Positions 1 to 64,000 of a stretch of 64,000 nt of DNA are shown piece after piece. The position numbers were made by a program, and so were the translations under genes. The stretch is from a virus: positions 1 through 64,000 of the IMG/VR virus record IMGVR_UViG_3300010160_000043. One strand, 5' to 3'. The notes beneath the pieces are model-generated. The model worked only from the letters and a program-made list of their open reading frames with translations, did not search any database and was not told the origin of the DNA. Position 1 is the stretch's first letter; each line of letters opens with the position of its first letter.

Positions 1-841
1 TATAGATAGACTCTTAAAAGGAGGGTTGGCAAAAGGTGAAATCGGTGTTATTTTAGCACCAACAGGTGTAGGTAAATCTACTTTACTTACAAAAATCTCA
101 AATCACGCATTTAATTTGGGATATAATGTTTTACAAATATTCTTTGAGGATAACCCAAAGATTATTCAACGTAAACACATTACATTATGGACAAAAATCC
201 ACCCGGATGATTTGTCTTTAAGAAAAGATGAGGTAATGGTTAAAGTTCAAGAAATTAAGGAGAAAATGCCTAATGAATTGATACTTAAAAAACTTCCATC
301 TGATACTGTAACAATGATGCAGATTAAGAACCAAATCAGAAAAATGATTTCGGAAGGAATCAAAGTTGATATGGTATTATTGGACTACATTGATTGTGTG
401 GTTCCGGATAAAAACTTGGGGGATGAATGGAAGTCTGAAGGGTCTGTGATGAGAGGTTTTGAATCTATGTGTCACGAACTTGATTTAGTAGGATGGACAG
501 CAACTCAGGGTAATAGAAGTTCAATATCTTCGGATGTTGTGACAACTGACCAAATGGGTGGGTCTATCAAAAAAGCTCAGGTTGGACACGTAATTATTTC
601 CGTAGCTAAATCTCTACAACAAAAAGAAATGAAACTAGCAACTATTGCAATTACTAAATCACGTATTGGTGATGATGGAGTTGTATTTGAGAATTGTAAA
701 TTTGATAACGGTATGTTGGAGATTGATACAGAGAGTTCAGTAACATTCTTAGGGTTAGAAGAACAAACTGAAGAAAGAAACAGACAAAGAATAAAAGATT
801 TGTTAGACAAAAGAAAACAAAAAGAACAAACACAAAATTAA
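1..841 (+). CDS. Replicative DNA helicase, DnaB/gp41-like, C-terminal part (5' truncated)
   Basis: The reading frame is open from base 2 to the stop at 839-841, so the gene begins before the window. Visible is a RecA-type helicase core: Walker A (APTGVGKST), Walker B (MVLLDYID) and the TQGNR segment that matches the conserved SQxNR region of DnaB helicases. It is expected to unwind the replication fork as a hexamer with the primase encoded at 37142. The N-terminal domain is not seen. A TTG at 26 preceded by GGAGGG looks like a start, but the in-frame residues before it (LLKGG) belong to the conserved run into the P-loop, so it is internal. The ribonucleotide reductase genes follow after 7 bases, suggesting one nucleotide/replication operon. 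Confidence 0.85.
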
Positions 842-848
842 TTTAAAA

Positions 849-1799
849 ATGAAAGAAAAAATATTAGAACCAAATAATGATAGATTTGTTATCTTCCCAA
901 TTGAACATAATGATATATGGGAATATTACAAACAACATCAAGCGGCTTTTTGGACGGCAGAAGAAGTTGATTTATCTAACGATATTAGAGATTGGGAAAA
1001 CCTATCTGATAATGAGAGATATTTCCTTAAAAATATATTAGCATTCTTTGCAGCATCTGATGGTATTGTAAATGAAAACTTAGCTGAGAATTTCTTAAAA
1101 GAGGTTCAATATGCTGAAGCAAAATTTTTCTACGGATTCCAAATTATGATGGAGAACATTCACTCGTTAATGTATTCATTGTTGATTGATACTTACGTAT
1201 CTGATGAAACAGAGAAAGACGAATGTTTTCACGCAATTGATAGATTACCGGCAGTTCAAAAGAAAGCTAAATGGGCTCTTGATTGGATTGAGAACGCTTC
1301 TTTTCAAGAAAGATTAGTGGCATTTGCGGCGGTTGAAGGTATCTTCTTCTCAGGTTCATTCTGTTCAATATTTTGGATGAAATCAAGAGGAATTATGCAA
1401 GGATTATGTAATGCTAACAGTCTTATCTTCAAAGATGAGAATTTACACTGTGATTTTGCAATCCATTTGATTAACAATCACGTTGAGAACAAACCAACAG
1501 AAAAAAGAATTAAAGAAATCTTACTATCTGCATTAGAAATTGAAAAAGAATTTATCACAGAATCATTACCAGTGTCTTTAATTGGTATGAACTCAAACTT
1601 GATGAAACAATATCTTGAATTTGTAACTGACGGATTACTAATTAAGTTTGGTTGTAAGAAACACTTTAATGTGGAACAACCATTCAAATTTATGGAACAA
1701 ATTGCTGTTGAAACAAAAGGTAACTTCTTTGAATCAAGAACTATGGAGTATCAGAAAGCAAAATTAGGTGAGTCATTAACATTTACAGAGGATTTTTAA
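849..1799 (+). CDS. nrdB: Ribonucleoside-diphosphate reductase, class Ia beta subunit
   Basis: This is the small (radical-storing) subunit that makes deoxynucleotides together with the next gene. The diiron ligands D41, E102, H105, E163, E197 and H200 and the radical tyrosine Y109 (motif ENIHSLMY) are all in place. The sequence is closer to the eukaryotic/Bacteroidota R2 type ([22 protein letters not shown]) than to the E. coli type. The C-terminus ends in FTEDF, the expected acidic-aromatic tail that docks on the alpha subunit. At 316 aa it has the usual family length and looks intact. One base separates it from nrdA. Confidence 0.97.
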
Positions 1800-1800
1800 T

Positions 1801-4215
1801 ATGATGTCATTAAAGATAAAAAAAAGAGGGGGAGACGAAGTATCGTTTAACCCCCAAAAAATATACAGTAGAGTAAAGAGAGCGGCTAAAGGGTTGAACG
1901 TTAACGCTGATGAGGTATTCATCAAGGTAATTACTTCGGTACCAACTGAGGGAGTTATTACAACTAAAGAGTTGGATAAATTAGTTTATGAGATTGCAGC
2001 GGCATATACCGGAAGTCATCACGATTACTCAAGATTAGCCTCATCTGTGGCTATTTCGGCATATCATAAAGAGACTGATGATAGTTTCTGTAACACAATG
2101 CACACATTACACGTTGATGGTATTATTAACGATAAGTTAATGGAGACTATTGAACTATATGGTCCTGAAAATATTGATTCTGTAATTAATCACGAGAATG
2201 ATTATAATTTTGATTATTTTGCGTGGAAATCGTTATCAGAAATGTATTTGTTAAAAACTCCGGAAGGTAAAGTAATTGAAAGACCTCAACATATGTATAT
2301 GAGAGTGGCTTTATGGGTGACTAAGTCATTTGAAGAGGCGGTTGAATACTATAATTCATTATCAAATCAACTTATCTCTCCGGCGACACCAATTATGATT
2401 AATGCCGGGACAAGAACACCTCAATTAGCTTCTTGTGTATTGAAATACAATAATGGGGATTCAAGAGAAGGTCTATTACAGACATTCAACGACATCTCAA
2501 CTTATTCATCTGACGCTGCAGGTATTGGATTATGTATGTCTAACATTCGTAGTAAAGAAAGTCGTATTAACTCATCAGGAGGATTTGCGGGTGGTTTATT
2601 GAAATACCTAAAGATTGTTAATGAAGGATTAAGATTCTTTAATCAACAAGGAAGAAGACCGGGTAGTGCGGCTATCTACATTGAACCTTGGCATAAAGAC
2701 ATTATTGACTTACTTGAAATTAAAAAGAATACAGGTGCTGAGGAATTGAGAGCTAAAGATTTATTCACCTCAATTTGGTTACCGGACAACTTTATGAATG
2801 CGGTTAAGAACAATGATGATTGGTATTTATTTTGTCCCAACGATATTATTAAGGCGGGTATCAAACCATTACAAGAAGCTTACGGTGATGAGTATGAATC
2901 AAACTACAACAAAGCGGTTGAACTTGGTTTAGGTAAAAAAGTTTCTGCTCAAACAATTTGGAATAAAATTATTGAATCTCAAGTTGAGACAGGGGTTCCT
3001 TATTTATGTTCTAAAGATAGTGCTAACAGAAAGACTAATCATCAAAACATTGGGGTGATTAAACAATCTAACCTATGTAATGAGATTTACCAATATACTG
3101 ATGAGAACACCACAGCAATCTGTACGTTATCGTCTATGGTGTTGAAAAACTTTATTATTAAAGGAGAGTTTGACTTCAAATTACTATATAGTGAAGTTAG
3201 AAAGGTCGTTAGAGCACTTAACAAAGTTGTTGATATTAATAGTTATTCAACGGAACAAGGTAGAAAAGGTGGGTTAGAACAAAGAACAATCGCTATTGGA
3301 ACTCAAGGTCTTGCTGACGTATTCTTCTTAATGGATTATATCTTCACATCTGAAGAGGCGAAAAAACTTAATAAAGATATTTTTGAAACTATCTACTTTG
3401 CGGCAATCACCGAGAGTATGGAATTATGTAAATCAGGTGAGTACAAACCATATGATTTTTTTGAAGGGTCACCTATGTCAAAAGGTATATTCCAATTTGA
3501 TATGTGGGGATTAGATTACGAAGGATTAGGTAGAATGTGGGATTGGGACTCACTTAAGTTAGAAGTGTCCAATCACGGGGTTTGCAACTCATTATTCACG
3601 GCTCAGATGCCAGTTGCGTCTTCAGCTAAGATTACAGGGTCATTTGAAATGACAGAACCGGCTCATTCGGCATTATTTAATCGTCGTGTAGTTGGTGGTG
3701 AAATTTTAATTGTTAACAAATACTTAATTAACGATTTTGAAAAGTTAGGCCTTTGGGGTGAGGATTTGAAAAATGAAATTATAATGAATGAAGGTTCTAT
3801 TTTGAACATTAATTTTAATAATTATTTAGATACCGAAGACAAAAATTACAATAAAAAAGTTAAAAGAATTGAACATTTAATTCTAAAATATAAAACAATT
3901 TGGGAAATATCTCAAAGAGAACTTATTGATATGGCTGCAGACAGAGCACCTTTTATTGACCAATCACAATCAATGAATATTTATATGTCTAATCCAACAT
4001 TATCAAAGATATCTTCATCACACTTCCATTCTTGGGGTAAAGGATTGAAAACTCTTTGTTATTATGTTAGAACAAAGGCAATATCAACCGGAGCTAAACA
4101 CTTGGCGGTGGACATTTCAAAAGTGGGTCAACCAAAACAAATTGAGAAACCAACTGTTGAACTAACTTCAAAACCAACAGATACGGAATTTGAATGTTTC
4201 GGATGTGGTTCTTAA
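1801..4215 (+). CDS. nrdA: Ribonucleoside-diphosphate reductase, class Ia alpha subunit
   Basis: This is the catalytic subunit that reduces ribonucleoside diphosphates. An ATP-cone domain occupies about the first 90 residues (FNPQKIYSRV), giving dATP feedback control. Catalytic residues are present: redox pair C212 (ASCVL) and C441 (ICTLSS), the thiyl-radical loop N424/C426/E428 (SNLCNEI), the tyrosine pair Y754/Y755 of the radical path, and a C-terminal CFGC (C799/C802) re-reduced by thioredoxin or glutaredoxin. Both of those are encoded at 62249-62852. The substrate loop PVASSAKITG deviates slightly from the common PTAS form. The gene has full length, and a strong terminator follows 10 bases after the stop. 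Two ATGs stand in tandem at the start (1801 and 1804). Confidence 0.97.
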   Translation: MMSLKIKKRGGDEVSFNPQKIYSRVKRAAKGLNVNADEVFIKVITSVPTEGVITTKELDKLVYEIAAAYTGSHHDYSRLASSVAISAYHKETDDSFCNTMHTLHVDGIINDKLMETIELYGPENIDSVINHENDYNFDYFAWKSLSEMYLLKTPEGKVIERPQHMYMRVALWVTKSFEEAVEYYNSLSNQLISPATPIMINAGTRTPQLASCVLKYNNGDSREGLLQTFNDISTYSSDAAGIGLCMSNIRSKESRINSSGGFAGGLLKYLKIVNEGLRFFNQQGRRPGSAAIYIEPWHKDIIDLLEIKKNTGAEELRAKDLFTSIWLPDNFMNAVKNNDDWYLFCPNDIIKAGIKPLQEAYGDEYESNYNKAVELGLGKKVSAQTIWNKIIESQVETGVPYLCSKDSANRKTNHQNIGVIKQSNLCNEIYQYTDENTTAICTLSSMVLKNFIIKGEFDFKLLYSEVRKVVRALNKVVDINSYSTEQGRKGGLEQRTIAIGTQGLADVFFLMDYIFTSEEAKKLNKDIFETIYFAAITESMELCKSGEYKPYDFFEGSPMSKGIFQFDMWGLDYEGLGRMWDWDSLKLEVSNHGVCNSLFTAQMPVASSAKITGSFEMTEPAHSALFNRRVVGGEILIVNKYLINDFEKLGLWGEDLKNEIIMNEGSILNINFNNYLDTEDKNYNKKVKRIEHLILKYKTIWEISQRELIDMAADRAPFIDQSQSMNIYMSNPTLSKISSSHFHSWGKGLKTLCYYVRTKAISTGAKHLAVDISKVGQPKQIEKPTVELTSKPTDTEFECFGCGS

Positions 4216-4224
4216 TCAAAATAT

Positions 4225-4252
4225 AAATCACGACTTCGGTCGTGATTTTTTA
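4225..4252 (+). terminator. Rho-independent terminator after nrdA
   Basis: A perfect 10-bp stem (4225-4234 with 4239-4248) is capped by a TTCG tetraloop and runs into a T-rich tail. It ends the helicase-nrdBA unit and separates it from the baseplate block. Confidence 0.93.
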
Positions 4253-4260
4253 TTTTACTC

Positions 4261-4295
4261 TATTTATAAGAAATAATTACGACACTATATTTATA
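4261..4295 (+). promoter_or_regulatory. Two TATTTATA boxes before the baseplate operon
   Basis: TATTTATA occurs at 4261-4268 and again at 4288-4295, the second 3 bases before the ATG of the gp25-like gene. The same box recurs upstream of many virion genes in this window, so it is a candidate phage promoter or activator site. That role is inferred. Confidence 0.45.
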
Positions 4296-4298
4296 GTT

Positions 4299-4754
4299 AT
4301 GGCAGATGGTAGAACATATGGGATTAATTTTCCTTTTAATGATTCTCGTGAGGGAAAATATTTGAGTCTTTCAAGTACGGCTACTCAAGAGATTAGAACT
4401 GATTTAATACACCTTTTATTAACTAGAAAAGGTACAAGATATTATATGCCAAATTTTGGGACAAGATTATATGAGTTTATTTTTGAACCAATGGATGGTC
4501 CAACATTTTCTGAGATTGAGGCGGAAATAAGGGCTTCGGTTGAAGAATATATACCAAACATTACAATAACAAATATAAATGTAACGGATGCTTCTGATGG
4601 TGAAGAAGATAAAGGTACCTATATTGATGGTGATGAACGAATTTATAGAGTACCCGGAATCGGACTTAAAGAACATACCGCAAAGGTTAAAATAGAATAT
4701 ACGATTACTGACGACGTATTCAACGCTAGTGATTTTGTAATAATTAATATTTAA
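4299..4754 (+). CDS. Baseplate wedge protein, T4 gp25-like
   Basis: The protein (151 aa) carries the GPW/gp25 fold signature: a helix with a basic residue (EIRTDLIHLLLTRKGTR), then MPNFGTRLYEFIFEP. In T4, gp25 links the baseplate wedge to the tail sheath, where sheath assembly starts. The start at 4299 (MADGRTYG) is preferred. The frame is open back to 4242, but those residues overlap the upstream terminator. It is the first gene of the structural operon, 4 bases ahead of the gp6-like gene. That order is usual in T4-like phages. Confidence 0.88.
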   Translation: MADGRTYGINFPFNDSREGKYLSLSSTATQEIRTDLIHLLLTRKGTRYYMPNFGTRLYEFIFEPMDGPTFSEIEAEIRASVEEYIPNITITNINVTDASDGEEDKGTYIDGDERIYRVPGIGLKEHTAKVKIEYTITDDVFNASDFVIINI

Positions 4755-4758
4755 TAAT

Positions 4759-6597
4759 ATGGCAAACAAGAAAATATCGTATACTACGAGAGACTTCCAA
4801 TCAATCAGAACTGAGTTAATAAACTTCACTAGAACTTATTACCCTGAGTTAATTGATAACTTTAATGATGCTGGAGTATTTTCAGTATTATTAGACCTAA
4901 ACGCGGCTGTTACGGATAACATACAATTTAATATTGATAGAAGTATTCAAGAAACGGTATTACAATATGCTCAACAAAGGTCATCAATCTTTAATATTGC
5001 AAGAACATATGGATTAAAAGTTCCGGGACAAAGACCGTCTGTTGCTTTAGTTGATTTTGCTATTACAGTTCCGGCGTATGGGGATAAAGAAGATTTAAGA
5101 TATTGTGGGATTTTACGTAGAGGTTCACAAGTGAGTGGTGCCGGTCAGGTATTTGAAACAGTTTATGATATTGACTTTTCATCTCCAATTGGAGCTGAAG
5201 GGTACCCTAATAGATTAAAAATACCAAATTTTGATGGTAATAATACATTAATTAATTATACCATAATTAAAAGAGAAACTGTTGTTAATGGTATTACTAA
5301 AGTTTTTAAGAAAGTTATTACGGCTAATGATGTTAGACCATTTTTAGAGGTTTTCTTACCTGAAAAAAATGTTTTAGGGGTAACTAGTGTTTTACTTAAA
5401 GATAGTACTCAATATTCAAATGTGCCGCCCGTCCAAGAATTTTTAGGTGTTGATAATAGATGGTATGAGGTGAATGCTTTGGCTGATAATAGAGTTTTTA
5501 TTGAGGACCCAACTAAAGTTTCTGACCAACCCGGAATTAAAGTGGGTAAATATATTGAGACAAGTGATAAATTTATAACAGAATTTACACCGGAAGGTTT
5601 CTTAAAAATGACTTTTGGTGGTGGAAATCAATCCTCTGATGAACAGTTAAGAGAGTTTGCCCGAGATGGTTATAATTTGAATTTGTATAAGTATTCTAAT
5701 AACTTAGCGTTAGGAAGTACATTAAAGGGTAATTCAACATTATTTATACAATATAGAATTGGTGGTGGTACCGGAAGTAATTTAGGTGTTAATGCAATTA
5801 CTCAAATTGGTACCGTTTCATTCTTTGTTAATGGACCAAGTCAATCTCAAAACACAAGTACAATTAACTCTTTATCGTGTACTAACGTAACTGCGGCTAT
5901 TGGTGGGGCTAACTACCCAACAACAGAGGAAGTAAGAAATTTAGTGGCGTTTAACTTTTCGGCACAACAAAGAGCGGTAACTATTAATGATTATGATTCA
6001 ATTATTAGAACAATGCCATCACAATTTGGTGCACCCGCTAAAGTGGCAATAACAGAAGAAAACAATAAGATAAAAGTTCAGATGTTATCTTATGATGAAA
6101 ATGGTAAATTAACTAATGTTGTTTCTAATACTTTAAAAAATAACGTAGCAAATTATCTATCGAATTATAGAATGATTAATGATTATGTTTCTATTGAAAC
6201 TGCGAGTGTTATTGATTTAGGGGTTAATGTTGATGTTGTGTTAGATAATAGTCAAAATCAAGGGGTTGTTATATCTCAAATAATAAACCTTATTAATGAC
6301 TTTTTTGCTCCAACTAATAGACAAATGGGTGAGAATGTTAACGTATCAGATTTAAGAAGATTAATTCAAAGTGAGAATGGTGTAATATCATTATCTGACA
6401 TATTGTTCTTTAATAAAGTTGGTGGTGAGTATTCATCATCTCAAACATCACAAAGATATTCTGATAGTGCAACTAAACAAATTGGGTTAGTTGATGATAC
6501 TATCTTTGCGGAACCAAGCCAAGTCTACCAAATTAGATACGCTAGTAAAGATATTAATATTAGAGTTAAAAATTTAAAAACTGTAAATTTCTCGTAA
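4759..6597 (+). CDS. Baseplate wedge protein, T4 gp6/gpJ-like
   Basis: The 612-aa protein starts with ISYTTRDFQSIRTEL and continues with a helical segment (FNDAGVFSVLLDLNA) that characterises gp6-like/baseplate J proteins of T4-related phages. Further on there is a region with GYN and NDYDSIIRTMP, as in the J-like family, where these proteins form the wedge ring of the contractile baseplate. It follows the gp25-like gene directly. It is somewhat shorter than T4 gp6 homologues but has no sign of truncation. Confidence 0.82.
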   Translation: MANKKISYTTRDFQSIRTELINFTRTYYPELIDNFNDAGVFSVLLDLNAAVTDNIQFNIDRSIQETVLQYAQQRSSIFNIARTYGLKVPGQRPSVALVDFAITVPAYGDKEDLRYCGILRRGSQVSGAGQVFETVYDIDFSSPIGAEGYPNRLKIPNFDGNNTLINYTIIKRETVVNGITKVFKKVITANDVRPFLEVFLPEKNVLGVTSVLLKDSTQYSNVPPVQEFLGVDNRWYEVNALADNRVFIEDPTKVSDQPGIKVGKYIETSDKFITEFTPEGFLKMTFGGGNQSSDEQLREFARDGYNLNLYKYSNNLALGSTLKGNSTLFIQYRIGGGTGSNLGVNAITQIGTVSFFVNGPSQSQNTSTINSLSCTNVTAAIGGANYPTTEEVRNLVAFNFSAQQRAVTINDYDSIIRTMPSQFGAPAKVAITEENNKIKVQMLSYDENGKLTNVVSNTLKNNVANYLSNYRMINDYVSIETASVIDLGVNVDVVLDNSQNQGVVISQIINLINDFFAPTNRQMGENVNVSDLRRLIQSENGVISLSDILFFNKVGGEYSSSQTSQRYSDSATKQIGLVDDTIFAEPSQVYQIRYASKDINIRVKNLKTVNFS

Positions 6598-6635
6598 TTA
6601 TTTATTTTAAGTAAAAATGTGTTACGATTATTTTT

Positions 6636-7577
6636 ATGGAATATATTACACAATTTTTGGAATTTATAGAAGATGGTTTTTCAATATTATCTTTAGATAC
6701 TTTGAAAGGTGAACACGGTACTTGGGCTCAATCACTTTTTTTTGGGTTTGTCTTAAACATTAGATTAATATTTAGTTTAATTACTTTAATCTATTTTAGA
6801 AATCTGTTAATAACTGATAAACGAAAAATTATATATTTTTTTACCGGTTTATTTTTTATTTTTACAATGTCCGAAATTGGTGTAATTATAAAACGAAGAC
6901 AATTTGAAGCATCTAAATATGAATTAAGTTATTACACTGAAAATACTGATAATTTGGTTATTATTATGGAAGGGGCTAATTGGCCAGTAACTGATTATAT
7001 TCCAAATAATAAAACTCAAATTGACGTAACAAGAAGTCGAGATATAGATGCTTTAGGTGGTGTGGAAAAAAAGTTAACAACTAAAAATACAACAGTTTTA
7101 ACCTATGTTGGTTCTCATAGTTTTAATTTATCACCTCAAGAAGTTTATACGACGGTAAAATATTTTAGAATGTTCAGACCAAATGGAAAGGTTATTTTAG
7201 TTGGACATAGTCTTGGAGGTTATAATGTTACTCAAGTTTTAGATAAATTATATTTAGAAAAGAAAACTGTTGATTTAGTAATATTTTTAGACTCAGCTAA
7301 TAAAAAATACAATAATTATGACTATGTTGTTAAAGATAATGTAAAATATGCAATAAATTTTACATCAGACAAATGGTCTGATAACTATTATTTTTTCACA
7401 AATTCAGGTGGTAAAATATCTACTGAGGTAAAAAATAAAAAAACAGAGTATGTAAATATTCATATCCCTAATGTGACTCATACCTCAATAGATAACGTAA
7501 TGGCAAATAAAGTGTTTAGTATAATTTCAAATTATCTATCTAACGACCAAAACCCGGTCAAACTATTAAAGAAATAA
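6636..7577 (+). CDS. Membrane-anchored alpha/beta-hydrolase (lipase-like)
   Basis: The protein is 313 aa. The first about 90 residues hold two hydrophobic segments (around 33-55 and 65-85), so it should sit in a membrane. The rest resembles an alpha/beta hydrolase: nucleophile elbow GHSLGG with S192, then D219 (FLDSAN) and H282 (VTHTS) in the order of a Ser-Asp-His triad. The substrate is unknown; an ester or lipid is inferred from the family. It is oddly placed between baseplate genes, with 38 and 81 bases of flanking spacer and more A/T than its neighbours, which suggests a moron-like insertion. It is not a recognised T4-type tail component. Confidence 0.7.
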   Translation: MEYITQFLEFIEDGFSILSLDTLKGEHGTWAQSLFFGFVLNIRLIFSLITLIYFRNLLITDKRKIIYFFTGLFFIFTMSEIGVIIKRRQFEASKYELSYYTENTDNLVIIMEGANWPVTDYIPNNKTQIDVTRSRDIDALGGVEKKLTTKNTTVLTYVGSHSFNLSPQEVYTTVKYFRMFRPNGKVILVGHSLGGYNVTQVLDKLYLEKKTVDLVIFLDSANKKYNNYDYVVKDNVKYAINFTSDKWSDNYYFFTNSGGKISTEVKNKKTEYVNIHIPNVTHTSIDNVMANKVFSIISNYLSNDQNPVKLLKK

Positions 7578-7637
7578 CTTTTTAATAGAATTTATTTTAA
7601 AATAACTTCAATTATCTTTTGAAAATAGTATATAAAC

Positions 7638-7645
7638 TATTTATC
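7638..7645 (+). promoter_or_regulatory. TATTTATC box
   Basis: The box lies 13 bases before the start of the 1761-aa structural gene, in an 81-base spacer that holds no gene. It is one of the recurrent coding-strand TATTTAT boxes (putative late promoter element). Confidence 0.45.
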
Positions 7646-7658
7646 AAAAAAGAATATT

Positions 7659-10600
7659 ATGCCAAATTCATATAGAATAAGAACGGACTTAGGTATTAAC
7701 AAGTCAATAAACGTAAGTATAGACCAAGAATTTGAGTATCTTGAGATATTATCTCTGAAAGTTTTACAGAGTGAGATATACACAAGAGTGTGCTCAGATT
7801 ATGGTGTTATTATTGGGCGTGTTAGTGTTAATAATGGGTTTGGGTTACCAAACGCTAAAGTATCAGTATTTATTCCATTAACAGAAGAAGATGGTCTTAA
7901 TTCTGTCATTTCTGAGATATATCCATATCAATCAATTAGTGATGTTAATGAAGACGGGTATAGATATAATTTATTACCTTACGAACCATCTTATAGTAAT
8001 CACGTACCTACAGGTACTTTTTTTAACAGAACCGATGTTTTAACAAATCCGACACTTATTCAAGTTTATGACAAATATTTTAAATATAATGCGGTAACTA
8101 ACGATAGTGGGGATTTTATGATTTTTGGGGTACCGGTTGGTACTCATACCATTTCTATTGATATTGACTTATCTGATATAGGTGAATTTTCTTTATCACC
8201 TCAAGATTTAATAAGAATGGGTATTGCGACTCAAGCTCAAGTTAACGGTACTAAATTTAAGAAATCAACTAATTTACGAGAATTACCACAAATTATTAAT
8301 TTAGTAAGAACTGTTGTTGTTGAACCATTATGGGGTCAATCTGAGGTTTGTAATTTAGGTATTTGTAGAAGTGATTTTGATTTAAGTAACGAATCTAATA
8401 TTAATATAAATCCAACCTCAATTTTTATGGGGTCTCTTGTTTCTAATATTGATGGTGCTACTGTAAGAACATCTTGTAATTCTAAATGGAAACTCGGGGG
8501 ATTATGTAATTTAACGGTAAGTCCCGGTGAAATATTGGCGATTAGACAGACTATTAAGGAAGACCCTATGGGTAGACCTACTTTAGAGTTATTTGACTTA
8601 GAAATGGGTGGTGTAGTTATTGATGATAATGGAGCTTGGTTATTGGATGTACCAATGAATTTAGATTATTTAATAACTAATGAATTTGGTGAACAAGTTA
8701 TATCAGACGACCCAAATAAAGGTATTCCAACTAAAGGAAAATATAGGTTTAAAGTTAAATGGGCTCAATCTCCGTCATTAGGTGAATCAATTAGACGTGG
8801 ATATTATCTGGTTCCAAATATTAAAGAATATGGTTGGAATTCAACGGGTAATGACCCAACTAAAAATAATGGTATTGGTACTCAATACGCATTTAAGTCG
8901 TACGCATTTAGTTTAGATTGGGATGATTATGGTGATACAACCCCTATGGGTCAGCATATGATTCAAGAGGCGATTAATTGTGAGGATAAATTTTATTTAA
9001 TGCAATATAATAAAGTTTATACTGTATCCCAAATGATTGATAAATTTAGAGGGGGTTTGTTCCCTGATAATTTTGTTGGTATTAAAGCCATATCTCAAGA
9101 CGATTGTAATACGGAAAATAATAAATTCCCAACAAATGATGCTAATTTTAGATTTGATATTATTTACACGTTATTTAATTTATTATCGGTAGTTATTAGG
9201 TCAGTTGTTTGGATTATAATAATTATACTTCACGTATTATATACAGCGGTTTATATATTATGGTTCTATCTTTTATATATGGCGGCATCTTATGCCGTTT
9301 CAGCGGTTCTTGAAGTAATTAATGCGTTTGGTACTTATCCTCCAAATTTAGCGATGTTAGGAAGTGCTGCCAAATATGCGGCTATTTCCGCAGCATTATT
9401 TATTGTTGCAAATCAGTGGAAAAAGAAAGTTGTTGACCAATGTACTCCAATGCAATTACCTTTAATATTATACCCAGATTGTTCTATGTGTGATTGTAGT
9501 CTTCAACAAGGAGGTGTTGATGGTAGTGCGGTTACTGCAGATGTTACAGCAGATGTTGGTGTTGAGGATGAAAGTCAAGAACATAATGGTAATTGTGTTG
9601 GGACAGGTTATGTTCAATTGGTTAAATTATCAAAAGGTGAGACATATGATAAAACTTTAATTGGTGGTAGTGATGATTATTATATTCAAACAGTTGCTTT
9701 ATTAACAGGGGACGTGATTCCACCTCAGACCAATCCAAAACAAGTACAAAATGATGTTAGAATAAATGCTCCTCAATTTTTTCAATACGGGTCAAACCCT
9801 TATAATAATTTTACAACAAGTTTAACTTTTTCTGAAAGAATGAATTTGTTTAATACTAAAGCAAAATATTTTGATGAATCAATTCCGGGATTTCCTAATC
9901 CGGGAGGTGGTGTTAATAGAGTAAAAGTTAATTTTAATCCAAATAATACTAACCATCACTTTGATAATGTTGTTGCGGTTTTATGTTCTAAACAATCATT
10001 AAATAGACTTTTACCCGGTACTTTAATTACTTTCCAAAACCCTAAATTAACAGGTGATACAAGAGCATCTGCGGATATAAATGTTGATATGTATTTGTCA
10101 AATGTTAATGCTGTTCAAAATCAATTTCAAAATTTTGCAATTACAGGTACAACATTACCATTAACTTCAATTACCCTTAATTACGCACATATTAGTGGGT
10201 CGGGGAATACTACAACAAATTATACAGGTTTAAACATTACTGCGTCAACAGACTATCATAAATTCCCTATTGATATAGAGTATTTCCAAGTATTAACAGG
10301 TATGACCTATAGTGCATATACCAATCAATGTGTGACACAATTACCGAATTCGTTTAATGCGAGATATCTCTCTAATAAAATTCGTATTAATCATCTTCAG
10401 GCTAATGGGTGTAATTATCCTTCATCAAATCCTGAGGCTCCGTTATATATAAATCCTATAAGTAAGATTAAAAATTATAATGATTTAGTTGTTGTATTTT
10501 TAGTTAGGGGTGTTGACCCATATTCACCTAAGGTAAATGTTAAATATGGTTTGGGTAGGTTATTTGGTCATACAAATGAAGATGCGGTTCAAATAGGCGG

Positions 10601-12944
10601 AGCACTTTCAGGCGACCCTAAATTTCATTTGAATATCCCAATCCAAGGAGGGTTTAAAAATACGAGACAGGATATGTCAACTAATACAACATTAGATACA
10701 TATGCAACGTTGAATCAAAAACTTTATTACGATTCCTATACCTATAAACCGGATTCTACGTTATTTAAACCTTTCTCAAGTAGTTTACCAAGATTATATT
10801 CTTCATTAGATAATTTATCAATGGCGTTTAATGGTGGTGGGTGTGGTCCATATAATCAAAATGTTAATAGTGGTTCATATCAATCAACATCAGGGTTAAG
10901 AATTGATGGTGACGATAATGATTATACTAATGAATGGGGTCAAGCTAAGGAAATTCTATTACCTGTGTCACCAATACTTGGTTGTGACTATTTTGATTAT
11001 ACCCATAATAATATTACCGGAACAACGTCAAATGATAGACCATTAACACCATCATACACTGGTGTTACTAGAGGTTATTTCCCTGATGAGATTATTGAAG
11101 GTGGAGGTATTTTAATTATGAGAACAAATAAAAATAACACACTAACACCGTACATACCACACACTAATAATATTCCAGGAGTACCGTATCCTTATATTGA
11201 TGTTACTTCATTATATTTATCACCCTCTTATAATGAAAATGTTAAGATGTTGTTTGGATTGGGAACTAGTGGTAGACAAATAATTATGAGGTCAGATAGA
11301 TTGCCAACATCCACTTGTGTGCAATGGAATAAGTGTAATGGTTTAACAGACTCAACATTTAGTTTTCCGTTATTTGCTAATGAGAATTTTTATATGGATA
11401 CTATGGATAGTAGAAGTGGTGTATTTGCCTTTGGTTTAACATCGGGTTCTAATCCGGTGAGTACTGGCGCGGGAGGTAATGCAACAATTGAAACGGCATC
11501 ATATTCTAGTTCAGTGGGTAGTGCACTTATTCAAAGTTTTACTTGTCCTCAATCGGCTAATTTAGATTGTTATGTTGCTAACGGAGATACAATTACGGTG
11601 TCTCGAGGTAGATGTTCATATAATTTTTGGGGTCAAAGTATCTTTCGAGGTGGTTGTTATTTAGTTGGGACAGTACCGTTCTTTTCATTGGTTGGTGATT
11701 TATTTAGTGTTCAACCGGAATGGCAGTCAAGGTTAAATATTAATTTTGCTGCTTGTAGAAATACTTGGTCGGATAGTTTTGCCAATAATTGGATTAACGG
11801 TACCTTATTTGCGTTTCCTTTTAAAACTTCAACTTACTACGATAGTAATAATAGAGCTCAATCTGACCATTGTAAGGAGCCAATTATTTTCCATAGTCAA
11901 ACAAAAACATTTTATTATAGGTCAAGTCCTTACAAATTTAGTACTAATGAATTTATTGGTTCCGATAGACCTAATCCTGGTGGAATTGTTGGGTTTCTTT
12001 TTGGTAGTTATTTTGTTGAAAATACTCTTAATTTAAAATATCCAACAACAATGATGGATTTAGGTCCAAGAACTTATTACTTACAAGAAATAGTTATGTC
12101 CGATATCTATGATGGGTATGTTATGGATAAATTAGCACCAACAACATTTAGTGATGTTTCAGACATTTTAAATTTACATATTATTAGTAGAATGATTAAT
12201 AAAAGTTTCTTAGACAGTTTAATTAGTATTGTTATTGGGGAGAATATTATTGGTAAGTATTTCGGTGTTAGACCAAATCTTAAGGCGGATGCCGACTATC
12301 CTCAAATGATAGGTATTAGTTCTGAATTAGGTGTTGCGGAATTTGATACGGCTAATTATCCTGACCCACCGGCGGGTTCACAACCACCAATTTATTTTAA
12401 TGGTGCGAGTTCTAGTAAAGCAATTATTGGTATCTTCTTTTCTTCTAATACTCAAGTTAGAGATTTTATAACACCAAAAAGAACTATTATTGATGATACA
12501 GTAAATATGTCTAATGTTTGTGCATTTAATAACTTTGGTGTTTATAGTCAAGTTGTTCCGTTTTATAAGTGGTATATAGACCAAAATGGTCCTGGTAGAA
12601 GTAATACACATAGTATTTTTGGAGACCAAGATGATAATTGGGTAACAGGTCCGGTTAATGGTCCGGCATTTTTCTCAAATCAATACCAATCATTAGATAG
12701 ATTACAAGGTAATAGTGACTATTTTATGGGGGCTCAAGCGGGTCAACCTGTTAAGAATTTTAAAGGTTATATCTATGCTGTAGATGCGAATGGTATTATT
12801 AATCCAAAAGTACAATATTGGACTAATCCAAATACGGTTACCGTTGGAGCACCATTTCATTTCTTCTTTGGTTTGAAAAAAGGTAAGTCATCTTATGATA
12901 GATTTACTCAAAAATGGATAAATACTGAAAATATTGTAAACTAA
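7659..12944 (+). CDS. Very large baseplate/tail structural protein with a hydrophobic core segment
   Basis: The 1761-aa protein has no family I can name. Residues about 45-175 look like a carboxypeptidase-regulatory/Ig-like beta domain (GRVSVNNGFGLPNAKVSVFI, later NDSGDFMIFGVPVGTHTI). Residues about 498-588 are strikingly hydrophobic, with several potential membrane-spanning helices (for example VVIRSVVWIIIIILHVLY), followed by a Cys cluster (CTPMQLP, CSMCDC). The rest is Asn/Thr/Tyr-rich beta-type sequence as in tail proteins. It lies between gp6-like and further tail genes and overlaps the next gene by one base, so a virion role is very likely. The hydrophobic core would suit membrane penetration during infection, which is inference. 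Confidence 0.7.
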   Translation: MPNSYRIRTDLGINKSINVSIDQEFEYLEILSLKVLQSEIYTRVCSDYGVIIGRVSVNNGFGLPNAKVSVFIPLTEEDGLNSVISEIYPYQSISDVNEDGYRYNLLPYEPSYSNHVPTGTFFNRTDVLTNPTLIQVYDKYFKYNAVTNDSGDFMIFGVPVGTHTISIDIDLSDIGEFSLSPQDLIRMGIATQAQVNGTKFKKSTNLRELPQIINLVRTVVVEPLWGQSEVCNLGICRSDFDLSNESNININPTSIFMGSLVSNIDGATVRTSCNSKWKLGGLCNLTVSPGEILAIRQTIKEDPMGRPTLELFDLEMGGVVIDDNGAWLLDVPMNLDYLITNEFGEQVISDDPNKGIPTKGKYRFKVKWAQSPSLGESIRRGYYLVPNIKEYGWNSTGNDPTKNNGIGTQYAFKSYAFSLDWDDYGDTTPMGQHMIQEAINCEDKFYLMQYNKVYTVSQMIDKFRGGLFPDNFVGIKAISQDDCNTENNKFPTNDANFRFDIIYTLFNLLSVVIRSVVWIIIIILHVLYTAVYILWFYLLYMAASYAVSAVLEVINAFGTYPPNLAMLGSAAKYAAISAALFIVANQWKKKVVDQCTPMQLPLILYPDCSMCDCSLQQGGVDGSAVTADVTADVGVEDESQEHNGNCVGTGYVQLVKLSKGETYDKTLIGGSDDYYIQTVALLTGDVIPPQTNPKQVQNDVRINAPQFFQYGSNPYNNFTTSLTFSERMNLFNTKAKYFDESIPGFPNPGGGVNRVKVNFNPNNTNHHFDNVVAVLCSKQSLNRLLPGTLITFQNPKLTGDTRASADINVDMYLSNVNAVQNQFQNFAITGTTLPLTSITLNYAHISGSGNTTTNYTGLNITASTDYHKFPIDIEYFQVLTGMTYSAYTNQCVTQLPNSFNARYLSNKIRINHLQANGCNYPSSNPEAPLYINPISKIKNYNDLVVVFLVRGVDPYSPKVNVKYGLGRLFGHTNEDAVQIGGALSGDPKFHLNIPIQGGFKNTRQDMSTNTTLDTYATLNQKLYYDSYTYKPDSTLFKPFSSSLPRLYSSLDNLSMAFNGGGCGPYNQNVNSGSYQSTSGLRIDGDDNDYTNEWGQAKEILLPVSPILGCDYFDYTHNNITGTTSNDRPLTPSYTGVTRGYFPDEIIEGGGILIMRTNKNNTLTPYIPHTNNIPGVPYPYIDVTSLYLSPSYNENVKMLFGLGTSGRQIIMRSDRLPTSTCVQWNKCNGLTDSTFSFPLFANENFYMDTMDSRSGVFAFGLTSGSNPVSTGAGGNATIETASYSSSVGSALIQSFTCPQSANLDCYVANGDTITVSRGRCSYNFWGQSIFRGGCYLVGTVPFFSLVGDLFSVQPEWQSRLNINFAACRNTWSDSFANNWINGTLFAFPFKTSTYYDSNNRAQSDHCKEPIIFHSQTKTFYYRSSPYKFSTNEFIGSDRPNPGGIVGFLFGSYFVENTLNLKYPTTMMDLGPRTYYLQEIVMSDIYDGYVMDKLAPTTFSDVSDILNLHIISRMINKSFLDSLISIVIGENIIGKYFGVRPNLKADADYPQMIGISSELGVAEFDTANYPDPPAGSQPPIYFNGASSSKAIIGIFFSSNTQVRDFITPKRTIIDDTVNMSNVCAFNNFGVYSQVVPFYKWYIDQNGPGRSNTHSIFGDQDDNWVTGPVNGPAFFSNQYQSLDRLQGNSDYFMGAQAGQPVKNFKGYIYAVDANGIINPKVQYWTNPNTVTVGAPFHFFFGLKKGKSSYDRFTQKWINTENIVN

Positions 12945-14767
12945 TGAGTAATAGTAACGACACTAGAATTGTTTTAGGTTCTTTAACGTATAAGGGAGCG
13001 TCAAATACGGATATTGGTCTTAATATCCCATTTGTACAAACAACTAAAGAAAACGTGGAGTTTGATAGAAGTTTGGATATTAACTTGGCAACATTATATG
13101 ATAATGAAAGACAGCAATCTACTAATTTTAGACCTAGTTGTAAATTTTCAGTTTTATTTAAAAATTCGTATACAGGCTGTTCTAACTATGAAAGATTTGA
13201 AAAAACTTTGTCATATATAAATGAGGATGCTGCTGCTAAACTTAATTGTCCAACAAATTCTAATGTTTCTTGGTCAGGATTCCCCCAATATAATGAGTTT
13301 GATTTTATTAGAACAGATTATGATTTTTCGGGGTATACTCAACCACCAAATGAACATATTTTATTTGTTAATAAAAGTGCGTCCACATACAATTGGACTC
13401 ATTACCTTAGTTATCCGTTTGAAAATGATTATACAAAAACTTTACAAGCGATTGATTCCAATACTAATCAAACACTTCAATGGATTGCGTCAGATGGTAT
13501 TCCCTTTGTACTTTATTCGTCAAAAATTGGTGGTTTAGGTATGATATCGTTTAGATGTCCTGTTAAACATAACTTAACTGTAGGTGAGTATGTTAAATTA
13601 AGTTTTTCTTATAATGGTGAGGATAAATATCAAGTGTTTTCTTTAGGTACAGGACTTGAAGGAAGTGATATGTATACGTTTAATATTGTTGATATTGGAT
13701 TTACAGGTACAACGTTTGATAATAATACATCGGGTACTTTTAGAAGAATTATTAACATTGAGAATCCGGTAGAGACATTATCATCATATTATGTTAGAAA
13801 ACATAAAATAATTACAAATATTGAAGATGCGGTTTTGGTTAAAGCCGGGTTTGAACAAAATATTTTTGGGACTAAGAAGAAATATGAGAGTAGTGGATAT
13901 ACACCAAATCGTGAAGCGAGAGTTTCAATTAGAGAAGGTGCTCAATCTTATACATTATCTTTTAATAGAGATATAGATATTAATAAAATAATTGATAACC
14001 AAAAAAGACCGGTTTCTGAATTATTCTTTACTGTATTATATAAAGGTTATTTTGGTTGGATGTTTGGGCAAACTAGTTTTAGTAATCCGAATAAGTATAT
14101 TGGTATGAAACAAGGGTATGAGTTTAACTTACCTTTAAATGATAGTGTATTACCTGGAATACCATCACCTTGGTGGTCTTTAAGTAACAATTTATCTAAC
14201 ACTAATTTTCCTATCAGTACATATACTAAAACTCAACCAACACCGGCAAGTACTTATGTTTTTACTTATCTTGATACGTTTATGTCGGGAGACACGTTGG
14301 ATGGTGATTTTTGTGAATGGAATAATTATGAACAAAAAGAGAGAGTTATTTCTGAAATTTATCATAAATTGACATATAACCCAAATGTATTTAATGTTTT
14401 ATCGTCAGACACTAGATTACAATTTAACCCGTTTGGTTTTTATTATAAACCACATTATGGTTTAAAAATTAGAGATTTTTCTGATTATATTGAGACCGGG
14501 TCACCAAAAGATGTTGTGGGAGTTCCTGATTATTCATTTTTTTCAACAAGGGATAATTTATTTCGTTGGAGGGATATATACACTTATGGGTTTATAGATA
14601 ATAAGGGTAATGGTGTTAATTATCCATTCTTTAATAATACTCATTATCCATATAGTGATTATACATTTAGAATTATACCGGAAGGTACTAATTATATAGA
14701 GAGAGACATAAATTATTACGCAAACCTTTACGGAGCCGCGTCACCAATAGTAGACAATTGTGAATAG
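12944..14767 (+). CDS. Unknown tail/baseplate structural protein
   Basis: The 607-aa protein is rich in Asn, Tyr, Ser and Thr, with no signal peptide or membrane segment, and is typical of phage beta-structured virion proteins. I do not recognise a domain. It starts on the last base of the preceding stop (taATG) and overlaps the next gene by 8 bases, so it is translationally coupled within the tail operon. Confidence 0.7.
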   Translation: MSNSNDTRIVLGSLTYKGASNTDIGLNIPFVQTTKENVEFDRSLDINLATLYDNERQQSTNFRPSCKFSVLFKNSYTGCSNYERFEKTLSYINEDAAAKLNCPTNSNVSWSGFPQYNEFDFIRTDYDFSGYTQPPNEHILFVNKSASTYNWTHYLSYPFENDYTKTLQAIDSNTNQTLQWIASDGIPFVLYSSKIGGLGMISFRCPVKHNLTVGEYVKLSFSYNGEDKYQVFSLGTGLEGSDMYTFNIVDIGFTGTTFDNNTSGTFRRIINIENPVETLSSYYVRKHKIITNIEDAVLVKAGFEQNIFGTKKKYESSGYTPNREARVSIREGAQSYTLSFNRDIDINKIIDNQKRPVSELFFTVLYKGYFGWMFGQTSFSNPNKYIGMKQGYEFNLPLNDSVLPGIPSPWWSLSNNLSNTNFPISTYTKTQPTPASTYVFTYLDTFMSGDTLDGDFCEWNNYEQKERVISEIYHKLTYNPNVFNVLSSDTRLQFNPFGFYYKPHYGLKIRDFSDYIETGSPKDVVGVPDYSFFSTRDNLFRWRDIYTYGFIDNKGNGVNYPFFNNTHYPYSDYTFRIIPEGTNYIERDINYYANLYGAASPIVDNCE

Positions 14768-15605
14768 ATTTAAATTTATATTACCTAAAAACGACAAATT
14801 CATTGATTTACCAATTGAGATGAAGTGGGATTTTTATGGTAGAGATGATAGTATTAGTGTTTATGAGGATGATGTTATTAACCAATTGACGGGTAATAAA
14901 GAGGATTTTGAAATATTAAGATTTGCTCACGCACCGTATAGTAGTGATACAAAAACAGATGTGAAATATATGTTTCATTTCTTTAGTGTAAATGGAACTG
15001 TTCCACCAAACCCGGTGCAGAATGTTTATTCTTCAATAGCTTCTGATTGGATTAGTAGTTATATTCCTGAAGGGTTTAATGTTAAAGAAATTTATTATTA
15101 TGTTAAACCATTCACAAAGTCATTTTTTAAATTGGATTTTTATGATTCAAATACAGCAATAACTCAAACAAATTATTTTACTGTAATTATTCCAACACAA
15201 CAAGGGGCAACACAAAATGTTAGTCTATCACCATACAAACCAAATGTTGACATTAGAACACCTAATTTCACGTTAGATTATGTTGGGGATAAAGAGGGGT
15301 TCTTTTTGTATTGGTTAAGGAAAAAAAGTTTCTTAGATATAAACCCAAATCCTGCTCATACTACAGAGACGTTTTATATGACCGCTAAGTTTTTTGATGC
15401 GAGATTAGGTGTGTTTGTTAAAATGACAAATAAACCTCAGATTACTATAAATCAGGCAAATCCATTTCAGTTTAAACCTGAAATTTATTTTTATTATAAA
15501 GTGGTTTTAGATTACGTAACATACACTTATAAAATTTTTGATTTGCAGGGTTTAAGAGTTGGGGACAGTGGTCCCATAAAATGGTATGAATATATAAACC
15601 CTTAA
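14760..15605 (+). CDS. Unknown tail/baseplate structural protein, GTG start
   Basis: The 281-aa protein begins MNRFKFILPKNDKFIDLP using a GTG codon at 14760 inside the end of the previous gene. This is the only start that leaves the conserved-looking N-terminus intact. The content is beta-rich and aromatic, with no recognised motif. One base separates it from the next gene. A virion role is inferred from position. Confidence 0.65.
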   Translation: MNRFKFILPKNDKFIDLPIEMKWDFYGRDDSISVYEDDVINQLTGNKEDFEILRFAHAPYSSDTKTDVKYMFHFFSVNGTVPPNPVQNVYSSIASDWISSYIPEGFNVKEIYYYVKPFTKSFFKLDFYDSNTAITQTNYFTVIIPTQQGATQNVSLSPYKPNVDIRTPNFTLDYVGDKEGFFLYWLRKKSFLDINPNPAHTTETFYMTAKFFDARLGVFVKMTNKPQITINQANPFQFKPEIYFYYKVVLDYVTYTYKIFDLQGLRVGDSGPIKWYEYINP

Positions 15606-15606
15606 T

Positions 15607-16797
15607 ATGGACGATAGAAATTATCACATTAAAATTTCACCTGAGGTAATTCTTGGGGATGTATTTAAAGTCCCATATTTTGCGGGACAATTAACAACAT
15701 ACACTGATTATAAAATTTGTTGTAAAACGTATCAGAGACCTGTGACTAAAAATATTACAGGTGAGGCGTATGTTTATTCATCAATGACACAAATATTATC
15801 CGGTGGTACTGATGGAGCATCACTATTAACTGGTTTAACCATACCTATTTTATTAACAGAGAATACTGTGGATATTGGGTATTATTCCGTGTTTGATGGT
15901 ATGGTAGTTCAAAAAGATGTTATGACTAATTTTATATTTTCGGCGACATCATTAAGTGCGGATACTGTATATTTTTATAATACATCAGATACTGAGTTTA
16001 AGAAATATTTAGAGTTTTCAACTTATATGTTAGATTGGGGTGACCCAAATGACCCGGGTATAATTACATTATCATCATCAACAATATTTCCATTAAACCA
16101 CACATATTCCGAACCAAGTCCCGTAGAAGGATATAATATTAGTATGTCGGGAATGAGTCCTTGGGGTTCAAACGTGGTTAAAAAGACGGTTCACGTACCT
16201 TATACTGATGTTGTGATAGGTAACCCTAATGGTACTATAAATGGTACCTCTTGGTTTACACCTGCGGGTGGTAATTGGTCAGGACTTACATTGATGTATG
16301 ACTTTATTTTTAGTGGTGATTCTAATTGTGATACAACCGTTGATACAATTGGGGAATTTACAACAGTTCCTTTTGTGGTATCGGGATATACACAATCAAG
16401 TTTAAACGATTTAAAACAATATGGTCAGGTACCATTTAAGTTAAATACTGTTGTTACAGGAACATCAGGTAATATAGGTGTTTATAGTGGATTAACAGAT
16501 GATGGTTTGGGGGTTATGTATTCGGTTAACGGGATTGACTATGTTGATTTACAAGATGGTACAACGATTTTTATGGTTAAATCTTCGGGATTAACTTCTG
16601 ATATGATTGTTTGTTCGGCAATCACTAAAAACGAAGTCTTATTAAATGTTATTGATGAGGCTGAGGTCCAATCTGAGATATTCATTGAGAGAGGTAAACA
16701 ATCTAGTTTGGAAAGATTAGAAAGATTAGGTGAAGTAGATAACGTCGGTGACCTAACTAAGTACGGATATAAATTTTTTAAGGTAATAAAAACATAA
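15607..16797 (+). CDS. Unknown virion protein with a PKD-like segment
   Basis: The 396-aa protein has a Ser/Thr/Gly-rich beta-type composition. Around residues 137-205 the pattern LDWGDPND...NHTYSEP...YNISM resembles a PKD/Ig-like domain (WGD then HTY then Y-x-V). The C-terminal about 40 residues are charged and helical (FIERGKQSSLERLERLGE), possibly an attachment segment. It belongs to the tail operon; the specific role is unknown. Confidence 0.65.
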   Translation: MDDRNYHIKISPEVILGDVFKVPYFAGQLTTYTDYKICCKTYQRPVTKNITGEAYVYSSMTQILSGGTDGASLLTGLTIPILLTENTVDIGYYSVFDGMVVQKDVMTNFIFSATSLSADTVYFYNTSDTEFKKYLEFSTYMLDWGDPNDPGIITLSSSTIFPLNHTYSEPSPVEGYNISMSGMSPWGSNVVKKTVHVPYTDVVIGNPNGTINGTSWFTPAGGNWSGLTLMYDFIFSGDSNCDTTVDTIGEFTTVPFVVSGYTQSSLNDLKQYGQVPFKLNTVVTGTSGNIGVYSGLTDDGLGVMYSVNGIDYVDLQDGTTIFMVKSSGLTSDMIVCSAITKNEVLLNVIDEAEVQSEIFIERGKQSSLERLERLGEVDNVGDLTKYGYKFFKVIKT

Positions 16798-16803
16798 ATT
16801 TGA

Positions 16804-16811
16804 TATTTATC
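16804..16811 (+). promoter_or_regulatory. TATTTATC box
   Basis: The box lies 19 bases before the ATG at 16831, in the only spacer (33 bases) of this part of the tail operon. It is the same element as at 7638. Confidence 0.42.
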
Positions 16812-16830
16812 AATATAACAACAATATAAT

Positions 16831-17739
16831 ATGGCAACAGGAACCTATGGTACTATTAGACCGGCAGATGTATCTCCTCAAGATGTGGAGATTATCTTAA
16901 ACTACACACCAAGTCGTGATGAAACTGATAACTTTGTTTTAACAACATTGGATGCTTTATCGGTATTAAAACCTTATTACAATAATGATGAGACAGGTGG
17001 GAACGCTAACGTTGAAATCTTAGGTGGTTTATATAATTTAAGATTACCTGCAGAGACATTTAATAAATTAGGGATTTACACCCTATTCATTAGACCTGCT
17101 CAAATTAGAACTAAGATATTGGATTGTGGTGTATTATCATCATTACCTAATGTTAAGGGGATTGTTATTGATTTAACAGATGTCCCGTCAAAATTTAGAA
17201 ATAAGTTTGTTAATCAAGGATTGGTTGGTTTTAGAGTTGAATATCTAAACTCGGACGGTACTAAAATATCTAACTTTTTTAGATTAATTACTTCATCATT
17301 CTTCTGTGAACCGGTTGTTCAAAATTTAACTAATACATCGGCTAAAGCCATTAGATATAGATATACGGATAATAATACTAATTTAATTTTCTGTACTCTA
17401 TCACCGTCTTCAGCTCCAACTAACAAACCAAATGCGACTCCATTTATTGGTCAACCAAATCAAGATATTATTATTACAAATACTTTCTTTAATCCTATTA
17501 CAATGGATGTTGAAATTGTTGAACACGACTTTTCAACGTTGGCAATTGCGTTATTTGGTAATCAAACCAAATCAATGGATGATGGTATCTACACATTGTA
17601 TGATAGTCAAAATAATATTTACAAACAATATAACTTATACGAAATTAGAGACCAATTTAATAACTTACTTTATGAGGTTAGAAAAGATAGAGGGAATAAT
17701 ATTGATTTTAGTAAAAACTTTACAAATATAACTGAATAA
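16831..17739 (+). CDS. Unknown tail/baseplate structural protein
   Basis: The 302-aa protein starts MATGTYGTIRPADVSPQDVE. It has no transmembrane segment and a mixed alpha/beta composition, including a run resembling a beta-sandwich domain (LRLPAETFNKLGIYTLFIRP). It overlaps the next gene by one base. Its own TATTTATC box upstream suggests higher or separate expression. The function is not recognised; position points to the baseplate. Confidence 0.68.
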   Translation: MATGTYGTIRPADVSPQDVEIILNYTPSRDETDNFVLTTLDALSVLKPYYNNDETGGNANVEILGGLYNLRLPAETFNKLGIYTLFIRPAQIRTKILDCGVLSSLPNVKGIVIDLTDVPSKFRNKFVNQGLVGFRVEYLNSDGTKISNFFRLITSSFFCEPVVQNLTNTSAKAIRYRYTDNNTNLIFCTLSPSSAPTNKPNATPFIGQPNQDIIITNTFFNPITMDVEIVEHDFSTLAIALFGNQTKSMDDGIYTLYDSQNNIYKQYNLYEIRDQFNNLLYEVRKDRGNNIDFSKNFTNITE

Positions 17740-20700
17740 TGGCGATAACCAAATATACTTGTCCTCCACAATCGGCTACCGGTTCCGGTACATTTTCTGA
17801 TGACTTAGTTGGGTTCCAATTAGTCACGGGGGGTGGTCTAACGCAAGGTAATTTTGAATTTGTAACGTCAGTAACTGAGAAAACTAACAGAACATTTAGT
17901 ACTGGTAATTTTTCAGACCCAATTAGTTTAGACACTTTAGGTCTTGAAAATGTTGCTCAATCAAAAAGAATTGTTGAAAATAATTTTAAGGTTTATCCTA
18001 ATTTTGATTTAAGTCAAATTACTAATTTCACCTTATATGGTTCTATGGTTAAGAGATTATCAACTTCTGTTGAGTCAATTATTAGTCAATTCCCTGCAGC
18101 TTTAGAGTCAACTTTTTTAGGTGTTAATTATGTTACAGGTGCAACTGCTACTAACATTGTTTATAATGATGTTGAAAACTTAACTAGTTTTGATTTTGAT
18201 GTTGCTAAAATTAGGAATCCATTTGATATTGATTTTTCAGTTAATGCAACTAGAAATATACAATTAAGAGAAGTTACTGTTTCTCCTTTAAGAGATATGA
18301 CAATAGAATACGCAAAGTATTCATTATATTATAATAATTCGGGGTATACGGTTAGTTCAATAGTTCCAACATCCTCTCTATCAACAGGAACCTTAACTAT
18401 TACAGTTAAAGGGAATCCTTTTTCATATCAAACAGTAATTTTTGATGATTTAGTTGTAAGACCAAATGATTATGAGGTTAGTAGAGTATTAAACGAGAAT
18501 TTAGATGAGGTTGAAAATTTCTTATTAAATAGAACTATAACACCTTTATATACGGCAACGTTTAAAGTCCCAAAAGAGGATGATAGTGGTAACTATTATA
18601 CATATAATCAAACTGTTACTTGGCCTTTATACGGTACTTGGAATTTAGATATTTTAACACCATCATTTACCAATTATTTAATTAAGTTAAATGATATTGG
18701 GGAATCGTTAGACTCGTATAAAACAAATTTAGTTTCAAGATTTTTAACAACAGGTGCTTTTAAAGATTTTGATACTGTTGACCAAAAAATGGAAAAAGTT
18801 CTACAAGTTTATGGTAGAAGTTTTGACGAGACAAATAAATTTGTAAGTGCTTTGGCATATATGAATTCTGTTAACTATAATGTTGGTAATGATATACCAT
18901 CACAATTATTAAAGAATTTATCACAAACGTTAGGTTGGTCTATTAATATGTCACCAATTACTAATGATGATTTTTTAAGTTCGGTTTTTGGTCAAACAAA
19001 TACGGAGTCGTCAAATTTTGCGGGTATATCTCAACCTTCAACTCCGGATGAATTAAATTATCAATACTATAGAAATTTAATACTAAACTCGGCATATCTT
19101 TTTAAATCAAAAGGTACTAGAAAATCTATTGAGATTTTAATGAGATTGATTGGTGCTCCGGATGCTTTAGTTGAATTTAACGAATATGTTTATTTAGCCG
19201 ATGGTAAAATAAATATGAGTGATTTTGAAACACAATACGCTCAAATATCTACCGGAACTTATTTAAGGGAGTTGCCAGTGTTAGACCCATCAGACACGTA
19301 TACTATTCACGGACTTCCAAATGTGTATACCGGTTTTACAACAACTTCTATTATGAAGGATGTTAACGTTACTTTAAGTGAGTACCCAATTGATAATTTA
19401 GGGTATCCGTCAATGCCGGAAAATAGTGATGTATACTTTTTTCAAATGGGTAGTGGGTGGTTTGAATCTACACCACAACATAGAGCACCTGAACAGGTTG
19501 ATTTAACTAATAGTGTTTTTACGGGAACTAACCCAAATTATCAAACAAGTTTAAAACCATATACATATGGTCAAGAATATTTAAACAATTATAAACAATT
19601 GCCTTTTACGGATTTAGGGTTTAATTTAACTGCTCAGGTAGATAATAACAAAACTTGGGTTGATAATGAAATTGGTTTAAGAAGTAACCTTGATGGAGGG
19701 TATAATGCGTTATATTTTACGGAAAGTGATGATTTAGTAATAAATGTTAAAAACATTGATTTATTTTTAAATCCTGCTCAAGGGTTAGCGTATGATGTAT
19801 GGTATATGTCAAGAAAATATGATTACCCAATATCAAATAATGGGTTAGGTTGGGTTGAACCAACTAAATGTAATCCTTCACCAAATGTTGATTATCCAAT
19901 GAGAGGTGGTGTGGATTGGACTGTTATTGACCCTCAACCAAAGAGAAAAACATTTTTTGAGTTCGCTCAAACATTTTGGTTAAACACAATTAATGTTAGA
20001 AATAGACAATTTAATACTGACGGTAAAACAAGTGGTTATCCGACATTATCATCAATTTATTGGAAATATTTAGAATCAGAAAAAATCGCTGGTATTCCAA
20101 ACGATAACTTCACATATAAGACAATGATTGAGTATGTGGATGGATTAGGTGATTATTGGATTAGATTAGTAGAACAATTGATACCGGCAACGACTATATG
20201 GAATACGGGTGTTAAATACGAAAACTCTATTTTTCATAGACAAAAATTTGTATGGAGAAGACAAATGGGTTGTGAGTTAATTCCAATTTATTGTACACCT
20301 TGTACACTAACTTCTAATTTATTTGCAAATGACTGTCCGACACAAATTGTTGAATGTTCTAAATATCCAAAAGGGACGACTTTTAATGGTGTGTTAGGAA
20401 CGTTATTAAATGCTTATTTAATAGATAATGGATATAAGTTTGAAAACTGTTCAGCTAGTACATTAAATTCGCAATGGTTTGTTGAGATATATATTGATAA
20501 TGAACTTAAAATAAAAAAACCATTCTTTAATGGTGTTGGTTATTACAACCCAAGTCCTTGTGTTGAGACACCTACATTTTCGGGAGCAAGTTCACCTTGT
20601 GATTCTGTGTGGAATACCGCTCTTTTAACTGCGTTAGATGGTTTAGAAACTTTTGGTTATGACTATTATATTACGGAGACTGATAATGTTGCAATTTATA

Positions 20701-20783
20701 ACATAGTTTGTGATGTTTCAAGAATTGGGGTTAAATTTGATATAAAGGTGGGGATAAATTTTAATATATTGTGTAGTAAATGA
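17739..20783 (+). CDS. Large baseplate/tail protein
   Basis: The 1014-aa protein has no membrane segment. A central helical segment (LFKSKGTRKSIEILMRLIGA) is of the kind seen in large baseplate or tail-fibre-attachment proteins of T4-like marine phages and in P2 gpI-type proteins. I treat this as weak similarity. The C-terminus has a cysteine-rich strip (CELIPIYCTPCT...CPTQIVEC). It starts on the last base of the previous stop and overlaps the following adhesin-like gene by 4 bases (ATGA), so the two are translationally coupled. It may be the baseplate anchor for that fibre. Confidence 0.68.
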   Translation: MAITKYTCPPQSATGSGTFSDDLVGFQLVTGGGLTQGNFEFVTSVTEKTNRTFSTGNFSDPISLDTLGLENVAQSKRIVENNFKVYPNFDLSQITNFTLYGSMVKRLSTSVESIISQFPAALESTFLGVNYVTGATATNIVYNDVENLTSFDFDVAKIRNPFDIDFSVNATRNIQLREVTVSPLRDMTIEYAKYSLYYNNSGYTVSSIVPTSSLSTGTLTITVKGNPFSYQTVIFDDLVVRPNDYEVSRVLNENLDEVENFLLNRTITPLYTATFKVPKEDDSGNYYTYNQTVTWPLYGTWNLDILTPSFTNYLIKLNDIGESLDSYKTNLVSRFLTTGAFKDFDTVDQKMEKVLQVYGRSFDETNKFVSALAYMNSVNYNVGNDIPSQLLKNLSQTLGWSINMSPITNDDFLSSVFGQTNTESSNFAGISQPSTPDELNYQYYRNLILNSAYLFKSKGTRKSIEILMRLIGAPDALVEFNEYVYLADGKINMSDFETQYAQISTGTYLRELPVLDPSDTYTIHGLPNVYTGFTTTSIMKDVNVTLSEYPIDNLGYPSMPENSDVYFFQMGSGWFESTPQHRAPEQVDLTNSVFTGTNPNYQTSLKPYTYGQEYLNNYKQLPFTDLGFNLTAQVDNNKTWVDNEIGLRSNLDGGYNALYFTESDDLVINVKNIDLFLNPAQGLAYDVWYMSRKYDYPISNNGLGWVEPTKCNPSPNVDYPMRGGVDWTVIDPQPKRKTFFEFAQTFWLNTINVRNRQFNTDGKTSGYPTLSSIYWKYLESEKIAGIPNDNFTYKTMIEYVDGLGDYWIRLVEQLIPATTIWNTGVKYENSIFHRQKFVWRRQMGCELIPIYCTPCTLTSNLFANDCPTQIVECSKYPKGTTFNGVLGTLLNAYLIDNGYKFENCSASTLNSQWFVEIYIDNELKIKKPFFNGVGYYNPSPCVETPTFSGASSPCDSVWNTALLTALDGLETFGYDYYITETDNVAIYNIVCDVSRIGVKFDIKVGINFNILCSK

Positions 20784-23700
20784 GTTGTTTTTTAAATGTT
20801 GGAAAAAGTTTTACGGGTGATTGTACCAATAGTAGTCTTGGTGCAATTAATGTTGATATTTTTGGTACCGCTCCTGATTATACAATACAATGGATTGAAC
20901 CATCATCTTATGGTACAATTGCGTTAGGTGCGGGTGTTACAGGGTATACTCAAACAGGGTTGTCAGGTGGTACATATACATTTAATGTCATTGATACTTG
21001 TTCGCCTACTAGTACTATTTTTCCTGTTAGTTTTTATATATCTACCGGAACTTGTACAAGTATTTTATCAACCCAAGACACTACCTGTGATTTATATAAT
21101 GGTTCGTTAACGGCATCTACGGTTAACGTTTATAATGGTAATGCAGAATTTTATTTATATCATAATACATTAGGGTATCTCACTAGTGGTACAAGTTATA
21201 CAAACACATATTCTTTTGGTAGTTTATCTGCGGGGACTTATTATGTGGTGGCCAATGATGGAGGTGGATGTACGGGTAAATCAGAAACCTGTTTAATTCA
21301 ACCGTCTTCAGAAATGGATTTTGGGTTTTTTATTGTAAACAATGCGGGGTGTACAGGAAATACAGGTAAGATATATATTACAGGATTAACGGGTAATCCA
21401 CCGTATACGTATTTATGGCAGGATTATTCGATGAATGATTTTATAACAGATTTACCATCAGGTAATTACTCTGTCCAAGTAACAGATAGTTCAGGGTGTG
21501 TTCTTACAAAAAACGCAAATGTTTTAGATGTACCTCAATTAGGTATTGTTTCATTTAGTTCTATAAATCCAGATTGTTTTATTAATAATGGGTCGGTAAC
21601 AGTTTACACATCAGGTGGGACATTACCATTTTATTATTCAGGTTCAAATGGTTATAGTGTGGTAACATACGACACGGAATACACTTTTGAAAATATTGGT
21701 TCAGGTTTATTTTCAGTTTTAATAACTGATGCGGCTTTATGTAGTGCGAATGGAAGTACATCAATTATGGTACCACAAGGATTTTCTATCGTGAATATTG
21801 GAATTCAAAATTCTGTTTGTAATAATTTTAGTGGAGCCTTAAATCCAATTACTATTTTTGGACCAAGTCAACCTTATAACTATACATTAACATATCCTGA
21901 TGGTACAACAACAGAATCAGTTACCGTAAATAGTACTAGTTGGTCGTTTGATGGGTTATCTTCAGGCACATACAGTCTAAGTATCTCAGGAGGTACTTGT
22001 GTCTTTACAAATGATTATACGATATTAAATGAGGTATTATATGACTTAATTGTCTCAACTACGGGAACGACTTGTAATGGTTCTAATGGTTTAGTAACTT
22101 TAGATGTTGATGGTTCTGTAGGTCCATTTATTTATACAATAACAACAAGACCTTCAATAACAAGTTCTAATACTAGTGTGACATTCACTAACTTACCTAC
22201 CGGTAGTTATACCGCAACAACTTTAGATACCATAACTAATTGTCTACAAAGACAAGAATTTTTTATTAATCCTTCTCAATCAGTTTATTTTAGTTTAGTG
22301 GCGACTGATGCTACTTCAGGTTCAAACGGTATGGTTGAATCCTATATATCTAGCGGGACACCACCATTTACATATTTATGGAGTAATGGACAAACAACAC
22401 CAAATATATCAGGGTTAGGTAAAGGTGATTATACTTTAACAATAACTGATACTAATGGATGTACATCACAAAGAACGATAACGGTTTATGGGTGGGATTC
22501 AGTTTCGTCATATAAATCATACACTATTTGTGAAGATACATTTGTGGATGGGGGAAATGTTAAAAAAGGTATAAAAGAAATGTATGTTGAAGGGTTTTTT
22601 GATGAAGTATCAAATGACTTTAATTGTGTTTTGGATTCGGCAACATTTATTGCCCAAGTCACCGTTGATGGCGAGTTAACAACAACACCGTTTTTCTATT
22701 CAAATAGTTTAACAATATATCCGTCGGATAACTTATGGTTTTCCGCGGTTACGACAATATTAGAGACTTATCCAAATATTGGGGATGTTATAATTAATTA
22801 TCCTAATAACACTATAACCATTAACACTAATTGTGACCAAGAATCATTACATAATTCTAAAGTAGTTGTTGCATTAAGAATTGAGTATATTATTTCTTGT
22901 GAGAAATGTAATCTTGATTGTGATATTGAATATACTCAACCACCAACGGATTTCTGTACGGGTAATTTAATCACTAACCCAACATTTAATACTAATTTAA
23001 ATGGGTGGTCACAGTTTGGTGGTAATGAATGGTCTTGGAGTCCTAATAATGGAGGTAGTGCAAACTTTGGTGGTACAGATAATTTTAATAATTCAATTTA
23101 TCAAAATATTTTAACTGTTGGAGCAACATATAATATTAGTTTTACATTATATTATAATGCTCCTTGTACTGAATATGCTTACGTCAAAGTTTTTGCGGGG
23201 ACTAGTGAATCATCATTAATACAATCCGGAGGACAAATTAATTTAACATTAACTTGTATCGGAAATAATAGTTTTGGTATTTCAGCTTGGGATGCTTGTG
23301 GTACTAGCGGTTCAATATATGTTGATAACGTTTGTGTTATTCAAACAACACCACCATTAGAAGAGTTTATAATTAATGCTATTGGCGTTAATCAAGTTGA
23401 TGGAGCTGGAGCGGCTTTAGGGTTTATATTTAACTCAACAAATAATTTTCAAATAAATTGGGGTGATGGTACTGTAACTCAATATTTTTCGGGTAGTAGT
23501 GTTGGTGCGTCTCACACATATTCATCACCATACACGGGACCTATTACTATTTTATCAACTGATTTAACAACTATATTAGAGTTTACTGCACAATCTGAAC
23601 CACACCCGCTTCAGTCATTATGGGTATCAACAGCTGAGTTAAATAAATTAGATGGATTATTGAATTTGAGTGGTATTTATAACGGATTATTTATTACCGG

Positions 23701-24679
23701 AGATGTGGTTAATTTACCTAATAGTTTAATAGGTCTTAATATTCAGAATACGAATGTTAGTGGTGATACATCAAATTTACCACCATTATTAACTAATTGT
23801 CTTATAACAGGTACTAATACTATTAGTGGTAATACATCAGGATTACCAAATAATATTATGACAAATTTGGTTATTCAAGGTAGCAATACAATCAGTGGTG
23901 ATACATCAGGTTTACCTCAAACAACATATCAATGTCAAATCTATGGTGTTAACACTATTAGTGGTGACACATCAGGTTTACCTCAACCAAGTTTTCTGTT
24001 GGATATTCAAGGTAATAATACTATAAGTGGTGATGTTTCTAACATATACCATTCACAAGTAATATGGATATATGGTGCTAATACCGTTAGTGGTGATACA
24101 TCAGGGTTTACTTCACCAACACAAAATATATCAATTCAAGGTAATAATACCATTAGTGGTAATGTGTCTAATTTACCCTCAACTTTAAATTCGTTGGATA
24201 TTCGGGGTAATACTTCAATAACCGGGAATATCTCAGGATTCCCACCTAATTTAACTTTAATTCGTTTGACAAATAGTAATTTTATATCGGTATTTGGCGA
24301 TATATCAACATTACCAAGTACATTACAACAATTGTATTTGAAGTCTCTTGGTACTTTAACAGGTGATTTATATTATTTACCATCACCTGTAACACGTATT
24401 GAAATAGTTTCACAAATGACTTTTACATACACTTCAGGTAGAAATTGGGTAAATAGCTTCCTTACATTATCATTGTCACCTACTAATGGTTGGTCAGGGT
24501 TTAATCAATCTCAAACTGATAATTTATTAATTGATACTCAACCTAAATATATTAATATACCGGGAGGGTCTTTATTTTCAATAAAATGTAGTGGAACCCC
24601 TAAACGAACATCGGCAAGTGATACAGCATTTACCGCATTACAAACACTTATTGGAAGTTCAAATGTAATCTTAAATTAA
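20780..24679 (+). CDS. Adhesin-like tail fibre with SprB-type repeats, jelly-roll and LRR-like repeats
   Basis: The 1299-aa protein is modular. Residues about 1-570 carry repeated units matching the SprB repeat of Bacteroidota adhesins, best at about 205-244 (GNPPYTYLW ... GNYSVQVTDSSGC) and 524-564 (GTPPFTYLW ... GDYTLTITDTNGC). Residues about 728-860 look like a carbohydrate-binding jelly roll (NPTFNTNLNGW ... SIYVDNVCV). A PKD-like segment (INWGDGT ... HTYS) lies near 892. Residues about 954-1213 hold at least eight units of about 23 residues of the form NTISGDTSGLP. No signal peptide is present, in keeping with a virion protein. Host-surface binding is inferred. Confidence 0.78.
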   Translation: MSCFLNVGKSFTGDCTNSSLGAINVDIFGTAPDYTIQWIEPSSYGTIALGAGVTGYTQTGLSGGTYTFNVIDTCSPTSTIFPVSFYISTGTCTSILSTQDTTCDLYNGSLTASTVNVYNGNAEFYLYHNTLGYLTSGTSYTNTYSFGSLSAGTYYVVANDGGGCTGKSETCLIQPSSEMDFGFFIVNNAGCTGNTGKIYITGLTGNPPYTYLWQDYSMNDFITDLPSGNYSVQVTDSSGCVLTKNANVLDVPQLGIVSFSSINPDCFINNGSVTVYTSGGTLPFYYSGSNGYSVVTYDTEYTFENIGSGLFSVLITDAALCSANGSTSIMVPQGFSIVNIGIQNSVCNNFSGALNPITIFGPSQPYNYTLTYPDGTTTESVTVNSTSWSFDGLSSGTYSLSISGGTCVFTNDYTILNEVLYDLIVSTTGTTCNGSNGLVTLDVDGSVGPFIYTITTRPSITSSNTSVTFTNLPTGSYTATTLDTITNCLQRQEFFINPSQSVYFSLVATDATSGSNGMVESYISSGTPPFTYLWSNGQTTPNISGLGKGDYTLTITDTNGCTSQRTITVYGWDSVSSYKSYTICEDTFVDGGNVKKGIKEMYVEGFFDEVSNDFNCVLDSATFIAQVTVDGELTTTPFFYSNSLTIYPSDNLWFSAVTTILETYPNIGDVIINYPNNTITINTNCDQESLHNSKVVVALRIEYIISCEKCNLDCDIEYTQPPTDFCTGNLITNPTFNTNLNGWSQFGGNEWSWSPNNGGSANFGGTDNFNNSIYQNILTVGATYNISFTLYYNAPCTEYAYVKVFAGTSESSLIQSGGQINLTLTCIGNNSFGISAWDACGTSGSIYVDNVCVIQTTPPLEEFIINAIGVNQVDGAGAALGFIFNSTNNFQINWGDGTVTQYFSGSSVGASHTYSSPYTGPITILSTDLTTILEFTAQSEPHPLQSLWVSTAELNKLDGLLNLSGIYNGLFITGDVVNLPNSLIGLNIQNTNVSGDTSNLPPLLTNCLITGTNTISGNTSGLPNNIMTNLVIQGSNTISGDTSGLPQTTYQCQIYGVNTISGDTSGLPQPSFLLDIQGNNTISGDVSNIYHSQVIWIYGANTVSGDTSGFTSPTQNISIQGNNTISGNVSNLPSTLNSLDIRGNTSITGNISGFPPNLTLIRLTNSNFISVFGDISTLPSTLQQLYLKSLGTLTGDLYYLPSPVTRIEIVSQMTFTYTSGRNWVNSFLTLSLSPTNGWSGFNQSQTDNLLIDTQPKYINIPGGSLFSIKCSGTPKRTSASDTAFTALQTLIGSSNVILN
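23750..24400 (+). repeat. Tandem LRR-like repeat region in the fibre gene
   Basis: Imperfect DNA and protein repeats of about 69 bases encode units with the core TISGDTSGLP. Nearly identical copies of AGTGGTGATACATCAGGTTT are seen near 23893 and 23962. This stretch is a likely site for slippage or recombination that changes repeat number. Confidence 0.75.
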
Positions 24680-24680
24680 T

Positions 24681-25703
24681 ATGCCAACAACAATACAAAT
24701 AACGACAGATAATTATAACGGGCAAACCGCGATAATAACATTCACACCTGATAATGGTGGTCCGGTGGTTAATCTTGGTTCACAAGTGTTACCATACGAT
24801 TATAATTCGGATTATTATTATGGGACATATAGTTTATATTTTCCGGCATTTGATACTACTTGTACATTAGTTATTGCGGGTCAAACACCTACACCAACTA
24901 ACACACCTACTCCTACGATTACACCTACAATTACACCAACACCTAGTCCAACATTACCTAAACAATATTATGTGTATAAAATTTGTGATAGGGATTATTA
25001 TGTAATTCAAACATTACCGGTACCACCAATTAATGGTGTTAGTTTAAATCCAAATAATGCTTTTAAATTTGGTAATGATATTGATGGTTACTTTTGTTAT
25101 GAATATCTATATACAACAACTAATCCAAATCCATTTCCTCCGGGAACAGATTTGACTAACTTTACAGGTAATTATTTTACACCTGTGTTAAATACTATAT
25201 TTACTAATTGTACGTCTTGTAATTCACTCCCACGATGTACTACGGTTATATTTACTGTTGGTGGTGTTAATCCACTTTGTAATAGTGGGTTACCATCTTA
25301 TGGTCACGCAGCTGTTGAATGGACAGATTGTGATGGTTTTCCTCAGACTCATACCTTTGGTGGTTCAATGACGGGAACTCAGTATCAAGTATGTGCTTTA
25401 ACTAATGGTAATGTTATAACTGCAGGTCAACCTTATCCAGACTTTATTTGTGGTTATGGTACCGTAACAGATACTGGACAGAGTTGTACACCATTACTAC
25501 CATTAAAGTCATTTTATTATGAAGGATTTGGACCTCCTTGTCCTGACCCTATATACCATCCTGAAATAAATAATTGGGTTAAATATCTTGATGAAAATGG
25601 GATTGAAAATACATTTATTGTTGGTTGTTCTCAAAATGGTTGTCAAGAAATTATGGCATCTAGTATTGTGGATACAAATAGGGTACAGTCTTGTACTCCC
25701 TAA
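24681..25703 (+). CDS. Tail fibre protein with Pro-Thr linker and Cys module
   Basis: The 340-aa protein has an N-terminal beta domain (1-68) and a Pro-Thr linker (about 69-93, units TPTxTPT). A cysteine module follows, beginning QYYVYKICD and closing with NCTSC, related to modules in the minus-strand fibres at 26349 and 30408. Further Cys-rich beta sequence runs to the C-terminus. It is the last gene of the structural operon, one base after the adhesin-like fibre, and a bidirectional terminator follows. A role in the distal fibre or as a decoration protein is inferred. Confidence 0.68.
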   Translation: MPTTIQITTDNYNGQTAIITFTPDNGGPVVNLGSQVLPYDYNSDYYYGTYSLYFPAFDTTCTLVIAGQTPTPTNTPTPTITPTITPTPSPTLPKQYYVYKICDRDYYVIQTLPVPPINGVSLNPNNAFKFGNDIDGYFCYEYLYTTTNPNPFPPGTDLTNFTGNYFTPVLNTIFTNCTSCNSLPRCTTVIFTVGGVNPLCNSGLPSYGHAAVEWTDCDGFPQTHTFGGSMTGTQYQVCALTNGNVITAGQPYPDFICGYGTVTDTGQSCTPLLPLKSFYYEGFGPPCPDPIYHPEINNWVKYLDENGIENTFIVGCSQNGCQEIMASSIVDTNRVQSCTP

Positions 25704-25718
25704 TTATGTAATATAAAA

Positions 25719-25746
25719 AACCCACCAAAAGGTGGGTTATTTTTTA
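25719..25746. terminator. Bidirectional terminator between convergent operons
   Basis: An 8-bp stem (25719-25726 with 25731-25738) with an AAAA loop is flanked by a T run on the plus side and by an A run that gives a T run on the minus side. It serves both the fibre operon ending at 25703 and the resolvase gene ending at 25744. Confidence 0.9.
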
Positions 25747-26343
25747 CCATATATTTTCTTGTTTCATATGACCAATTACGCAACAATAAGCATCCGTTTG
25801 GTCAAAGTTTTCTTTTTTAAGGGTGTTGTTCCTTGTGTATTGCCAAGTGATTTGAGGTTCTTTTTTTGCCACAAGTTCCCATATAACCATTTTCTTATCA
25901 ACGTCCTTAGGAAGTCCTCCAAATAGGACGTATTTACCTTTATCATTTAATTGGATTAATTCAGGAAAGGCAAACTTACGAGAATTATATGTTGAAATGA
26001 AGTCAGGGACAATTCCAAAGATGTCGTATATCTCCTTAGTCACTAAAGTATTGAAACGTAATAGTGTTTGTATTGTATAAACATTATTAGAGTTTAATAG
26101 AGGTTCTTCAATAATCACTTTAGTTATACCTAAATCTTTATATTCAAGTAATTTGGTTCTAAATATTTCACCTTTAAGTAATAACTCTTTTATTTTATTT
26201 TCTTCCTTTGGTTTTGGAATCGGAGAAACGTGAGTTAATTCTAATAATTCTTTAGTTTGAATATCAAATAATGCGACACCAATAGTTTTTGTTGAAACAT
26301 CAAGCCCTAAAACTTTAGGGCTTTCTTTAAGTATTTTCTTCAT
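25744..26343 (-). CDS. RuvC-like Holliday-junction resolvase (RNase H fold)
   Basis: The 199-aa protein has the RuvC/RNase H-like layout: first catalytic Asp D15 in GLDVSTKTIGVALFD, Glu E79/E80 in VIIEEPLL, and the C-terminal acidic pair D181/D184 (FDQTDAY). Such enzymes cut branched DNA before packaging; in T4 this job is done by the unrelated endonuclease VII. It is the last gene of the minus-strand fibre block, 5 bases after the 902-aa fibre gene. The four-acid pattern is clear, but the exact substrate is inferred. Confidence 0.82.
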   Translation of the reverse strand: MKKILKESPKVLGLDVSTKTIGVALFDIQTKELLELTHVSPIPKPKEENKIKELLLKGEIFRTKLLEYKDLGITKVIIEEPLLNSNNVYTIQTLLRFNTLVTKEIYDIFGIVPDFISTYNSRKFAFPELIQLNDKGKYVLFGGLPKDVDKKMVIWELVAKKEPQITWQYTRNNTLKKENFDQTDAYCCVIGHMKQENIW

Positions 26344-26348
26344 ATTTT

Positions 26349-29057
26349 TTAGAAATCAAATTTTACTAAAAACTGTTGAATTCCCTGTCTTTGTACAGGA
26401 GATTGTAGCTTTGATACAATCATAAGATTCATATCAGAATCGTAAAGACCAATTTCAGAAATATATGAAGGTGTGTTAACATTCCAACTAGGATTTGAGG
26501 GAGCTAAAAATTCTGCTTGACCAAGATTTATCTTATATCTCATCTCATAAATGGTTGCTTGAATATCAGTTTCTAATGAACCATAAAAATAATATTCATC
26601 ACCAAAATTTAATGTGGTGCCTGTTTGACCGGTAATTGGTAAAGACAATCCGTAGTTATCAATTGAAGGGTTATTCACATCATTACCTAAATTATAATAA
26701 GGTGCGTTTTCATAATCAATTTCACTGATTACAAATGTATTACCTGTAATACCACTTTGTGTGATATAACCGTTAATACTATCTCCACTAATTTGAGATG
26801 TTACATCAATAATTTTCCATTCAGAAGAATTTGGTCTAGTGTCTCCGGTGACTCTTTGACAAATAATTTCAAATCTTTCACCAAAGAATCCTGAGGTTAA
26901 ATCACAAGTCACGGGTGATGGTGATAACTCAGGTATTTGATTTAAACAACCAAATTCACTACCAAATCTAATTGTTACGTTTTGAGTAGATGTTGGGTTA
27001 CAAGATAAATCAGGTCCTTGTATTACGGTGTAATAGTTACAATGTAATGAATTTGTGTAAGAATTATCGTTAGTTAATCTATATGTTACATAAAAATATT
27101 CTGTGGAGTCTGTTAATAAACCTAATGTTGTTTCACCATTGGAACCACAAGTATTAGGTGTAGTTAATCCAATAGTTGGTGCAGGTAAAGTCCAGTTTCT
27201 ATTTGATTTGTAAGACATTGCCGCAATGATTTCTTCATCATCAATAATGATAATTTGGTCATCAGGGAATACTCTACCAATTCTATTAGGTTTACCAAAA
27301 TTTGGTCCCGGATTTGGGTTTGGATGTGTATCCCATAATTGATAATATCTTAACCCAGGATTATTCATATCTGAGTTTTTCTTTGATGTTATGTAATGGG
27401 GTTTAAATAATCCTAATTTCTCGTCAAAATCAGGTGGGTCAACATAAAATGTTTCACCAAAACAACATTCAGGGTTTTTATGCCACATTAATGTTGGTAT
27501 GTGTAATTTAAAGTTTCTTGCTTCTCCCGTTGTATTATTAGGGTTTGATATATCGTAAGGTTCTAATGCAAATTTTTCACCATAAAAGAAATCTATACTT
27601 TGATTAGTGTAGTGAATTATTGCGATAGCTTTTTGTTGTTTAGGTTCTACATAAACCGTGTTACCAAATGAATTAAAATAATAAGTTGGTAGTTCAACAT
27701 TATCATTTACGTCAATAAATGTTTGACCACTATTTGACATATAACCAAAATATTCTTTAGCTCCAATATATGATGCGGAGCCAAAATATGGGTAAGGTAA
27801 ATTAACGTTATCGTATAGACCGGCAGGATTTTCTGACCAAGGAATATTCATATTCCAAACTTTAACGTCAAATTGGTCTCTATCACATACAGATTCAAAA
27901 TTAATTACATCTTCCTTCCAATGAGGTGTAGGTGTAACACTATCATATAATGATGTCATATTTGGTGGGTATACAATAGTTCTAGCATAACAACAATCAC
28001 TGAACATTGAAAAATCAGGTGTTGGTCTATCAAGAGTTATTTGTGTACCACAAATACCAACAATTTTATAAGTTAATATTGTGTAACAACTACTTACTGA
28101 CATCTCGCACTCAGCAGGTGCCGGTGGAGGGCAGTAATAAGGTGTTGGTGTCGTACAGAATGTTGAGGTTGGTGTTGGTGTTACGTGTGGGGTACAAGCA
28201 AACCCTGAACTTGGTGTTGGTGTTGGGGTAACTTGACTTGACAAACAAGTTGTACAAGCAGTTTCATTACTACCATAATCACCACCGTTCCAAATTAAAT
28301 TTGCGGGACCACCAATTGGGTAATTAACTAAATAACATTGATTATATATGTCTGTAACAACTTCCCAACTACCGTATGTGTTAGGTAATGAGATTATACC
28401 GTCAGGACTAACACCGTTACAATTTGTAACATAATATGTTTGATAATTTACAGGTGCGGGGCTTGATGTTGGTGTTGGTTCCGGTGTTGGAATGTAACTA
28501 CAGTCACAATTAGTTTTCCCACTACCATCAAAGAAAATTGTGATTAGGTCACCAACCATTGGTAATCTAACAATGTCAGTATTACAACCGGAAAATGTTA
28601 CATCAATAATAGTACTACCGGTTAATGTTGACATATCAACAACATAATTAGAATTGATTGTATATTGACTATTAGTTAACGCACTCCAATTGATAGTATC
28701 TAATGTTGTGTCACCTGTAAAAAAACCTCTCATAGCGGCTCTATTATAGATAGGTTGAACAACTGATGCTAAAAATGGTATTCCATAAGTATTACCGGTA
28801 ATTCCATCAACATAATATGGGTATTTCACATATTGTTTGTTACGTTGACCCGGAGCGTCATTTTGAGAATTAAAATTTGGTACTAATATGTTAGTATTAA
28901 ATTGATTATATGATGTTCCTGTTAAAGTATATGAAACCTCACTATCTCCAACTTGAAAATACGATATATTGAAACCTCCTTGAGATAGTTTTTGTCTACC
29001 TATGTCGGTCAATCTCGTGTTAATTAATCCTGATGTATTTTTTAATATAAAACTCAT
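26349..29057 (-). CDS. Tail fibre/structural protein with conserved N-terminal head and Pro-Thr linkers
   Basis: The 902-aa protein begins with SGLINTRLTDIGRQKLSQGG followed by a GDSEVSYTL segment, an N-terminal pattern common in large-phage structural proteins. Short Pro-Thr linkers near 190-200, 275-285 and 290-310 flank a cysteine module (YYVTNCN ... SLPNTYG ... QCYLV ... CTTC) closely related to one in the 708-aa fibre at 30408. The remainder is beta-rich. A TATTTATC box (29061-29068, read on the minus strand) lies 3 bases before the start. Attachment via the N-terminus and receptor contact by the rest are inferred. Confidence 0.72.
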   Translation of the reverse strand: MSFILKNTSGLINTRLTDIGRQKLSQGGFNISYFQVGDSEVSYTLTGTSYNQFNTNILVPNFNSQNDAPGQRNKQYVKYPYYVDGITGNTYGIPFLASVVQPIYNRAAMRGFFTGDTTLDTINWSALTNSQYTINSNYVVDMSTLTGSTIIDVTFSGCNTDIVRLPMVGDLITIFFDGSGKTNCDCSYIPTPEPTPTSSPAPVNYQTYYVTNCNGVSPDGIISLPNTYGSWEVVTDIYNQCYLVNYPIGGPANLIWNGGDYGSNETACTTCLSSQVTPTPTPSSGFACTPHVTPTPTSTFCTTPTPYYCPPPAPAECEMSVSSCYTILTYKIVGICGTQITLDRPTPDFSMFSDCCYARTIVYPPNMTSLYDSVTPTPHWKEDVINFESVCDRDQFDVKVWNMNIPWSENPAGLYDNVNLPYPYFGSASYIGAKEYFGYMSNSGQTFIDVNDNVELPTYYFNSFGNTVYVEPKQQKAIAIIHYTNQSIDFFYGEKFALEPYDISNPNNTTGEARNFKLHIPTLMWHKNPECCFGETFYVDPPDFDEKLGLFKPHYITSKKNSDMNNPGLRYYQLWDTHPNPNPGPNFGKPNRIGRVFPDDQIIIIDDEEIIAAMSYKSNRNWTLPAPTIGLTTPNTCGSNGETTLGLLTDSTEYFYVTYRLTNDNSYTNSLHCNYYTVIQGPDLSCNPTSTQNVTIRFGSEFGCLNQIPELSPSPVTCDLTSGFFGERFEIICQRVTGDTRPNSSEWKIIDVTSQISGDSINGYITQSGITGNTFVISEIDYENAPYYNLGNDVNNPSIDNYGLSLPITGQTGTTLNFGDEYYFYGSLETDIQATIYEMRYKINLGQAEFLAPSNPSWNVNTPSYISEIGLYDSDMNLMIVSKLQSPVQRQGIQQFLVKFDF

Positions 29058-29060
29058 AAT

Positions 29061-29068
29061 GATAAATA
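29061..29068 (-). promoter_or_regulatory. TATTTATC box (minus strand)
   Basis: The box is 3 bases upstream of the start at 29057, the same very short spacing as at 4288 and 32635. It is a candidate phage promoter element. If it is, transcription would begin at or inside the coding region. Confidence 0.4.
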
Positions 29069-29092
29069 TTGTTTTTTTCTTTTTGTGTTGTT

Positions 29093-30385
29093 TTAAGTTA
29101 TAATAATATTACAACAATCACAACCACTTATATTTGCGTTTAATAATGAATAGGTGTCCGCGCTCTCACCAACAGTACAAAGTTCATATTCTGATTTAGT
29201 GACACTTGTTGATGTTGTAATGATTATTGTGTCGGTATTTGTAATTGTTTGAGAAATCCAACTTTCAGTTCTACCTGTTTGATAAACTAATAAATCTTGA
29301 CAACTAGGTTTAAAATTAACTGTTGTTCCTGTTGTTGTTGAATAACTATCACGAACTATAAGAGTGTTGTTTTTATCAAATGATGTATTTGTACTTATTG
29401 TTGATGTATTATTGTTTGGTGATGAATTAAAATTATTGTTATGTATTAAATCAAATGATAATGTAACTCCATCAGGTAATGGTGGTGTTATATTAATTGT
29501 TGTTTTATATTCTTTAGTTAATGTGTATGTCGTGTTTGTTATTGTTGTGTTTGTAGTACTTAATGAGATTGAATACGTTGTTGGTGGTGTTGGTTCATTT
29601 AATGTTGCAACGTTACCAATAATATAGTTATACGAATCTTTAATTTTTATATTATAGATTCCGGTACACAAATTATTAAAAAATGGTGAATTACTGTATG
29701 TTAAACCATTATCAATAGAATATGTGTATGGAGGTACAGTATTACTTAAGTTTTTTGTGTTAATTACAATATTACCATCACATCCACATTTAGGTTGGTT
29801 AACACTATTTGACGAATTAATTTGTTTTAAATATGTTGATGGTGAACACACACCTTCGGTTACTGTTACTGTTCCCTGTAACCCACTAATTGTCCAATTT
29901 GTTAAAGGTGGATAAGAGGATGTTGATGTTATTATTGGACAAATACTACCAAGACAAGGCCAAGTTTGTAACTCCCATTTATTTAGGGAAGTACTCCAAA
30001 CAATTTGATATACTGTGTCATCAGAAATCCATTTATTTTTTCCGTTATTATCAACACCGTTCGGATTAAAGTGGATTGTATTGTTACTTGTGTCTAGAAT
30101 TAATATGTTCATACAGAAGTCGTAAAGTTTTTCTGTTGGTGTGGCGTTAAAATATTGTGGTTGATTGCAATACGTATTATATAAAATAATAGACGTGGTT
30201 GAATCTGGAACCATAACATTAATACCGGTTGTTCCGGTAAGTTGTTGTAAAGTCAAACCACTTGCGGGTAAGGATGTCCCATATATTGTTGCAATACTAC
30301 CGGATGATACCGTACTCCAATATATGGTATATGGACCTGGTGACGTGAATCCTGCTGTTATATGTACGTTATAATATCTACTCAT
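29093..30385 (-). CDS. Fibre protein with one SprB-like repeat
   Basis: The 430-aa protein is Thr/Ser/Asn-rich. Around residues 195-270 it has a SprB-like unit (CGCDGNIVINTKNLS ... PPYTYSIDNG ... LCTGIYNIKIKD), related in type to those in the 20780 fibre. The tail end is Cys-rich (NISGCDCCNIIIT). It has no signal peptide and lies between other fibre genes in the same orientation, spaced 35 and 22 bases. It is probably a fibre or fibre-tip protein. Confidence 0.65.
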   Translation of the reverse strand: MSRYYNVHITAGFTSPGPYTIYWSTVSSGSIATIYGTSLPASGLTLQQLTGTTGINVMVPDSTTSIILYNTYCNQPQYFNATPTEKLYDFCMNILILDTSNNTIHFNPNGVDNNGKNKWISDDTVYQIVWSTSLNKWELQTWPCLGSICPIITSTSSYPPLTNWTISGLQGTVTVTEGVCSPSTYLKQINSSNSVNQPKCGCDGNIVINTKNLSNTVPPYTYSIDNGLTYSNSPFFNNLCTGIYNIKIKDSYNYIIGNVATLNEPTPPTTYSISLSTTNTTITNTTYTLTKEYKTTINITPPLPDGVTLSFDLIHNNNFNSSPNNNTSTISTNTSFDKNNTLIVRDSYSTTTGTTVNFKPSCQDLLVYQTGRTESWISQTITNTDTIIITTSTSVTKSEYELCTVGESADTYSLLNANISGCDCCNIIIT

Positions 30386-30407
30386 TTTTTATTTTTATTT
30401 TAGGTTA

Positions 30408-32534
30408 TTAACAACTACAAGGTGTATTACCAATTATACAAAAACATTGTAATCCTGTTGGTCCGTAAGTCCATAGATGACCTTGATTTTGATAGTATCT
30501 ACCGGATTGAATTTGATTTGATAACAATGAATCAGTGTAAACTAAATCACCATTATTCCAACTATTAACAGAACTATTAGTGTACACTGTTAATGGAGTT
30601 GAGCCTTGTAATGAACAAATGTCAAATTGTTCACACTTAGTGTTAAAACTCCAAGTAACATTCCAACTTTTATATGTTAAACCACATTGATTATCGCAAT
30701 TAGAAGAAATGTAATCACCTGTTCCTGTTTCTACAAGAGTACATACACCAACAACACAACTATAGTTTTTAAGAAGTGGTGGAGGTGTACAACAATTACC
30801 TAACGTGATATATGAATCTGCATTAGATGGTAATGTTTGAGGAGAACCATTAACCATAATGAATAATGATGGTACAATAGCACCTGTTGTAATATCAATA
30901 CAAGGGTTATAATCAGATTGACCTGAAGTGGTAAATGGATATCCACCAATAATTTTAGCGGAAGATTGTATTGAGTTAGTACACTCAGTAAAACTAAGAT
31001 ATACTGTTGAATCTTCTGACGCGTCTAAATCCGCTTGTCCAATATAAATAGTCCCCTCTTTACAGTTACACGGTTGTGGTGGTTTTGTTTGAGTAGGGGT
31101 AGGTGTTGGTGTTGGTGGTATAAATTCTACAACAGTACCACTAAACGCACAATCTTTTTCTGCGGTTATAGTACAAACTGTTGTTGCGGTAAAATCTCCG
31201 TAAAAATCAACAACAGTAACGGTATAATCACCAATATGTACGTATTCAATTGCTGCTGAGTTATTATTAGTTTCACCAATACCGGGACCTGACCAATAAT
31301 ATTTATAAGGAGGTGTTCCTCCGGTAATACTTACCGATACCATACCATCGTTTGCTGTGATAGAAGATGGGTTTATACTCTTACATTCAAGTTCCAATGG
31401 AAAAATTGTAATTACACCACATTCATTTTCGTATCCCATAATTTGTTTTGATGGGGCAGGAGGACAAGGATGCTCATTATAACAATCTGAACAACTATTA
31501 AAACTTACTAGCTCAACATTATTGTAATCGTATAGTATTACGTTTTGAGGTTTTGTTGGTATTAATTTAACACAAAATGTATTATTATTTACTGTAATTG
31601 AGACTGACGAATTTTGTGGTATAGGTAACCCGTTATAATTATTAACACCAATATATTTTGATGGTGTACAACATTTTTGAAAATATATTGTATTACTTTG
31701 AGGTGTTTGGGTTGGGGTTACACTAGGTGTTATAGTTGGAGTTAGAGTTGGTGTTGGTGTTGGTGTTTTAGTTGGTGTGGGTGTTGGTGGGTCTTGTGGA
31801 CACAAATATTGGTTTTGTAATTGGCAATCTTGACATCCGTTAAGTGATAGAAATTCAGTACCATCCCAATCTAATGTTGGTATTGCTTCTGCGACATCAA
31901 TAATTATATAACAATTATTGTCTGTTGAAGAACCAACCACTTGACCAACAGTAAGTGTGTTGGGTAAAGACATATAACCATCGGGTTTTATCTCACAACA
32001 ATCTGCAACTAAAAAAGTTGCGTATGATATTGCACAACAACCTTCTAATTGGGGGTTAAATGCGTTTAAACTACCACTAATAATTGTTCTAGTTATTGTG
32101 GTTCCGTGTTTAACACAAGGTTCGGGAATATTGTTGATACTTTCACTAAATAAATATAATGTTTGACCACCGGGAGGACCGGTTTGAGGTCCAACACTAA
32201 CTGTAACGGTTTGTGGATTGTTATTACAATCTGTATAATTAATATTGGCAACGCCGGGTCCTGCTTTATAATAAAATCCTATAAATGTGTCACAAGTACA
32301 AACACATCCACCACAAAAACTTGATACGGATGGGCTAATTATTAAACCTTCCGCCGAACCGTCAATAGGAGTTTCTAACGAACAGTAATATACAATTGTA
32401 GGGCCTGTAGTTTCAGGTTGTGCAGGTGGTACTTCAATTTCTCCCGACCATATCCCTGTATTACAGTCTTTATAGTTAAAATAACCGTATGAAGTTGGTG
32501 AATCGTTTTGTATTAAGTAGCAGTTACAAGCCAT
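30408..32534 (-). CDS. Modular fibre protein with repeated Cys modules and Pro-Thr linkers
   Basis: The 708-aa protein opens MACNCYLIQNDSPTSYGYFN. Two cysteine modules are visible: ATFLVADCC ... SLPNTLT ... NCYIII ... CQDCQL, and TIYFQKCC ... FCVKLI ... CSDCYN. They are separated by a long Pro-Thr linker (about 249-279). A SprB-like segment (GGTPPYKYYWSGPG ... IGDYTVTVVDFYG) and a second linker (PTPTPTQTKPP) follow. The C-terminus is again Cys-rich. A TATTTATA box lies 16 bases upstream. The modules are shared with neighbouring fibres, suggesting duplication and shuffling. The binding target is unknown. Confidence 0.7.
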   Translation of the reverse strand: MACNCYLIQNDSPTSYGYFNYKDCNTGIWSGEIEVPPAQPETTGPTIVYYCSLETPIDGSAEGLIISPSVSSFCGGCVCTCDTFIGFYYKAGPGVANINYTDCNNNPQTVTVSVGPQTGPPGGQTLYLFSESINNIPEPCVKHGTTITRTIISGSLNAFNPQLEGCCAISYATFLVADCCEIKPDGYMSLPNTLTVGQVVGSSTDNNCYIIIDVAEAIPTLDWDGTEFLSLNGCQDCQLQNQYLCPQDPPTPTPTKTPTPTPTLTPTITPSVTPTQTPQSNTIYFQKCCTPSKYIGVNNYNGLPIPQNSSVSITVNNNTFCVKLIPTKPQNVILYDYNNVELVSFNSCSDCYNEHPCPPAPSKQIMGYENECGVITIFPLELECKSINPSSITANDGMVSVSITGGTPPYKYYWSGPGIGETNNNSAAIEYVHIGDYTVTVVDFYGDFTATTVCTITAEKDCAFSGTVVEFIPPTPTPTPTQTKPPQPCNCKEGTIYIGQADLDASEDSTVYLSFTECTNSIQSSAKIIGGYPFTTSGQSDYNPCIDITTGAIVPSLFIMVNGSPQTLPSNADSYITLGNCCTPPPLLKNYSCVVGVCTLVETGTGDYISSNCDNQCGLTYKSWNVTWSFNTKCEQFDICSLQGSTPLTVYTNSSVNSWNNGDLVYTDSLLSNQIQSGRYYQNQGHLWTYGPTGLQCFCIIGNTPCSC

Positions 32535-32550
32535 TAGTTTTTCTTTTTAC

Positions 32551-32558
32551 TATAAATA
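32551..32558 (-). promoter_or_regulatory. TATTTATA box (minus strand)
   Basis: It reads TATTTATA on the minus strand, 16 bases before the start at 32534. A second copy in the same orientation lies at 32588-32595. The 111-base spacer 32535-32645 holds nothing else except the box of the plus-strand gene. Confidence 0.42.
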
Positions 32559-32634
32559 ATCAAAAATTTGATTTTTTTTTATTTTACTATAAATATAATT
32601 CATAAACTACGTTAATAAATGGTGAGTTAGGTGA

Positions 32635-32642
32635 TATTTATA
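32635..32642 (+). promoter_or_regulatory. TATTTATA box
   Basis: The box lies 3 bases before the ATG at 32646 of the only plus-strand gene inside the minus-strand fibre block. Its presence supports that short gene being real and separately expressed. Confidence 0.42.
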
Positions 32643-32645
32643 GAT

Positions 32646-32828
32646 ATGAAACTTATAGATACAATATCAAATGTCGTGACTGAAGCCAAAGAGGCTTATG
32701 AACTTGCTTGTGACAAAGGTGTTCCGGAAAGGGAACTTGATAGATTGGAAAAAAATTATTACGAGTCCTTAAAACTTCTAAGGATATATGAAAATTTGAG
32801 TAAAACACCTAAGAAATTAACTAATTAA
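32646..32828 (+). CDS. Small helical protein, unknown
   Basis: A 60-aa reading frame starting [18 protein letters not shown] is predicted to be almost fully helical and charged ([19 protein letters not shown]), like a short coiled coil. A GTG 15 bases upstream (32631) is an alternative start. It runs against the flanking minus-strand fibre genes and its stop overlaps the end of the fibre gene at 32825. Its own TATTTATA box and sensible protein composition support it. The function is unknown. Confidence 0.55.
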
Positions 32829-35260
32829 ATTCCACCGTCAGTTATTACCCAACCATACTGACCAATAGAGGTCCCTTCTAATTGATTTTTACCTGATTGT
32901 CCGGATAAAGTATATTTAATTGACCCAAAATTAATATTAATACCGTAGGTTAATGTTGGTAAAGAACTCCATCCATTATAAATTGAGTTAAGATTCGTTG
33001 TTGAGTAATCTGTGAATGTTTTAAATGACATAAAGTCGGTGAAGTTGGTAACCCCACTAACATTCCATCCACCTATATTTTGGTCAAAAGCTGTTGAATT
33101 AAAGAACATTGCTCCCATATTTGTAACATTTGAAACATTCCAATTTCCTATTGGTTGATTAAATAATGTTGAGTTATAAAACATATTACTCATATTTGTA
33201 ACTCCTGACGTTATCCAATTATTAATGTCTGAACTACTATCATTATTAAATGCGTCAGAATTTTGAAACATAGTTGACATATTTGTAACTGAAGATGTGT
33301 CCCAACTTCCAATATTTTGATTAAATACCATTGTTCCTCCTCCACCACCGGCTCTTCTAAACATTCCTGACATATCTTGTACTAAAGATGTGTCCCAATT
33401 ATCTAAAGGTTGATTAAATAGACGAGATTCTTCAAACATTCCTAACATAGTTTGAACACTACTCACATCCCAATTATTAATATTTTGATTAAATATATAA
33501 GTGTTGGAAAACATTTGTGACATAGTTTGAACATTTGATAGTGTGGAAGTTGTTGGTGTAGTTCTTTCCCAATTAGATAAAGGTTGGTTAAACACAAAAC
33601 ACTCGTTAAACATACTTTCCATATTAGTAACGTTTGATACATCCCAAGATGAAATAAGTTGGTTAAATGATTGACATCCAACAAACATACGTCTAGTTGT
33701 ATTTGCAAAAGAAACATCCCAATTATTCATTCCACTACCTGAAGTTCCGGATGATAGACCATTATTAAATAGGGTACAGAATCCGAACATATTATAGAAG
33801 TTATCGGAGTTTGAAACATCCCAATTAGATACAACACTATTAAATTGTGAACAATTTAAGAACATTCCTTCAAATGTGTTAGTATTAGTTACAACCCAAG
33901 AATTTAAGTTATTAATTGTGGTGATTGACGAACAACCTGCAAACATATAAGTTAAATTAATTGAACCGGATAAATCAGGTGTATCTACAACATTTAATAA
34001 TGTTAGATTAGTACATCCCCAAAATGTTGCTTCGTGAACACTTTTCCAAGGACCCCATTTTAAAACTTCTCTAATTTTTAATTTATCCACACCTTCAGGT
34101 CTAGTTCCATTATAGAATGACCAACCATCAAGTACACCATAAACTGTGACAATATAGTCACCGGCAAATGAGTATGTGTGTGTTCTGTTTGCGTAAGTAT
34201 TGGCGGAAAAATTTCCGTCGCCCCAATCTATGGTTCCACTATATGTCCCTGTTGAATAATAAGGTAACGTAATTGATTCAGATGAACCTGTTGTTCTCCA
34301 TACCGATATAAAAGATGGTGGTGGTGTTACACAACTAACATCCGATGATGCGGCTCCGACACCCGGAATTGTTGTTTGAACTAATGTAAAGGTTGGTATT
34401 GTTATATCATCAAGGCGATAAACTTTTCCTGTTGAGTATTCAAATAAATAAAGGTTATCATTCTTTGATGATAATCCGTAAACTCCGTTGATTGACGGAC
34501 TAATGATTGTATCATATTCAACAACACCTGTGGTATAGTTATATTGGGTTAAATACGTATTACCACCATTTATATTTGAAACAAATAATTTATTTGTTGA
34601 TGGAAAATAGAATAAATCACCACCAAGAACTCTACCTGTTCCCGGTAATGAAAATTTATTAGTTATTGTAGGAACACTTCCTGATATGTCTGCTTCAACA
34701 ATAATATATGAATCACCAATACTTACTCCGGTTATTGTTGAAATTAAAGTATTATCGTCTTTAACACATAGTCCCAATAAAGGTTGTGATGGGGATAATA
34801 TTCTATTATATACGGCAACAAACGGTGATGGGTTAATATAATATTCTGTTATTGTTTGAGGATTATTAATATCGGTTATCCAAAATTTATTATAATTATT
34901 GGCAATATCACCTATTGATGGTAGTGAAGGAAATGTTAAAAGGGTTAAAACATTAGTATCAATGTTATATTTAAATATATCTGTACTTCCGGTGGTAACA
35001 TAACTAACGCAATCCACAATAATAGGGGTAACACTAATACAATCAACAATTCTAGATTTTACACAACCATCTAAGGTGGATACTTTAACCATAACTGATG
35101 GAGATGATTCAAATTGAGGTGGAAGATAGATTGTGGTTGTTGGTGGTACTGTGGTAAAAATTTGAGATAATAATGCACAATTACTACCATACACATCACA
35201 AACTTGAACGAAATATGGGTTAGTTAAACCCGATATTAATGGAATTTCTATTACTCTCAT
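32825..35260 (-). CDS. Fibre protein with BspA-type (DUF285) repeats
   Basis: The 811-aa protein has an N-terminal module (about 1-75) like the small protein at 36838, then a beta-propeller-like part (about 95-310) and a PKD-like segment ([13 protein letters not shown] ... [13 protein letters not shown], about 345-375). From about 435 to 720 it carries eleven repeats of about 25-30 residues with the consensus FNQ.I..WDVS.V.NM..MF. It ends with GWVITDGG, the usual close of DUF285 surface proteins. In bacteria such repeats occur in secreted adhesins and lipoproteins; here there is no signal peptide, and the gene sits in a fibre operon. It overlaps the upstream nucleotidyltransferase-fold gene by 4 bases (ATGA). 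Confidence 0.78.
33100..33960 (-). repeat. BspA/DUF285 repeat array
   Basis: Eleven consecutive coding repeats each contain an MF box (MFAGC, MFLNC, MFGFC, MFVGC, MFNEC, MFSNT, MFEES, MFRRA, MFQNS, MFYNS, MFFNS). At DNA level the copies share motifs such as CCCAATTATT and AACATT. Confidence 0.8.
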
Positions 35261-35652
35261 ATTATTGAATCTAATAATCTCTTTTTATCAATCATTCTAT
35301 TTTTAAACTCACCTTCAGTTAATTCAATTAGTGAATCAATAAATAATTTGTAATCTTCTATTGTTCTAAATTTAATACCATCAATTATATTAAATTTTGG
35401 TAATATAGGCTCAATAAAAATATCTATACTATAATCATCTCGTTTAATATGCGCTCTTTTCCCGCTTAAACTCATTGGTGATGTTGTTTCCCAAGTAGTT
35501 ATTTCTCCAAAAACTTCTAATCCGTTTAAATCATTAACAACAATATCTATATCGTTAGCTTTTTTTATTAAATTTAAGTACCATAAATATGTACTACCAA
35601 CAAATACCACATCATCTTTAGTATTAACAATACTTTTAATTAAATTAATCAT
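35257..35652 (-). CDS. Minimal nucleotidyltransferase-fold protein
   Basis: The 131-aa protein matches the Pol-beta-superfamily (MNT-like) signature: G19-S20 (VFVGS), then D34 and D36 in NDIDIVV, and a third acid D77 in YSIDIFIE. This is the metal-binding triad. Family members transfer nucleotides to proteins, RNA or antibiotics, or act as antitoxins. The target here is unknown. It lies inside the fibre operon, 10 bases after the fibre gene at 35663, and its stop overlaps the start of the BspA-repeat fibre (ATGA). Coupled translation therefore suggests a link to that fibre. Confidence 0.62.
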
Positions 35653-35662
35653 AATTTGATTG

Positions 35663-36835
35663 TTAACAATTACCCGTTGGGGAAAGAGTTCCGTATGTTC
35701 CTAAAGATTCAGAAATAATTTGAGAGGCACAAAATGCAACACTACCACCCCAATATACAGTTTCAGTAACTTCTCCAACTCCTGAACAATTTAAATAAGT
35801 AACACTCGCACTTTCACCTGAGCGATTTTCTACAGAAAGAAAATACCCTAAACAAGGTAATCTTGTTGGTGTAACCGTTGGTGTAACCGTTTGTGTTATA
35901 GATGGTGTTGGTGTATTTGTTGGTGTTATAGACGGTGTTTGAGTTACTGGTGGTGTGTTACTAGGTGTTAGTGATATTGTTGGTGTGACTGTTGGTGTTG
36001 ATGTTGGTGTTGGGGTATTAACGTTATTACAATTTGGACATTCTCCTCTATTTGAAAAACCATAACCGGCTGATAGTAATGTTATGCTTGAAATTTCTTG
36101 AGGGTTGGTGTTAATACCAACATAATGTATACATCTACTTTGACCGTTTACAAGTGCTTTGAAAATCTGAAATTCAAGAATATGACCCCCCTGAGGATTT
36201 TCAATTGAATCGTAAGTAAAATATTTAATTCCATCGGAGAAACAATCTTGGAATTCATTTGAAAATGGACAAATAATTTCATCATTTATCATATCAAAAG
36301 ATACTGCTCCTGAAAACGTACAATCCCTTTCAACATTTCTTGATGGTGTAGGTGTAGGTGTAGGGGTTCTAGTTGGTGTTGGACTTAATGAAAATATTGT
36401 TGCATCAATAAATGATACGGGACAAATATTTGTTGATGTTGGTGTTACCGTTACTGTTGGTGTTACTGTGCTAGTTGGTGTAACCGAAGGCGTAGGTGGT
36501 AAATCACAATCAAATAAAACTGCGAAATCTAATGAACCACAATTATTTGTTGGTGTTGGTGTTGGTGTGGGACAAGTTCCCACAGTAAATAATTCATCAC
36601 ATAAGTCAGGACAAGTTGTTGAACAAGGTGATTTACCTGATAAGAAACAAGTACCACCTAATGTGTCAGACAAACACCATTGTGTGTCACCTGATGAATA
36701 GTAAATAAATAATCCGTTAGTTTGACCGGTGTAATATTGCACACCATTATAATTTGTTAGAGTATCTTCATAACTATCGTTATATAAAGGTATTCCGGTA
36801 TTACTAATACAATATATTGATGATGGACACGACAT
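35663..36835 (-). CDS. Fibre protein with multiple long Pro-Thr linkers
   Basis: The protein is 390 aa from the preferred start at 36835 (MSCPSSIYCISNTG), 2 bases after the upstream stop. The frame stays open to 36868, but that would overlap the upstream gene. Three Pro-Thr-rich linkers (TPTPTPT, PTSTVTPTVTVTPTS, TPTSTPTVTPT...) separate small Cys-containing beta domains. The C-terminal domain begins CLGYFLSVENRSG and ends GTYGTLSPTGNC. It has the same building style as the fibres at 24681, 26349 and 30408. It is likely a flexible fibre or decoration protein. Confidence 0.66.
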   Translation of the reverse strand: MSCPSSIYCISNTGIPLYNDSYEDTLTNYNGVQYYTGQTNGLFIYYSSGDTQWCLSDTLGGTCFLSGKSPCSTTCPDLCDELFTVGTCPTPTPTPTNNCGSLDFAVLFDCDLPPTPSVTPTSTVTPTVTVTPTSTNICPVSFIDATIFSLSPTPTRTPTPTPTPSRNVERDCTFSGAVSFDMINDEIICPFSNEFQDCFSDGIKYFTYDSIENPQGGHILEFQIFKALVNGQSRCIHYVGINTNPQEISSITLLSAGYGFSNRGECPNCNNVNTPTPTSTPTVTPTISLTPSNTPPVTQTPSITPTNTPTPSITQTVTPTVTPTRLPCLGYFLSVENRSGESASVTYLNCSGVGEVTETVYWGGSVAFCASQIISESLGTYGTLSPTGNC

Positions 36836-36837
36836 AA

Positions 36838-37053
36838 TTACGTTGTTAGAATTTTGAAGGATTCGCATCCATTATTATCAATAACTTTTAAGGTATAATC
36901 GTTTTGACCTTCAATTACAACAGGAATTTGAAATTCGTATGGAAATGAAGTAATGGTGCCAATATATATACAATTTGTGATTGGGTTATCACAAAGGTAG
37001 ATATCAAAAGGTGATTGGCCGGCGATTACGTTAATATTAATGAATGTAGACAT
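36838..37053 (-). CDS. Small single-domain protein, fibre-module type
   Basis: The 71-aa protein MSTFININVIAGQSPFDIYL ... resembles the N-terminal module of the 811-aa BspA-repeat fibre: both have INV/IEI at the start, then F.IYLCD or F.VQVCD, a second Cys, and a C-terminal GC.S or GCVKS. It looks like a free-standing copy of a fibre attachment domain. It is the first gene of the minus-strand block. A TATTTATT box (37072-37079) lies 18 bases upstream. Confidence 0.6.
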   Translation of the reverse strand: MSTFININVIAGQSPFDIYLCDNPITNCIYIGTITSFPYEFQIPVVIEGQNDYTLKVIDNNGCESFKILTT

Positions 37054-37071
37054 TTAGATTTAAGTTATTCC

Positions 37072-37079
37072 AATAAATA
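37072..37079 (-). promoter_or_regulatory. TATTTATT box heading the minus-strand fibre block
   Basis: On the minus strand this reads TATTTATT, 18 bases before the start at 37053. It is the most upstream candidate promoter for the fibre operon and is divergent from the host-type promoter at 37106. Confidence 0.4.
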
Positions 37080-37105
37080 TAGGAGGATTAAAAAACTAAT
37101 AAAGT

Positions 37106-37136
37106 TTTGATAATAATAATTTTATTCGTATCTTTG
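37106..37136 (+). promoter_or_regulatory. Bacteroidota-type promoter before the primase gene
   Basis: TTTG (37106-37109), a 19-base spacer, then TATCTTTG (37129-37136) is a full match to the -33/-7 consensus of Bacteroides and Flavobacterium. The ATG follows 5 bases after the -7 box, so the transcript should start at or beside the ATG (leaderless). Confidence 0.8.
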
Positions 37137-37141
37137 CCTAT

Positions 37142-38041
37142 ATGTCAGATGATGCGGAAATTTTATTGGAGATATTACACGATATCTTAGGTGATGAAAA
37201 ACTTCACTATGAGTCAAAAGGTCAAATATCTTTTGACTGTCCTGTATGCGATGAAGACCAGCACAAAGGAAATATGGAGGTGAATTACTTTGAACACGTT
37301 TATAAGTGTTGGAGTTGTGGTGATGAGAATAACACCAAAGGACCTCTTGGGAAACTTATAGACACTTTTGGTAATAAGAAACAGAAAAAAATATACAACC
37401 TACTCCAACCTGAAAATCACAAACCAAAAGAAAAACGAGTTACTAAATTAAGATTACCTGAAGGATTTACCAAATTCAAAGATAGTAGTTTGGTTTATCC
37501 GGTTCGTCGTCAGGCGTACAATTACTTAACCCAACGAGGAATAACTGATAAGATTATTGAGAAGTATGGTATTGGATTCTGTGATAAGGGTGCGTTCTCG
37601 GGTAGGATAATAATTCCTTCTTATGATAGTAAGGACGAGTTAAACTATTTTATTGCCCGAAGTTGGGACCCGAACTCAAGAGCCAAATACAAAAATCCTG
37701 AGGCATCAAAAGATGAGATAATTTTCTTTGAGAGTACAATTAATTGGAATGCCGACATTCATCTTTGCGAAGGAGCGTTTGATGCGATATTCCTACCTAA
37801 TAGTATCGCTATGTTGGGAAAACATATGTCGGAGTTATTACTTAATACATTATACGAGAAAGCAAATGGTAACATAATTATTTGTTTGGATAGTGATGCT
37901 TGGAATGATGGTGTAAAACTATTCCACAACTTAAATGGTGGGAGATTATATGGTAAAGTTAAAATAATAAAATTAACGGGTGATGCCGATGTTGCCGATT
38001 TAAGGGGTGATATCAGTGATTACTTTTATACAATGAAATAG
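37142..38041 (+). CDS. DNA primase (DnaG/gp61-type) with zinc finger and TOPRIM domain
   Basis: The 299-aa protein has an N-terminal zinc-binding motif C33-x2-C36 ... C56-x2-C59 (CPVCDEDQ, KCWSCG). A TOPRIM core follows: E210 in LCEGAFDA and the DSDAWNDG acidic motif near residue 250. It lays RNA primers for the helicase at the window start. It is shorter than bacterial DnaG and lacks a helicase-binding C-terminal domain, as in phage primases. The start is set by the promoter immediately upstream. The nuclease gene begins right after its stop. Confidence 0.88.
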   Translation: MSDDAEILLEILHDILGDEKLHYESKGQISFDCPVCDEDQHKGNMEVNYFEHVYKCWSCGDENNTKGPLGKLIDTFGNKKQKKIYNLLQPENHKPKEKRVTKLRLPEGFTKFKDSSLVYPVRRQAYNYLTQRGITDKIIEKYGIGFCDKGAFSGRIIIPSYDSKDELNYFIARSWDPNSRAKYKNPEASKDEIIFFESTINWNADIHLCEGAFDAIFLPNSIAMLGKHMSELLLNTLYEKANGNIIICLDSDAWNDGVKLFHNLNGGRLYGKVKIIKLTGDADVADLRGDISDYFYTMK

Positions 38042-38905
38042 ATGATAGATTTAAATGAGGTTGCAAAAGAGATTAGAGGGTTATTGGATAAACGAAGAGA
38101 GGAACTTGAGTTAACATTCGTTGAGGACACCCACACTTATTATATGAAGGATGAGACCGGTGTAGTCCGAAGTGATTATCCCTCCGTTAGTAAAGTGATG
38201 AAATACTTTTACGAGGAGTTTGATACGGAAGGTATCTCACTAAAGAAAGCTAAAGGTGACCCTGAAGTTCAACAACAACTATTGGATGAGTGGAAGGCTG
38301 CCGGAGATTACTCAACTAATATGGGAAGTAGGGTTCACTATATGTTGGAAAAGAAAACCATTGAGATGTTTGGTGATTACAAAGAAGTAAGACAACCCAT
38401 CTTTGAATGCGATTTTACACAAATTTTAAAAGGTGATAGTATGATATCAGCAGGGACTGCATATCTGAACCTTATGGTTGAGAGGGGTGCCGTGTTATTG
38501 GATACTGAGATTGTGTTGGGTGACCCCGAGTTAAAGTATACGGGACAACCCGATAAGGTGTGGTTAATTATGAATAAAGAACAAACTGAGTTTGGGTTGG
38601 TCATAACAGACTGGAAAAGTAATAAACCAAAAAACTTTGAAGAGAATCATTTTACTAAAAAAATGTATTATCCATTTGATAAGTTACCAAACAACGCATT
38701 GGGTCATTACTTCACTCAATTACCATTTTATGGGAAACTTCTTATTAAAATGTTACAAGGAACCAAATACGAAAACATTAAATTGTATGGGTGTGTGATT
38801 GTCCTTGTTAAAGAAATTGGTCAATATGAAGAGTTCCGTGTTCCTAAGTCAGTTCAAGATACTATCTTGGAAATGGATATGTCAAAATATTTGACAAAGA
38901 AATAA
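38042..38905 (+). CDS. PD-(D/E)XK family nuclease (RecB/Cas4-like)
   Basis: The 287-aa protein shows the nuclease core in its second half: a Glu-containing strand (DTEIVLGD), GQPDKVWLI with the first catalytic Asp, then ITDWKSNK with the D-x-K pair, and a downstream helix with QLPFY. Enzymes of this kind act as exonucleases in recombination and DNA processing. It fits the gp46/gp47 pair encoded next to it. The start directly abuts the primase stop. Whether it is an exo- or endonuclease cannot be read from the sequence. Confidence 0.76.
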   Translation: MIDLNEVAKEIRGLLDKRREELELTFVEDTHTYYMKDETGVVRSDYPSVSKVMKYFYEEFDTEGISLKKAKGDPEVQQQLLDEWKAAGDYSTNMGSRVHYMLEKKTIEMFGDYKEVRQPIFECDFTQILKGDSMISAGTAYLNLMVERGAVLLDTEIVLGDPELKYTGQPDKVWLIMNKEQTEFGLVITDWKSNKPKNFEENHFTKKMYYPFDKLPNNALGHYFTQLPFYGKLLIKMLQGTKYENIKLYGCVIVLVKEIGQYEEFRVPKSVQDTILEMDMSKYLTKK

Positions 38906-38934
38906 AAATAAACTAAATTTATAAAAAAAAGAAT

Positions 38935-39150
38935 ATGGACGATTTATTAAAACCAAAGATTGATTTAAAACAACAACCTACTTTAGTGTGTGAGGAGTGT
39001 GATAGTATCTACTTCAAAGAAGTTACGATGATAAAAAAAGTTAACAAATTGTTAACAGGAAGTTCGGAAGACACTATAGTTCCGTTCCCAACATACAGAT
39101 GTGATGATTGCGGTCACGTAAATGAGGAGTTTAAATTATTTGACAAATAA
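38935..39150 (+). CDS. Small zinc-ribbon protein
   Basis: The 71-aa protein has two Cys pairs: CEEC near residue 19 and CDDC near residue 59, separated by a beta-type segment, the layout of a zinc ribbon. Comparable small zinc ribbons accompany replication genes in T4-like phages. It is preceded by AAACTAAATTTATA, a weak form of the phage box or of a host -7 element. It ends one base before the gp47-like gene. The function is unknown. Confidence 0.7.
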   Translation: MDDLLKPKIDLKQQPTLVCEECDSIYFKEVTMIKKVNKLLTGSSEDTIVPFPTYRCDDCGHVNEEFKLFDK

Positions 39151-39151
39151 G

Positions 39152-39949
39152 ATGATAAAAAAATTAGTTCACTTTAGTGACTTACATATACGATTATTTA
39201 AAGACCACGACTTATATCGTGGCATTTTAGTCAATATGTTGGAACAATTCAAAGAGATTGCTCCGGACAGGATTGTTTTCACCGGAGACCTAGTACATTC
39301 TAAGAATCAAATGACACCTGAACTTATTGAGTTTGTTGCTTGGATTCTTACGGAATGTTCTCAGATTGCCAAAACCATAGTTATAATTGGAAACCACGAT
39401 TTCTTGGAATCGAACTCATCAAGATTGGATGCTCTTACACCGGTAATTGATTCATTAAAGAACAACAACATCGTTTATTTGAAGAACAGAGGAGAATACG
39501 AGGATGATAATGTTGATTGGGTGGTGTATTCATTACTTGACCATAACATTCCACCTGAGATTGAAAAAACGGGTAGATTAAAGATTGGATTATTTCACGG
39601 ACCAGTTCAAGGATTAACAACCGACATCGGATATAAGTTTGAAACCGGATTTGAAACAGATAAGTTTAACGGATGTGACTTGGTTTTATGCGGGGATATT
39701 CACAAAAGACAAACTTTCAACATCCCGGGTGGAAAAAAAGCATATATGGTGGGTTCAACAATCCAACAGAACTATGGTGAGACAATAACCAAACACGGAT
39801 TTGGAATATATAATGTTGAGACAGATGATTATTCATTTGTTGATTTGGATAATCCAAAACCCTTCTTATCATTTAAGATGAAATCATTTGATGATATTAT
39901 AAACGGAACTGAAAAATTAGTTAATAGTGGAAATAAAACTAACAACTAA
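39152..39949 (+). CDS. Recombination endonuclease subunit, gp47/SbcD/Mre11-like
   Basis: This 265-aa metallophosphoesterase has the ordered motifs D10-x-H12 (SDLHI), GDLVH near 47, GNHDF near 76, a later HG (LFHGP) and GDIHKRQ near 178. With the gp46-like ATPase at 42013 it should resect DNA ends for recombination-dependent replication. The start at 39152 (MIKKLVHFSD), after the zinc-ribbon stop, is preferred over an upstream in-frame ATG at 39122 because the motif I strand begins right there. Five intervening small genes separate it from gp46, whereas T4 has a much tighter pair. Confidence 0.92.
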   Translation: MIKKLVHFSDLHIRLFKDHDLYRGILVNMLEQFKEIAPDRIVFTGDLVHSKNQMTPELIEFVAWILTECSQIAKTIVIIGNHDFLESNSSRLDALTPVIDSLKNNNIVYLKNRGEYEDDNVDWVVYSLLDHNIPPEIEKTGRLKIGLFHGPVQGLTTDIGYKFETGFETDKFNGCDLVLCGDIHKRQTFNIPGGKKAYMVGSTIQQNYGETITKHGFGIYNVETDDYSFVDLDNPKPFLSFKMKSFDDIINGTEKLVNSGNKTNN

Positions 39950-40562
39950 TCAATTAAAGTCTGTCCAAGAATATTGTAAGTTAAACAATATTGAGGATGT
40001 GGATAAGTTCATATCCAAATGTTACACTGAAGGTTTTAACATTAACAAATATGGATTACTTGGTGATGATTCGGGAAAAACGGGTATTGTTGGTGAAAAA
40101 CAGGTAGAAATTGAGGTAATTCGTGAAATACGGGTAGAAGTTCCGGTAGAAGTTATTAAAGAAGTTGAGGTCATTAAAGAAATAATCCGAGAAGTTGAGG
40201 TTATTAAAGAAGTGAGAATTGAAGTTCCTGTCCCAAATATAGATAAAATTGGGGACGAAACTCAAGTAAATGAACTGTTGTTAAAAATACAACAGTTGGA
40301 AGATAGACCACCGGAAATAATTGAAACAATTAAAGAGGTTGAGGTAATTAAAGAAGTCCCGGTTGAAACAATTATTGAGGTAGAAAAATCAAATGATAAG
40401 ATGACAATGTTACAAGAGACTTTACAAACTTTAAGAAAAGAATTAAACTCAAAGACCGATGAGATTAAACAATTAGAAGAAATAAATAAACAATTAGAAT
40501 CTATTAAGATTAGTCAGGGTGCTGTCTATTTGAAAGGTTCAAACATAAATGATACAATGTAA
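39927..40562 (+). CDS. Rod-like protein with Glu-Val repeats and coiled coil
   Basis: The 211-aa protein uses a GTG start at 39927 within the end of the gp47-like gene. After a helical N-terminus (about 1-50), it has an unusual stretch (about 58-100, again 130-155) of alternating Glu/Val/Ile/Lys such as EVPVEVIKEVEVIKE. A coiled coil follows (about 155-200). A closely similar repeat occurs in the membrane protein at 48631. The role may be as an extended spacer. It has no enzymatic motif, and the link to recombination is by position only. Confidence 0.66.
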   Translation: MEIKLTTNQLKSVQEYCKLNNIEDVDKFISKCYTEGFNINKYGLLGDDSGKTGIVGEKQVEIEVIREIRVEVPVEVIKEVEVIKEIIREVEVIKEVRIEVPVPNIDKIGDETQVNELLLKIQQLEDRPPEIIETIKEVEVIKEVPVETIIEVEKSNDKMTMLQETLQTLRKELNSKTDEIKQLEEINKQLESIKISQGAVYLKGSNINDTM

Positions 40563-40563
40563 T

Positions 40564-40842
40564 ATGGAAAATTATTATTTAGACATTAGGGTTAGTGGTG
40601 GTAAGGAAGAAATACAAGAATTACTTGAATTACTAACAAAGATACAAATTTTAGGTTCAGTTGGGTCTAACAGAACCATCCCGGTCACAGTAGATGGTGA
40701 TGGTAGTGCTAGACTACGTTTTGAAACGACCTCAACTGAAAATGACCAAATTGAAAAAATAAAAGAATTTCGTTCTATCCAAAAATTCATAAGTGAAGTT
40801 GAAGAAGGTGAGAACATAAGTACACATTATATAGGAGAATAA
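40564..40842 (+). CDS. Small protein, unknown
   Basis: The 92-aa protein starts MENYYLDIRVSGGKEEIQEL. It has an alpha/beta layout without Cys or membrane segment. The start at 40564, one base after the upstream stop, is favoured over an in-frame ATG at 40549 that would overlap. It lies between gp47 and gp46 genes. I do not recognise it. Confidence 0.6.
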   Translation: MENYYLDIRVSGGKEEIQELLELLTKIQILGSVGSNRTIPVTVDGDGSARLRFETTSTENDQIEKIKEFRSIQKFISEVEEGENISTHYIGE

Positions 40843-40843
40843 G

Positions 40844-41188
40844 ATGATAATATTAATTTGGTTACTAGCGGCATATGGGATGACGAACATATTGGTTTAT
40901 GGGTCAATATTCCAAGGATTAAGAAATGGTTTACAAAATTGGGGAAATAGTATGTTACCATTTAATTCATTAGGAAAATTTTTTGGTGATTTACTGTCTT
41001 GTATGATGTGTACATCAACGTGGGTTGGTTTTTTCCTTGGAATTGCTTATTATTCACCATCGTCATTCCTTATTGGGACGCCAACTTGGATTAGTTGGTT
41101 CTTTGATGGACTGATTGCTTCCGGGTTTGTGTGGGCGTTCAACGGGATGGTAGAATGGTTTGAAGAAAATAGACCAACAAAAAATTAA
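40844..41188 (+). CDS. Membrane protein, DUF1360-like
   Basis: The 114-aa protein has three hydrophobic segments (about 1-20, 45-70, 80-105). The central motif LLSCMMCTSTWVGFFLG has the paired Cys and WVG pattern of the DUF1360 family, found in bacteria and phages. The function of that family is unknown. It sits one base after the previous gene. Confidence 0.65.
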   Translation: MIILIWLLAAYGMTNILVYGSIFQGLRNGLQNWGNSMLPFNSLGKFFGDLLSCMMCTSTWVGFFLGIAYYSPSSFLIGTPTWISWFFDGLIASGFVWAFNGMVEWFEENRPTKN

Positions 41189-41191
41189 AGT

Positions 41192-41701
41192 ATGGGAAAA
41201 TTAGGTGAATTTATATTAAAAAAAATTGAGGAAAAGAAAACTCAACGATGGATTATTACTTCCGATGATTTATTTACCCTTTGTGGTGATATGGGAATTA
41301 TAGAAGAGGATGATGTTATGATTGATATTATGGAGTATTTGGAAAACAATCAAATTGATGTTAATTTTCATAACAACAGTTCGGCGGGTTATTACCGAAT
41401 ATGGAATGAACTTGAAAGAAAAGTTAAGTTAAAGAAAATATTGAATGGAACCAAAACTGAAGTTCAACAAATGATTGAAAAGGTTGATAAAATTAAAGTT
41501 CAAGAAAGACCTGATTGGTTAGATTTTTACAAGAATGATGACGAAGAACCGGGAGATAAAGTAATTAAAACTGAGAATCAATATCAAAGAATTACTGATA
41601 TGTTAACACAAGAACTTAGAGATATGGTAGACGAAGAACCGGAAATAACATTAGAAGAAATACAACAAGAATTTAACAACGAAATAAATAACAATAAATA
41701 A
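41192..41701 (+). CDS. Acidic helical protein, unknown
   Basis: The 169-aa protein is mostly helical and charged, with an acidic C-terminal third (EEPEITLEEIQQEF). It has no recognised motif. It is packed 3 bases after the DUF1360-like gene and 8 bases before the next gene. Confidence 0.6.
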   Translation: MGKLGEFILKKIEEKKTQRWIITSDDLFTLCGDMGIIEEDDVMIDIMEYLENNQIDVNFHNNSSAGYYRIWNELERKVKLKKILNGTKTEVQQMIEKVDKIKVQERPDWLDFYKNDDEEPGDKVIKTENQYQRITDMLTQELRDMVDEEPEITLEEIQQEFNNEINNNK

Positions 41702-41709
41702 AAACAATT

Positions 41710-41979
41710 ATGCCAAAGTCAAAATTACGTGGTGGTGCAAAGGCACACAAAACAAGAGTTACACACAGAAACAACACTCTTAGAGGATTAAGAAAAAAAG
41801 CTCAAGCAGAGTATCAAGAAATGTTTGAAAAACAAATGGAAGAGTTAAAAGCTCAATACCAAAATGAAAATGGTGAACTAGTTAATGTGAACACTGAAGT
41901 TCTTAGTGATGTAATTGTTGGTGAAACAAATGACATTAACGTAACAGATGTAGAAGTTGTAACTTCTGAAACTGTTTAG
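41710..41979 (+). CDS. Small protein with basic N-terminus and acidic tail
   Basis: The 89-aa protein MPKSKLRGGAKAHKTRVTHR ... has a strongly basic first 30 residues, a helical middle (AEYQEMFEKQMEELKAQY) and a Val/Asp/Glu-rich tail. The basic head could bind nucleic acid. Its stop codon lies inside the first of three 11-bp direct repeats. The function is unknown. Confidence 0.6.
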   Translation: MPKSKLRGGAKAHKTRVTHRNNTLRGLRKKAQAEYQEMFEKQMEELKAQYQNENGELVNVNTEVLSDVIVGETNDINVTDVEVVTSETV

Positions 41980-42006
41980 ACATTCGTTAGACATTTTTTA
42001 GACATT
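41976..42006 (+). repeat. Three 11-bp-spaced direct repeats (iterons)
   Basis: TTAGACATT occurs at 41976-41984, 41987-41995 and 41998-42006, each start 11 bases after the last (about one helical turn). The array fills the gap between the previous stop codon and the gp46 start at 42013. The phasing suggests a protein-binding site: an operator for gp46 or an origin-type iteron. Confidence 0.7.
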
Positions 42007-42012
42007 CAACCA

Positions 42013-44382
42013 ATGGATTTATTTAATCCCCCCATAGAATTTAATTACACAATAATGATAAAAGATTTAGATATCACAAGTTTTGATAATCCTTACTTAC
42101 AGATTGTATGGGAGGATTACGCTGAAAACTTTACTCAAGAAAAAATTAAGAGTGTTCGTCATTACTTTCAAAAGAAGTATAACACAACCAACGTCAATGT
42201 AATAACAAAAACAAAGGTTGCTGACGACACCACACATACCGTAGACATATCCTTTAACATCTTGGATGAGAACTATCAATTAGAGTTAGTTCGTTCATTC
42301 TTGGAGTCAAAGGGGAATATGGAACACTACGATGATATCTACCAACTTAATAGTATTGTGGATAACAAATTGTTACAAACTCAAACTGATGCTGCCCCGT
42401 TCAAGAGATGGTATATCAAGAACATTGAGTTCTCAAACTTTTTATCCTATGGTGAGAATCAGAAAATAGATTTTGAGAAGTGTGATGGGATTACGGTTGT
42501 TGAATCAAACCCACCTAACTTTGGGGGTAAGACAGTTCTTACTGTGGATTTATTGATGTTCTTATTCTTTAATGAGACAACCAAGACATCTAAAGCGGAG
42601 GAGATATTCAACAGGTTTACAGAGAGAAACAAAGTTGCTGTAAAAGGTGAGATTACAATAGATGGTGAGGAGTATATCATATTGAGAAATATTGAGAGAA
42701 AGTTATCAAAGAAAAATGAATGGACGGTTAAGACCGAGTTGGACTTTTACAAAAGATTGTCTGATGGTAGTTTGCAGAACTTCACCGGAGAACAACGAAG
42801 AGAGACCGAGGCGTTTATCAAAACATCTATCGGGACCAAAGAGGACTTCTTAATGACCATCCTAACAACTGCCACCAACTTGGAAGAACTAATTGACGCC
42901 AAACCTACGGCGAGGGGTCAAGTTCTTTCAAGGTTTATGGGGTTGGATTTCCTTAAACGTAAAGAAGAGGCCGCCAAAGAAATTTATAGTGACTTCTCCA
43001 AAGGAATGTTGTCAAACATTTATAACTCTGAAGAACTTAAAACGGATAACCAAACTAGTCAAGATACAATTGATACTCTAACGGAGAGTAATCTTACTTT
43101 AGATACTCAATTGGAAGATGCTAAAGCAAGAATCCTTAAGGGTCAGGAGTATCGTGATGGATTGTTAAAATCCAAACACAATATTGATAGAGATTTAACA
43201 TTAGTATCTCCGGATAAAGTCCAAGAGGAAATTAATGGGTTGGACCTACAGAAAGCCAAAGCCATTTCTGACAGAGATGGGGTTAAGGTTGTTGAACCAT
43301 CTGAATTTTACCACGAGGACAAACACGATGAGGTGAAACAGAAAATTAAAGATTTGATTACTAAACAAGCGGAGAACAACGCAAAGATTAAAAGTATTGA
43401 AGAACTTAAGAGTTCTGTTGATGGTGGAATCAAATGTGAACACTGTGGTATTGAACTAATGAATGCGGCGATTACCAATGCAAAAATTGGGGAACTTGCA
43501 GGATTTATCACGCACAAAGGGGAATTAGAGGGGTTAATGCAGGATTTAACCAGCAAAGAGTTAGGTTTTGTTAACCTTAAAAAAGAATTTGATGAGTATG
43601 AGAAAAACAAACTTATCAAAGAGAAATACGAATTAAGTGTTGAACGTTTCCAATTGATGATTGATGCGTTGAAAACCAAATTGGAAAGATACTCTGAGGT
43701 TCAGGATAAGATTATTGAAAACAATAAGACAGATGGATTATTGATTAAAGCGGGGATTAGAATTGATGAACTTGAGGGTGAGAAGAAAACTATTGAAACT
43801 AGTATCTCAAACAATAAGTTTACGATTACCAATCTAACAACCAAGATAACATCTAACTTGGAAACAATTAGAAAGATTGCGGAAGAAGCGGAGAGAGAAA
43901 GAATCTATAAAATCTATTTGGAAATATTCGGTAAGAATGGTGTTACCAAACTTATAATGAAGACGATGATGCCACTTATCAATAGTGAACTTCAAAGACT
44001 ATTGGAAGATAGTTGTCACTTCAGATTAGAAGTTAAGATTAACGATAAGAATGAAGTTGACTTCCTAATGATTGATAACAACACTCAGGTTGAGAAACCG
44101 ATGGCGTCCGGGTCCGGATATGAAAGGTCAATTGCTTCACTAGCGTTGAGAGCGGTATTGAGTAAAATATGTTCATTACCAAGAGCTAACGTTGTTGTGT
44201 TTGATGAGGTGTTCGGGAAGATGTCTAACGACAACTTGGAGATGGTATCAGAATTCTTTAGTAAGATTAAAGAATACTTTGAAAAGATATTTGTTATTAC
44301 ACACAACCCATTAGTAACAAATTGGGCTGATAACGTGGTAAGAATTAGAAAAGAAGAAAATATTAGTTATGTTTCCCAATAA
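42013..44382 (+). CDS. Recombination endonuclease ATPase subunit, gp46/SbcC/Rad50-like
   Basis: The 789-aa SMC-like protein has an N-terminal ATPase lobe with a P-loop near 166-176 (NPPNFGGKTVLT). Long coiled-coil arms flank a zinc hook C475-x2-C478 (KCEHCG). The C-terminal lobe carries the signature SGSGYERSIASL (about 698) and Walker B VVVFDEVFGK (about 726-735). It has an unusually long N-terminal extension of about 135 residues before the usual start (RWYIKNIEFSNFLSYG). The P-loop lacks the normal first Gly (GPNGxGKS), which is odd but keeps GKT. It works with the SbcD-like protein at 39152. Confidence 0.9.
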   Translation: MDLFNPPIEFNYTIMIKDLDITSFDNPYLQIVWEDYAENFTQEKIKSVRHYFQKKYNTTNVNVITKTKVADDTTHTVDISFNILDENYQLELVRSFLESKGNMEHYDDIYQLNSIVDNKLLQTQTDAAPFKRWYIKNIEFSNFLSYGENQKIDFEKCDGITVVESNPPNFGGKTVLTVDLLMFLFFNETTKTSKAEEIFNRFTERNKVAVKGEITIDGEEYIILRNIERKLSKKNEWTVKTELDFYKRLSDGSLQNFTGEQRRETEAFIKTSIGTKEDFLMTILTTATNLEELIDAKPTARGQVLSRFMGLDFLKRKEEAAKEIYSDFSKGMLSNIYNSEELKTDNQTSQDTIDTLTESNLTLDTQLEDAKARILKGQEYRDGLLKSKHNIDRDLTLVSPDKVQEEINGLDLQKAKAISDRDGVKVVEPSEFYHEDKHDEVKQKIKDLITKQAENNAKIKSIEELKSSVDGGIKCEHCGIELMNAAITNAKIGELAGFITHKGELEGLMQDLTSKELGFVNLKKEFDEYEKNKLIKEKYELSVERFQLMIDALKTKLERYSEVQDKIIENNKTDGLLIKAGIRIDELEGEKKTIETSISNNKFTITNLTTKITSNLETIRKIAEEAERERIYKIYLEIFGKNGVTKLIMKTMMPLINSELQRLLEDSCHFRLEVKINDKNEVDFLMIDNNTQVEKPMASGSGYERSIASLALRAVLSKICSLPRANVVVFDEVFGKMSNDNLEMVSEFFSKIKEYFEKIFVITHNPLVTNWADNVVRIRKEENISYVSQ

Positions 44383-44394
44383 AATATTATTTTT

Positions 44395-44426
44395 TTTGTT
44401 TATTGAAATAATTATGATTATATTTG
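44395..44426 (+). promoter_or_regulatory. Bacteroidota-type promoter before the methyltransferase fusion
   Basis: TTTG (44395-44398), a 20-base spacer, then TATATTTG (44419-44426). The ATG at 44431 is 4 bases after the -7 box, so the mRNA should be leaderless, as at 37142. Confidence 0.75.
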
Positions 44427-44430
44427 CATT

Positions 44431-46872
44431 ATGATAACAACAGGACAAACAATTAGTAATTTAGCCATTGCAAACAATGAAAGCGTGGTTCAACAATCAA
44501 TTATTGGATTTTTCCAATCTAAAAGTAATTTATTATTTAATAGATTCCGAGGGGATGATGGGGTTCTTTACGATGAATCACCTAAAAATAAAAAGTGGTA
44601 TGTCAGTATTTTGTTTGAATTTAAACTTGATGAAAATTTATCAAGTAATAAATCTTTGGTAAGAGCTCTTGTGCAAGCTTTAGTTTATTTACATCGAATG
44701 GATGAATCAACAGAATTGAAGACACCTAAAGTGGTTGCAATTGTAGATAAAAATGAATTTGTTTATTTTCATACAAATCAACTTCTTAGTTATTTAGCAG
44801 AAGATATTAAGTGGCCTAGTAATGCCGTTGATGCTTGGAAAGAAGTGCCATTATTATATGATTTGGTTTTAAATGACTTAAATAATAATTTATTAATACC
44901 TATATATCATACAATATCCGCAATTAATCTCCCAATAATTTATGATAGAATATTAAATTATTGTAAAAATAGTGTACAAAAAAGACCAGTAACGTCTAAT
45001 AAAATTAAAAAAGCGTTTTCATATTGGGAGGAAGATGTTCTAAAAACTAAAATGTTACCAAATGATTCAGTTAATTTATTTGTTCATTTATTTGTTAATC
45101 CAATGTGTAATGGATTAAATGTTAAAAAAAATGATGGTTCTCTGATTACAGAATCTTTTGGAAATTCTAAAATTAAAGTTAATAAAACAAATTTTGAATT
45201 ATTAATGAACGGATTTAATGTTAATAATTTTTCAAATAATGAAAAAAAGAAAATAACATCAACTCAAGATACTTTAATTCAAGATTCTGAAAGAAGAAGA
45301 TTAGGGGCATTTTATACTCAATCTGTTTGGGCTGAACAAGCGGATTTATATTATGAATCAATTTTTCCAAATTATAGAACATCAACAACTGATTTAGTAT
45401 GGGATTCAAGTGCCGGAACTGCTAATATAACTAAAGATAGAAGATACTCAAATTTAATATTATCAACTAAAGATAGAGCGGATGTTGATACTATTATTCA
45501 ATCGGGGTATAATAAAGGTGCAATTGTTGAAGAAATAGATTATTTGGAGACTAATTACGATTTATTGCCAATTAGTGTAAAAAATTTAATTGATAATGCG
45601 GAAGTAATAAATAAATTAGAAAATCCGCCATTCCTTACCTCCGCAAATTATGGGAAAACAAGTAAACCTGGTGTTTCAGACACATACATTAGAAAATTAA
45701 TGATAAAAGACGGGCTAGGTAATTCGTGCGACCAATTATTTAATCAATTCTTATATCAAAATAATAATTTATATTTAAAAACCGGTAAAAAAGTTAATAT
45801 TGGTTATTTTATGTTACCAATTTATTTCACAGGTGAGAAAACTAAAGAACTTAGAGAATTTATGGGTAGAAATTATAAATTTAAAAAAGGGTTTTTAATT
45901 AATGCTAAAGAATTTGCGGGTGTTAAATCTTGGCCATTAGTTTTTGCTATTTTTGAATGTGGAGTACCTGAGGACTCAAATACGTTTGCGTTTGATATAT
46001 TGGAAAGAGAAGGGATTGATGTTGTTAATAAGGGTGTGAAGTTGTTTTACAATACGGATAATTTAGAATCTTCAAAACCGTGGATTAAATCAAAATGGAT
46101 TGAAAAATCTGATAATGCTCAATTTGTTCCTACTATAAATGGGTATGATGTTCCTGTTCTAAATAGTAAAAATAAAGATACTGTTAAAACAAATTTTATT
46201 GGGTTTTTACATAATAACTCAAATTGTGTACAATTTAATTCTCAATATGTTGGACTTTATACAATGCCATTTGCTTCATCACACGGAGTTTCATTTAATG
46301 AAGAAGGATTTTGGGAGGCAATAATGATGTTTAATGCGAGAAAATTAATAAAAAATAATTGGTTAAATCATAAAGATGAATATTTAAAACCGGATGAAGA
46401 ACATCCAAAATATAATATTTTTAAAAAATTATCATTAATAAGATGTTTATTTTCTAATGGTTCTAATCAAACTTCGTGGATAAGTAAAATATATAATGGT
46501 GTTAATTATAGGGTTAAAAATGAATTTTTTCCATTTATGAGACAATCGCTAACTAAACATATGGAAAAACACCAAGTGATGTCACTATATGATGATTTTA
46601 ATTTATCTGAAGATAGATTTGTTGCAAAAATATTATCTGATGAAAATTTTTATGAAGGGATTCCGACTATTGCAAAAAAAATAATTGATGAGTATAGAAG
46701 AATTTATTTTGAAACAATTTTAAATTCAACTGAATATCCGTGGGATATGGGATATTCACAATTTAAAAAAATTGCGTCTGAATCTAATGTAGTATTAATT
46801 GAGAGTTTGGTTGAACAATTAGATAAAGAAATGACTCCAATGGTTTATGAACTTGGGTTTTTATTAAAATAA
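44431..46872 (+). CDS. Putative nuclease-adenine-methyltransferase fusion (type IIG/IIL-like)
   Basis: The 813-aa protein has an N-terminal part (about 20-90) with acidic residues D42/D43/D48 and then LFEFKL (E63-x-K65), an order like a PD-(D/E)XK nuclease. Residues about 288-440 look like an N6-adenine methyltransferase: LGAFYTQSVWAE, motif I VWDSSAGTAN (D325), STKDRADVDTI, and motif IV ENPPFLTS (N398-P-P-F401). The C-terminal about 350 residues could be the target-recognition part. Motif I departs from the usual DPxxGTG, so activity is uncertain. The gene is monocistronic, A/T-rich, with its own host-type leaderless promoter. It may modify phage DNA, restrict competitors, or both. An inactive derivative cannot be excluded. 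Confidence 0.7.
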   Translation: MITTGQTISNLAIANNESVVQQSIIGFFQSKSNLLFNRFRGDDGVLYDESPKNKKWYVSILFEFKLDENLSSNKSLVRALVQALVYLHRMDESTELKTPKVVAIVDKNEFVYFHTNQLLSYLAEDIKWPSNAVDAWKEVPLLYDLVLNDLNNNLLIPIYHTISAINLPIIYDRILNYCKNSVQKRPVTSNKIKKAFSYWEEDVLKTKMLPNDSVNLFVHLFVNPMCNGLNVKKNDGSLITESFGNSKIKVNKTNFELLMNGFNVNNFSNNEKKKITSTQDTLIQDSERRRLGAFYTQSVWAEQADLYYESIFPNYRTSTTDLVWDSSAGTANITKDRRYSNLILSTKDRADVDTIIQSGYNKGAIVEEIDYLETNYDLLPISVKNLIDNAEVINKLENPPFLTSANYGKTSKPGVSDTYIRKLMIKDGLGNSCDQLFNQFLYQNNNLYLKTGKKVNIGYFMLPIYFTGEKTKELREFMGRNYKFKKGFLINAKEFAGVKSWPLVFAIFECGVPEDSNTFAFDILEREGIDVVNKGVKLFYNTDNLESSKPWIKSKWIEKSDNAQFVPTINGYDVPVLNSKNKDTVKTNFIGFLHNNSNCVQFNSQYVGLYTMPFASSHGVSFNEEGFWEAIMMFNARKLIKNNWLNHKDEYLKPDEEHPKYNIFKKLSLIRCLFSNGSNQTSWISKIYNGVNYRVKNEFFPFMRQSLTKHMEKHQVMSLYDDFNLSEDRFVAKILSDENFYEGIPTIAKKIIDEYRRIYFETILNSTEYPWDMGYSQFKKIASESNVVLIESLVEQLDKEMTPMVYELGFLLK

Positions 46873-46878
46873 TTTCAC

Positions 46879-46886
46879 TATCTTTG
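46879..46886 (+). promoter_or_regulatory. Bacteroidota-type -7 box before the sigma-factor operon
   Basis: TATCTTTG (46879-46886), 31 bases before the ATG at 46918. A TTG at 46853-46855 could serve as -33 but with a long 23-base spacer, so this promoter is weaker or needs help. It would give a leader of about 25 bases. Confidence 0.65.
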
Positions 46887-46917
46887 TAACATAATATCTA
46901 ACTTAAACGTATAACGT

Positions 46918-47493
46918 ATGAATGACTTAACCAAATACATTTTATTTGTCTTTGCAAAAAACGACAACCCAAAAGAATTTACAGAACAAATCGCAGAAGA
47001 ATTATGTGTTATTTCTGACTCACCAAATCTTAATTTTTATTTCGGACCAGAATCATCTGTGTTCACAATATCAACATTAGATTCTTATCAGGATGTGAAA
47101 GACTATATTGATATGATTTTAGACGTGGGTGATATTATGTATATATTATTACCTTACACCTCTGACAATTTGTCATATGGATTACCTGAAAAAATATCTA
47201 AACATCTTTTTAATGATGGTATTAGTGACTTTATGTCAGAAAAACCAAATAATTCGTACACAGAAGAATTTGAGGTACGAAAAATGATACAAGACAAAAT
47301 CCGAGATAACTTTAACTTAAACGTTGATAATTTTGATTTTGAATATGATGAAGATGAGTGGACGGACATTGATGAAATTAAAAATAAACAACGCATACCA
47401 TCTTTAGATGAATTATTGGAAAAAATTAAAGATAAAGGTTTAAATTCACTAACAGAAAAAGAATTATCACAACTAAATAAATACTCAAATTAA
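46918..47493 (+). CDS. Unknown acidic protein with DUF6576-like C-terminal tail
   Basis: The 191-aa protein has an alpha/beta N-terminal part (about 1-110) with no catalytic motif I recognise, then an acidic linker. The C-terminal segment PSLDELLEKIKDKG ... SLTEKELSQLNKYS is very like the short C-terminal domain found on various Bacteroidota proteins such as rhomboid proteases (LDxILxKIxxxGxxSLTxxE). It is cotranscribed with the sigma factor (1-base gap) behind a host-type promoter, so a regulatory partner role is plausible but unproven. Confidence 0.62.
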   Translation: MNDLTKYILFVFAKNDNPKEFTEQIAEELCVISDSPNLNFYFGPESSVFTISTLDSYQDVKDYIDMILDVGDIMYILLPYTSDNLSYGLPEKISKHLFNDGISDFMSEKPNNSYTEEFEVRKMIQDKIRDNFNLNVDNFDFEYDEDEWTDIDEIKNKQRIPSLDELLEKIKDKGLNSLTEKELSQLNKYSN

Positions 47494-47494
47494 T

Positions 47495-48295
47495 ATGAAA
47501 GAAAAAAATTCAGGCATACCGATTAACCAAGAAGAGATTAACTTATATTTGAAAGACATTCGTAAGATTAAAGTAATGACTCCCGAAAGAGAACGTCAGT
47601 TAGCGTTACTAATGAATGGTAATGAGATTAGTGATACTAGACGAAAGGAGATTCAAAAAGAACTTCTTGAGGGGAATTTACGTTTTGTTATTACAGTTGC
47701 TAAACAATATCAAAATCAAGGATTAGATTTTCCTGATTTAATTGCCGAAGGTAACTTAGGGTTGATGAAAGCTATTAATAACTTTGATTGGTCTAAGAAT
47801 CTTAGATTTATATCTTACGCGGTATGGTGGGTTAAACAATCCATTCTTCAATCATTAAACGACAATGCTCGTACTATAAGACTACCGGTTAATGTAGTTC
47901 AGGATTTACATAGAGCCAAGAAAGCAATTGAATCTAATGGTGGTAAGTTAGAAGATAAGTTTCAAAACTTACCATCAATGATTGACTTGGATATGAATAT
48001 TAATGAGGATGGTGATACTTTAGTTGATATCATTGTTAACAATAATGCAGATATGCCCGACGAGTCATTTAATTCAGGTGATATGTTGAAGATTAAATTA
48101 TTAAGTCTATTACATATTTTAGATGAAAGAGAAAAATTGATTATTGAGGATTATTTTGGATTATCCGGAACACCAAGAACCCTTGAAGATATCGGTGGGG
48201 ATTTCAACCTCACAAAAGAACGTGTCAGGCAAATTAAAGAAAAAGCTTTACGAAAATTAAGGAATGAGAGTTCCGTATTGTTTGATTATATGTAA
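47495..48295 (+). CDS. RNA polymerase sigma factor, sigma-70 family, Bacteroidota RpoD-like
   Basis: The 266-aa protein has complete regions 2, 3 and 4. Region 2 (about 60-130) includes NLRFVITVAKQYQNQGLDFP, DLIAEGNLGLMKA and FISYAVWWVKQSILQSL. Region 4 (about 200-256) has the helix-turn-helix TLEDIGGDFNLTKERVRQIK. It strongly resembles the primary sigma factor of Bacteroidota, not T4 gp55, so it is probably host-derived. It is expected to redirect host RNA polymerase to phage promoters. It ends in a strong terminator and is cotranscribed with the gene at 46918. Confidence 0.93.
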   Translation: MKEKNSGIPINQEEINLYLKDIRKIKVMTPERERQLALLMNGNEISDTRRKEIQKELLEGNLRFVITVAKQYQNQGLDFPDLIAEGNLGLMKAINNFDWSKNLRFISYAVWWVKQSILQSLNDNARTIRLPVNVVQDLHRAKKAIESNGGKLEDKFQNLPSMIDLDMNINEDGDTLVDIIVNNNADMPDESFNSGDMLKIKLLSLLHILDEREKLIIEDYFGLSGTPRTLEDIGGDFNLTKERVRQIKEKALRKLRNESSVLFDYM

Positions 48296-48304
48296 AAACT
48301 TTAG

Positions 48305-48336
48305 AACCTTCTATTTATTATAATAGAAGGTTTTTT
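48305..48336 (+). terminator. Rho-independent terminator after the sigma factor
   Basis: An 11-bp perfect stem (48305-48315 with 48322-48332) with a 6-base loop is followed by a T run, 9 bases after the stop codon. Confidence 0.9.
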
Positions 48337-48365
48337 ACTTTTATAATAAACTTAATACAAAAATT

Positions 48366-48638
48366 ATGAAACCAATTTTAAATTTTATTGATACTTGGGG
48401 TATTAGAATAATGTTCTTCCTAGTAATTATTACATTTTTTAAGACTTGTAGTACAAATTCAAAAGTCCAAGACGTTAATGATAGTGTTGATTCATTATCA
48501 GTTAAACTTCGTAGAGAAATAAAGATTGAAGGTCTTAAATCTGAGAAAAGAGCTATTCAAGCGTCTGATAGAAAAATATTAGATGTTACAAGACAAACTC
48601 AAATTGACCAAGAAATAAGTAAAATATCTAATGATTAA
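48366..48638 (+). CDS. Small membrane protein with coiled coil (i-spanin-like topology)
   Basis: The 90-aa protein has one N-terminal membrane segment (about 10-27, IRIMFFLVIITFFKTC) followed by a charged, helical domain of about 60 residues. This is the topology of inner-membrane spanins or of small phage anchor proteins. It opens the lysis-type cluster and overlaps the next gene by 8 bases. Confidence 0.6.
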   Translation: MKPILNFIDTWGIRIMFFLVIITFFKTCSTNSKVQDVNDSVDSLSVKLRREIKIEGLKSEKRAIQASDRKILDVTRQTQIDQEISKISND

Positions 48639-49452
48639 GAAGTTATGGGCATCCGTTAAGGAACACCCAAACAGAGCGATGTTCTTGATACCTATAATTT
48701 TGGTTGCGGGAATATCTATATCACACGTTGTATCTTGGTATAATTTGGCCAATCCCATCAGTTGGGCGATATACTTATCAATTGCTATTGAGATAGGTGC
48801 TATGACCGCATTGGTTGCGGCCACTAACAAAATCAAAGGTGGTGTATGGTTTATGTTTGGGATAATTACTTTCATCCAAATGATTGGTAATATTTTCTAT
48901 TCATATAAACAAATTGATGCTAATGGGGAGTTATTTAAATCGTGGATGGAACTTACCGGACCGGTGTGGGAAATGTTAGGTTCAAAAGCTAATGACGTTA
49001 TCTCAATGAAAAGATGGTTGGCATTCTTAGAAGGAGGTTTACTTCCTGTAATCTCATTAACGTCTCTACACTTCTTCACAAAATACGATGATGGAAAATC
49101 AGGTAATAATGAGGTAAAAGAGATAATTAAAGAAGTTATTGTGGAAAAAGAGGTTATTAAAGAAGTAATCGTAGAGGTTCCGGTAATAGAAGAAGTGATT
49201 GTTGAAAAAATAGTTAGAGTACCTATTGAAGTTGAGAGGATTGTTGAAGTTGAAAAGATTGTTGAGGTTGAAAAGATTGTTGAGGTTGAAAAGATTGTTG
49301 AAGTTGCAGTGGTTGAATTAAACAAAGATAACGATGAAGAAGAAGATTACTTTGACGAATTAATTGAAGATAAATATGTTAGTCCGGGAATGGACACACA
49401 CGAACCACCACGTCCAAATAGGTTAAGTTATGTTAAACCAACAAATGACTAA
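48631..49452 (+). CDS. Multi-pass membrane protein with Glu-Val repeat tail
   Basis: The 273-aa protein has about four hydrophobic segments in the first 160 residues (around 17-38, 44-65, 70-90, 133-150). A hydrophilic tail follows, of tandem VEVEKI-type repeats (about 168-225), then an acidic and proline-containing end. The similar repeat in the protein at 39927 is notable. It precedes the amidase gene, so a holin-like or lysis-control role is possible. The size and long cytoplasmic or periplasmic tail are unusual for a holin. The function is unknown. Confidence 0.62.
   Translation: MIKKLWASVKEHPNRAMFLIPIILVAGISISHVVSWYNLANPISWAIYLSIAIEIGAMTALVAATNKIKGGVWFMFGIITFIQMIGNIFYSYKQIDANGELFKSWMELTGPVWEMLGSKANDVISMKRWLAFLEGGLLPVISLTSLHFFTKYDDGKSGNNEVKEIIKEVIVEKEVIKEVIVEVPVIEEVIVEKIVRVPIEVERIVEVEKIVEVEKIVEVEKIVEVAVVELNKDNDEEEDYFDELIEDKYVSPGMDTHEPPRPNRLSYVKPTND
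49240..49308 (+). repeat. Tandem 18-bp repeats
   Basis: Four copies of an 18-bp unit (ATTGTTGAGGTTGAAAAG, units at 49240, 49258, 49276, 49294, the last partial) encode IVEVEK. They are near-identical at DNA level, so copy number may vary by slippage. Confidence 0.85.
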
Positions 49453-49474
49453 ATAAATAATTAAGTTATCTGAA

Positions 49475-50083
49475 ATGATAGACATAATAAAATACGGTGA
49501 CTTTAAGCCATCGGGAAAACAAAAGAAAAAAAATCAAATAATACTCACCCATACTTCAAGAAATTCGGGTGAGTATTTAATGATGTTAAAATATCGTTAC
49601 AACGGGAAATTTAAAAGAGTACCAAACTACATTGTAACAAAAGAAGGTGAAATTCTCCAACTTTTAGAGAACAATGAACACACCGAATATTTCTCGGAAC
49701 CAAATATTAATAGAAATTCAATTATCATATCATTAGAAAATTTAGGGTGGTTACAAAAAGAACCGCTAAGTGACTATTACATTAACTGGATTGGGGATAT
49801 TTATAAAGGTAATGTGTTTGAAAAGAAGTGGAGAGATTATTTCTTTTGGCAACCTTATACTGATAAACAACTTGAATCTACTGCGGCGTTATGTAATCAT
49901 TTGTTTGATAAAGTATCAATAAAGAACCAAATAATAGAACACAATACAAAAATAATAGGTATTGAAAAATACGAGGGGGTTGTGACTAAAAGTAATTTTG
50001 ATTCTCAATTTACTGATGTGAGTCCGGCTTTTAAATTTGAAGAATTTTTAAAAAAAATAGAATATGAACAATTCACACGATGA
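49475..50083 (+). CDS. N-acetylmuramoyl-L-alanine amidase (endolysin)
   Basis: The 202-aa protein follows the amidase_2/T7-lysozyme-like scheme: zinc ligands H26 (ILTHTS), H156 (IIEHNT) and D181 (TDVSPAF, the DPG-type position). Between them are VPNYIVTKEGEI and a QPYTDKQLESTAALC helix. It should cleave the amide bond between muramic acid and the stem peptide at lysis. It has no signal peptide, so it needs a holin or another route. The spanin candidates follow two genes later. It overlaps the next gene by 20 bases. Confidence 0.8.
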   Translation: MIDIIKYGDFKPSGKQKKKNQIILTHTSRNSGEYLMMLKYRYNGKFKRVPNYIVTKEGEILQLLENNEHTEYFSEPNINRNSIIISLENLGWLQKEPLSDYYINWIGDIYKGNVFEKKWRDYFFWQPYTDKQLESTAALCNHLFDKVSIKNQIIEHNTKIIGIEKYEGVVTKSNFDSQFTDVSPAFKFEEFLKKIEYEQFTR

Positions 50084-50654
50084 AATCAAACAATTATTAA
50101 ATGCTTCAAGAAGATTATTGGGAGACAATAATATTAATGAAGATATCCGTAGACAATATAGTTTATTAAATGAACAAGATGTTGCGGATAATGATGTAAC
50201 TAAAAAATACGATGTTGCTCAATCAGTTGATGATGCAATTGAGGACGATACAGAGACTAATGACGATAAGTCACAGGCTTATAGAATCTCCGGTGGTGTG
50301 TTAGTATTACACGGTAAAGAACAAACTGATTTAGAGTTAACAACAGATGAAAAAATTGCATTCCAAGAGACTATGGATGAATTTGTTAATGAAGTTTCGG
50401 ATTTAGTAGATTTTAATAAACTTAATCTTTATCCAAATAATGTTGAATGGTCTGGTAAAATTATTGATTTTGATATTGAATTCCTTCTTTCAATTGGGGA
50501 AGAGAGTGGGATATATATTAACGGTGATATGATTAAAACCGATGACGATTTTTTGGAAATGATAACAAAATTAAAGGCGTTTTATGAAAAATTTAAGGTA
50601 AAATGGTCTAAAGTATTGGCATCAAGAAAGAAAACAATTAAAACAGAGAAATAA
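50064..50654 (+). CDS. Acidic virion-type protein, unknown
   Basis: The 196-aa protein starts MNNSHDEIKQLLNASRRLLG inside the end of the amidase gene. Its first 75 residues are acidic and probably disordered, then comes a compact alpha/beta part ending in a basic tail (SRKKTIKTEK). The next gene starts on its last stop base. Proteins with this kind of N-terminus recur in large-phage structural regions, but I cannot name it. Confidence 0.62.
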   Translation: MNNSHDEIKQLLNASRRLLGDNNINEDIRRQYSLLNEQDVADNDVTKKYDVAQSVDDAIEDDTETNDDKSQAYRISGGVLVLHGKEQTDLELTTDEKIAFQETMDEFVNEVSDLVDFNKLNLYPNNVEWSGKIIDFDIEFLLSIGEESGIYINGDMIKTDDDFLEMITKLKAFYEKFKVKWSKVLASRKKTIKTEK

Positions 50655-51019
50655 TGAAAGATATTACTCAAGGTAAAAGTCAAACAATTTTATTAATTAT
50701 CGTCGCCGCTTTAGTGGGTTGGAATATTTTCACAACTAGTGGTATTAAAACTGACGTTAGTGGTTATAAAAAGAAAATTGAGGGGATACAAGTTAAAGTG
50801 GATTCTGCTCAAGTAGTTAATAAACAAATAGATACTAAAGTTATGGAGGTAAAAGAGAATGTTACCAACATTACTAAAGAAATTCATCATATTGATAATA
50901 ATTTAACAATCGTAAAAGAAAAAACAAATGAAAAAGTTAATAATGCTAATAACTTTGGTAATGTTGAGCTTGAGCTGTTATTCGCAGCAAGATACAACCA
51001 AAGTAGTTCTTCCAACTAA
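50654..51019 (+). CDS. Inner-membrane spanin candidate (i-spanin-like)
   Basis: The 121-aa protein has one N-terminal membrane helix (about 11-29, ILLIIVAALVGWNIF) followed by a long coiled coil (about 35-105) rich in Val/Ile/Lys/Glu/Asn and a Ser-rich tail. This is the N-in/C-out layout of i-spanins such as lambda Rz. The lipoprotein gene that starts inside it in another frame (50928) repeats the Rz/Rz1 style of overlap. It also starts on the stop base of the previous gene. Confidence 0.65.
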   Translation: MKDITQGKSQTILLIIVAALVGWNIFTTSGIKTDVSGYKKKIEGIQVKVDSAQVVNKQIDTKVMEVKENVTNITKEIHHIDNNLTIVKEKTNEKVNNANNFGNVELELLFAARYNQSSSSN

Positions 51020-51332
51020 AACAGCTAGATTAATCTATCAAGACTTATTAAGATTTGATGGATGTAAACAAGAGTTATCGTTAACTCAATTTAAACTAAC
51101 TAAAGTTGAGGCTAGAGAAGTTCAGAAAGATACAATCATTTCTTTATTAGAGAAGAAAGATAAAAATAATCAATTTATTATAGGTCAAAAAGATTTACAA
51201 ATAACTCAATATGACCTGATGACTAAGGATTTACAGAAAGAATTAAAGGCGGTTAAATTTAAATCTTTTATATATAAAGCCGGTACATTTTTAGGTGTAT
51301 TGGCGACTTCATATTTATTAATAGTTAAATAA
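50928..51332 (+). CDS. Spanin-like lipoprotein with C-terminal membrane helix (u-spanin topology)
   Basis: The 134-aa protein has a signal peptide with a lipobox (MLSLSC, lipidated Cys 17), then a mostly helical periplasmic part, and a C-terminal membrane segment (about 113-133, AGTFLGVLATSYLLIV). An outer-membrane lipid anchor plus an inner-membrane helix in one chain is the arrangement of unimolecular spanins such as T1 gp11, of about the same length. The first 92 bases overlap the i-spanin-like gene in a different frame. It may alternatively be the outer partner of that protein. Confidence 0.68.
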   Translation: MKKLIMLITLVMLSLSCYSQQDTTKVVLPTKTARLIYQDLLRFDGCKQELSLTQFKLTKVEAREVQKDTIISLLEKKDKNNQFIIGQKDLQITQYDLMTKDLQKELKAVKFKSFIYKAGTFLGVLATSYLLIVK

Positions 51333-51334
51333 TT

Positions 51335-51580
51335 ATGGCACTAACAGCGACAGAAAAAAAAGATATTGAAGTTATGGTTCGTAAAGAAATTAAAGATTTT
51401 TTTGGGAGTAGTACTATGCAACAATATGAAAATAAATTAATTGATACAATATCTAAAGAACTTAAACGAGGAAAACTAGAAGGTGATGTTAAAGAAATTG
51501 CGTTACGAATGTTCCGAGAATTCTATCAATTTATGTGGATGAACAGAAGTTATTGGGAACCAAGACTTAAAAACGCTTAA
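51335..51580 (+). CDS. Small helical protein, unknown
   Basis: The 81-aa protein MALTATEKKDIEVMVRKEIK ... is fully helical with a Trp/Phe-rich end (FYQFMWMNRSYWEPRL). It starts 2 bases after the spanin-like gene and ends 3 bases before the next gene. The position between lysis and virion-type genes gives no function. Confidence 0.6.
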   Translation: MALTATEKKDIEVMVRKEIKDFFGSSTMQQYENKLIDTISKELKRGKLEGDVKEIALRMFREFYQFMWMNRSYWEPRLKNA

Positions 51581-51583
51581 TTT

Positions 51584-52552
51584 ATGTCAAACAAAATTCC
51601 AAGTTTAAAGGCCGCAATGGAAAAAGAATTTAGTAATGCTAATGTTTATCGTGGTGGTGTTGAGGCGGCTACAATAGCCGCGGAAACTTTATCATCAGTC
51701 TCAAATGAGTCTATGGATATTGATAAAAAAAATAAAAAAGAAGTTATGATTAAAAGACCTATTAAATCGGGGGTTGTTGATAAATTGGTTGGTAAGACTA
51801 AAATGAAAACACCTATTGGTAAATTAACAATGGGATTACCAATTATGGGGGAAGATAAAAGTGGTAAAAAACAATTTCAGAAAGATATTCAAACAGACAC
51901 CGATTTTAAAAAGTTTAAAGAAAAGGATAATGAATTTGGTACACCAAATGTAACTGTGTCTGACCCGTTTATTAAAAAAAACAGATATAAAAGAGTTGGT
52001 AAAGAAGAAAGTAAAGAAAGTACCGGTTCAGGTTCTGCAGGTGGATTTTCCGCTCCATTATTCTCAACAACTAAAGGTGAAATGGAAGAAGAATGTTGGA
52101 AAGGATATAAACAAATTGGTGGTAAAAAGAAAAATGGTAAAATGGTTCCTAATTGTGTGAAAGAAAACAAAGAAGAATATTGTGATTCTTGTGATAGGGT
52201 TAAATCTAAATGTGTTTGTGGAGAAACCAAAAAAGTTGAAGCAACAGAGGCGACGGGTTCAGGTTCTTCAGGTTCTTATGAGACAAATGCGGCTTGGGCT
52301 AAATCAACAAGTAAAAAAGATTGGAGAGGAAAATCTAAAACACAAATTCCCGGAGGTAAATTTGTTCAAGTTAAGAAAAAATGTAAAAAATTTCCATACT
52401 GTAATCAAGGTGATATTAAAGCTCTAAAGATTTTTGAGAATGAAAATGTGAAAAATGCGATTAAAAATATAAGTGAAAGACATAACATAAGTGAAAATGT
52501 AATTAAAAGTATTATCGCTTATGAGTATGAAAATACCTTTCCTAAGAAATAA
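51584..52552 (+). CDS. Virion/prohead-type protein with repeated GSGS motifs and Cys clusters
   Basis: The 322-aa basic protein is largely low-complexity. Two related motifs stand out: STGSGSAGGFSAPLF near 147 and ATGSGSSGSYETNAAWAKS near 224. Between them are a CWKGYKQIGGKKKNGKMVPNC segment and a Cys cluster (CDSCDRVKSKCVC). The segment CWxGYKQxGxKKKxGxMVPNC is one I associate with structural-region proteins of large T4-like phages. A scaffold/core or virion role is inferred. The C-terminus is helical. Confidence 0.6.
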   Translation: MSNKIPSLKAAMEKEFSNANVYRGGVEAATIAAETLSSVSNESMDIDKKNKKEVMIKRPIKSGVVDKLVGKTKMKTPIGKLTMGLPIMGEDKSGKKQFQKDIQTDTDFKKFKEKDNEFGTPNVTVSDPFIKKNRYKRVGKEESKESTGSGSAGGFSAPLFSTTKGEMEEECWKGYKQIGGKKKNGKMVPNCVKENKEEYCDSCDRVKSKCVCGETKKVEATEATGSGSSGSYETNAAWAKSTSKKDWRGKSKTQIPGGKFVQVKKKCKKFPYCNQGDIKALKIFENENVKNAIKNISERHNISENVIKSIIAYEYENTFPKK

Positions 52553-52567
52553 ACTTGAAGATTAATA

Positions 52568-52575
52568 TATTTATA
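52568..52575 (+). promoter_or_regulatory. TATTTATA box
   Basis: The box lies 13 bases before the ATG at 52589, the same spacing as at 7638. It is a recurrent putative phage promoter element. Confidence 0.45.
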
Positions 52576-52588
52576 ATAAAAAAGAAAA

Positions 52589-53857
52589 ATGAAAAAATTA
52601 AATAGTACTTACTTAGACAATTTGGTATCTAAAATTTTAAAAGAAACTTTAGAAGATAGAGCCGATAATATTGTTTCTAAATTAACGGAATCCGGTAGTG
52701 TTTGCGAATGCGGTGGGACAATGTATGAAGGTGAATGTAATGAGTGTGGATATAAAAGTGGTGATATGGAAGAAGGTATCTACGATGTTAAAGACATTGA
52801 TAATTCAGAAGAATTTGACTATGTCCAAGAAGATATGGTGTTAGGTGATTCGGATAATGAAGAGTTAGATTCTAAAAATGAAGATGCTTGTAAATATCAT
52901 ATGGATAATTTTGGTCCTGAAGATGAAAGAACGTTAAAATTCTGTGGTTCAGATATGAACGAATCTTTAAAAGGTCGTCAAAAAAGATTGGATAGAAACA
53001 AAAACAATAAGATTGATGCTGAAGATTTTAAGATGTTAAGAAAGGGTAAAAAAACTGAAACAGACGAAGGTAATGCGTTTTCAGGGGCCTTGGCTAACGC
53101 TAAAAAAAGTGGGGAAGATTCATTTGAAGTGGATGGTAAAGAATATCAGGTTAAAGAATCTTATAGATTAACTGAAAGTGAATTAGTATCTATGATTGAA
53201 AGAATTGTTAAAGAACAAAAAACTGAAGCGATTGAAAAAACAACCGACACAAAATTAAAACCAATTGGTGGAACACCTAAAGGTTATTCGGCGTATGAGA
53301 AGGCTCACAAAGGTTCTGGTAAAGAAAATGACGATTACATTAAAGATGTTACTAAAAAAATGAAAGATTACCTTAAAGACGGTTCTAAAGGTGAATATTC
53401 AATGGAACCAAAAGTATTCCCTAAAGGGAATGGAGAGTTAGAAAAAATGAAGAAAACTGCTTATGAACTTTCTGACGATGGTAAAGAATTTATTGACGAT
53501 TACTTAAGACCTGGGATGCAAACTTTAGATTATGATGAAATTCATCCTAATGAAGAGTGGATGGATAATAATATTGAAGGTTCATCAAAAACTGGAAATA
53601 ATTCAGAATGGGCTAACGCTGTTGAAACTGATGAGAATAAAAAATTAAATAAAACTCGTAAGAAAGGTGCGTACAATAAAGCTAAAAGAGCGGCATACAA
53701 TAAAGCCCCTCAACCTGTTATAAGTGATAAAACAGGTCAAGAATCGGGAAATGGGTTACATCTTAAAACTGAGAGTAATGAAAAACAAGAAAAATTAATT
53801 AGTGAAGAATTTAATAGAATGAAATCGTTGATGGGTTATAATCAAATAACTCAATAA
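52589..53857 (+). CDS. Acidic virion-type protein with zinc ribbon and EF-hand-like loop
   Basis: The 422-aa protein is very acidic and probably extended. Near residue 38 it has CECGGTMYEGECNECG (four Cys, zinc-ribbon-like). Near 134 the loop LDRNKNNKIDAEDF fits a Ca-binding EF-hand/dockerin loop (D-x-N-x-N-x-x-I-D-x-x-D). Two short helical motifs of the type ESELVSMIERIVKEQ and SEEFNRMKSLMGY occur near 193 and at the C-terminus. A structural or scaffold role is inferred from its composition and neighbours. A terminator follows. Confidence 0.62.
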   Translation: MKKLNSTYLDNLVSKILKETLEDRADNIVSKLTESGSVCECGGTMYEGECNECGYKSGDMEEGIYDVKDIDNSEEFDYVQEDMVLGDSDNEELDSKNEDACKYHMDNFGPEDERTLKFCGSDMNESLKGRQKRLDRNKNNKIDAEDFKMLRKGKKTETDEGNAFSGALANAKKSGEDSFEVDGKEYQVKESYRLTESELVSMIERIVKEQKTEAIEKTTDTKLKPIGGTPKGYSAYEKAHKGSGKENDDYIKDVTKKMKDYLKDGSKGEYSMEPKVFPKGNGELEKMKKTAYELSDDGKEFIDDYLRPGMQTLDYDEIHPNEEWMDNNIEGSSKTGNNSEWANAVETDENKKLNKTRKKGAYNKAKRAAYNKAPQPVISDKTGQESGNGLHLKTESNEKQEKLISEEFNRMKSLMGYNQITQ

Positions 53858-53885
53858 TTTACAAACACATAATATAACTTATAAT

Positions 53886-53919
53886 TTCTCCATAGACGAA
53901 CTCTATGGAGAATTTTTTT
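53886..53919 (+). terminator. Terminator hairpin overlapping the next start codon
   Basis: An 11-bp stem (53886-53896 with 53902-53912) with a 5-base loop is followed by seven T. It looks like a good intrinsic terminator for the gene ending at 53857. Yet the ATG of the next gene (53905-53907) lies inside the 3' arm and the T run codes for its Phe residues. Confidence 0.82.
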
Positions 53920-54372
53920 AACTACATATCAAAACCTTTAACACCGGAAGACGTTGACGTTTGGTTCCGGGTGAATAATATGATTCCTGAAAAAATGGAA
54001 TTATACTTTGATTTTGCCCATTCACTTAATATTTTAATTTTAGAAACTTATTTAGGTGAAAATGACTTGCCTAATGAAACTAAAATTATCTTAACGGAAA
54101 ACGACAATAAAAAACATTTTGAATGGTGTTGGGGTAAGATAATTAGTAATTTCAAACAAGAAGGTATTAATTTTCAAAATAACGGGGAACATTACGATTA
54201 TTTTTATGAGTTCTTTACGGAAGTTTTTTATCATCAAAAGAACGAAAAGGTTAGAAGTTCCATCGGTAAATTCTTTAAAGAACTATTCAACGTTAAAAAA
54301 TCCTTTACAAAATCAGACATTGATATGGTATCAACTATATATAAAGTGTTAGATAAAAATGTTAAAAAGTAA
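53905..54372 (+). CDS. Unknown phage protein; start codon inside a terminator stem
   Basis: The 155-aa protein MENFFNYISKPLTPEDVDVW ... has a helical, aromatic-rich composition without a membrane segment. The N-terminus before a possible internal start (Met 26, 53980) looks like genuine protein, so 53905 is kept. The ATG and codons 2-5 are part of the hairpin and T run described at 53886, so full-length mRNA from upstream would have its start masked. The function is not recognised. Confidence 0.66.
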   Translation: MENFFNYISKPLTPEDVDVWFRVNNMIPEKMELYFDFAHSLNILILETYLGENDLPNETKIILTENDNKKHFEWCWGKIISNFKQEGINFQNNGEHYDYFYEFFTEVFYHQKNEKVRSSIGKFFKELFNVKKSFTKSDIDMVSTIYKVLDKNVKK

Positions 54373-54453
54373 AAAAAACCCCTATAGTGTTTACTATAAC
54401 ATAAAAAAAATTATTTTTTACATAATAAAATAAATTATTAAACTAAATTTAAA

Positions 54454-54630
54454 ATGGAAACATTAGAACAAATTAAGTCTTTAACTGAGGAATTATCAGT
54501 TGACACATCTAAATTCTTTGCCGGAAATAAAAGTGCCGGTACAAGAGCTAGAAAATCTGCACAAGAATTGAAAAAATTATTGGATAGTCTTAGAAAAGAG
54601 ATTTTAGCAGAAAGAAAAGGAGACGAGTAA
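54454..54630 (+). CDS. Histone H1-like (Hc1-type) DNA-binding peptide
   Basis: The 58-aa protein encoded here begins METLEQIKSLTEELSVDTSK and continues FFAGNKSAGTRARKSAQEL with a basic helical end (KKLLDSLRKEI). This matches the short histone H1-like proteins common in Bacteroidota (GNKAAGTRARKALQE-type core). It should bind DNA non-specifically, perhaps for compaction or host nucleoid takeover. It has a normal ATG, a TAA that overlaps the next ATG by one base, and a spacer of 81 bases upstream with only A/T runs and a weak hairpin. Confidence 0.82.
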   Translation: METLEQIKSLTEELSVDTSKFFAGNKSAGTRARKSAQELKKLLDSLRKEILAERKGDE

Positions 54631-54818
54631 TGAATAATATTAATACAATATTTTTATTTGTATTCATTTTTTCACTACTGACCGTTTTGAGAACGGTTGC
54701 TAGGATAATGAGTTCCCTATTTTCTAACCCACCAAAGAAATTTGAATGGTATAGAGGGGAACTTATATATCTTGGATTAGCAATAACGTATTGCTTAACC
54801 TATTTAATACAAAATTAA
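54630..54818 (+). CDS. Small membrane protein, two helices
   Basis: The 62-aa protein has two hydrophobic segments (about 6-22 and 45-60) joined by a short basic loop (SNPPKKFEWYRGE). It starts on the stop base of the histone-like gene. It could be a holin-like or membrane-disturbing protein; no motif decides this. Confidence 0.6.
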   Translation: MNNINTIFLFVFIFSLLTVLRTVARIMSSLFSNPPKKFEWYRGELIYLGLAITYCLTYLIQN

Positions 54819-54820
54819 TT

Positions 54821-55249
54821 ATGAGTTTATATAAAGAATTTTCTGCGTTGTTACCTTATTTACAATCGGTTAGAAAATTAGAGAGTTATTTAAGTTTTGA
54901 CCTTAGTTTTCCGACTACTTGGAAATTACCTAAAAAATATGTTGATGAAGATAAGGTGATGGAACAAACAAGTAAGGCTGATGGACATAGATTCTTTTCG
55001 TTTGTTTCTGAAATAAATGAAGAGTCGGTGGAGAAAATGTCGGAGAATTTAAAGAATATTATTAAATACAATCACGACAGAGAAGAAAAAGATAGATTAT
55101 TCCAAAACAAAGTTGAGGAGCTTAAATCAATATTTGAGAGACAAGACTTGACTAGTTTAAAAAATCTTAATTTTGAATTAAAAACCGGTAAAATAGAATT
55201 AGTAGATGAAGAAGAAAGTCTTGAAGGAGTTGGAACTCCTAAAAAATGA
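54821..55249 (+). CDS. Unknown helical phage protein
   Basis: The 142-aa protein starts MSLYKEFSALLPYLQSVRKL at 54821, 2 bases after the previous stop. An in-frame ATG at 54791 would overlap that gene and is less likely. The C-terminal half is coiled-coil-like with an acidic end. The next gene starts 44 bases before its stop. Confidence 0.62.
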   Translation: MSLYKEFSALLPYLQSVRKLESYLSFDLSFPTTWKLPKKYVDEDKVMEQTSKADGHRFFSFVSEINEESVEKMSENLKNIIKYNHDREEKDRLFQNKVEELKSIFERQDLTSLKNLNFELKTGKIELVDEEESLEGVGTPKK

Positions 55250-55406
55250 CTCACTAAAGAGTCAAATACAACTCCAATCCGAAAAAGAGAAAATAATAAA
55301 CGAGTTAAAAAAATTAACGAGGGAGGATATTCTACCGAAACCACCTGAACCACCTAAAAAAATAACGTTATGGCAGAGAATACAAAAAGTATTGATGGGA
55401 TTATAG
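55206..55406 (+). CDS. Small coiled-coil protein
   Basis: The 66-aa protein is a charged helix (about 1-40, KELELLKNDSLKSQIQLQSE) followed by a Pro-rich turn (PKPPEPPKK) and an amphipathic C-terminal helix (LWQRIQKVLMGL). It is nested at both ends in its neighbours (44 and 37 bases). Overlap in a compact phage operon and the regular helix support it; the function is unknown. Confidence 0.55.
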   Translation: MKKKVLKELELLKNDSLKSQIQLQSEKEKIINELKKLTREDILPKPPEPPKKITLWQRIQKVLMGL

Positions 55407-55621
55407 AAAAATTAGCGTTAATTGCGGATGGATTGGAGGAACTCTTTCCTAATGGTGTTATCGCTGTCGCCCTTGAATTAAAATTAGATGAGTTTAAAAA
55501 AGTTCAAAAAAATTTCAGAACAATTGACCATTCTCATAAACAATTTAAGATTGATTTGTCGGGGGTTGAATTTATGTTTTTATTGGATGAGTCGTTGACT
55601 GACGTTGAAGATAACTCTTAG
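55370..55621 (+). CDS. Small unknown protein
   Basis: The 83-aa protein begins MAENTKSIDGIIEKLALIAD. It is alpha/beta and acidic, without Cys or membrane segment. It overlaps the coiled-coil gene by 37 bases and is the last of the plus-strand run. Its end overlaps the end of the convergent gene at 55572 by 50 bases, which is unusual and leaves no terminator between them. Confidence 0.55.
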   Translation: MAENTKSIDGIIEKLALIADGLEELFPNGVIAVALELKLDEFKKVQKNFRTIDHSHKQFKIDLSGVEFMFLLDESLTDVEDNS

Positions 55622-56213
55622 AGAATCCGTTATCAATTAAAAGATTGTATAAATATTTTCTTTGTGTGGTTGAATAGTCTTTAACAAAAATACAATCAGA
55701 CCTTTTTTGTTCTATAAAATAATTAGAGATTGAATCAATAAATCTATTTGAGTCGTTATCATTCTTTAAGGTAAATAAATTAAAGGTGTTATCATTTTGA
55801 ACAACAACTTTATTATTCAATTTAGATACTAATTTAAGTCCGGAACCACTTAAATATAATTTAATAAACTCTTTTGAGTTTATTTTTTTATTTGTGGTCG
55901 TGTCTAATATTAATTCTTCTGTTTTATATTTTGATATTAGATTAATAGTGTAATCGTCGTCATCTAAGTTAACTTTAATCTTTCTACCTAATTCATCTTT
56001 TAAAAAAATAGGTAAAAAACTACCTGACGTTTTTTCTAATATTGCTAGTTCATAACTACATAGATAACCATTTTCATATTCCCGTTCAAATATTACGGAA
56101 TCACTTTCCATTAACAAATTTTTATAATACTCATTTGCCTTTTTATGAGTTATAAATTTATTTATTATTTTCTTTTTTATCTTATTTTTGAATAATACTA
56201 TTAGATAGTTCAT
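55572..56213 (-). CDS. Unknown protein on the minus strand
   Basis: The 213-aa protein MNYLIVLFKNKIKKKIINKF ... is Lys/Asn/Ser-rich alpha/beta. It has a conserved-looking C-terminal patch (STTQRKYLYNLLIDNGFSK) and no membrane segment. It stands alone between plus-strand genes and its 3' end overlaps the gene ending at 55621. I do not recognise it. Confidence 0.62.
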   Translation of the reverse strand: MNYLIVLFKNKIKKKIINKFITHKKANEYYKNLLMESDSVIFEREYENGYLCSYELAILEKTSGSFLPIFLKDELGRKIKVNLDDDDYTINLISKYKTEELILDTTTNKKINSKEFIKLYLSGSGLKLVSKLNNKVVVQNDNTFNLFTLKNDNDSNRFIDSISNYFIEQKRSDCIFVKDYSTTQRKYLYNLLIDNGFSKSYLQRQSTTHPIKT

Positions 56214-56253
56214 AATAAAAAATTAGTTTTATATTAAATATAAGTAAACAAGT

Positions 56254-57177
56254 ATGGAAAATTTTTATCAAACATTAGGTGTTAATGAAAACGCGACTCA
56301 AGATGAGATAAAGAAAGCCTATAGAAAATTGGCGGTAGAACATCATCCGGATAAAGGTGGTGATGAAAATAAATTTAAAAAGATTTCTGAAGCTTATGAT
56401 ACGGTAGGTGACGAAAATAAACGAAGTCAATACGATAATCAACGTTCTAATCCATTTGGTGGGGGAGGTGGGTTTGACCCATTTAGTGGTGGATTTAATC
56501 CTTTTGGGGATATGTTCAACGGAGCTCAACAAAGAAAACGTGCGGTTCCGGATAAGATAGTTGATGTTAATGTTGGAGTGTTTGAGAGTTATAACGCTAA
56601 AGATAAAACAATAAACTACTCAAGAAAACATATGTGTGGGGATTGTAGTGGTACCGGTGGAGATAAAACAAATTGTTCTATCTGTAGTGGTTCCGGATTT
56701 ATTGTTCAAAGAATGGGTACGGGAATGTTTAGTCAGGTATTCAGACAACCTTGTCACTCTTGTAGTGGTAGAGGATTCAATTTTACAAAAATATGTGGAG
56801 GATGTAGTGGTGAGGGTACTAAAAGTTCAGTGGATAGTATTACAATTAAATTACCACACGGAATTGATGACGGACAATTTTTAAGACTTCAAAATAAAGG
56901 TGATTGGAAAGATGGTATGTACGGTAATTTAGTTTTACGTGTTAAAGTTCAACCTGAAAATAACTTTGAAAAAAATGGGGATGATTTGATTTATAACGCC
57001 TACTTTAATTTAAGTGACTTATATAAAGAGATGTTAGAGGTCCCACACCCTAAAGGGAATATTTCAGTAAAGTTACCAAGTCAGTTTGATAGTTCAAAAC
57101 CCCTTAGAGTAAAATCTAAAGGGTTTAATAACGGGGATATGTATATTAATCAATTTATTAAATTCAATAGAACTTAA
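56254..57177 (+). CDS. dnaJ: DnaJ/Hsp40 co-chaperone
   Basis: The 307-aa protein has a J domain (about 1-62) with the HPD motif at 31-33, which stimulates DnaK ATPase. A Gly/Phe-rich linker follows (about 63-88, FGGGGGFDPFSGG), then a zinc domain with four CxxCxGxG units (about 128-188). The C-terminal substrate-binding part is shorter than in bacterial DnaJ. No DnaK is seen in the window, so it presumably recruits host DnaK for virion or replication-complex folding. The last 4 bases overlap the convergent small gene. Confidence 0.95.
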   Translation: MENFYQTLGVNENATQDEIKKAYRKLAVEHHPDKGGDENKFKKISEAYDTVGDENKRSQYDNQRSNPFGGGGGFDPFSGGFNPFGDMFNGAQQRKRAVPDKIVDVNVGVFESYNAKDKTINYSRKHMCGDCSGTGGDKTNCSICSGSGFIVQRMGTGMFSQVFRQPCHSCSGRGFNFTKICGGCSGEGTKSSVDSITIKLPHGIDDGQFLRLQNKGDWKDGMYGNLVLRVKVQPENNFEKNGDDLIYNAYFNLSDLYKEMLEVPHPKGNISVKLPSQFDSSKPLRVKSKGFNNGDMYINQFIKFNRT

Positions 57178-57401
57178 TATCCAAAATAATGTAGAATATC
57201 CTTAATCAATTTTATTGTACCATATATACCGGCAAATAAAAAATAAAGAGATGCGAATACTAGTATTTTTTGAGTTTGTCTAACAGACGATACAGCTTCT
57301 TTACCTTGTTTACAAGTTTTACAATTTTTTTTAGGGGGTTCAGGTACAACGTTTTTGTTTATTTCCGTTACGTCAATGATTTCTCCTTCTACAGTTTCCA
57401 T
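57174..57401 (-). CDS. Small membrane protein with CxxC motif
   Basis: The 75-aa protein has an N-terminal hydrophilic part with CKTCKQG (about 27-33) and one C-terminal membrane helix (about 46-68, ILVFASLYFLFAGIYGTI). It is convergent with dnaJ and overlaps it by 4 bases. A TATTTATT box (57421-57428) lies 19 bases upstream on its strand. The role is unknown. Confidence 0.6.
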   Translation of the reverse strand: METVEGEIIDVTEINKNVVPEPPKKNCKTCKQGKEAVSSVRQTQKILVFASLYFLFAGIYGTIKLIKDILHYFGY

Positions 57402-57420
57402 AGTTATAAATTTAATTTAA

Positions 57421-57428
57421 AATAAATA
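57421..57428 (-). promoter_or_regulatory. TATTTATT box (minus strand)
   Basis: The box lies 19 bases upstream of the start at 57401, in the 98-base divergent spacer shared with the Dam-like gene. It is a weaker copy of the recurrent box. Confidence 0.35.
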
Positions 57429-57499
57429 TAGTTAAAAATATTTGAAAGAGAAAGTTGCTTTTTCACTTTTTATTTCTTATACTTTATAAAAAAGAAATT

Positions 57500-58348
57500 A
57501 TGGCATTATCATACATCGGGGGTAAATCTAAAATAGGTAAATGGATTGTTCCATTCATACCTAACGACATTGAAACATACGTAGAACCATTCTCAGGGAT
57601 GTTTTGGGTATTCTTTAATATGGACTTAACCAAGTACCCCAATTTAAAAGAAGTTGTTTATAACGACTTCAATCCGCTTAACTACAATTTATTTCAGTGT
57701 CTTCAGAATCCTGAGAGATTATTAGAAGAAGTGAATAATATTCCTTGTCAGCAAAGAAATGAGTTTCCGACACCGGATATCTATAAAGAACAATTCATCA
57801 GCTTCCAAGCTGAAATATTTGCCGAGAATTTCAGCGTACAACCTTACGATTACGTTGTTGCTGCAAAATACGCATATGTATTGGCTCAGGTATTTTCGGG
57901 GTCTAAACCGGAAACAAGTTCATTTATAGATTTGAAAGGGAAATATAAATCAAAGTATCTTACATTCCGAGATAAGTTATCTAAACCTGATTGGGTGGAA
58001 CACTTCTTAAAGGTTACTAAGGTGGAGAATATGGACTTTGAAGAGGTTATTCAAAAGTATGATGGTCCATCTACATATGTTTATGCTGACCCCCCATATT
58101 GGAAGACTGAGAATTATTACAACAACCACGACTTTGATAGTACGGACCACGAGAGATTGGCGGATTGTTTAAAAGGTATTCAAGGTAAGTTCTCATTATC
58201 GTATTATGATTTTCCACAATTACACACTTGGTTCCCACAACTTCAATATGTGTGGGAGAAGAAAGAATTTGCTAAGGCGGCTGCGGCTAAGAAGGGTAAA
58301 GCTCAAAATATGGGTGAAGAACTTTTAATTATGAATTATCAAAAATAA
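57500..58348 (+). CDS. DNA adenine methyltransferase, Dam/D12 class
   Basis: The 282-aa protein has the N-terminal SYIGGKSKIGKWI motif, a SAM-binding motif I (VEPFSGMFWVFFN, about 28-40), and the catalytic D197-P-P-Y200 (YADPPYW). It methylates adenine N6 in a short DNA site, which can shield phage DNA from host restriction. In motif I the usual AGSGAV is SGMFWV, a notable change in the SAM-binding loop. The start at 57500 is chosen because the conserved N-terminus begins there. The frame is open to 57455, but those residues are a hydrophobic run without conservation. Confidence 0.87.
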   Translation: MALSYIGGKSKIGKWIVPFIPNDIETYVEPFSGMFWVFFNMDLTKYPNLKEVVYNDFNPLNYNLFQCLQNPERLLEEVNNIPCQQRNEFPTPDIYKEQFISFQAEIFAENFSVQPYDYVVAAKYAYVLAQVFSGSKPETSSFIDLKGKYKSKYLTFRDKLSKPDWVEHFLKVTKVENMDFEEVIQKYDGPSTYVYADPPYWKTENYYNNHDFDSTDHERLADCLKGIQGKFSLSYYDFPQLHTWFPQLQYVWEKKEFAKAAAAKKGKAQNMGEELLIMNYQK

Positions 58349-58379
58349 TTTGGATTGTTGATAATTAGTATTATCTTTG
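58349..58379 (+). promoter_or_regulatory. Bacteroidota-type promoter
   Basis: TTTG (58349-58352), a 19-base spacer, then TATCTTTG (58372-58379). It should start a transcript around 58385, leaving a leader of about 60 bases before the LRR gene. The leader also holds a TATTTATA box at 58422-58429, so this gene may have an early and a later start. Confidence 0.78.
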
Positions 58380-58421
58380 TACTCTTGAATAAAGTTTAGC
58401 GAATTATTTACAAAAAACGAA

Positions 58422-58429
58422 TATTTATA
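58422..58429 (+). promoter_or_regulatory. TATTTATA box
   Basis: The box lies 15 bases before the ATG at 58445, downstream of the host-type promoter at 58349. It is part of the recurrent box set. Confidence 0.42.
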
Positions 58430-58444
58430 ATTAAAACAATTAAA

Positions 58445-59803
58445 ATGAAAATTACATCATTACTATCTAATTTAATAACTGAAAACGCACGTTTACAATT
58501 ATTTTACGACAAGTTTGTTAAACCAAACCCAAAAGCAAAGAGTGAGACAGGAAGACCGGTAAAAGGTATTATGGATTTTGACACATTAAAAAATATAATA
58601 TTTGGAGACCCTGATACTAAAGCTCCTCAAGGGTTTAATAAAGAAGGTGCAACTTTTGAAGAAATGTCAAAAGTTAAAGTTGGTAAATATGTTCAATGGA
58701 TGTTGAGAAACTTTGTTCAACCTAAATTGGAATATGAGGTGGGTACACCTGAATATAAGAGAGCGGCTCAAGAATATAGACGTTTATTCATAGAAGATAT
58801 GGATAAAATAAATGTTGATTTATTAAAATTTGAAAGATTTAAAGGTAGATTACCTGAAGGTGAAAGAGATATTGCAAAATATACACCGGCAACATTATCT
58901 TTAGCTGTTGATGAATTTAAATTATCTAAAGATTCTAAATCATCTAAAGAAGAAAGAATTACAAAAGAAAATCCATATCAATATCCCGGTTCAAATATTG
59001 AAATTGTTACACCTGATTGGACAATTGTAAAAATTACTGAAAATAATGACGAAGGTAAAAACGCTGGTGCTTATTTTGGTGGTTATTATGATACTAGAGA
59101 TGAGAATGATGAAACTAATTGGTGTACATCAAAACTTGATGGTACCTATTTTAGTCACTATATCAAAGATGGTCCGTATTATGTAATACTACCTAATAGT
59201 TCAACAGAGTTTGGTAAAAAAACAGGGTTACCTAAAGAAAGATATCAATTCCACTTCCCATCTAATCAATATATGGACAGAAGAGATAGAGGAATTAATT
59301 TAGTAGAGTTCTTAAATGGTAGAGGTGCGGAACTTAAGGAATATTTTAAACCTCAATTTGCTAAAGGTTTAACAAGTGGTGGTGGTGATATTGTTGAGAT
59401 TAACTATCCGGATAGTGCTTCAGGTAAATTCATTGCTCTATATGGTTTTGATGAATTATTTGAGTCTTTACCTGATACAATTACTAAATTGTTAATCAAT
59501 AATAAGAGTCAAGAAAGAATTGCGTTAGAGGTTCCAACATCTATTGGTAGATTTAAAAACTTAGAAGCGTTAATGTTACAAAACATTGCAAAAACATTAC
59601 CTGATACAATTTGTCAGTTAAAAGATTTGAATTTCTTAGCTCTTCCGGGTAATAAAGATTTACAATCTTTACCTGAATGTATTAAAGAATTACCAAATCT
59701 TGCGTTTATTAACTTAAAAGATGTTAATCCAAACATTAATATACCACAAGGTTTACGAGATAGACTTGATGATGAAGGTATGGGATTCTATTATTTAAAT
59801 TAG
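58445..59803 (+). CDS. Leucine-rich-repeat protein, unknown function
   Basis: The 452-aa protein has a helical N-terminal region and a middle domain (about 180-300) with the pattern ETNWCTSKLDGTYFSHYIK followed by YYVILPN and RYQFHFPS. A NWCTS-plus-YI...GPYYVI pattern recurs in unknown proteins of large phages. The C-terminal about 110 residues are leucine-rich repeats (LPDTITKLLINN, VPTSIGRFKNLEALML, LPDTICQLKDLNFLAL, LPECIKELPNLAFINL). LRRs usually bind proteins. It has no signal peptide, so it acts in the cytoplasm or in the virion. It is under host-type promoter control. Confidence 0.7.
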   Translation: MKITSLLSNLITENARLQLFYDKFVKPNPKAKSETGRPVKGIMDFDTLKNIIFGDPDTKAPQGFNKEGATFEEMSKVKVGKYVQWMLRNFVQPKLEYEVGTPEYKRAAQEYRRLFIEDMDKINVDLLKFERFKGRLPEGERDIAKYTPATLSLAVDEFKLSKDSKSSKEERITKENPYQYPGSNIEIVTPDWTIVKITENNDEGKNAGAYFGGYYDTRDENDETNWCTSKLDGTYFSHYIKDGPYYVILPNSSTEFGKKTGLPKERYQFHFPSNQYMDRRDRGINLVEFLNGRGAELKEYFKPQFAKGLTSGGGDIVEINYPDSASGKFIALYGFDELFESLPDTITKLLINNKSQERIALEVPTSIGRFKNLEALMLQNIAKTLPDTICQLKDLNFLALPGNKDLQSLPECIKELPNLAFINLKDVNPNINIPQGLRDRLDDEGMGFYYLN

Positions 59804-59825
59804 TATTAACTAAAAAACTACAAAA

Positions 59826-60116
59826 ATGAAAAATGTTGACGTTGAAATCTACATTAATCAATTTATAACTTTCTTTAACAACAACCCCAATGACTTACTT
59901 GAGTTAATTGGGGATGTTTTAAAGGATGACTTCTACGACAGAGTAAAACAACAATCATTAGATAATATTGAGAACGGAGAGGATGTTTCCTTAACCCAAA
60001 AACAAATTATATCTATTGTTGTGGCTCTTAAACAATCTCAGAACGATGAGGTTGATATGGATAAGATTAAGTCCATAATTTATCACACACAATTTGCTCA
60101 TTTTTCCCTTAATTAA
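59826..60116 (+). CDS. Small helical protein, unknown
   Basis: The 96-aa protein MKNVDVEIYINQFITFFNNN ... is acidic and helical, without recognised motifs. It follows the LRR gene after 22 bases. Its stop is immediately followed by the -33 box of the next promoter. Confidence 0.58.
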   Translation: MKNVDVEIYINQFITFFNNNPNDLLELIGDVLKDDFYDRVKQQSLDNIENGEDVSLTQKQIISIVVALKQSQNDEVDMDKIKSIIYHTQFAHFSLN

Positions 60117-60148
60117 TTTGTATATTCAAATTTAATGTCTTACTTTTG
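60117..60148 (+). promoter_or_regulatory. Bacteroidota-type promoter before the PcfJ-like gene
   Basis: TTTG (60117-60120), a 20-base spacer, then TACTTTTG (60141-60148). The expected start near 60154 gives a leader of about 13 bases without a Shine-Dalgarno sequence. Confidence 0.76.
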
Positions 60149-60166
60149 TGGTTCAAAATAAACCTG

Positions 60167-61924
60167 ATGAAAGAAGAATTATTTAACTATACCGTAAAGA
60201 AGTATCAAGTGTCTGAATACTTGGATACCAATCCTATTCGTCCTCTTAAAAAAGAGGTTGAGGATGATTTTTGGGGAACGATTGAAACTAGTTTAAGTTC
60301 AGGAAGGCATACAAGTTATACGCCTTGGGGTGACTATACTTTTAATGCGGATTACGATACAGAAGAAAAATTTGTAGAACATTACGGGAACCCACTTGCT
60401 CAATTATATTTGAATAGGGTGATTATCTGTGTGACTAAAGAAAATGATAAAGTTTCTTTCAAGGTATTCAATTATAGTAAAACAAGACGTGTTGCGGGTA
60501 AATGGTTTAGATTAAGTACTAATTGTAAGTTTATTACATTCAACTATAAAACAAATGCGTTATATACCGGTTCATTAGACAACTACCATTTGAAGAGAAA
60601 ATGTCGTAAAAATATTAGAAGAGTCCTTTTTAATAATGACCCTATCAATAATATGAGACGATACTTGAGAGAATCATTCAACTCAATAGTTGATAAAGAT
60701 AAAGTGGATATTCCAACAATAGTTAATCAGGTTATCTCAACCTTTGTTAACGCCATTCCCGGAACTGAACTATATGCTGACTTACTTCCTGAACAAAGAA
60801 TCTACAAAAGATACTTGGATGCTCAAGGAATTAAAGTTCCAAACAATTGGTTTGAACTTATGAATACCTATCCCCAACCAAAGAAGAAAGATTTGGTGAA
60901 GTGTGGGTATAAGTATATTGATGCTTTAATGAGGGTTCATAACTTAAAGGGGGATAAAGTTAAGAGGGTATTACATAACGTTAAATCATTTGATGGTGTT
61001 CTTAATTTTAATAACGCTTGTTCAATATTTGGTGAGAAGTTTATTTTAAATCAATCGGATGAGTTTGTCCAATTATTATTGGAACATAATAAACAAAGTA
61101 CATTTCATAATAATATTGGAAAAGGGTTATTAACAAAAAAAGAGTTTTCCAATTTCTTTGAGATATATAAATTATGTCAAAAAGGGTTAGTTAACAGTAA
61201 TGTAATTGAAGACCACTTTAGATTTTATCGTTTATTGGACCAAATGGAACCGGTTAAATGGACATCAAGAACTCACGATGAGTTTGTTCAAGAGCATTAT
61301 GATTGGTCGGAGAAATATAACCATTACACCAATGGTGACTTTACTAGAATCTACAACCAAGAGTTTGTGGATAAAGTAAATGAGGTTATCTTAACCAAAG
61401 ATGGGTCATATTATCCTGAGGTGTTAACAACATCCAAACGATACAACAACGAGTCCTCATTCCAATCTAATTGTGTTAAGACATATGTTAGAAGAATTGA
61501 TTCCTTATTGATATCTATGAGACGAGGTCAAGGAGAAACTGAAGAGAGAGCGTCAATTGAATATCGTATTACTTTACCTTCACTACATAACACGTTTGAT
61601 TTAGAAAGATATCAAACTTTGGGTAAACGTAATGATAGATTGGATGAAAGTTGGGATGACGCATTAATCAAATTGGATAATAAAATTTACCAATATGAGG
61701 ATTTGTTTGATACCTTACAGATTAAAGGTGAGTTCAAAAAAAGAGAATTGTTCTCTGATTGGATGTCAAAAGATGTAATAAGATATTCTGTAACTAAAAC
61801 CGGAAAAGACACTACTGAACGTCAATTATGTTGGAAAAATGATTCAATTATGCAATTAAATTCGTATAATTATAATATTGTTCCAGTTCAAAATTGGGAT
61901 GATAATGATGTTTTCCCATTATAA
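60167..61924 (+). CDS. PcfJ-like protein
   Basis: The 585-aa protein has a long N-terminal region of unknown fold. Near 450-520 it has the PcfJ-type signature: SSFQSNCVKTYVRRIDS, then a strand with Arg (LLISMRRG), RASIEYRI, and an R-Q/N-rich segment (ERYQTLGKRNDRL). PcfJ-like proteins occur on conjugative plasmids, integrative elements and phages; their role is not known. The start at 60167 (MKEELFNYT) fits the promoter. An in-frame TTG at 60146 overlaps the -7 box and cannot be used from that promoter. Three short genes follow in the same direction. Confidence 0.66.
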   Translation: MKEELFNYTVKKYQVSEYLDTNPIRPLKKEVEDDFWGTIETSLSSGRHTSYTPWGDYTFNADYDTEEKFVEHYGNPLAQLYLNRVIICVTKENDKVSFKVFNYSKTRRVAGKWFRLSTNCKFITFNYKTNALYTGSLDNYHLKRKCRKNIRRVLFNNDPINNMRRYLRESFNSIVDKDKVDIPTIVNQVISTFVNAIPGTELYADLLPEQRIYKRYLDAQGIKVPNNWFELMNTYPQPKKKDLVKCGYKYIDALMRVHNLKGDKVKRVLHNVKSFDGVLNFNNACSIFGEKFILNQSDEFVQLLLEHNKQSTFHNNIGKGLLTKKEFSNFFEIYKLCQKGLVNSNVIEDHFRFYRLLDQMEPVKWTSRTHDEFVQEHYDWSEKYNHYTNGDFTRIYNQEFVDKVNEVILTKDGSYYPEVLTTSKRYNNESSFQSNCVKTYVRRIDSLLISMRRGQGETEERASIEYRITLPSLHNTFDLERYQTLGKRNDRLDESWDDALIKLDNKIYQYEDLFDTLQIKGEFKKRELFSDWMSKDVIRYSVTKTGKDTTERQLCWKNDSIMQLNSYNYNIVPVQNWDDNDVFPL

Positions 61925-61925
61925 T

Positions 61926-62246
61926 ATGAAAGAAATACCACAACATTGCGTAGATACCTTTAAAGAAAGGTTTGGAGTTCACCCTAGTATTATAGAGGTG
62001 TATCCAACAATTTCTAACGAAGATACAGACAAATTTTTAAATAAATCACATTTACTATGGTTTAATTATTTTGTGAATAATGAACACAAAATAGTGTATA
62101 ATGATAGATTATATGAATATGATTCTACCGGTATTTTAATTTTACGAAAGTCGGAGACTAAGATATTTATTTTAACAAAGGTGGATAAACAAAACGTGGT
62201 AGATTATATTTTACTACAAATAAAACGATTAACAAAAAAAGATTAA
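61926..62246 (+). CDS. Small unknown protein
   Basis: The 106-aa protein starts MKEIPQHCVDTFKERFGVHP, one base after the PcfJ-like stop. The frame extends upstream to an ATG at 61878 within that gene, which is less likely. It is an alpha/beta composition with no recognised motif. It lies 2 bases before the thioredoxin gene. Confidence 0.6.
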   Translation: MKEIPQHCVDTFKERFGVHPSIIEVYPTISNEDTDKFLNKSHLLWFNYFVNNEHKIVYNDRLYEYDSTGILILRKSETKIFILTKVDKQNVVDYILLQIKRLTKKD

Positions 62247-62248
62247 GA

Positions 62249-62572
62249 ATGGAAATTACACAAGAATTATTACAGGAAAAAATTAACAATGGGGAAAAAT
62301 TAGTGGTAGACTTTTGGGCTCCGTGGTGCGGACCTTGTAAAGTTATGAAACCGGCTTTTGAAAAAGTTTCAGAGGAGTATAGAAAAGAAAATTCAGAGGT
62401 TCAATTATTCACTTTGAATGTTGAAGAGAATAAAGAATTTGCGTCTCAGTTAGGTATTAGAGCAATCCCAACAGTTAAATCATTTTCTGATGGTAAAGAA
62501 GTGTATTCTCAGCCGGGAATGCAAATGGAAGGTCAAATTAAACAATTGGTAACTAACCTAATCAATGGATAA
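62249..62572 (+). CDS. Thioredoxin
   Basis: The 107-aa protein is a complete thioredoxin: active site W26-C-G-P-C30 in VVDFWAPWCGPCK, then the cis-proline loop (IRAIPTVKSF) and the FxxGKEV end. It reduces disulphides in the cytoplasm and is the likely electron donor for the phage ribonucleotide reductase (C-terminal CFGC of the alpha subunit). It overlaps the glutaredoxin-like gene by 8 bases. Confidence 0.95.
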   Translation: MEITQELLQEKINNGEKLVVDFWAPWCGPCKVMKPAFEKVSEEYRKENSEVQLFTLNVEENKEFASQLGIRAIPTVKSFSDGKEVYSQPGMQMEGQIKQLVTNLING

Positions 62573-62852
62573 GTTATTGTTTATCTTCACAATGGATGGT
62601 TGTCCGTATTGTGTTCAAATGAAAGATAAATTAAAAGAGTCTAATATTGATTTTCTTGAGAGAGATATCTTTGAACATAATGATGAGTATGAAATGTTTG
62701 TTGAGGTAACTCAAAACGATTTTGTACCGGCATTTATGATTATTGAGAATCCGGATAAGGATAATGAAAAAAGTTTCTTATTTGCTCCGGATAGAGATTA
62801 TGAAGACATTGACGATGGTGTGTTAATTATTAAAGAACACTTTAAAAAATAA
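62565..62852 (+). CDS. Glutaredoxin-like protein
   Basis: The 95-aa protein has the glutaredoxin active site C13-P-Y-C16 (MDGCPYC) after a short beta strand, and a NDFVPAFMI segment near the cis-proline position. It is slightly divergent in its second half. Together with the thioredoxin it can keep ribonucleotide reductase reduced. It is the last gene of the run and ends at a bidirectional terminator. Confidence 0.88.
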   Translation: MDKLLFIFTMDGCPYCVQMKDKLKESNIDFLERDIFEHNDEYEMFVEVTQNDFVPAFMIIENPDKDNEKSFLFAPDRDYEDIDDGVLIIKEHFKK

Positions 62853-62881
62853 AAAGTCCCCTTGATTGGGGACTTTCTTTT
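62853..62881. terminator. Bidirectional terminator
   Basis: A 9-bp stem (62853-62861 with 62868-62876) with a 6-base loop is flanked by T on one side and A on the other. It ends both the redox genes (plus) and the gene at 62881 (minus). Confidence 0.9.
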
Positions 62882-63699
62882 TAGAATAATATCAGGTCTT
62901 TAACTTTATCTTTTACGAGCCAAGGTTTTTTATCAAATGGTTTAGTTAAATCTTCCATAATATCGTAACCTTTTATTTTATCATTAAAGATTAACATATC
63001 AAAATCAAATACATCTAAGACCATAGAGATTATATCTTTTCGTGGGAATAAACTCGTTGAGTAAAGATTAATTTGATTGTCCTCATCTTCTTTAACGGAC
63101 GAATATTTGAAAGTTAACTTATCGGTTAGTATTACATCAAATAATTGATTACAGATGTATTCTGAATAGTAATACTCCTGTCTTCCCATACTTAAACTAT
63201 ACCCGTGGGGAAATTCGGATGATACATTTAACGGTGCGTATGTGAAATACGGTAAATTAGATGTGTTATTCTCTGAATAGTCCAACTCGTACTCCAATTT
63301 GGTTGTGTATTGAATAGTGTTGAATAAAGGTTGTGGGTTATCAACTAAAGTATTAATAACCTTGTGGTGATATGATGGTCTTGTTGATGAGTAGAAGTCA
63401 AAAGTGTAATCTGTTTTCTTCGCTAATTCCTGACTATAAATAATCAGGTCAATAATGTTTAGATTAGTGTAACCGTACTTCTCTAATAATGTTTTATATT
63501 CTTTGGTGAACTCTTCTTTCATTTGAACCATATCCAAAATCTTATCAGAGTTGGTTAAACCGTTAACGACAAAAAACTTACCACAGTCTGTAACTTCAAT
63601 TACCACATCGTAATTATGTGTTTTGTTTATCTCTTTAACTAAAAAGTCAGCAAATATACTAACTAATCCTTTGTTTGAATTTTCATTTATGTATTTCAT
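62881..63699 (-). CDS. Unknown protein on the minus strand
   Basis: The 272-aa protein MKYINENSNKGLVSIFADFL ... is alpha/beta with many aromatic residues, no membrane segment and no motif I can identify. It is monocistronic on the minus strand, bounded by the terminators at 62853 and 63759. The upstream spacer (63700-63758) contains a TATTTATT box on its strand (63741-63748), 41 bases from the start, and otherwise only A/T-rich sequence. Confidence 0.62.
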   Translation of the reverse strand: MKYINENSNKGLVSIFADFLVKEINKTHNYDVVIEVTDCGKFFVVNGLTNSDKILDMVQMKEEFTKEYKTLLEKYGYTNLNIIDLIIYSQELAKKTDYTFDFYSSTRPSYHHKVINTLVDNPQPLFNTIQYTTKLEYELDYSENNTSNLPYFTYAPLNVSSEFPHGYSLSMGRQEYYYSEYICNQLFDVILTDKLTFKYSSVKEDEDNQINLYSTSLFPRKDIISMVLDVFDFDMLIFNDKIKGYDIMEDLTKPFDKKPWLVKDKVKDLILF

Positions 63700-63758
63700 A
63701 TTTTTAAATTATACCAATGAATAATGAAAATAATTTAATTAATAAATAGATAATAAAA

Positions 63759-63778
63759 AAAGGGACCGAAGTCCCTTT
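63759..63778 (-). terminator. Rho-independent terminator of the small Cys/Gln protein gene
   Basis: An 8-bp stem (AAAGGGAC/GTCCCTTT) has a TTCG loop on the minus strand, followed on that strand by a run of T (63752-63758). It lies 21 bases after the stop at 63800. Confidence 0.85.
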
Positions 63779-63799
63779 GAATTTTCACATAATGAAATA

Positions 63800-63958
63800 T
63801 TATTTTTTGTTGTAATATTTCTCTACAACTTTACGGATTGACTCTTGGATTGGCGCTGTTTTAGGCTGTGGTGCCTGAGACGGTGCCTGAGGTTGAGATT
63901 GTCCCGATTGTTGTACCGGTTGTGATTGATTTGCTTTGTTTTTACATCCGCAGCCCAT
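63800..63958 (-). CDS. Small MGCGC protein with Gln/Pro-rich linker
   Basis: A 52-aa frame begins MGCGCKNKANQSQPVQQSGQ. It has two Cys at the start, a Gln/Pro/Ser linker with a repeated (S)QAPQP element, and ends in a basic helix (IQESIRKVVEKYYNKK). It has a terminator downstream and a TATTTATG box (63986-63993) 27 bases upstream, so it is a complete single-gene unit. Its Cys could bind metal. The function is unknown. Confidence 0.68.
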   Translation of the reverse strand: MGCGCKNKANQSQPVQQSGQSQPQAPSQAPQPKTAPIQESIRKVVEKYYNKK

Positions 63959-63985
63959 AATTTTAAATTATTAAACGTTTATAAC

Positions 63986-63993
63986 CATAAATA
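63986..63993 (-). promoter_or_regulatory. TATTTATG box (minus strand)
   Basis: It reads GATATTTATGG on the minus strand, 27 bases upstream of the small gene at 63958. It is one of the recurrent boxes. Confidence 0.38.
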
Positions 63994-64000
63994 TCAACGA

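What the first reader, a model, noticed from the sequence alone, without database searches (positions are those of the whole stretch)
44431..46872. Phage-borne nuclease-methyltransferase fusion with its own leaderless host-type promoter
Sequence: N-terminal acidic residues plus E63-x-K65, then FYTQ, motif I with D325, STKDRADVDTI and NPPF (398-401) in one 813-aa chain. This order is known from type IIG/IIL restriction enzymes, which cut and methylate with one polypeptide. Motif I (DSSAGTAN) departs from the norm. The gene is isolated between gp46 and the sigma operon, with its own promoter. Inference: a defence or inter-phage exclusion module carried by the phage, or a methylase-only derivative used for self-protection.
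Basis: partly seen in the sequence, partly recalled or inferred. Interest (0 to 1): 0.8.

Follow-up and report, generated by a model that had tools for sequence, protein, structure and literature searches.

The report
Phage restriction-modification enzyme in swap slot
The gene most likely encodes a single protein that both marks and cuts DNA, and in this group of uncultured phages it sits in one fixed spot of the genome where related phages carry nothing, or carry other cut-and-mark systems (even a close copy of EcoRI), which suggests that phages swap these weapons like cartridges.

Summary
44431-46872 is an intact 813-aa ORF with the stated motifs, and TTTG-N20-TATATTTG ends 4 nt before its ATG. 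The protein alone hits no family library, but 25%-identical full-length homologues on plasmids opened an unnamed family: 458 genome matches, 42 viral loci. The PD-(D/E)XK signature (E17, D43, E63-x-K65, Q82xxxY86) is at least 95% conserved; so are MTase motifs X, I and IV. A confident AlphaFold model (pLDDT 90) matches type IIG/IIL enzymes best (BpuSI, MmeI, DrdV). Pairs of relatives differ in a central recognition block but match on both sides, so specificity is swapped. New: the place matters. Between gp46 and sigma, relatives have either a clean empty site or exchangeable cargo. In 121 intervals, 71 carry cargo and at least 51 of those a DNA methyltransferase, often with a restriction-enzyme-like partner; two phages carry EcoRI plus its methylase. 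The fused gene sits in 13 intervals. Best reading: a type IIG-like R-M enzyme, one of several interchangeable R-M cassettes, probably cutting unmodified host or rival-phage DNA. Cutting, methylation and role are inferred. In the window's lineage FQYDFLNDD is replaced (EEIDYLETN), also in a 55%-identical relative, so a changed or weak MTase is possible.

The parts
44395..44426 (+). Bacteroidota-type promoter TTTG-N20-TATATTTG, 4 nt before the ATG
   Evidence: exact consensus match; 15 found vs 6.2 expected window-wide
44431..46872 (+). type IIG-like restriction-modification gene, 813 aa
   Evidence: family; structure
44431..44820 (+). residues 1-130, PD-(D/E)XK nuclease domain (E17, D43, E63-x-K65, Q82xxxY86)
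   Evidence: (D43, E63, K65, Q82, Y86 invariant in 75 rows), fold; isolated-domain Foldseek only weak
44821..45255 (+). residues 131-275, mainly helical connector
   Evidence: AlphaFold secondary structure
45256..45960 (+). residues 276-510, gamma-class adenine MTase core: motif X GAFYTQ 292-297, motif I D325-N332, D370, motif IV NPPF 398-401
45631..46470 (+). about residues 401-680, hypervariable block taken as target recognition domain
   Evidence: sliding identity and pairwise block swaps in relatives
46471..46869 (+). about residues 681-813, conserved C-terminal domain (D772-x-G-x-x-Q777)
42013..44382 (+). left border of the slot: gp46/SbcC-like gene
   Evidence: PHROG 77, 2e-39; slot analysis
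46873..46917 (+). right border of the slot: leader of the 191-aa gene with its own TATCTTTG box, conserved in empty sites
46918..47493 (+). 191-aa gene (DUF6576 tail) that follows the slot in nearly all relatives
47495..48295 (+). sigma-70-like factor used as right anchor of the slot

Best explanation
The gene encodes a one-chain, type IIG-like restriction-modification enzyme: an N-terminal PD-(D/E)XK nuclease, a helical connector, a gamma-class N6-adenine methyltransferase, a swappable target recognition domain and a C-terminal domain. It is one of several interchangeable R-M cassettes that this uncultured phage lineage carries in a fixed slot between gp46 and the sigma gene, expressed from its own host-type promoter. 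Most likely mechanism: during infection it methylates its recognition sequence in the phage's own DNA and cuts DNA lacking the mark, that is host DNA and above all co-infecting relatives with an empty slot or another specificity; cutting such rivals could also help the cassette spread by recombination. Shown: the ORF, the conserved catalytic residues, the predicted fold, the empty and occupied sites, the alternative R-M cargo, the recognition-domain swaps. Inferred: catalytic activity, recognition sequence, timing, target DNA and benefit.
For: Family-wide nuclease and MTase motifs. Model with pLDDT 90.3; best PDB matches BpuSI 5e-10, MmeI 9e-9, DrdV 6e-8. Block swaps: L320/L324 are 96-100% identical in residues 1-225 and 92-100% after 683, but 20-56% in most of 376-682. 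Three genome loci have a second, nuclease-less MTase paralogue directly downstream (L025, L044, L091), as in R-M systems with extra methylases. Slot: empty in relatives with 96-98% identical gp46, with 65 nt between gp46 and the 191-aa gene; 71 of 121 intervals hold non-accessory cargo, 51 of them an MTase from seven clusters, and all 39 with a separate MTase have a further ORF. EcoRI plus EcoRI methylase in L139 and L306 with the EcoRI PDG...EAK residues kept; IceA-type enzyme next to an MTase in L207; five other cargo ORFs match PADLOC REase_II models, two strongly (1e-10, 4e-9) and three weakly. P0001 and L292 (55% identical, both full length) fit purifying selection: codon-position differences 0.35/0.25/0.48.
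Against: No member of the family has a tested activity that I could find. The isolated nuclease domain gives no significant PDB match (best E 0.06, though FokI, Cas4, AddAB and CinB are among the hits). Full-chain TM-scores to type IIG enzymes are low (0.2-0.3). In P0001 and L292 the otherwise 99%-conserved FQYDFLNDD is EEIDYLETN / LDFDRLSTS, and P0001 also has FYTQ and GTAN, so its MTase may be altered; a live nuclease with a dead MTase would be self-harming. Nothing here shows which DNA is cut.
Confidence: 0.77

Rival explanations
1. Methylase-only function: the enzyme mainly protects phage DNA from host restriction, and the nuclease domain is vestigial or regulatory.
For: Solitary phage methylases are common in general (own knowledge), and this phage has a separate D12-class adenine MTase at 57455-58348.
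Against: D43, E63, K65, Q82, Y86 are invariant in 75 sequences, phage members included, and are the best-kept part of P0001, while its MTase motifs drift. Slot neighbours carry true restriction enzymes such as EcoRI with catalytic residues kept.
Confidence: 0.12
2. Nuclease-dominant effector: in the P0001/L292 lineage the MTase no longer methylates but still binds DNA, and the protein degrades host DNA while phage DNA is protected otherwise (for example by the D12 methylase or base modification).
For: Loss of FQYDFLNDD in both members of the lineage with the nuclease intact; a long separate branch in the tree.
Against: D325, G329, N332, D370 and NPPF/NPPY are kept, and L292 has a canonical GTGNL motif I; identity between the two is as high in the MTase (54%) as in the nuclease (56%).
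Confidence: 0.15
3. Selfish mobile R-M cassette with no benefit to the phage, kept only because it spreads into empty-slot relatives.
For: Patchy presence, clean empty sites, unrelated R-M systems in the same slot, and an antisense GIY-YIG gene inside one copy, L114.
Against: Not exclusive with the best explanation; the GIY-YIG gene was seen in one copy only, and most cassettes have no obvious linked mobility gene.
Confidence: 0.2

Closest known systems
Type IIG / IIL R-M enzymes (BpuSI, MmeI, DrdV)
   Same: Order nuclease, helical part, gamma-class adenine MTase, recognition domain in one chain; best structural matches
   Different: No useful sequence similarity by phmmer; only a weak profile match to DrdV (E 0.015); family unnamed in Pfam, PHROGs, NCBIfam and PADLOC; a phage clade has nuclease-MTase and recognition/C-terminal parts as two genes
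Chlorovirus R-M systems (PMC7019647)
   Same: Virus-encoded adjacent restriction endonuclease and methyltransferase genes, several specificities across relatives; there linked to host DNA degradation
   Different: Eukaryotic hosts, separate R and M genes; no single exchange slot described in the passages read
Defence hotspots of P2-like phages and P4 satellites (Rousset 2022, PMC9122126)
   Same: Fixed locus with interchangeable defence cargo that includes R-M
   Different: Those are temperate phages or satellites with mixed defence cargo; here a gp46/sigma-carrying, probably virulent lineage whose slot is dominated by R-M
Type II EcoRI R-M system
   Same: Close EcoRI R+M copies occupy the same slot in two relatives
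   Different: Unrelated protein to the window gene

Membership tests
Type IIG restriction-modification enzymes | nuclease and MTase in one polypeptide, nuclease N-terminal | tested here: met
   motifs and model
Type IIG restriction-modification enzymes | PD-(D/E)XK catalytic fold with D...ExK | tested here: met
   sequence signature and H-E-E-E-H-E topology; isolated fold search not significant
Type IIG restriction-modification enzymes | gamma-class N6-adenine MTase motifs X, I, IV | tested here: met
   P0001 itself deviates (FYTQ, GTAN, EEIDYLETN)
Type IIG restriction-modification enzymes | separate variable target recognition domain | tested here: met
   block swaps
Type IIG restriction-modification enzymes | SAM-stimulated cleavage at fixed distance from the site | not testable with these tools
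   needs enzyme assay
Type IIL (MmeI-like) | single-strand methylation used for host protection | not testable with these tools
   needs methylation calling
Type ISP (LlaBIII-like) | helicase domain between nuclease and MTase | tested here: not met
   only about 145 mainly helical residues lie between them; no helicase family hit
Type I R-M | separate HsdR/M/S subunits | tested here: not met
   single chain in the window; a two-chain split exists in one phage clade
Known anti-phage defence system in PADLOC-DB 2.0.0 | match of the window protein to a model | tested here: not met
   three homologues match generic MTase_II at best 2e-7

The most novel reading that the evidence does not exclude
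Uncultured virulent phages keep a dedicated exchange slot beside gp46 for whole R-M systems of many types (EcoRI, IceA-type, MTase pairs, type IIG-like fusions with swappable recognition domains), used to destroy co-infecting relatives of other specificity and to spread by recombination into their empty slots, i.e. phage-against-phage immunity with frequency-dependent specificities.
Probability: 0.4. Interest if true: 0.87.

Novelty: new variant of a known kind. Interest (0 to 1): 0.7.

Why it matters
R-M is usually seen as bacterial defence against phages. Here one phage lineage has a fixed slot where R-M systems, including close relatives of EcoRI, are loaded and exchanged, and an unnamed, widespread family of one-chain R-M proteins is one of the cartridges. 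It makes the question of why virulent phages carry restriction enzymes directly testable, offers many untested specificities, and gives a likely function to hundreds of unannotated proteins on plasmids, chromosomes and large phages.

Tried and rejected
Direct searches of P0001 against PHROGs, Pfam, PADLOC, NCBIfam, PDB and INPHARED phages gave nothing useful. Sequence searches of the nuclease domain alone against Pfam and PDB gave only chance-level hits plus weak PDDEXK_9, PDDEXK_13 and PvuRts1I-like_N. Fold search of the isolated nuclease domain was not significant. The near-identical contig L092 (99.995% over 18.4 kb) was useless for selection tests. A plasmid-maintenance role was considered because several homologues lie near rep/par genes, but neighbours differ between plasmids. 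Type ISP and type I membership rejected (no helicase; one chain). Degenerate pseudogene rejected: open frame, nuclease residues kept, 55%-identical intact relative. Literature searches found no description of this slot or family in the papers held.

Full report
What is there. Window 44431-46872 (+) is a clean 813-aa ORF. The promoter consensus TTTG-N20-TATATTTG lies at 44395-44426 and the ATG follows 4 nt later; the window has 15 such sites against 6.2 expected. Left is a gp46/SbcC-like gene (PHROG 77), right a 191-aa gene and a sigma-70 factor.

The protein is a member of an unnamed family. Alone it hits nothing of use. Translated search of plasmids gave full-length homologues at about 25% identity with E down to 1e-42 on plasmids of Virgibacillus, Ligilactobacillus, Lactobacillus, Fluviibacter and others, annotated 'hypothetical protein' or not at all. 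With their alignment, one pattern alone found 458 matches in genomes of many phyla (80 kept) and two patterns found 42 viral loci, several on contigs of 200-412 kb.

Domains. In 105 full-length members E17 is 95%, D43 98%, E63 97%, K65 97%, Q82 99%, Y86 98% conserved: a PD-(D/E)XK signature with a RecB-like QxxxY (in 75 N-terminal segments D43, E63, K65, Q82 and Y86 are invariant). Motif X G-x-F-x-T-P, motif I WDxAxGTxNL, then STL and FQYDFLNDD, and motif IV NPP(Y/F) follow. The AlphaFold model (pLDDT 90.3, pTM 0.80) has the H-E-E-E-H-E nuclease order and an MTase core; separate prediction of residues 1-135 agrees. Best PDB matches of the whole chain are BpuSI (type IIG), MmeI and DrdV (type IIL), then MTase subunits, CamA and M.BseCI. 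The isolated nuclease domain gives only weak hits (best E 0.06), among them FokI, Cas4, CinB and AddAB. The best match among predicted viral structures is an 'N-6 DNA Methylase' of a siphovirus (E 8.5e-22).

Specificity region. Over 202 viral pairs identity is 82-89% in residues 276-375 and 70% to 400, drops to 25-44% in 401-625, and recovers to 66-76% after 676. L320 and L324 match 96-100% in residues 1-225 and 92-100% after 683, but only 20-56% in most of 376-682; their DNA aligns at 91% and 85% on either side of a gap of about 400 nt without similarity. L101/L114 and L295/L304 break in the same region. This is what exchange of a target recognition domain looks like.

Split and tandem forms. 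In one phage clade the gene is two ORFs, broken at residue 512/518, within the variable region. In five of eight second ORFs a TAnnTTTG box lies within 30 nt upstream of the listed start, and a sixth (L301) has one 50 nt into an ORF whose start is probably set too early; background is 3.6% per 60 nt. L114 has an antisense GIY-YIG gene between the halves. Genome loci L025, L044 and L091 have a nuclease-less MTase paralogue directly downstream.

The slot. Three scans with gp46 relatives gave 127 distinct gp46-to-sigma intervals. In relatives with 96-98% identical gp46 the empty site has 65 nt between gp46 and the 191-aa gene; its right part, TATCTTTGTAACATAATAT...AACGT, is kept in the window directly after the R-M gene, so the cargo was inserted cleanly between gp46 and the next gene's promoter. 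Without six distant intervals, 121 remain: 71 carry cargo beyond small accessory genes and 51 of these carry a DNA MTase; all 39 with a separate MTase have a further ORF. Two cargo clusters not counted as MTase also have MTase domains in their representatives (L248 N6_Mtase plus Methylase_S; L266 Eco57I plus helicase), which would bring the number to as many as 57. MTase-family ORFs: 57 in 241 kb of slots, 2 in 1908 kb outside; the models came from slot cargo, so the ratio is inflated. L139 and L306 carry EcoRI and EcoRI methylase (Pfam E 5e-131 and 5e-123 for the nuclease), with PDG and EAK of EcoRI kept; the L139 contig ends inside the slot and is not among the 127. L207 carries an IceA-type protein and an MTase; cargo ORFs in L174, L216, L314, L134 and L222 match PADLOC REase_II, strongly in the first two. 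The window family occupies 13 of 127 intervals, from at least two lineages: P0001/L292, and a clade of 19 viral sequences that holds the other slot members. L159 shows the replacement well: its gp46 is 96% identical to the window's, its R-M protein only 30%.

The window's own version. P0001 and L292 (55% identical) lack the FQYDFLNDD block that is about 99% conserved elsewhere; P0001 keeps D370 and L372, and L292 has canonical GTGNL and NPPY. Identity between the two is similar in nuclease (56%), connector (59%) and MTase (54%). I read this as a changed but not decayed MTase; it is the weakest point of the claim for this particular protein.

Mechanism and standing. By anatomy this works like a type IIG enzyme: one recognition domain directs methylation and cutting. 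By location it is one of several exchangeable R-M cassettes of a phage. Chloroviruses are the clear precedent for virus-encoded R-M and are linked there to host DNA degradation; a test of virus exclusion there found the restriction enzymes not responsible (PMC7019647). Defence hotspots are known in P2/P4 elements (PMC9122126). I found no description of this slot or family in the papers held. That the lineage is virulent and T4-like is inferred from gp46, ribonucleotide reductase and sigma genes; a Bacteroidota host is inferred from the promoter type; the closest gp46 in INPHARED is only 24% identical.

Noticed in passing
window 57455-58348 (+): A second DNA methyltransferase, D12 class (Pfam PF02086, 4e-27), not in the slot; possibly a Dam-like phage methylase.
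   Followed up: partly
L139:5068-6746, L306:11428-13211: EcoRI restriction enzyme and EcoRI methylase in the gp46-sigma slot of uncultured phages, catalytic residues kept.
   Followed up: yes
L114:2252-3301 (-): GIY-YIG gene antisense between the two halves of the split R-M gene.
   Followed up: partly
L248:11404-13800: 798-aa slot protein with N6_Mtase and Methylase_S domains in one chain: another fused R-M type.
   Followed up: no
L266:11425-14859: 1144-aa slot protein with Helicase_C and Eco57I MTase domains, and an N-terminus that looks GIY-YIG-like by eye.
   Followed up: no
L025:166-4316, L044:5099-9233, L091:926-4946: Nuclease-less MTase paralogue directly downstream of the full-length family gene in genome loci.
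   Followed up: partly
L266:15298-15834 and 15 other slots: Pyrimidine dimer DNA glycosylase (PF03013) as a recurrent small passenger of the slot.
   Followed up: no
L321:11400-12578: IS605 OrfB/TnpB-like gene in the slot.
   Followed up: no
Vibrio phages D69, D181, D148 (hits H21-H23): Hypothetical proteins weakly similar to the nuclease domain of the family only (E 4e-5).
   Followed up: no
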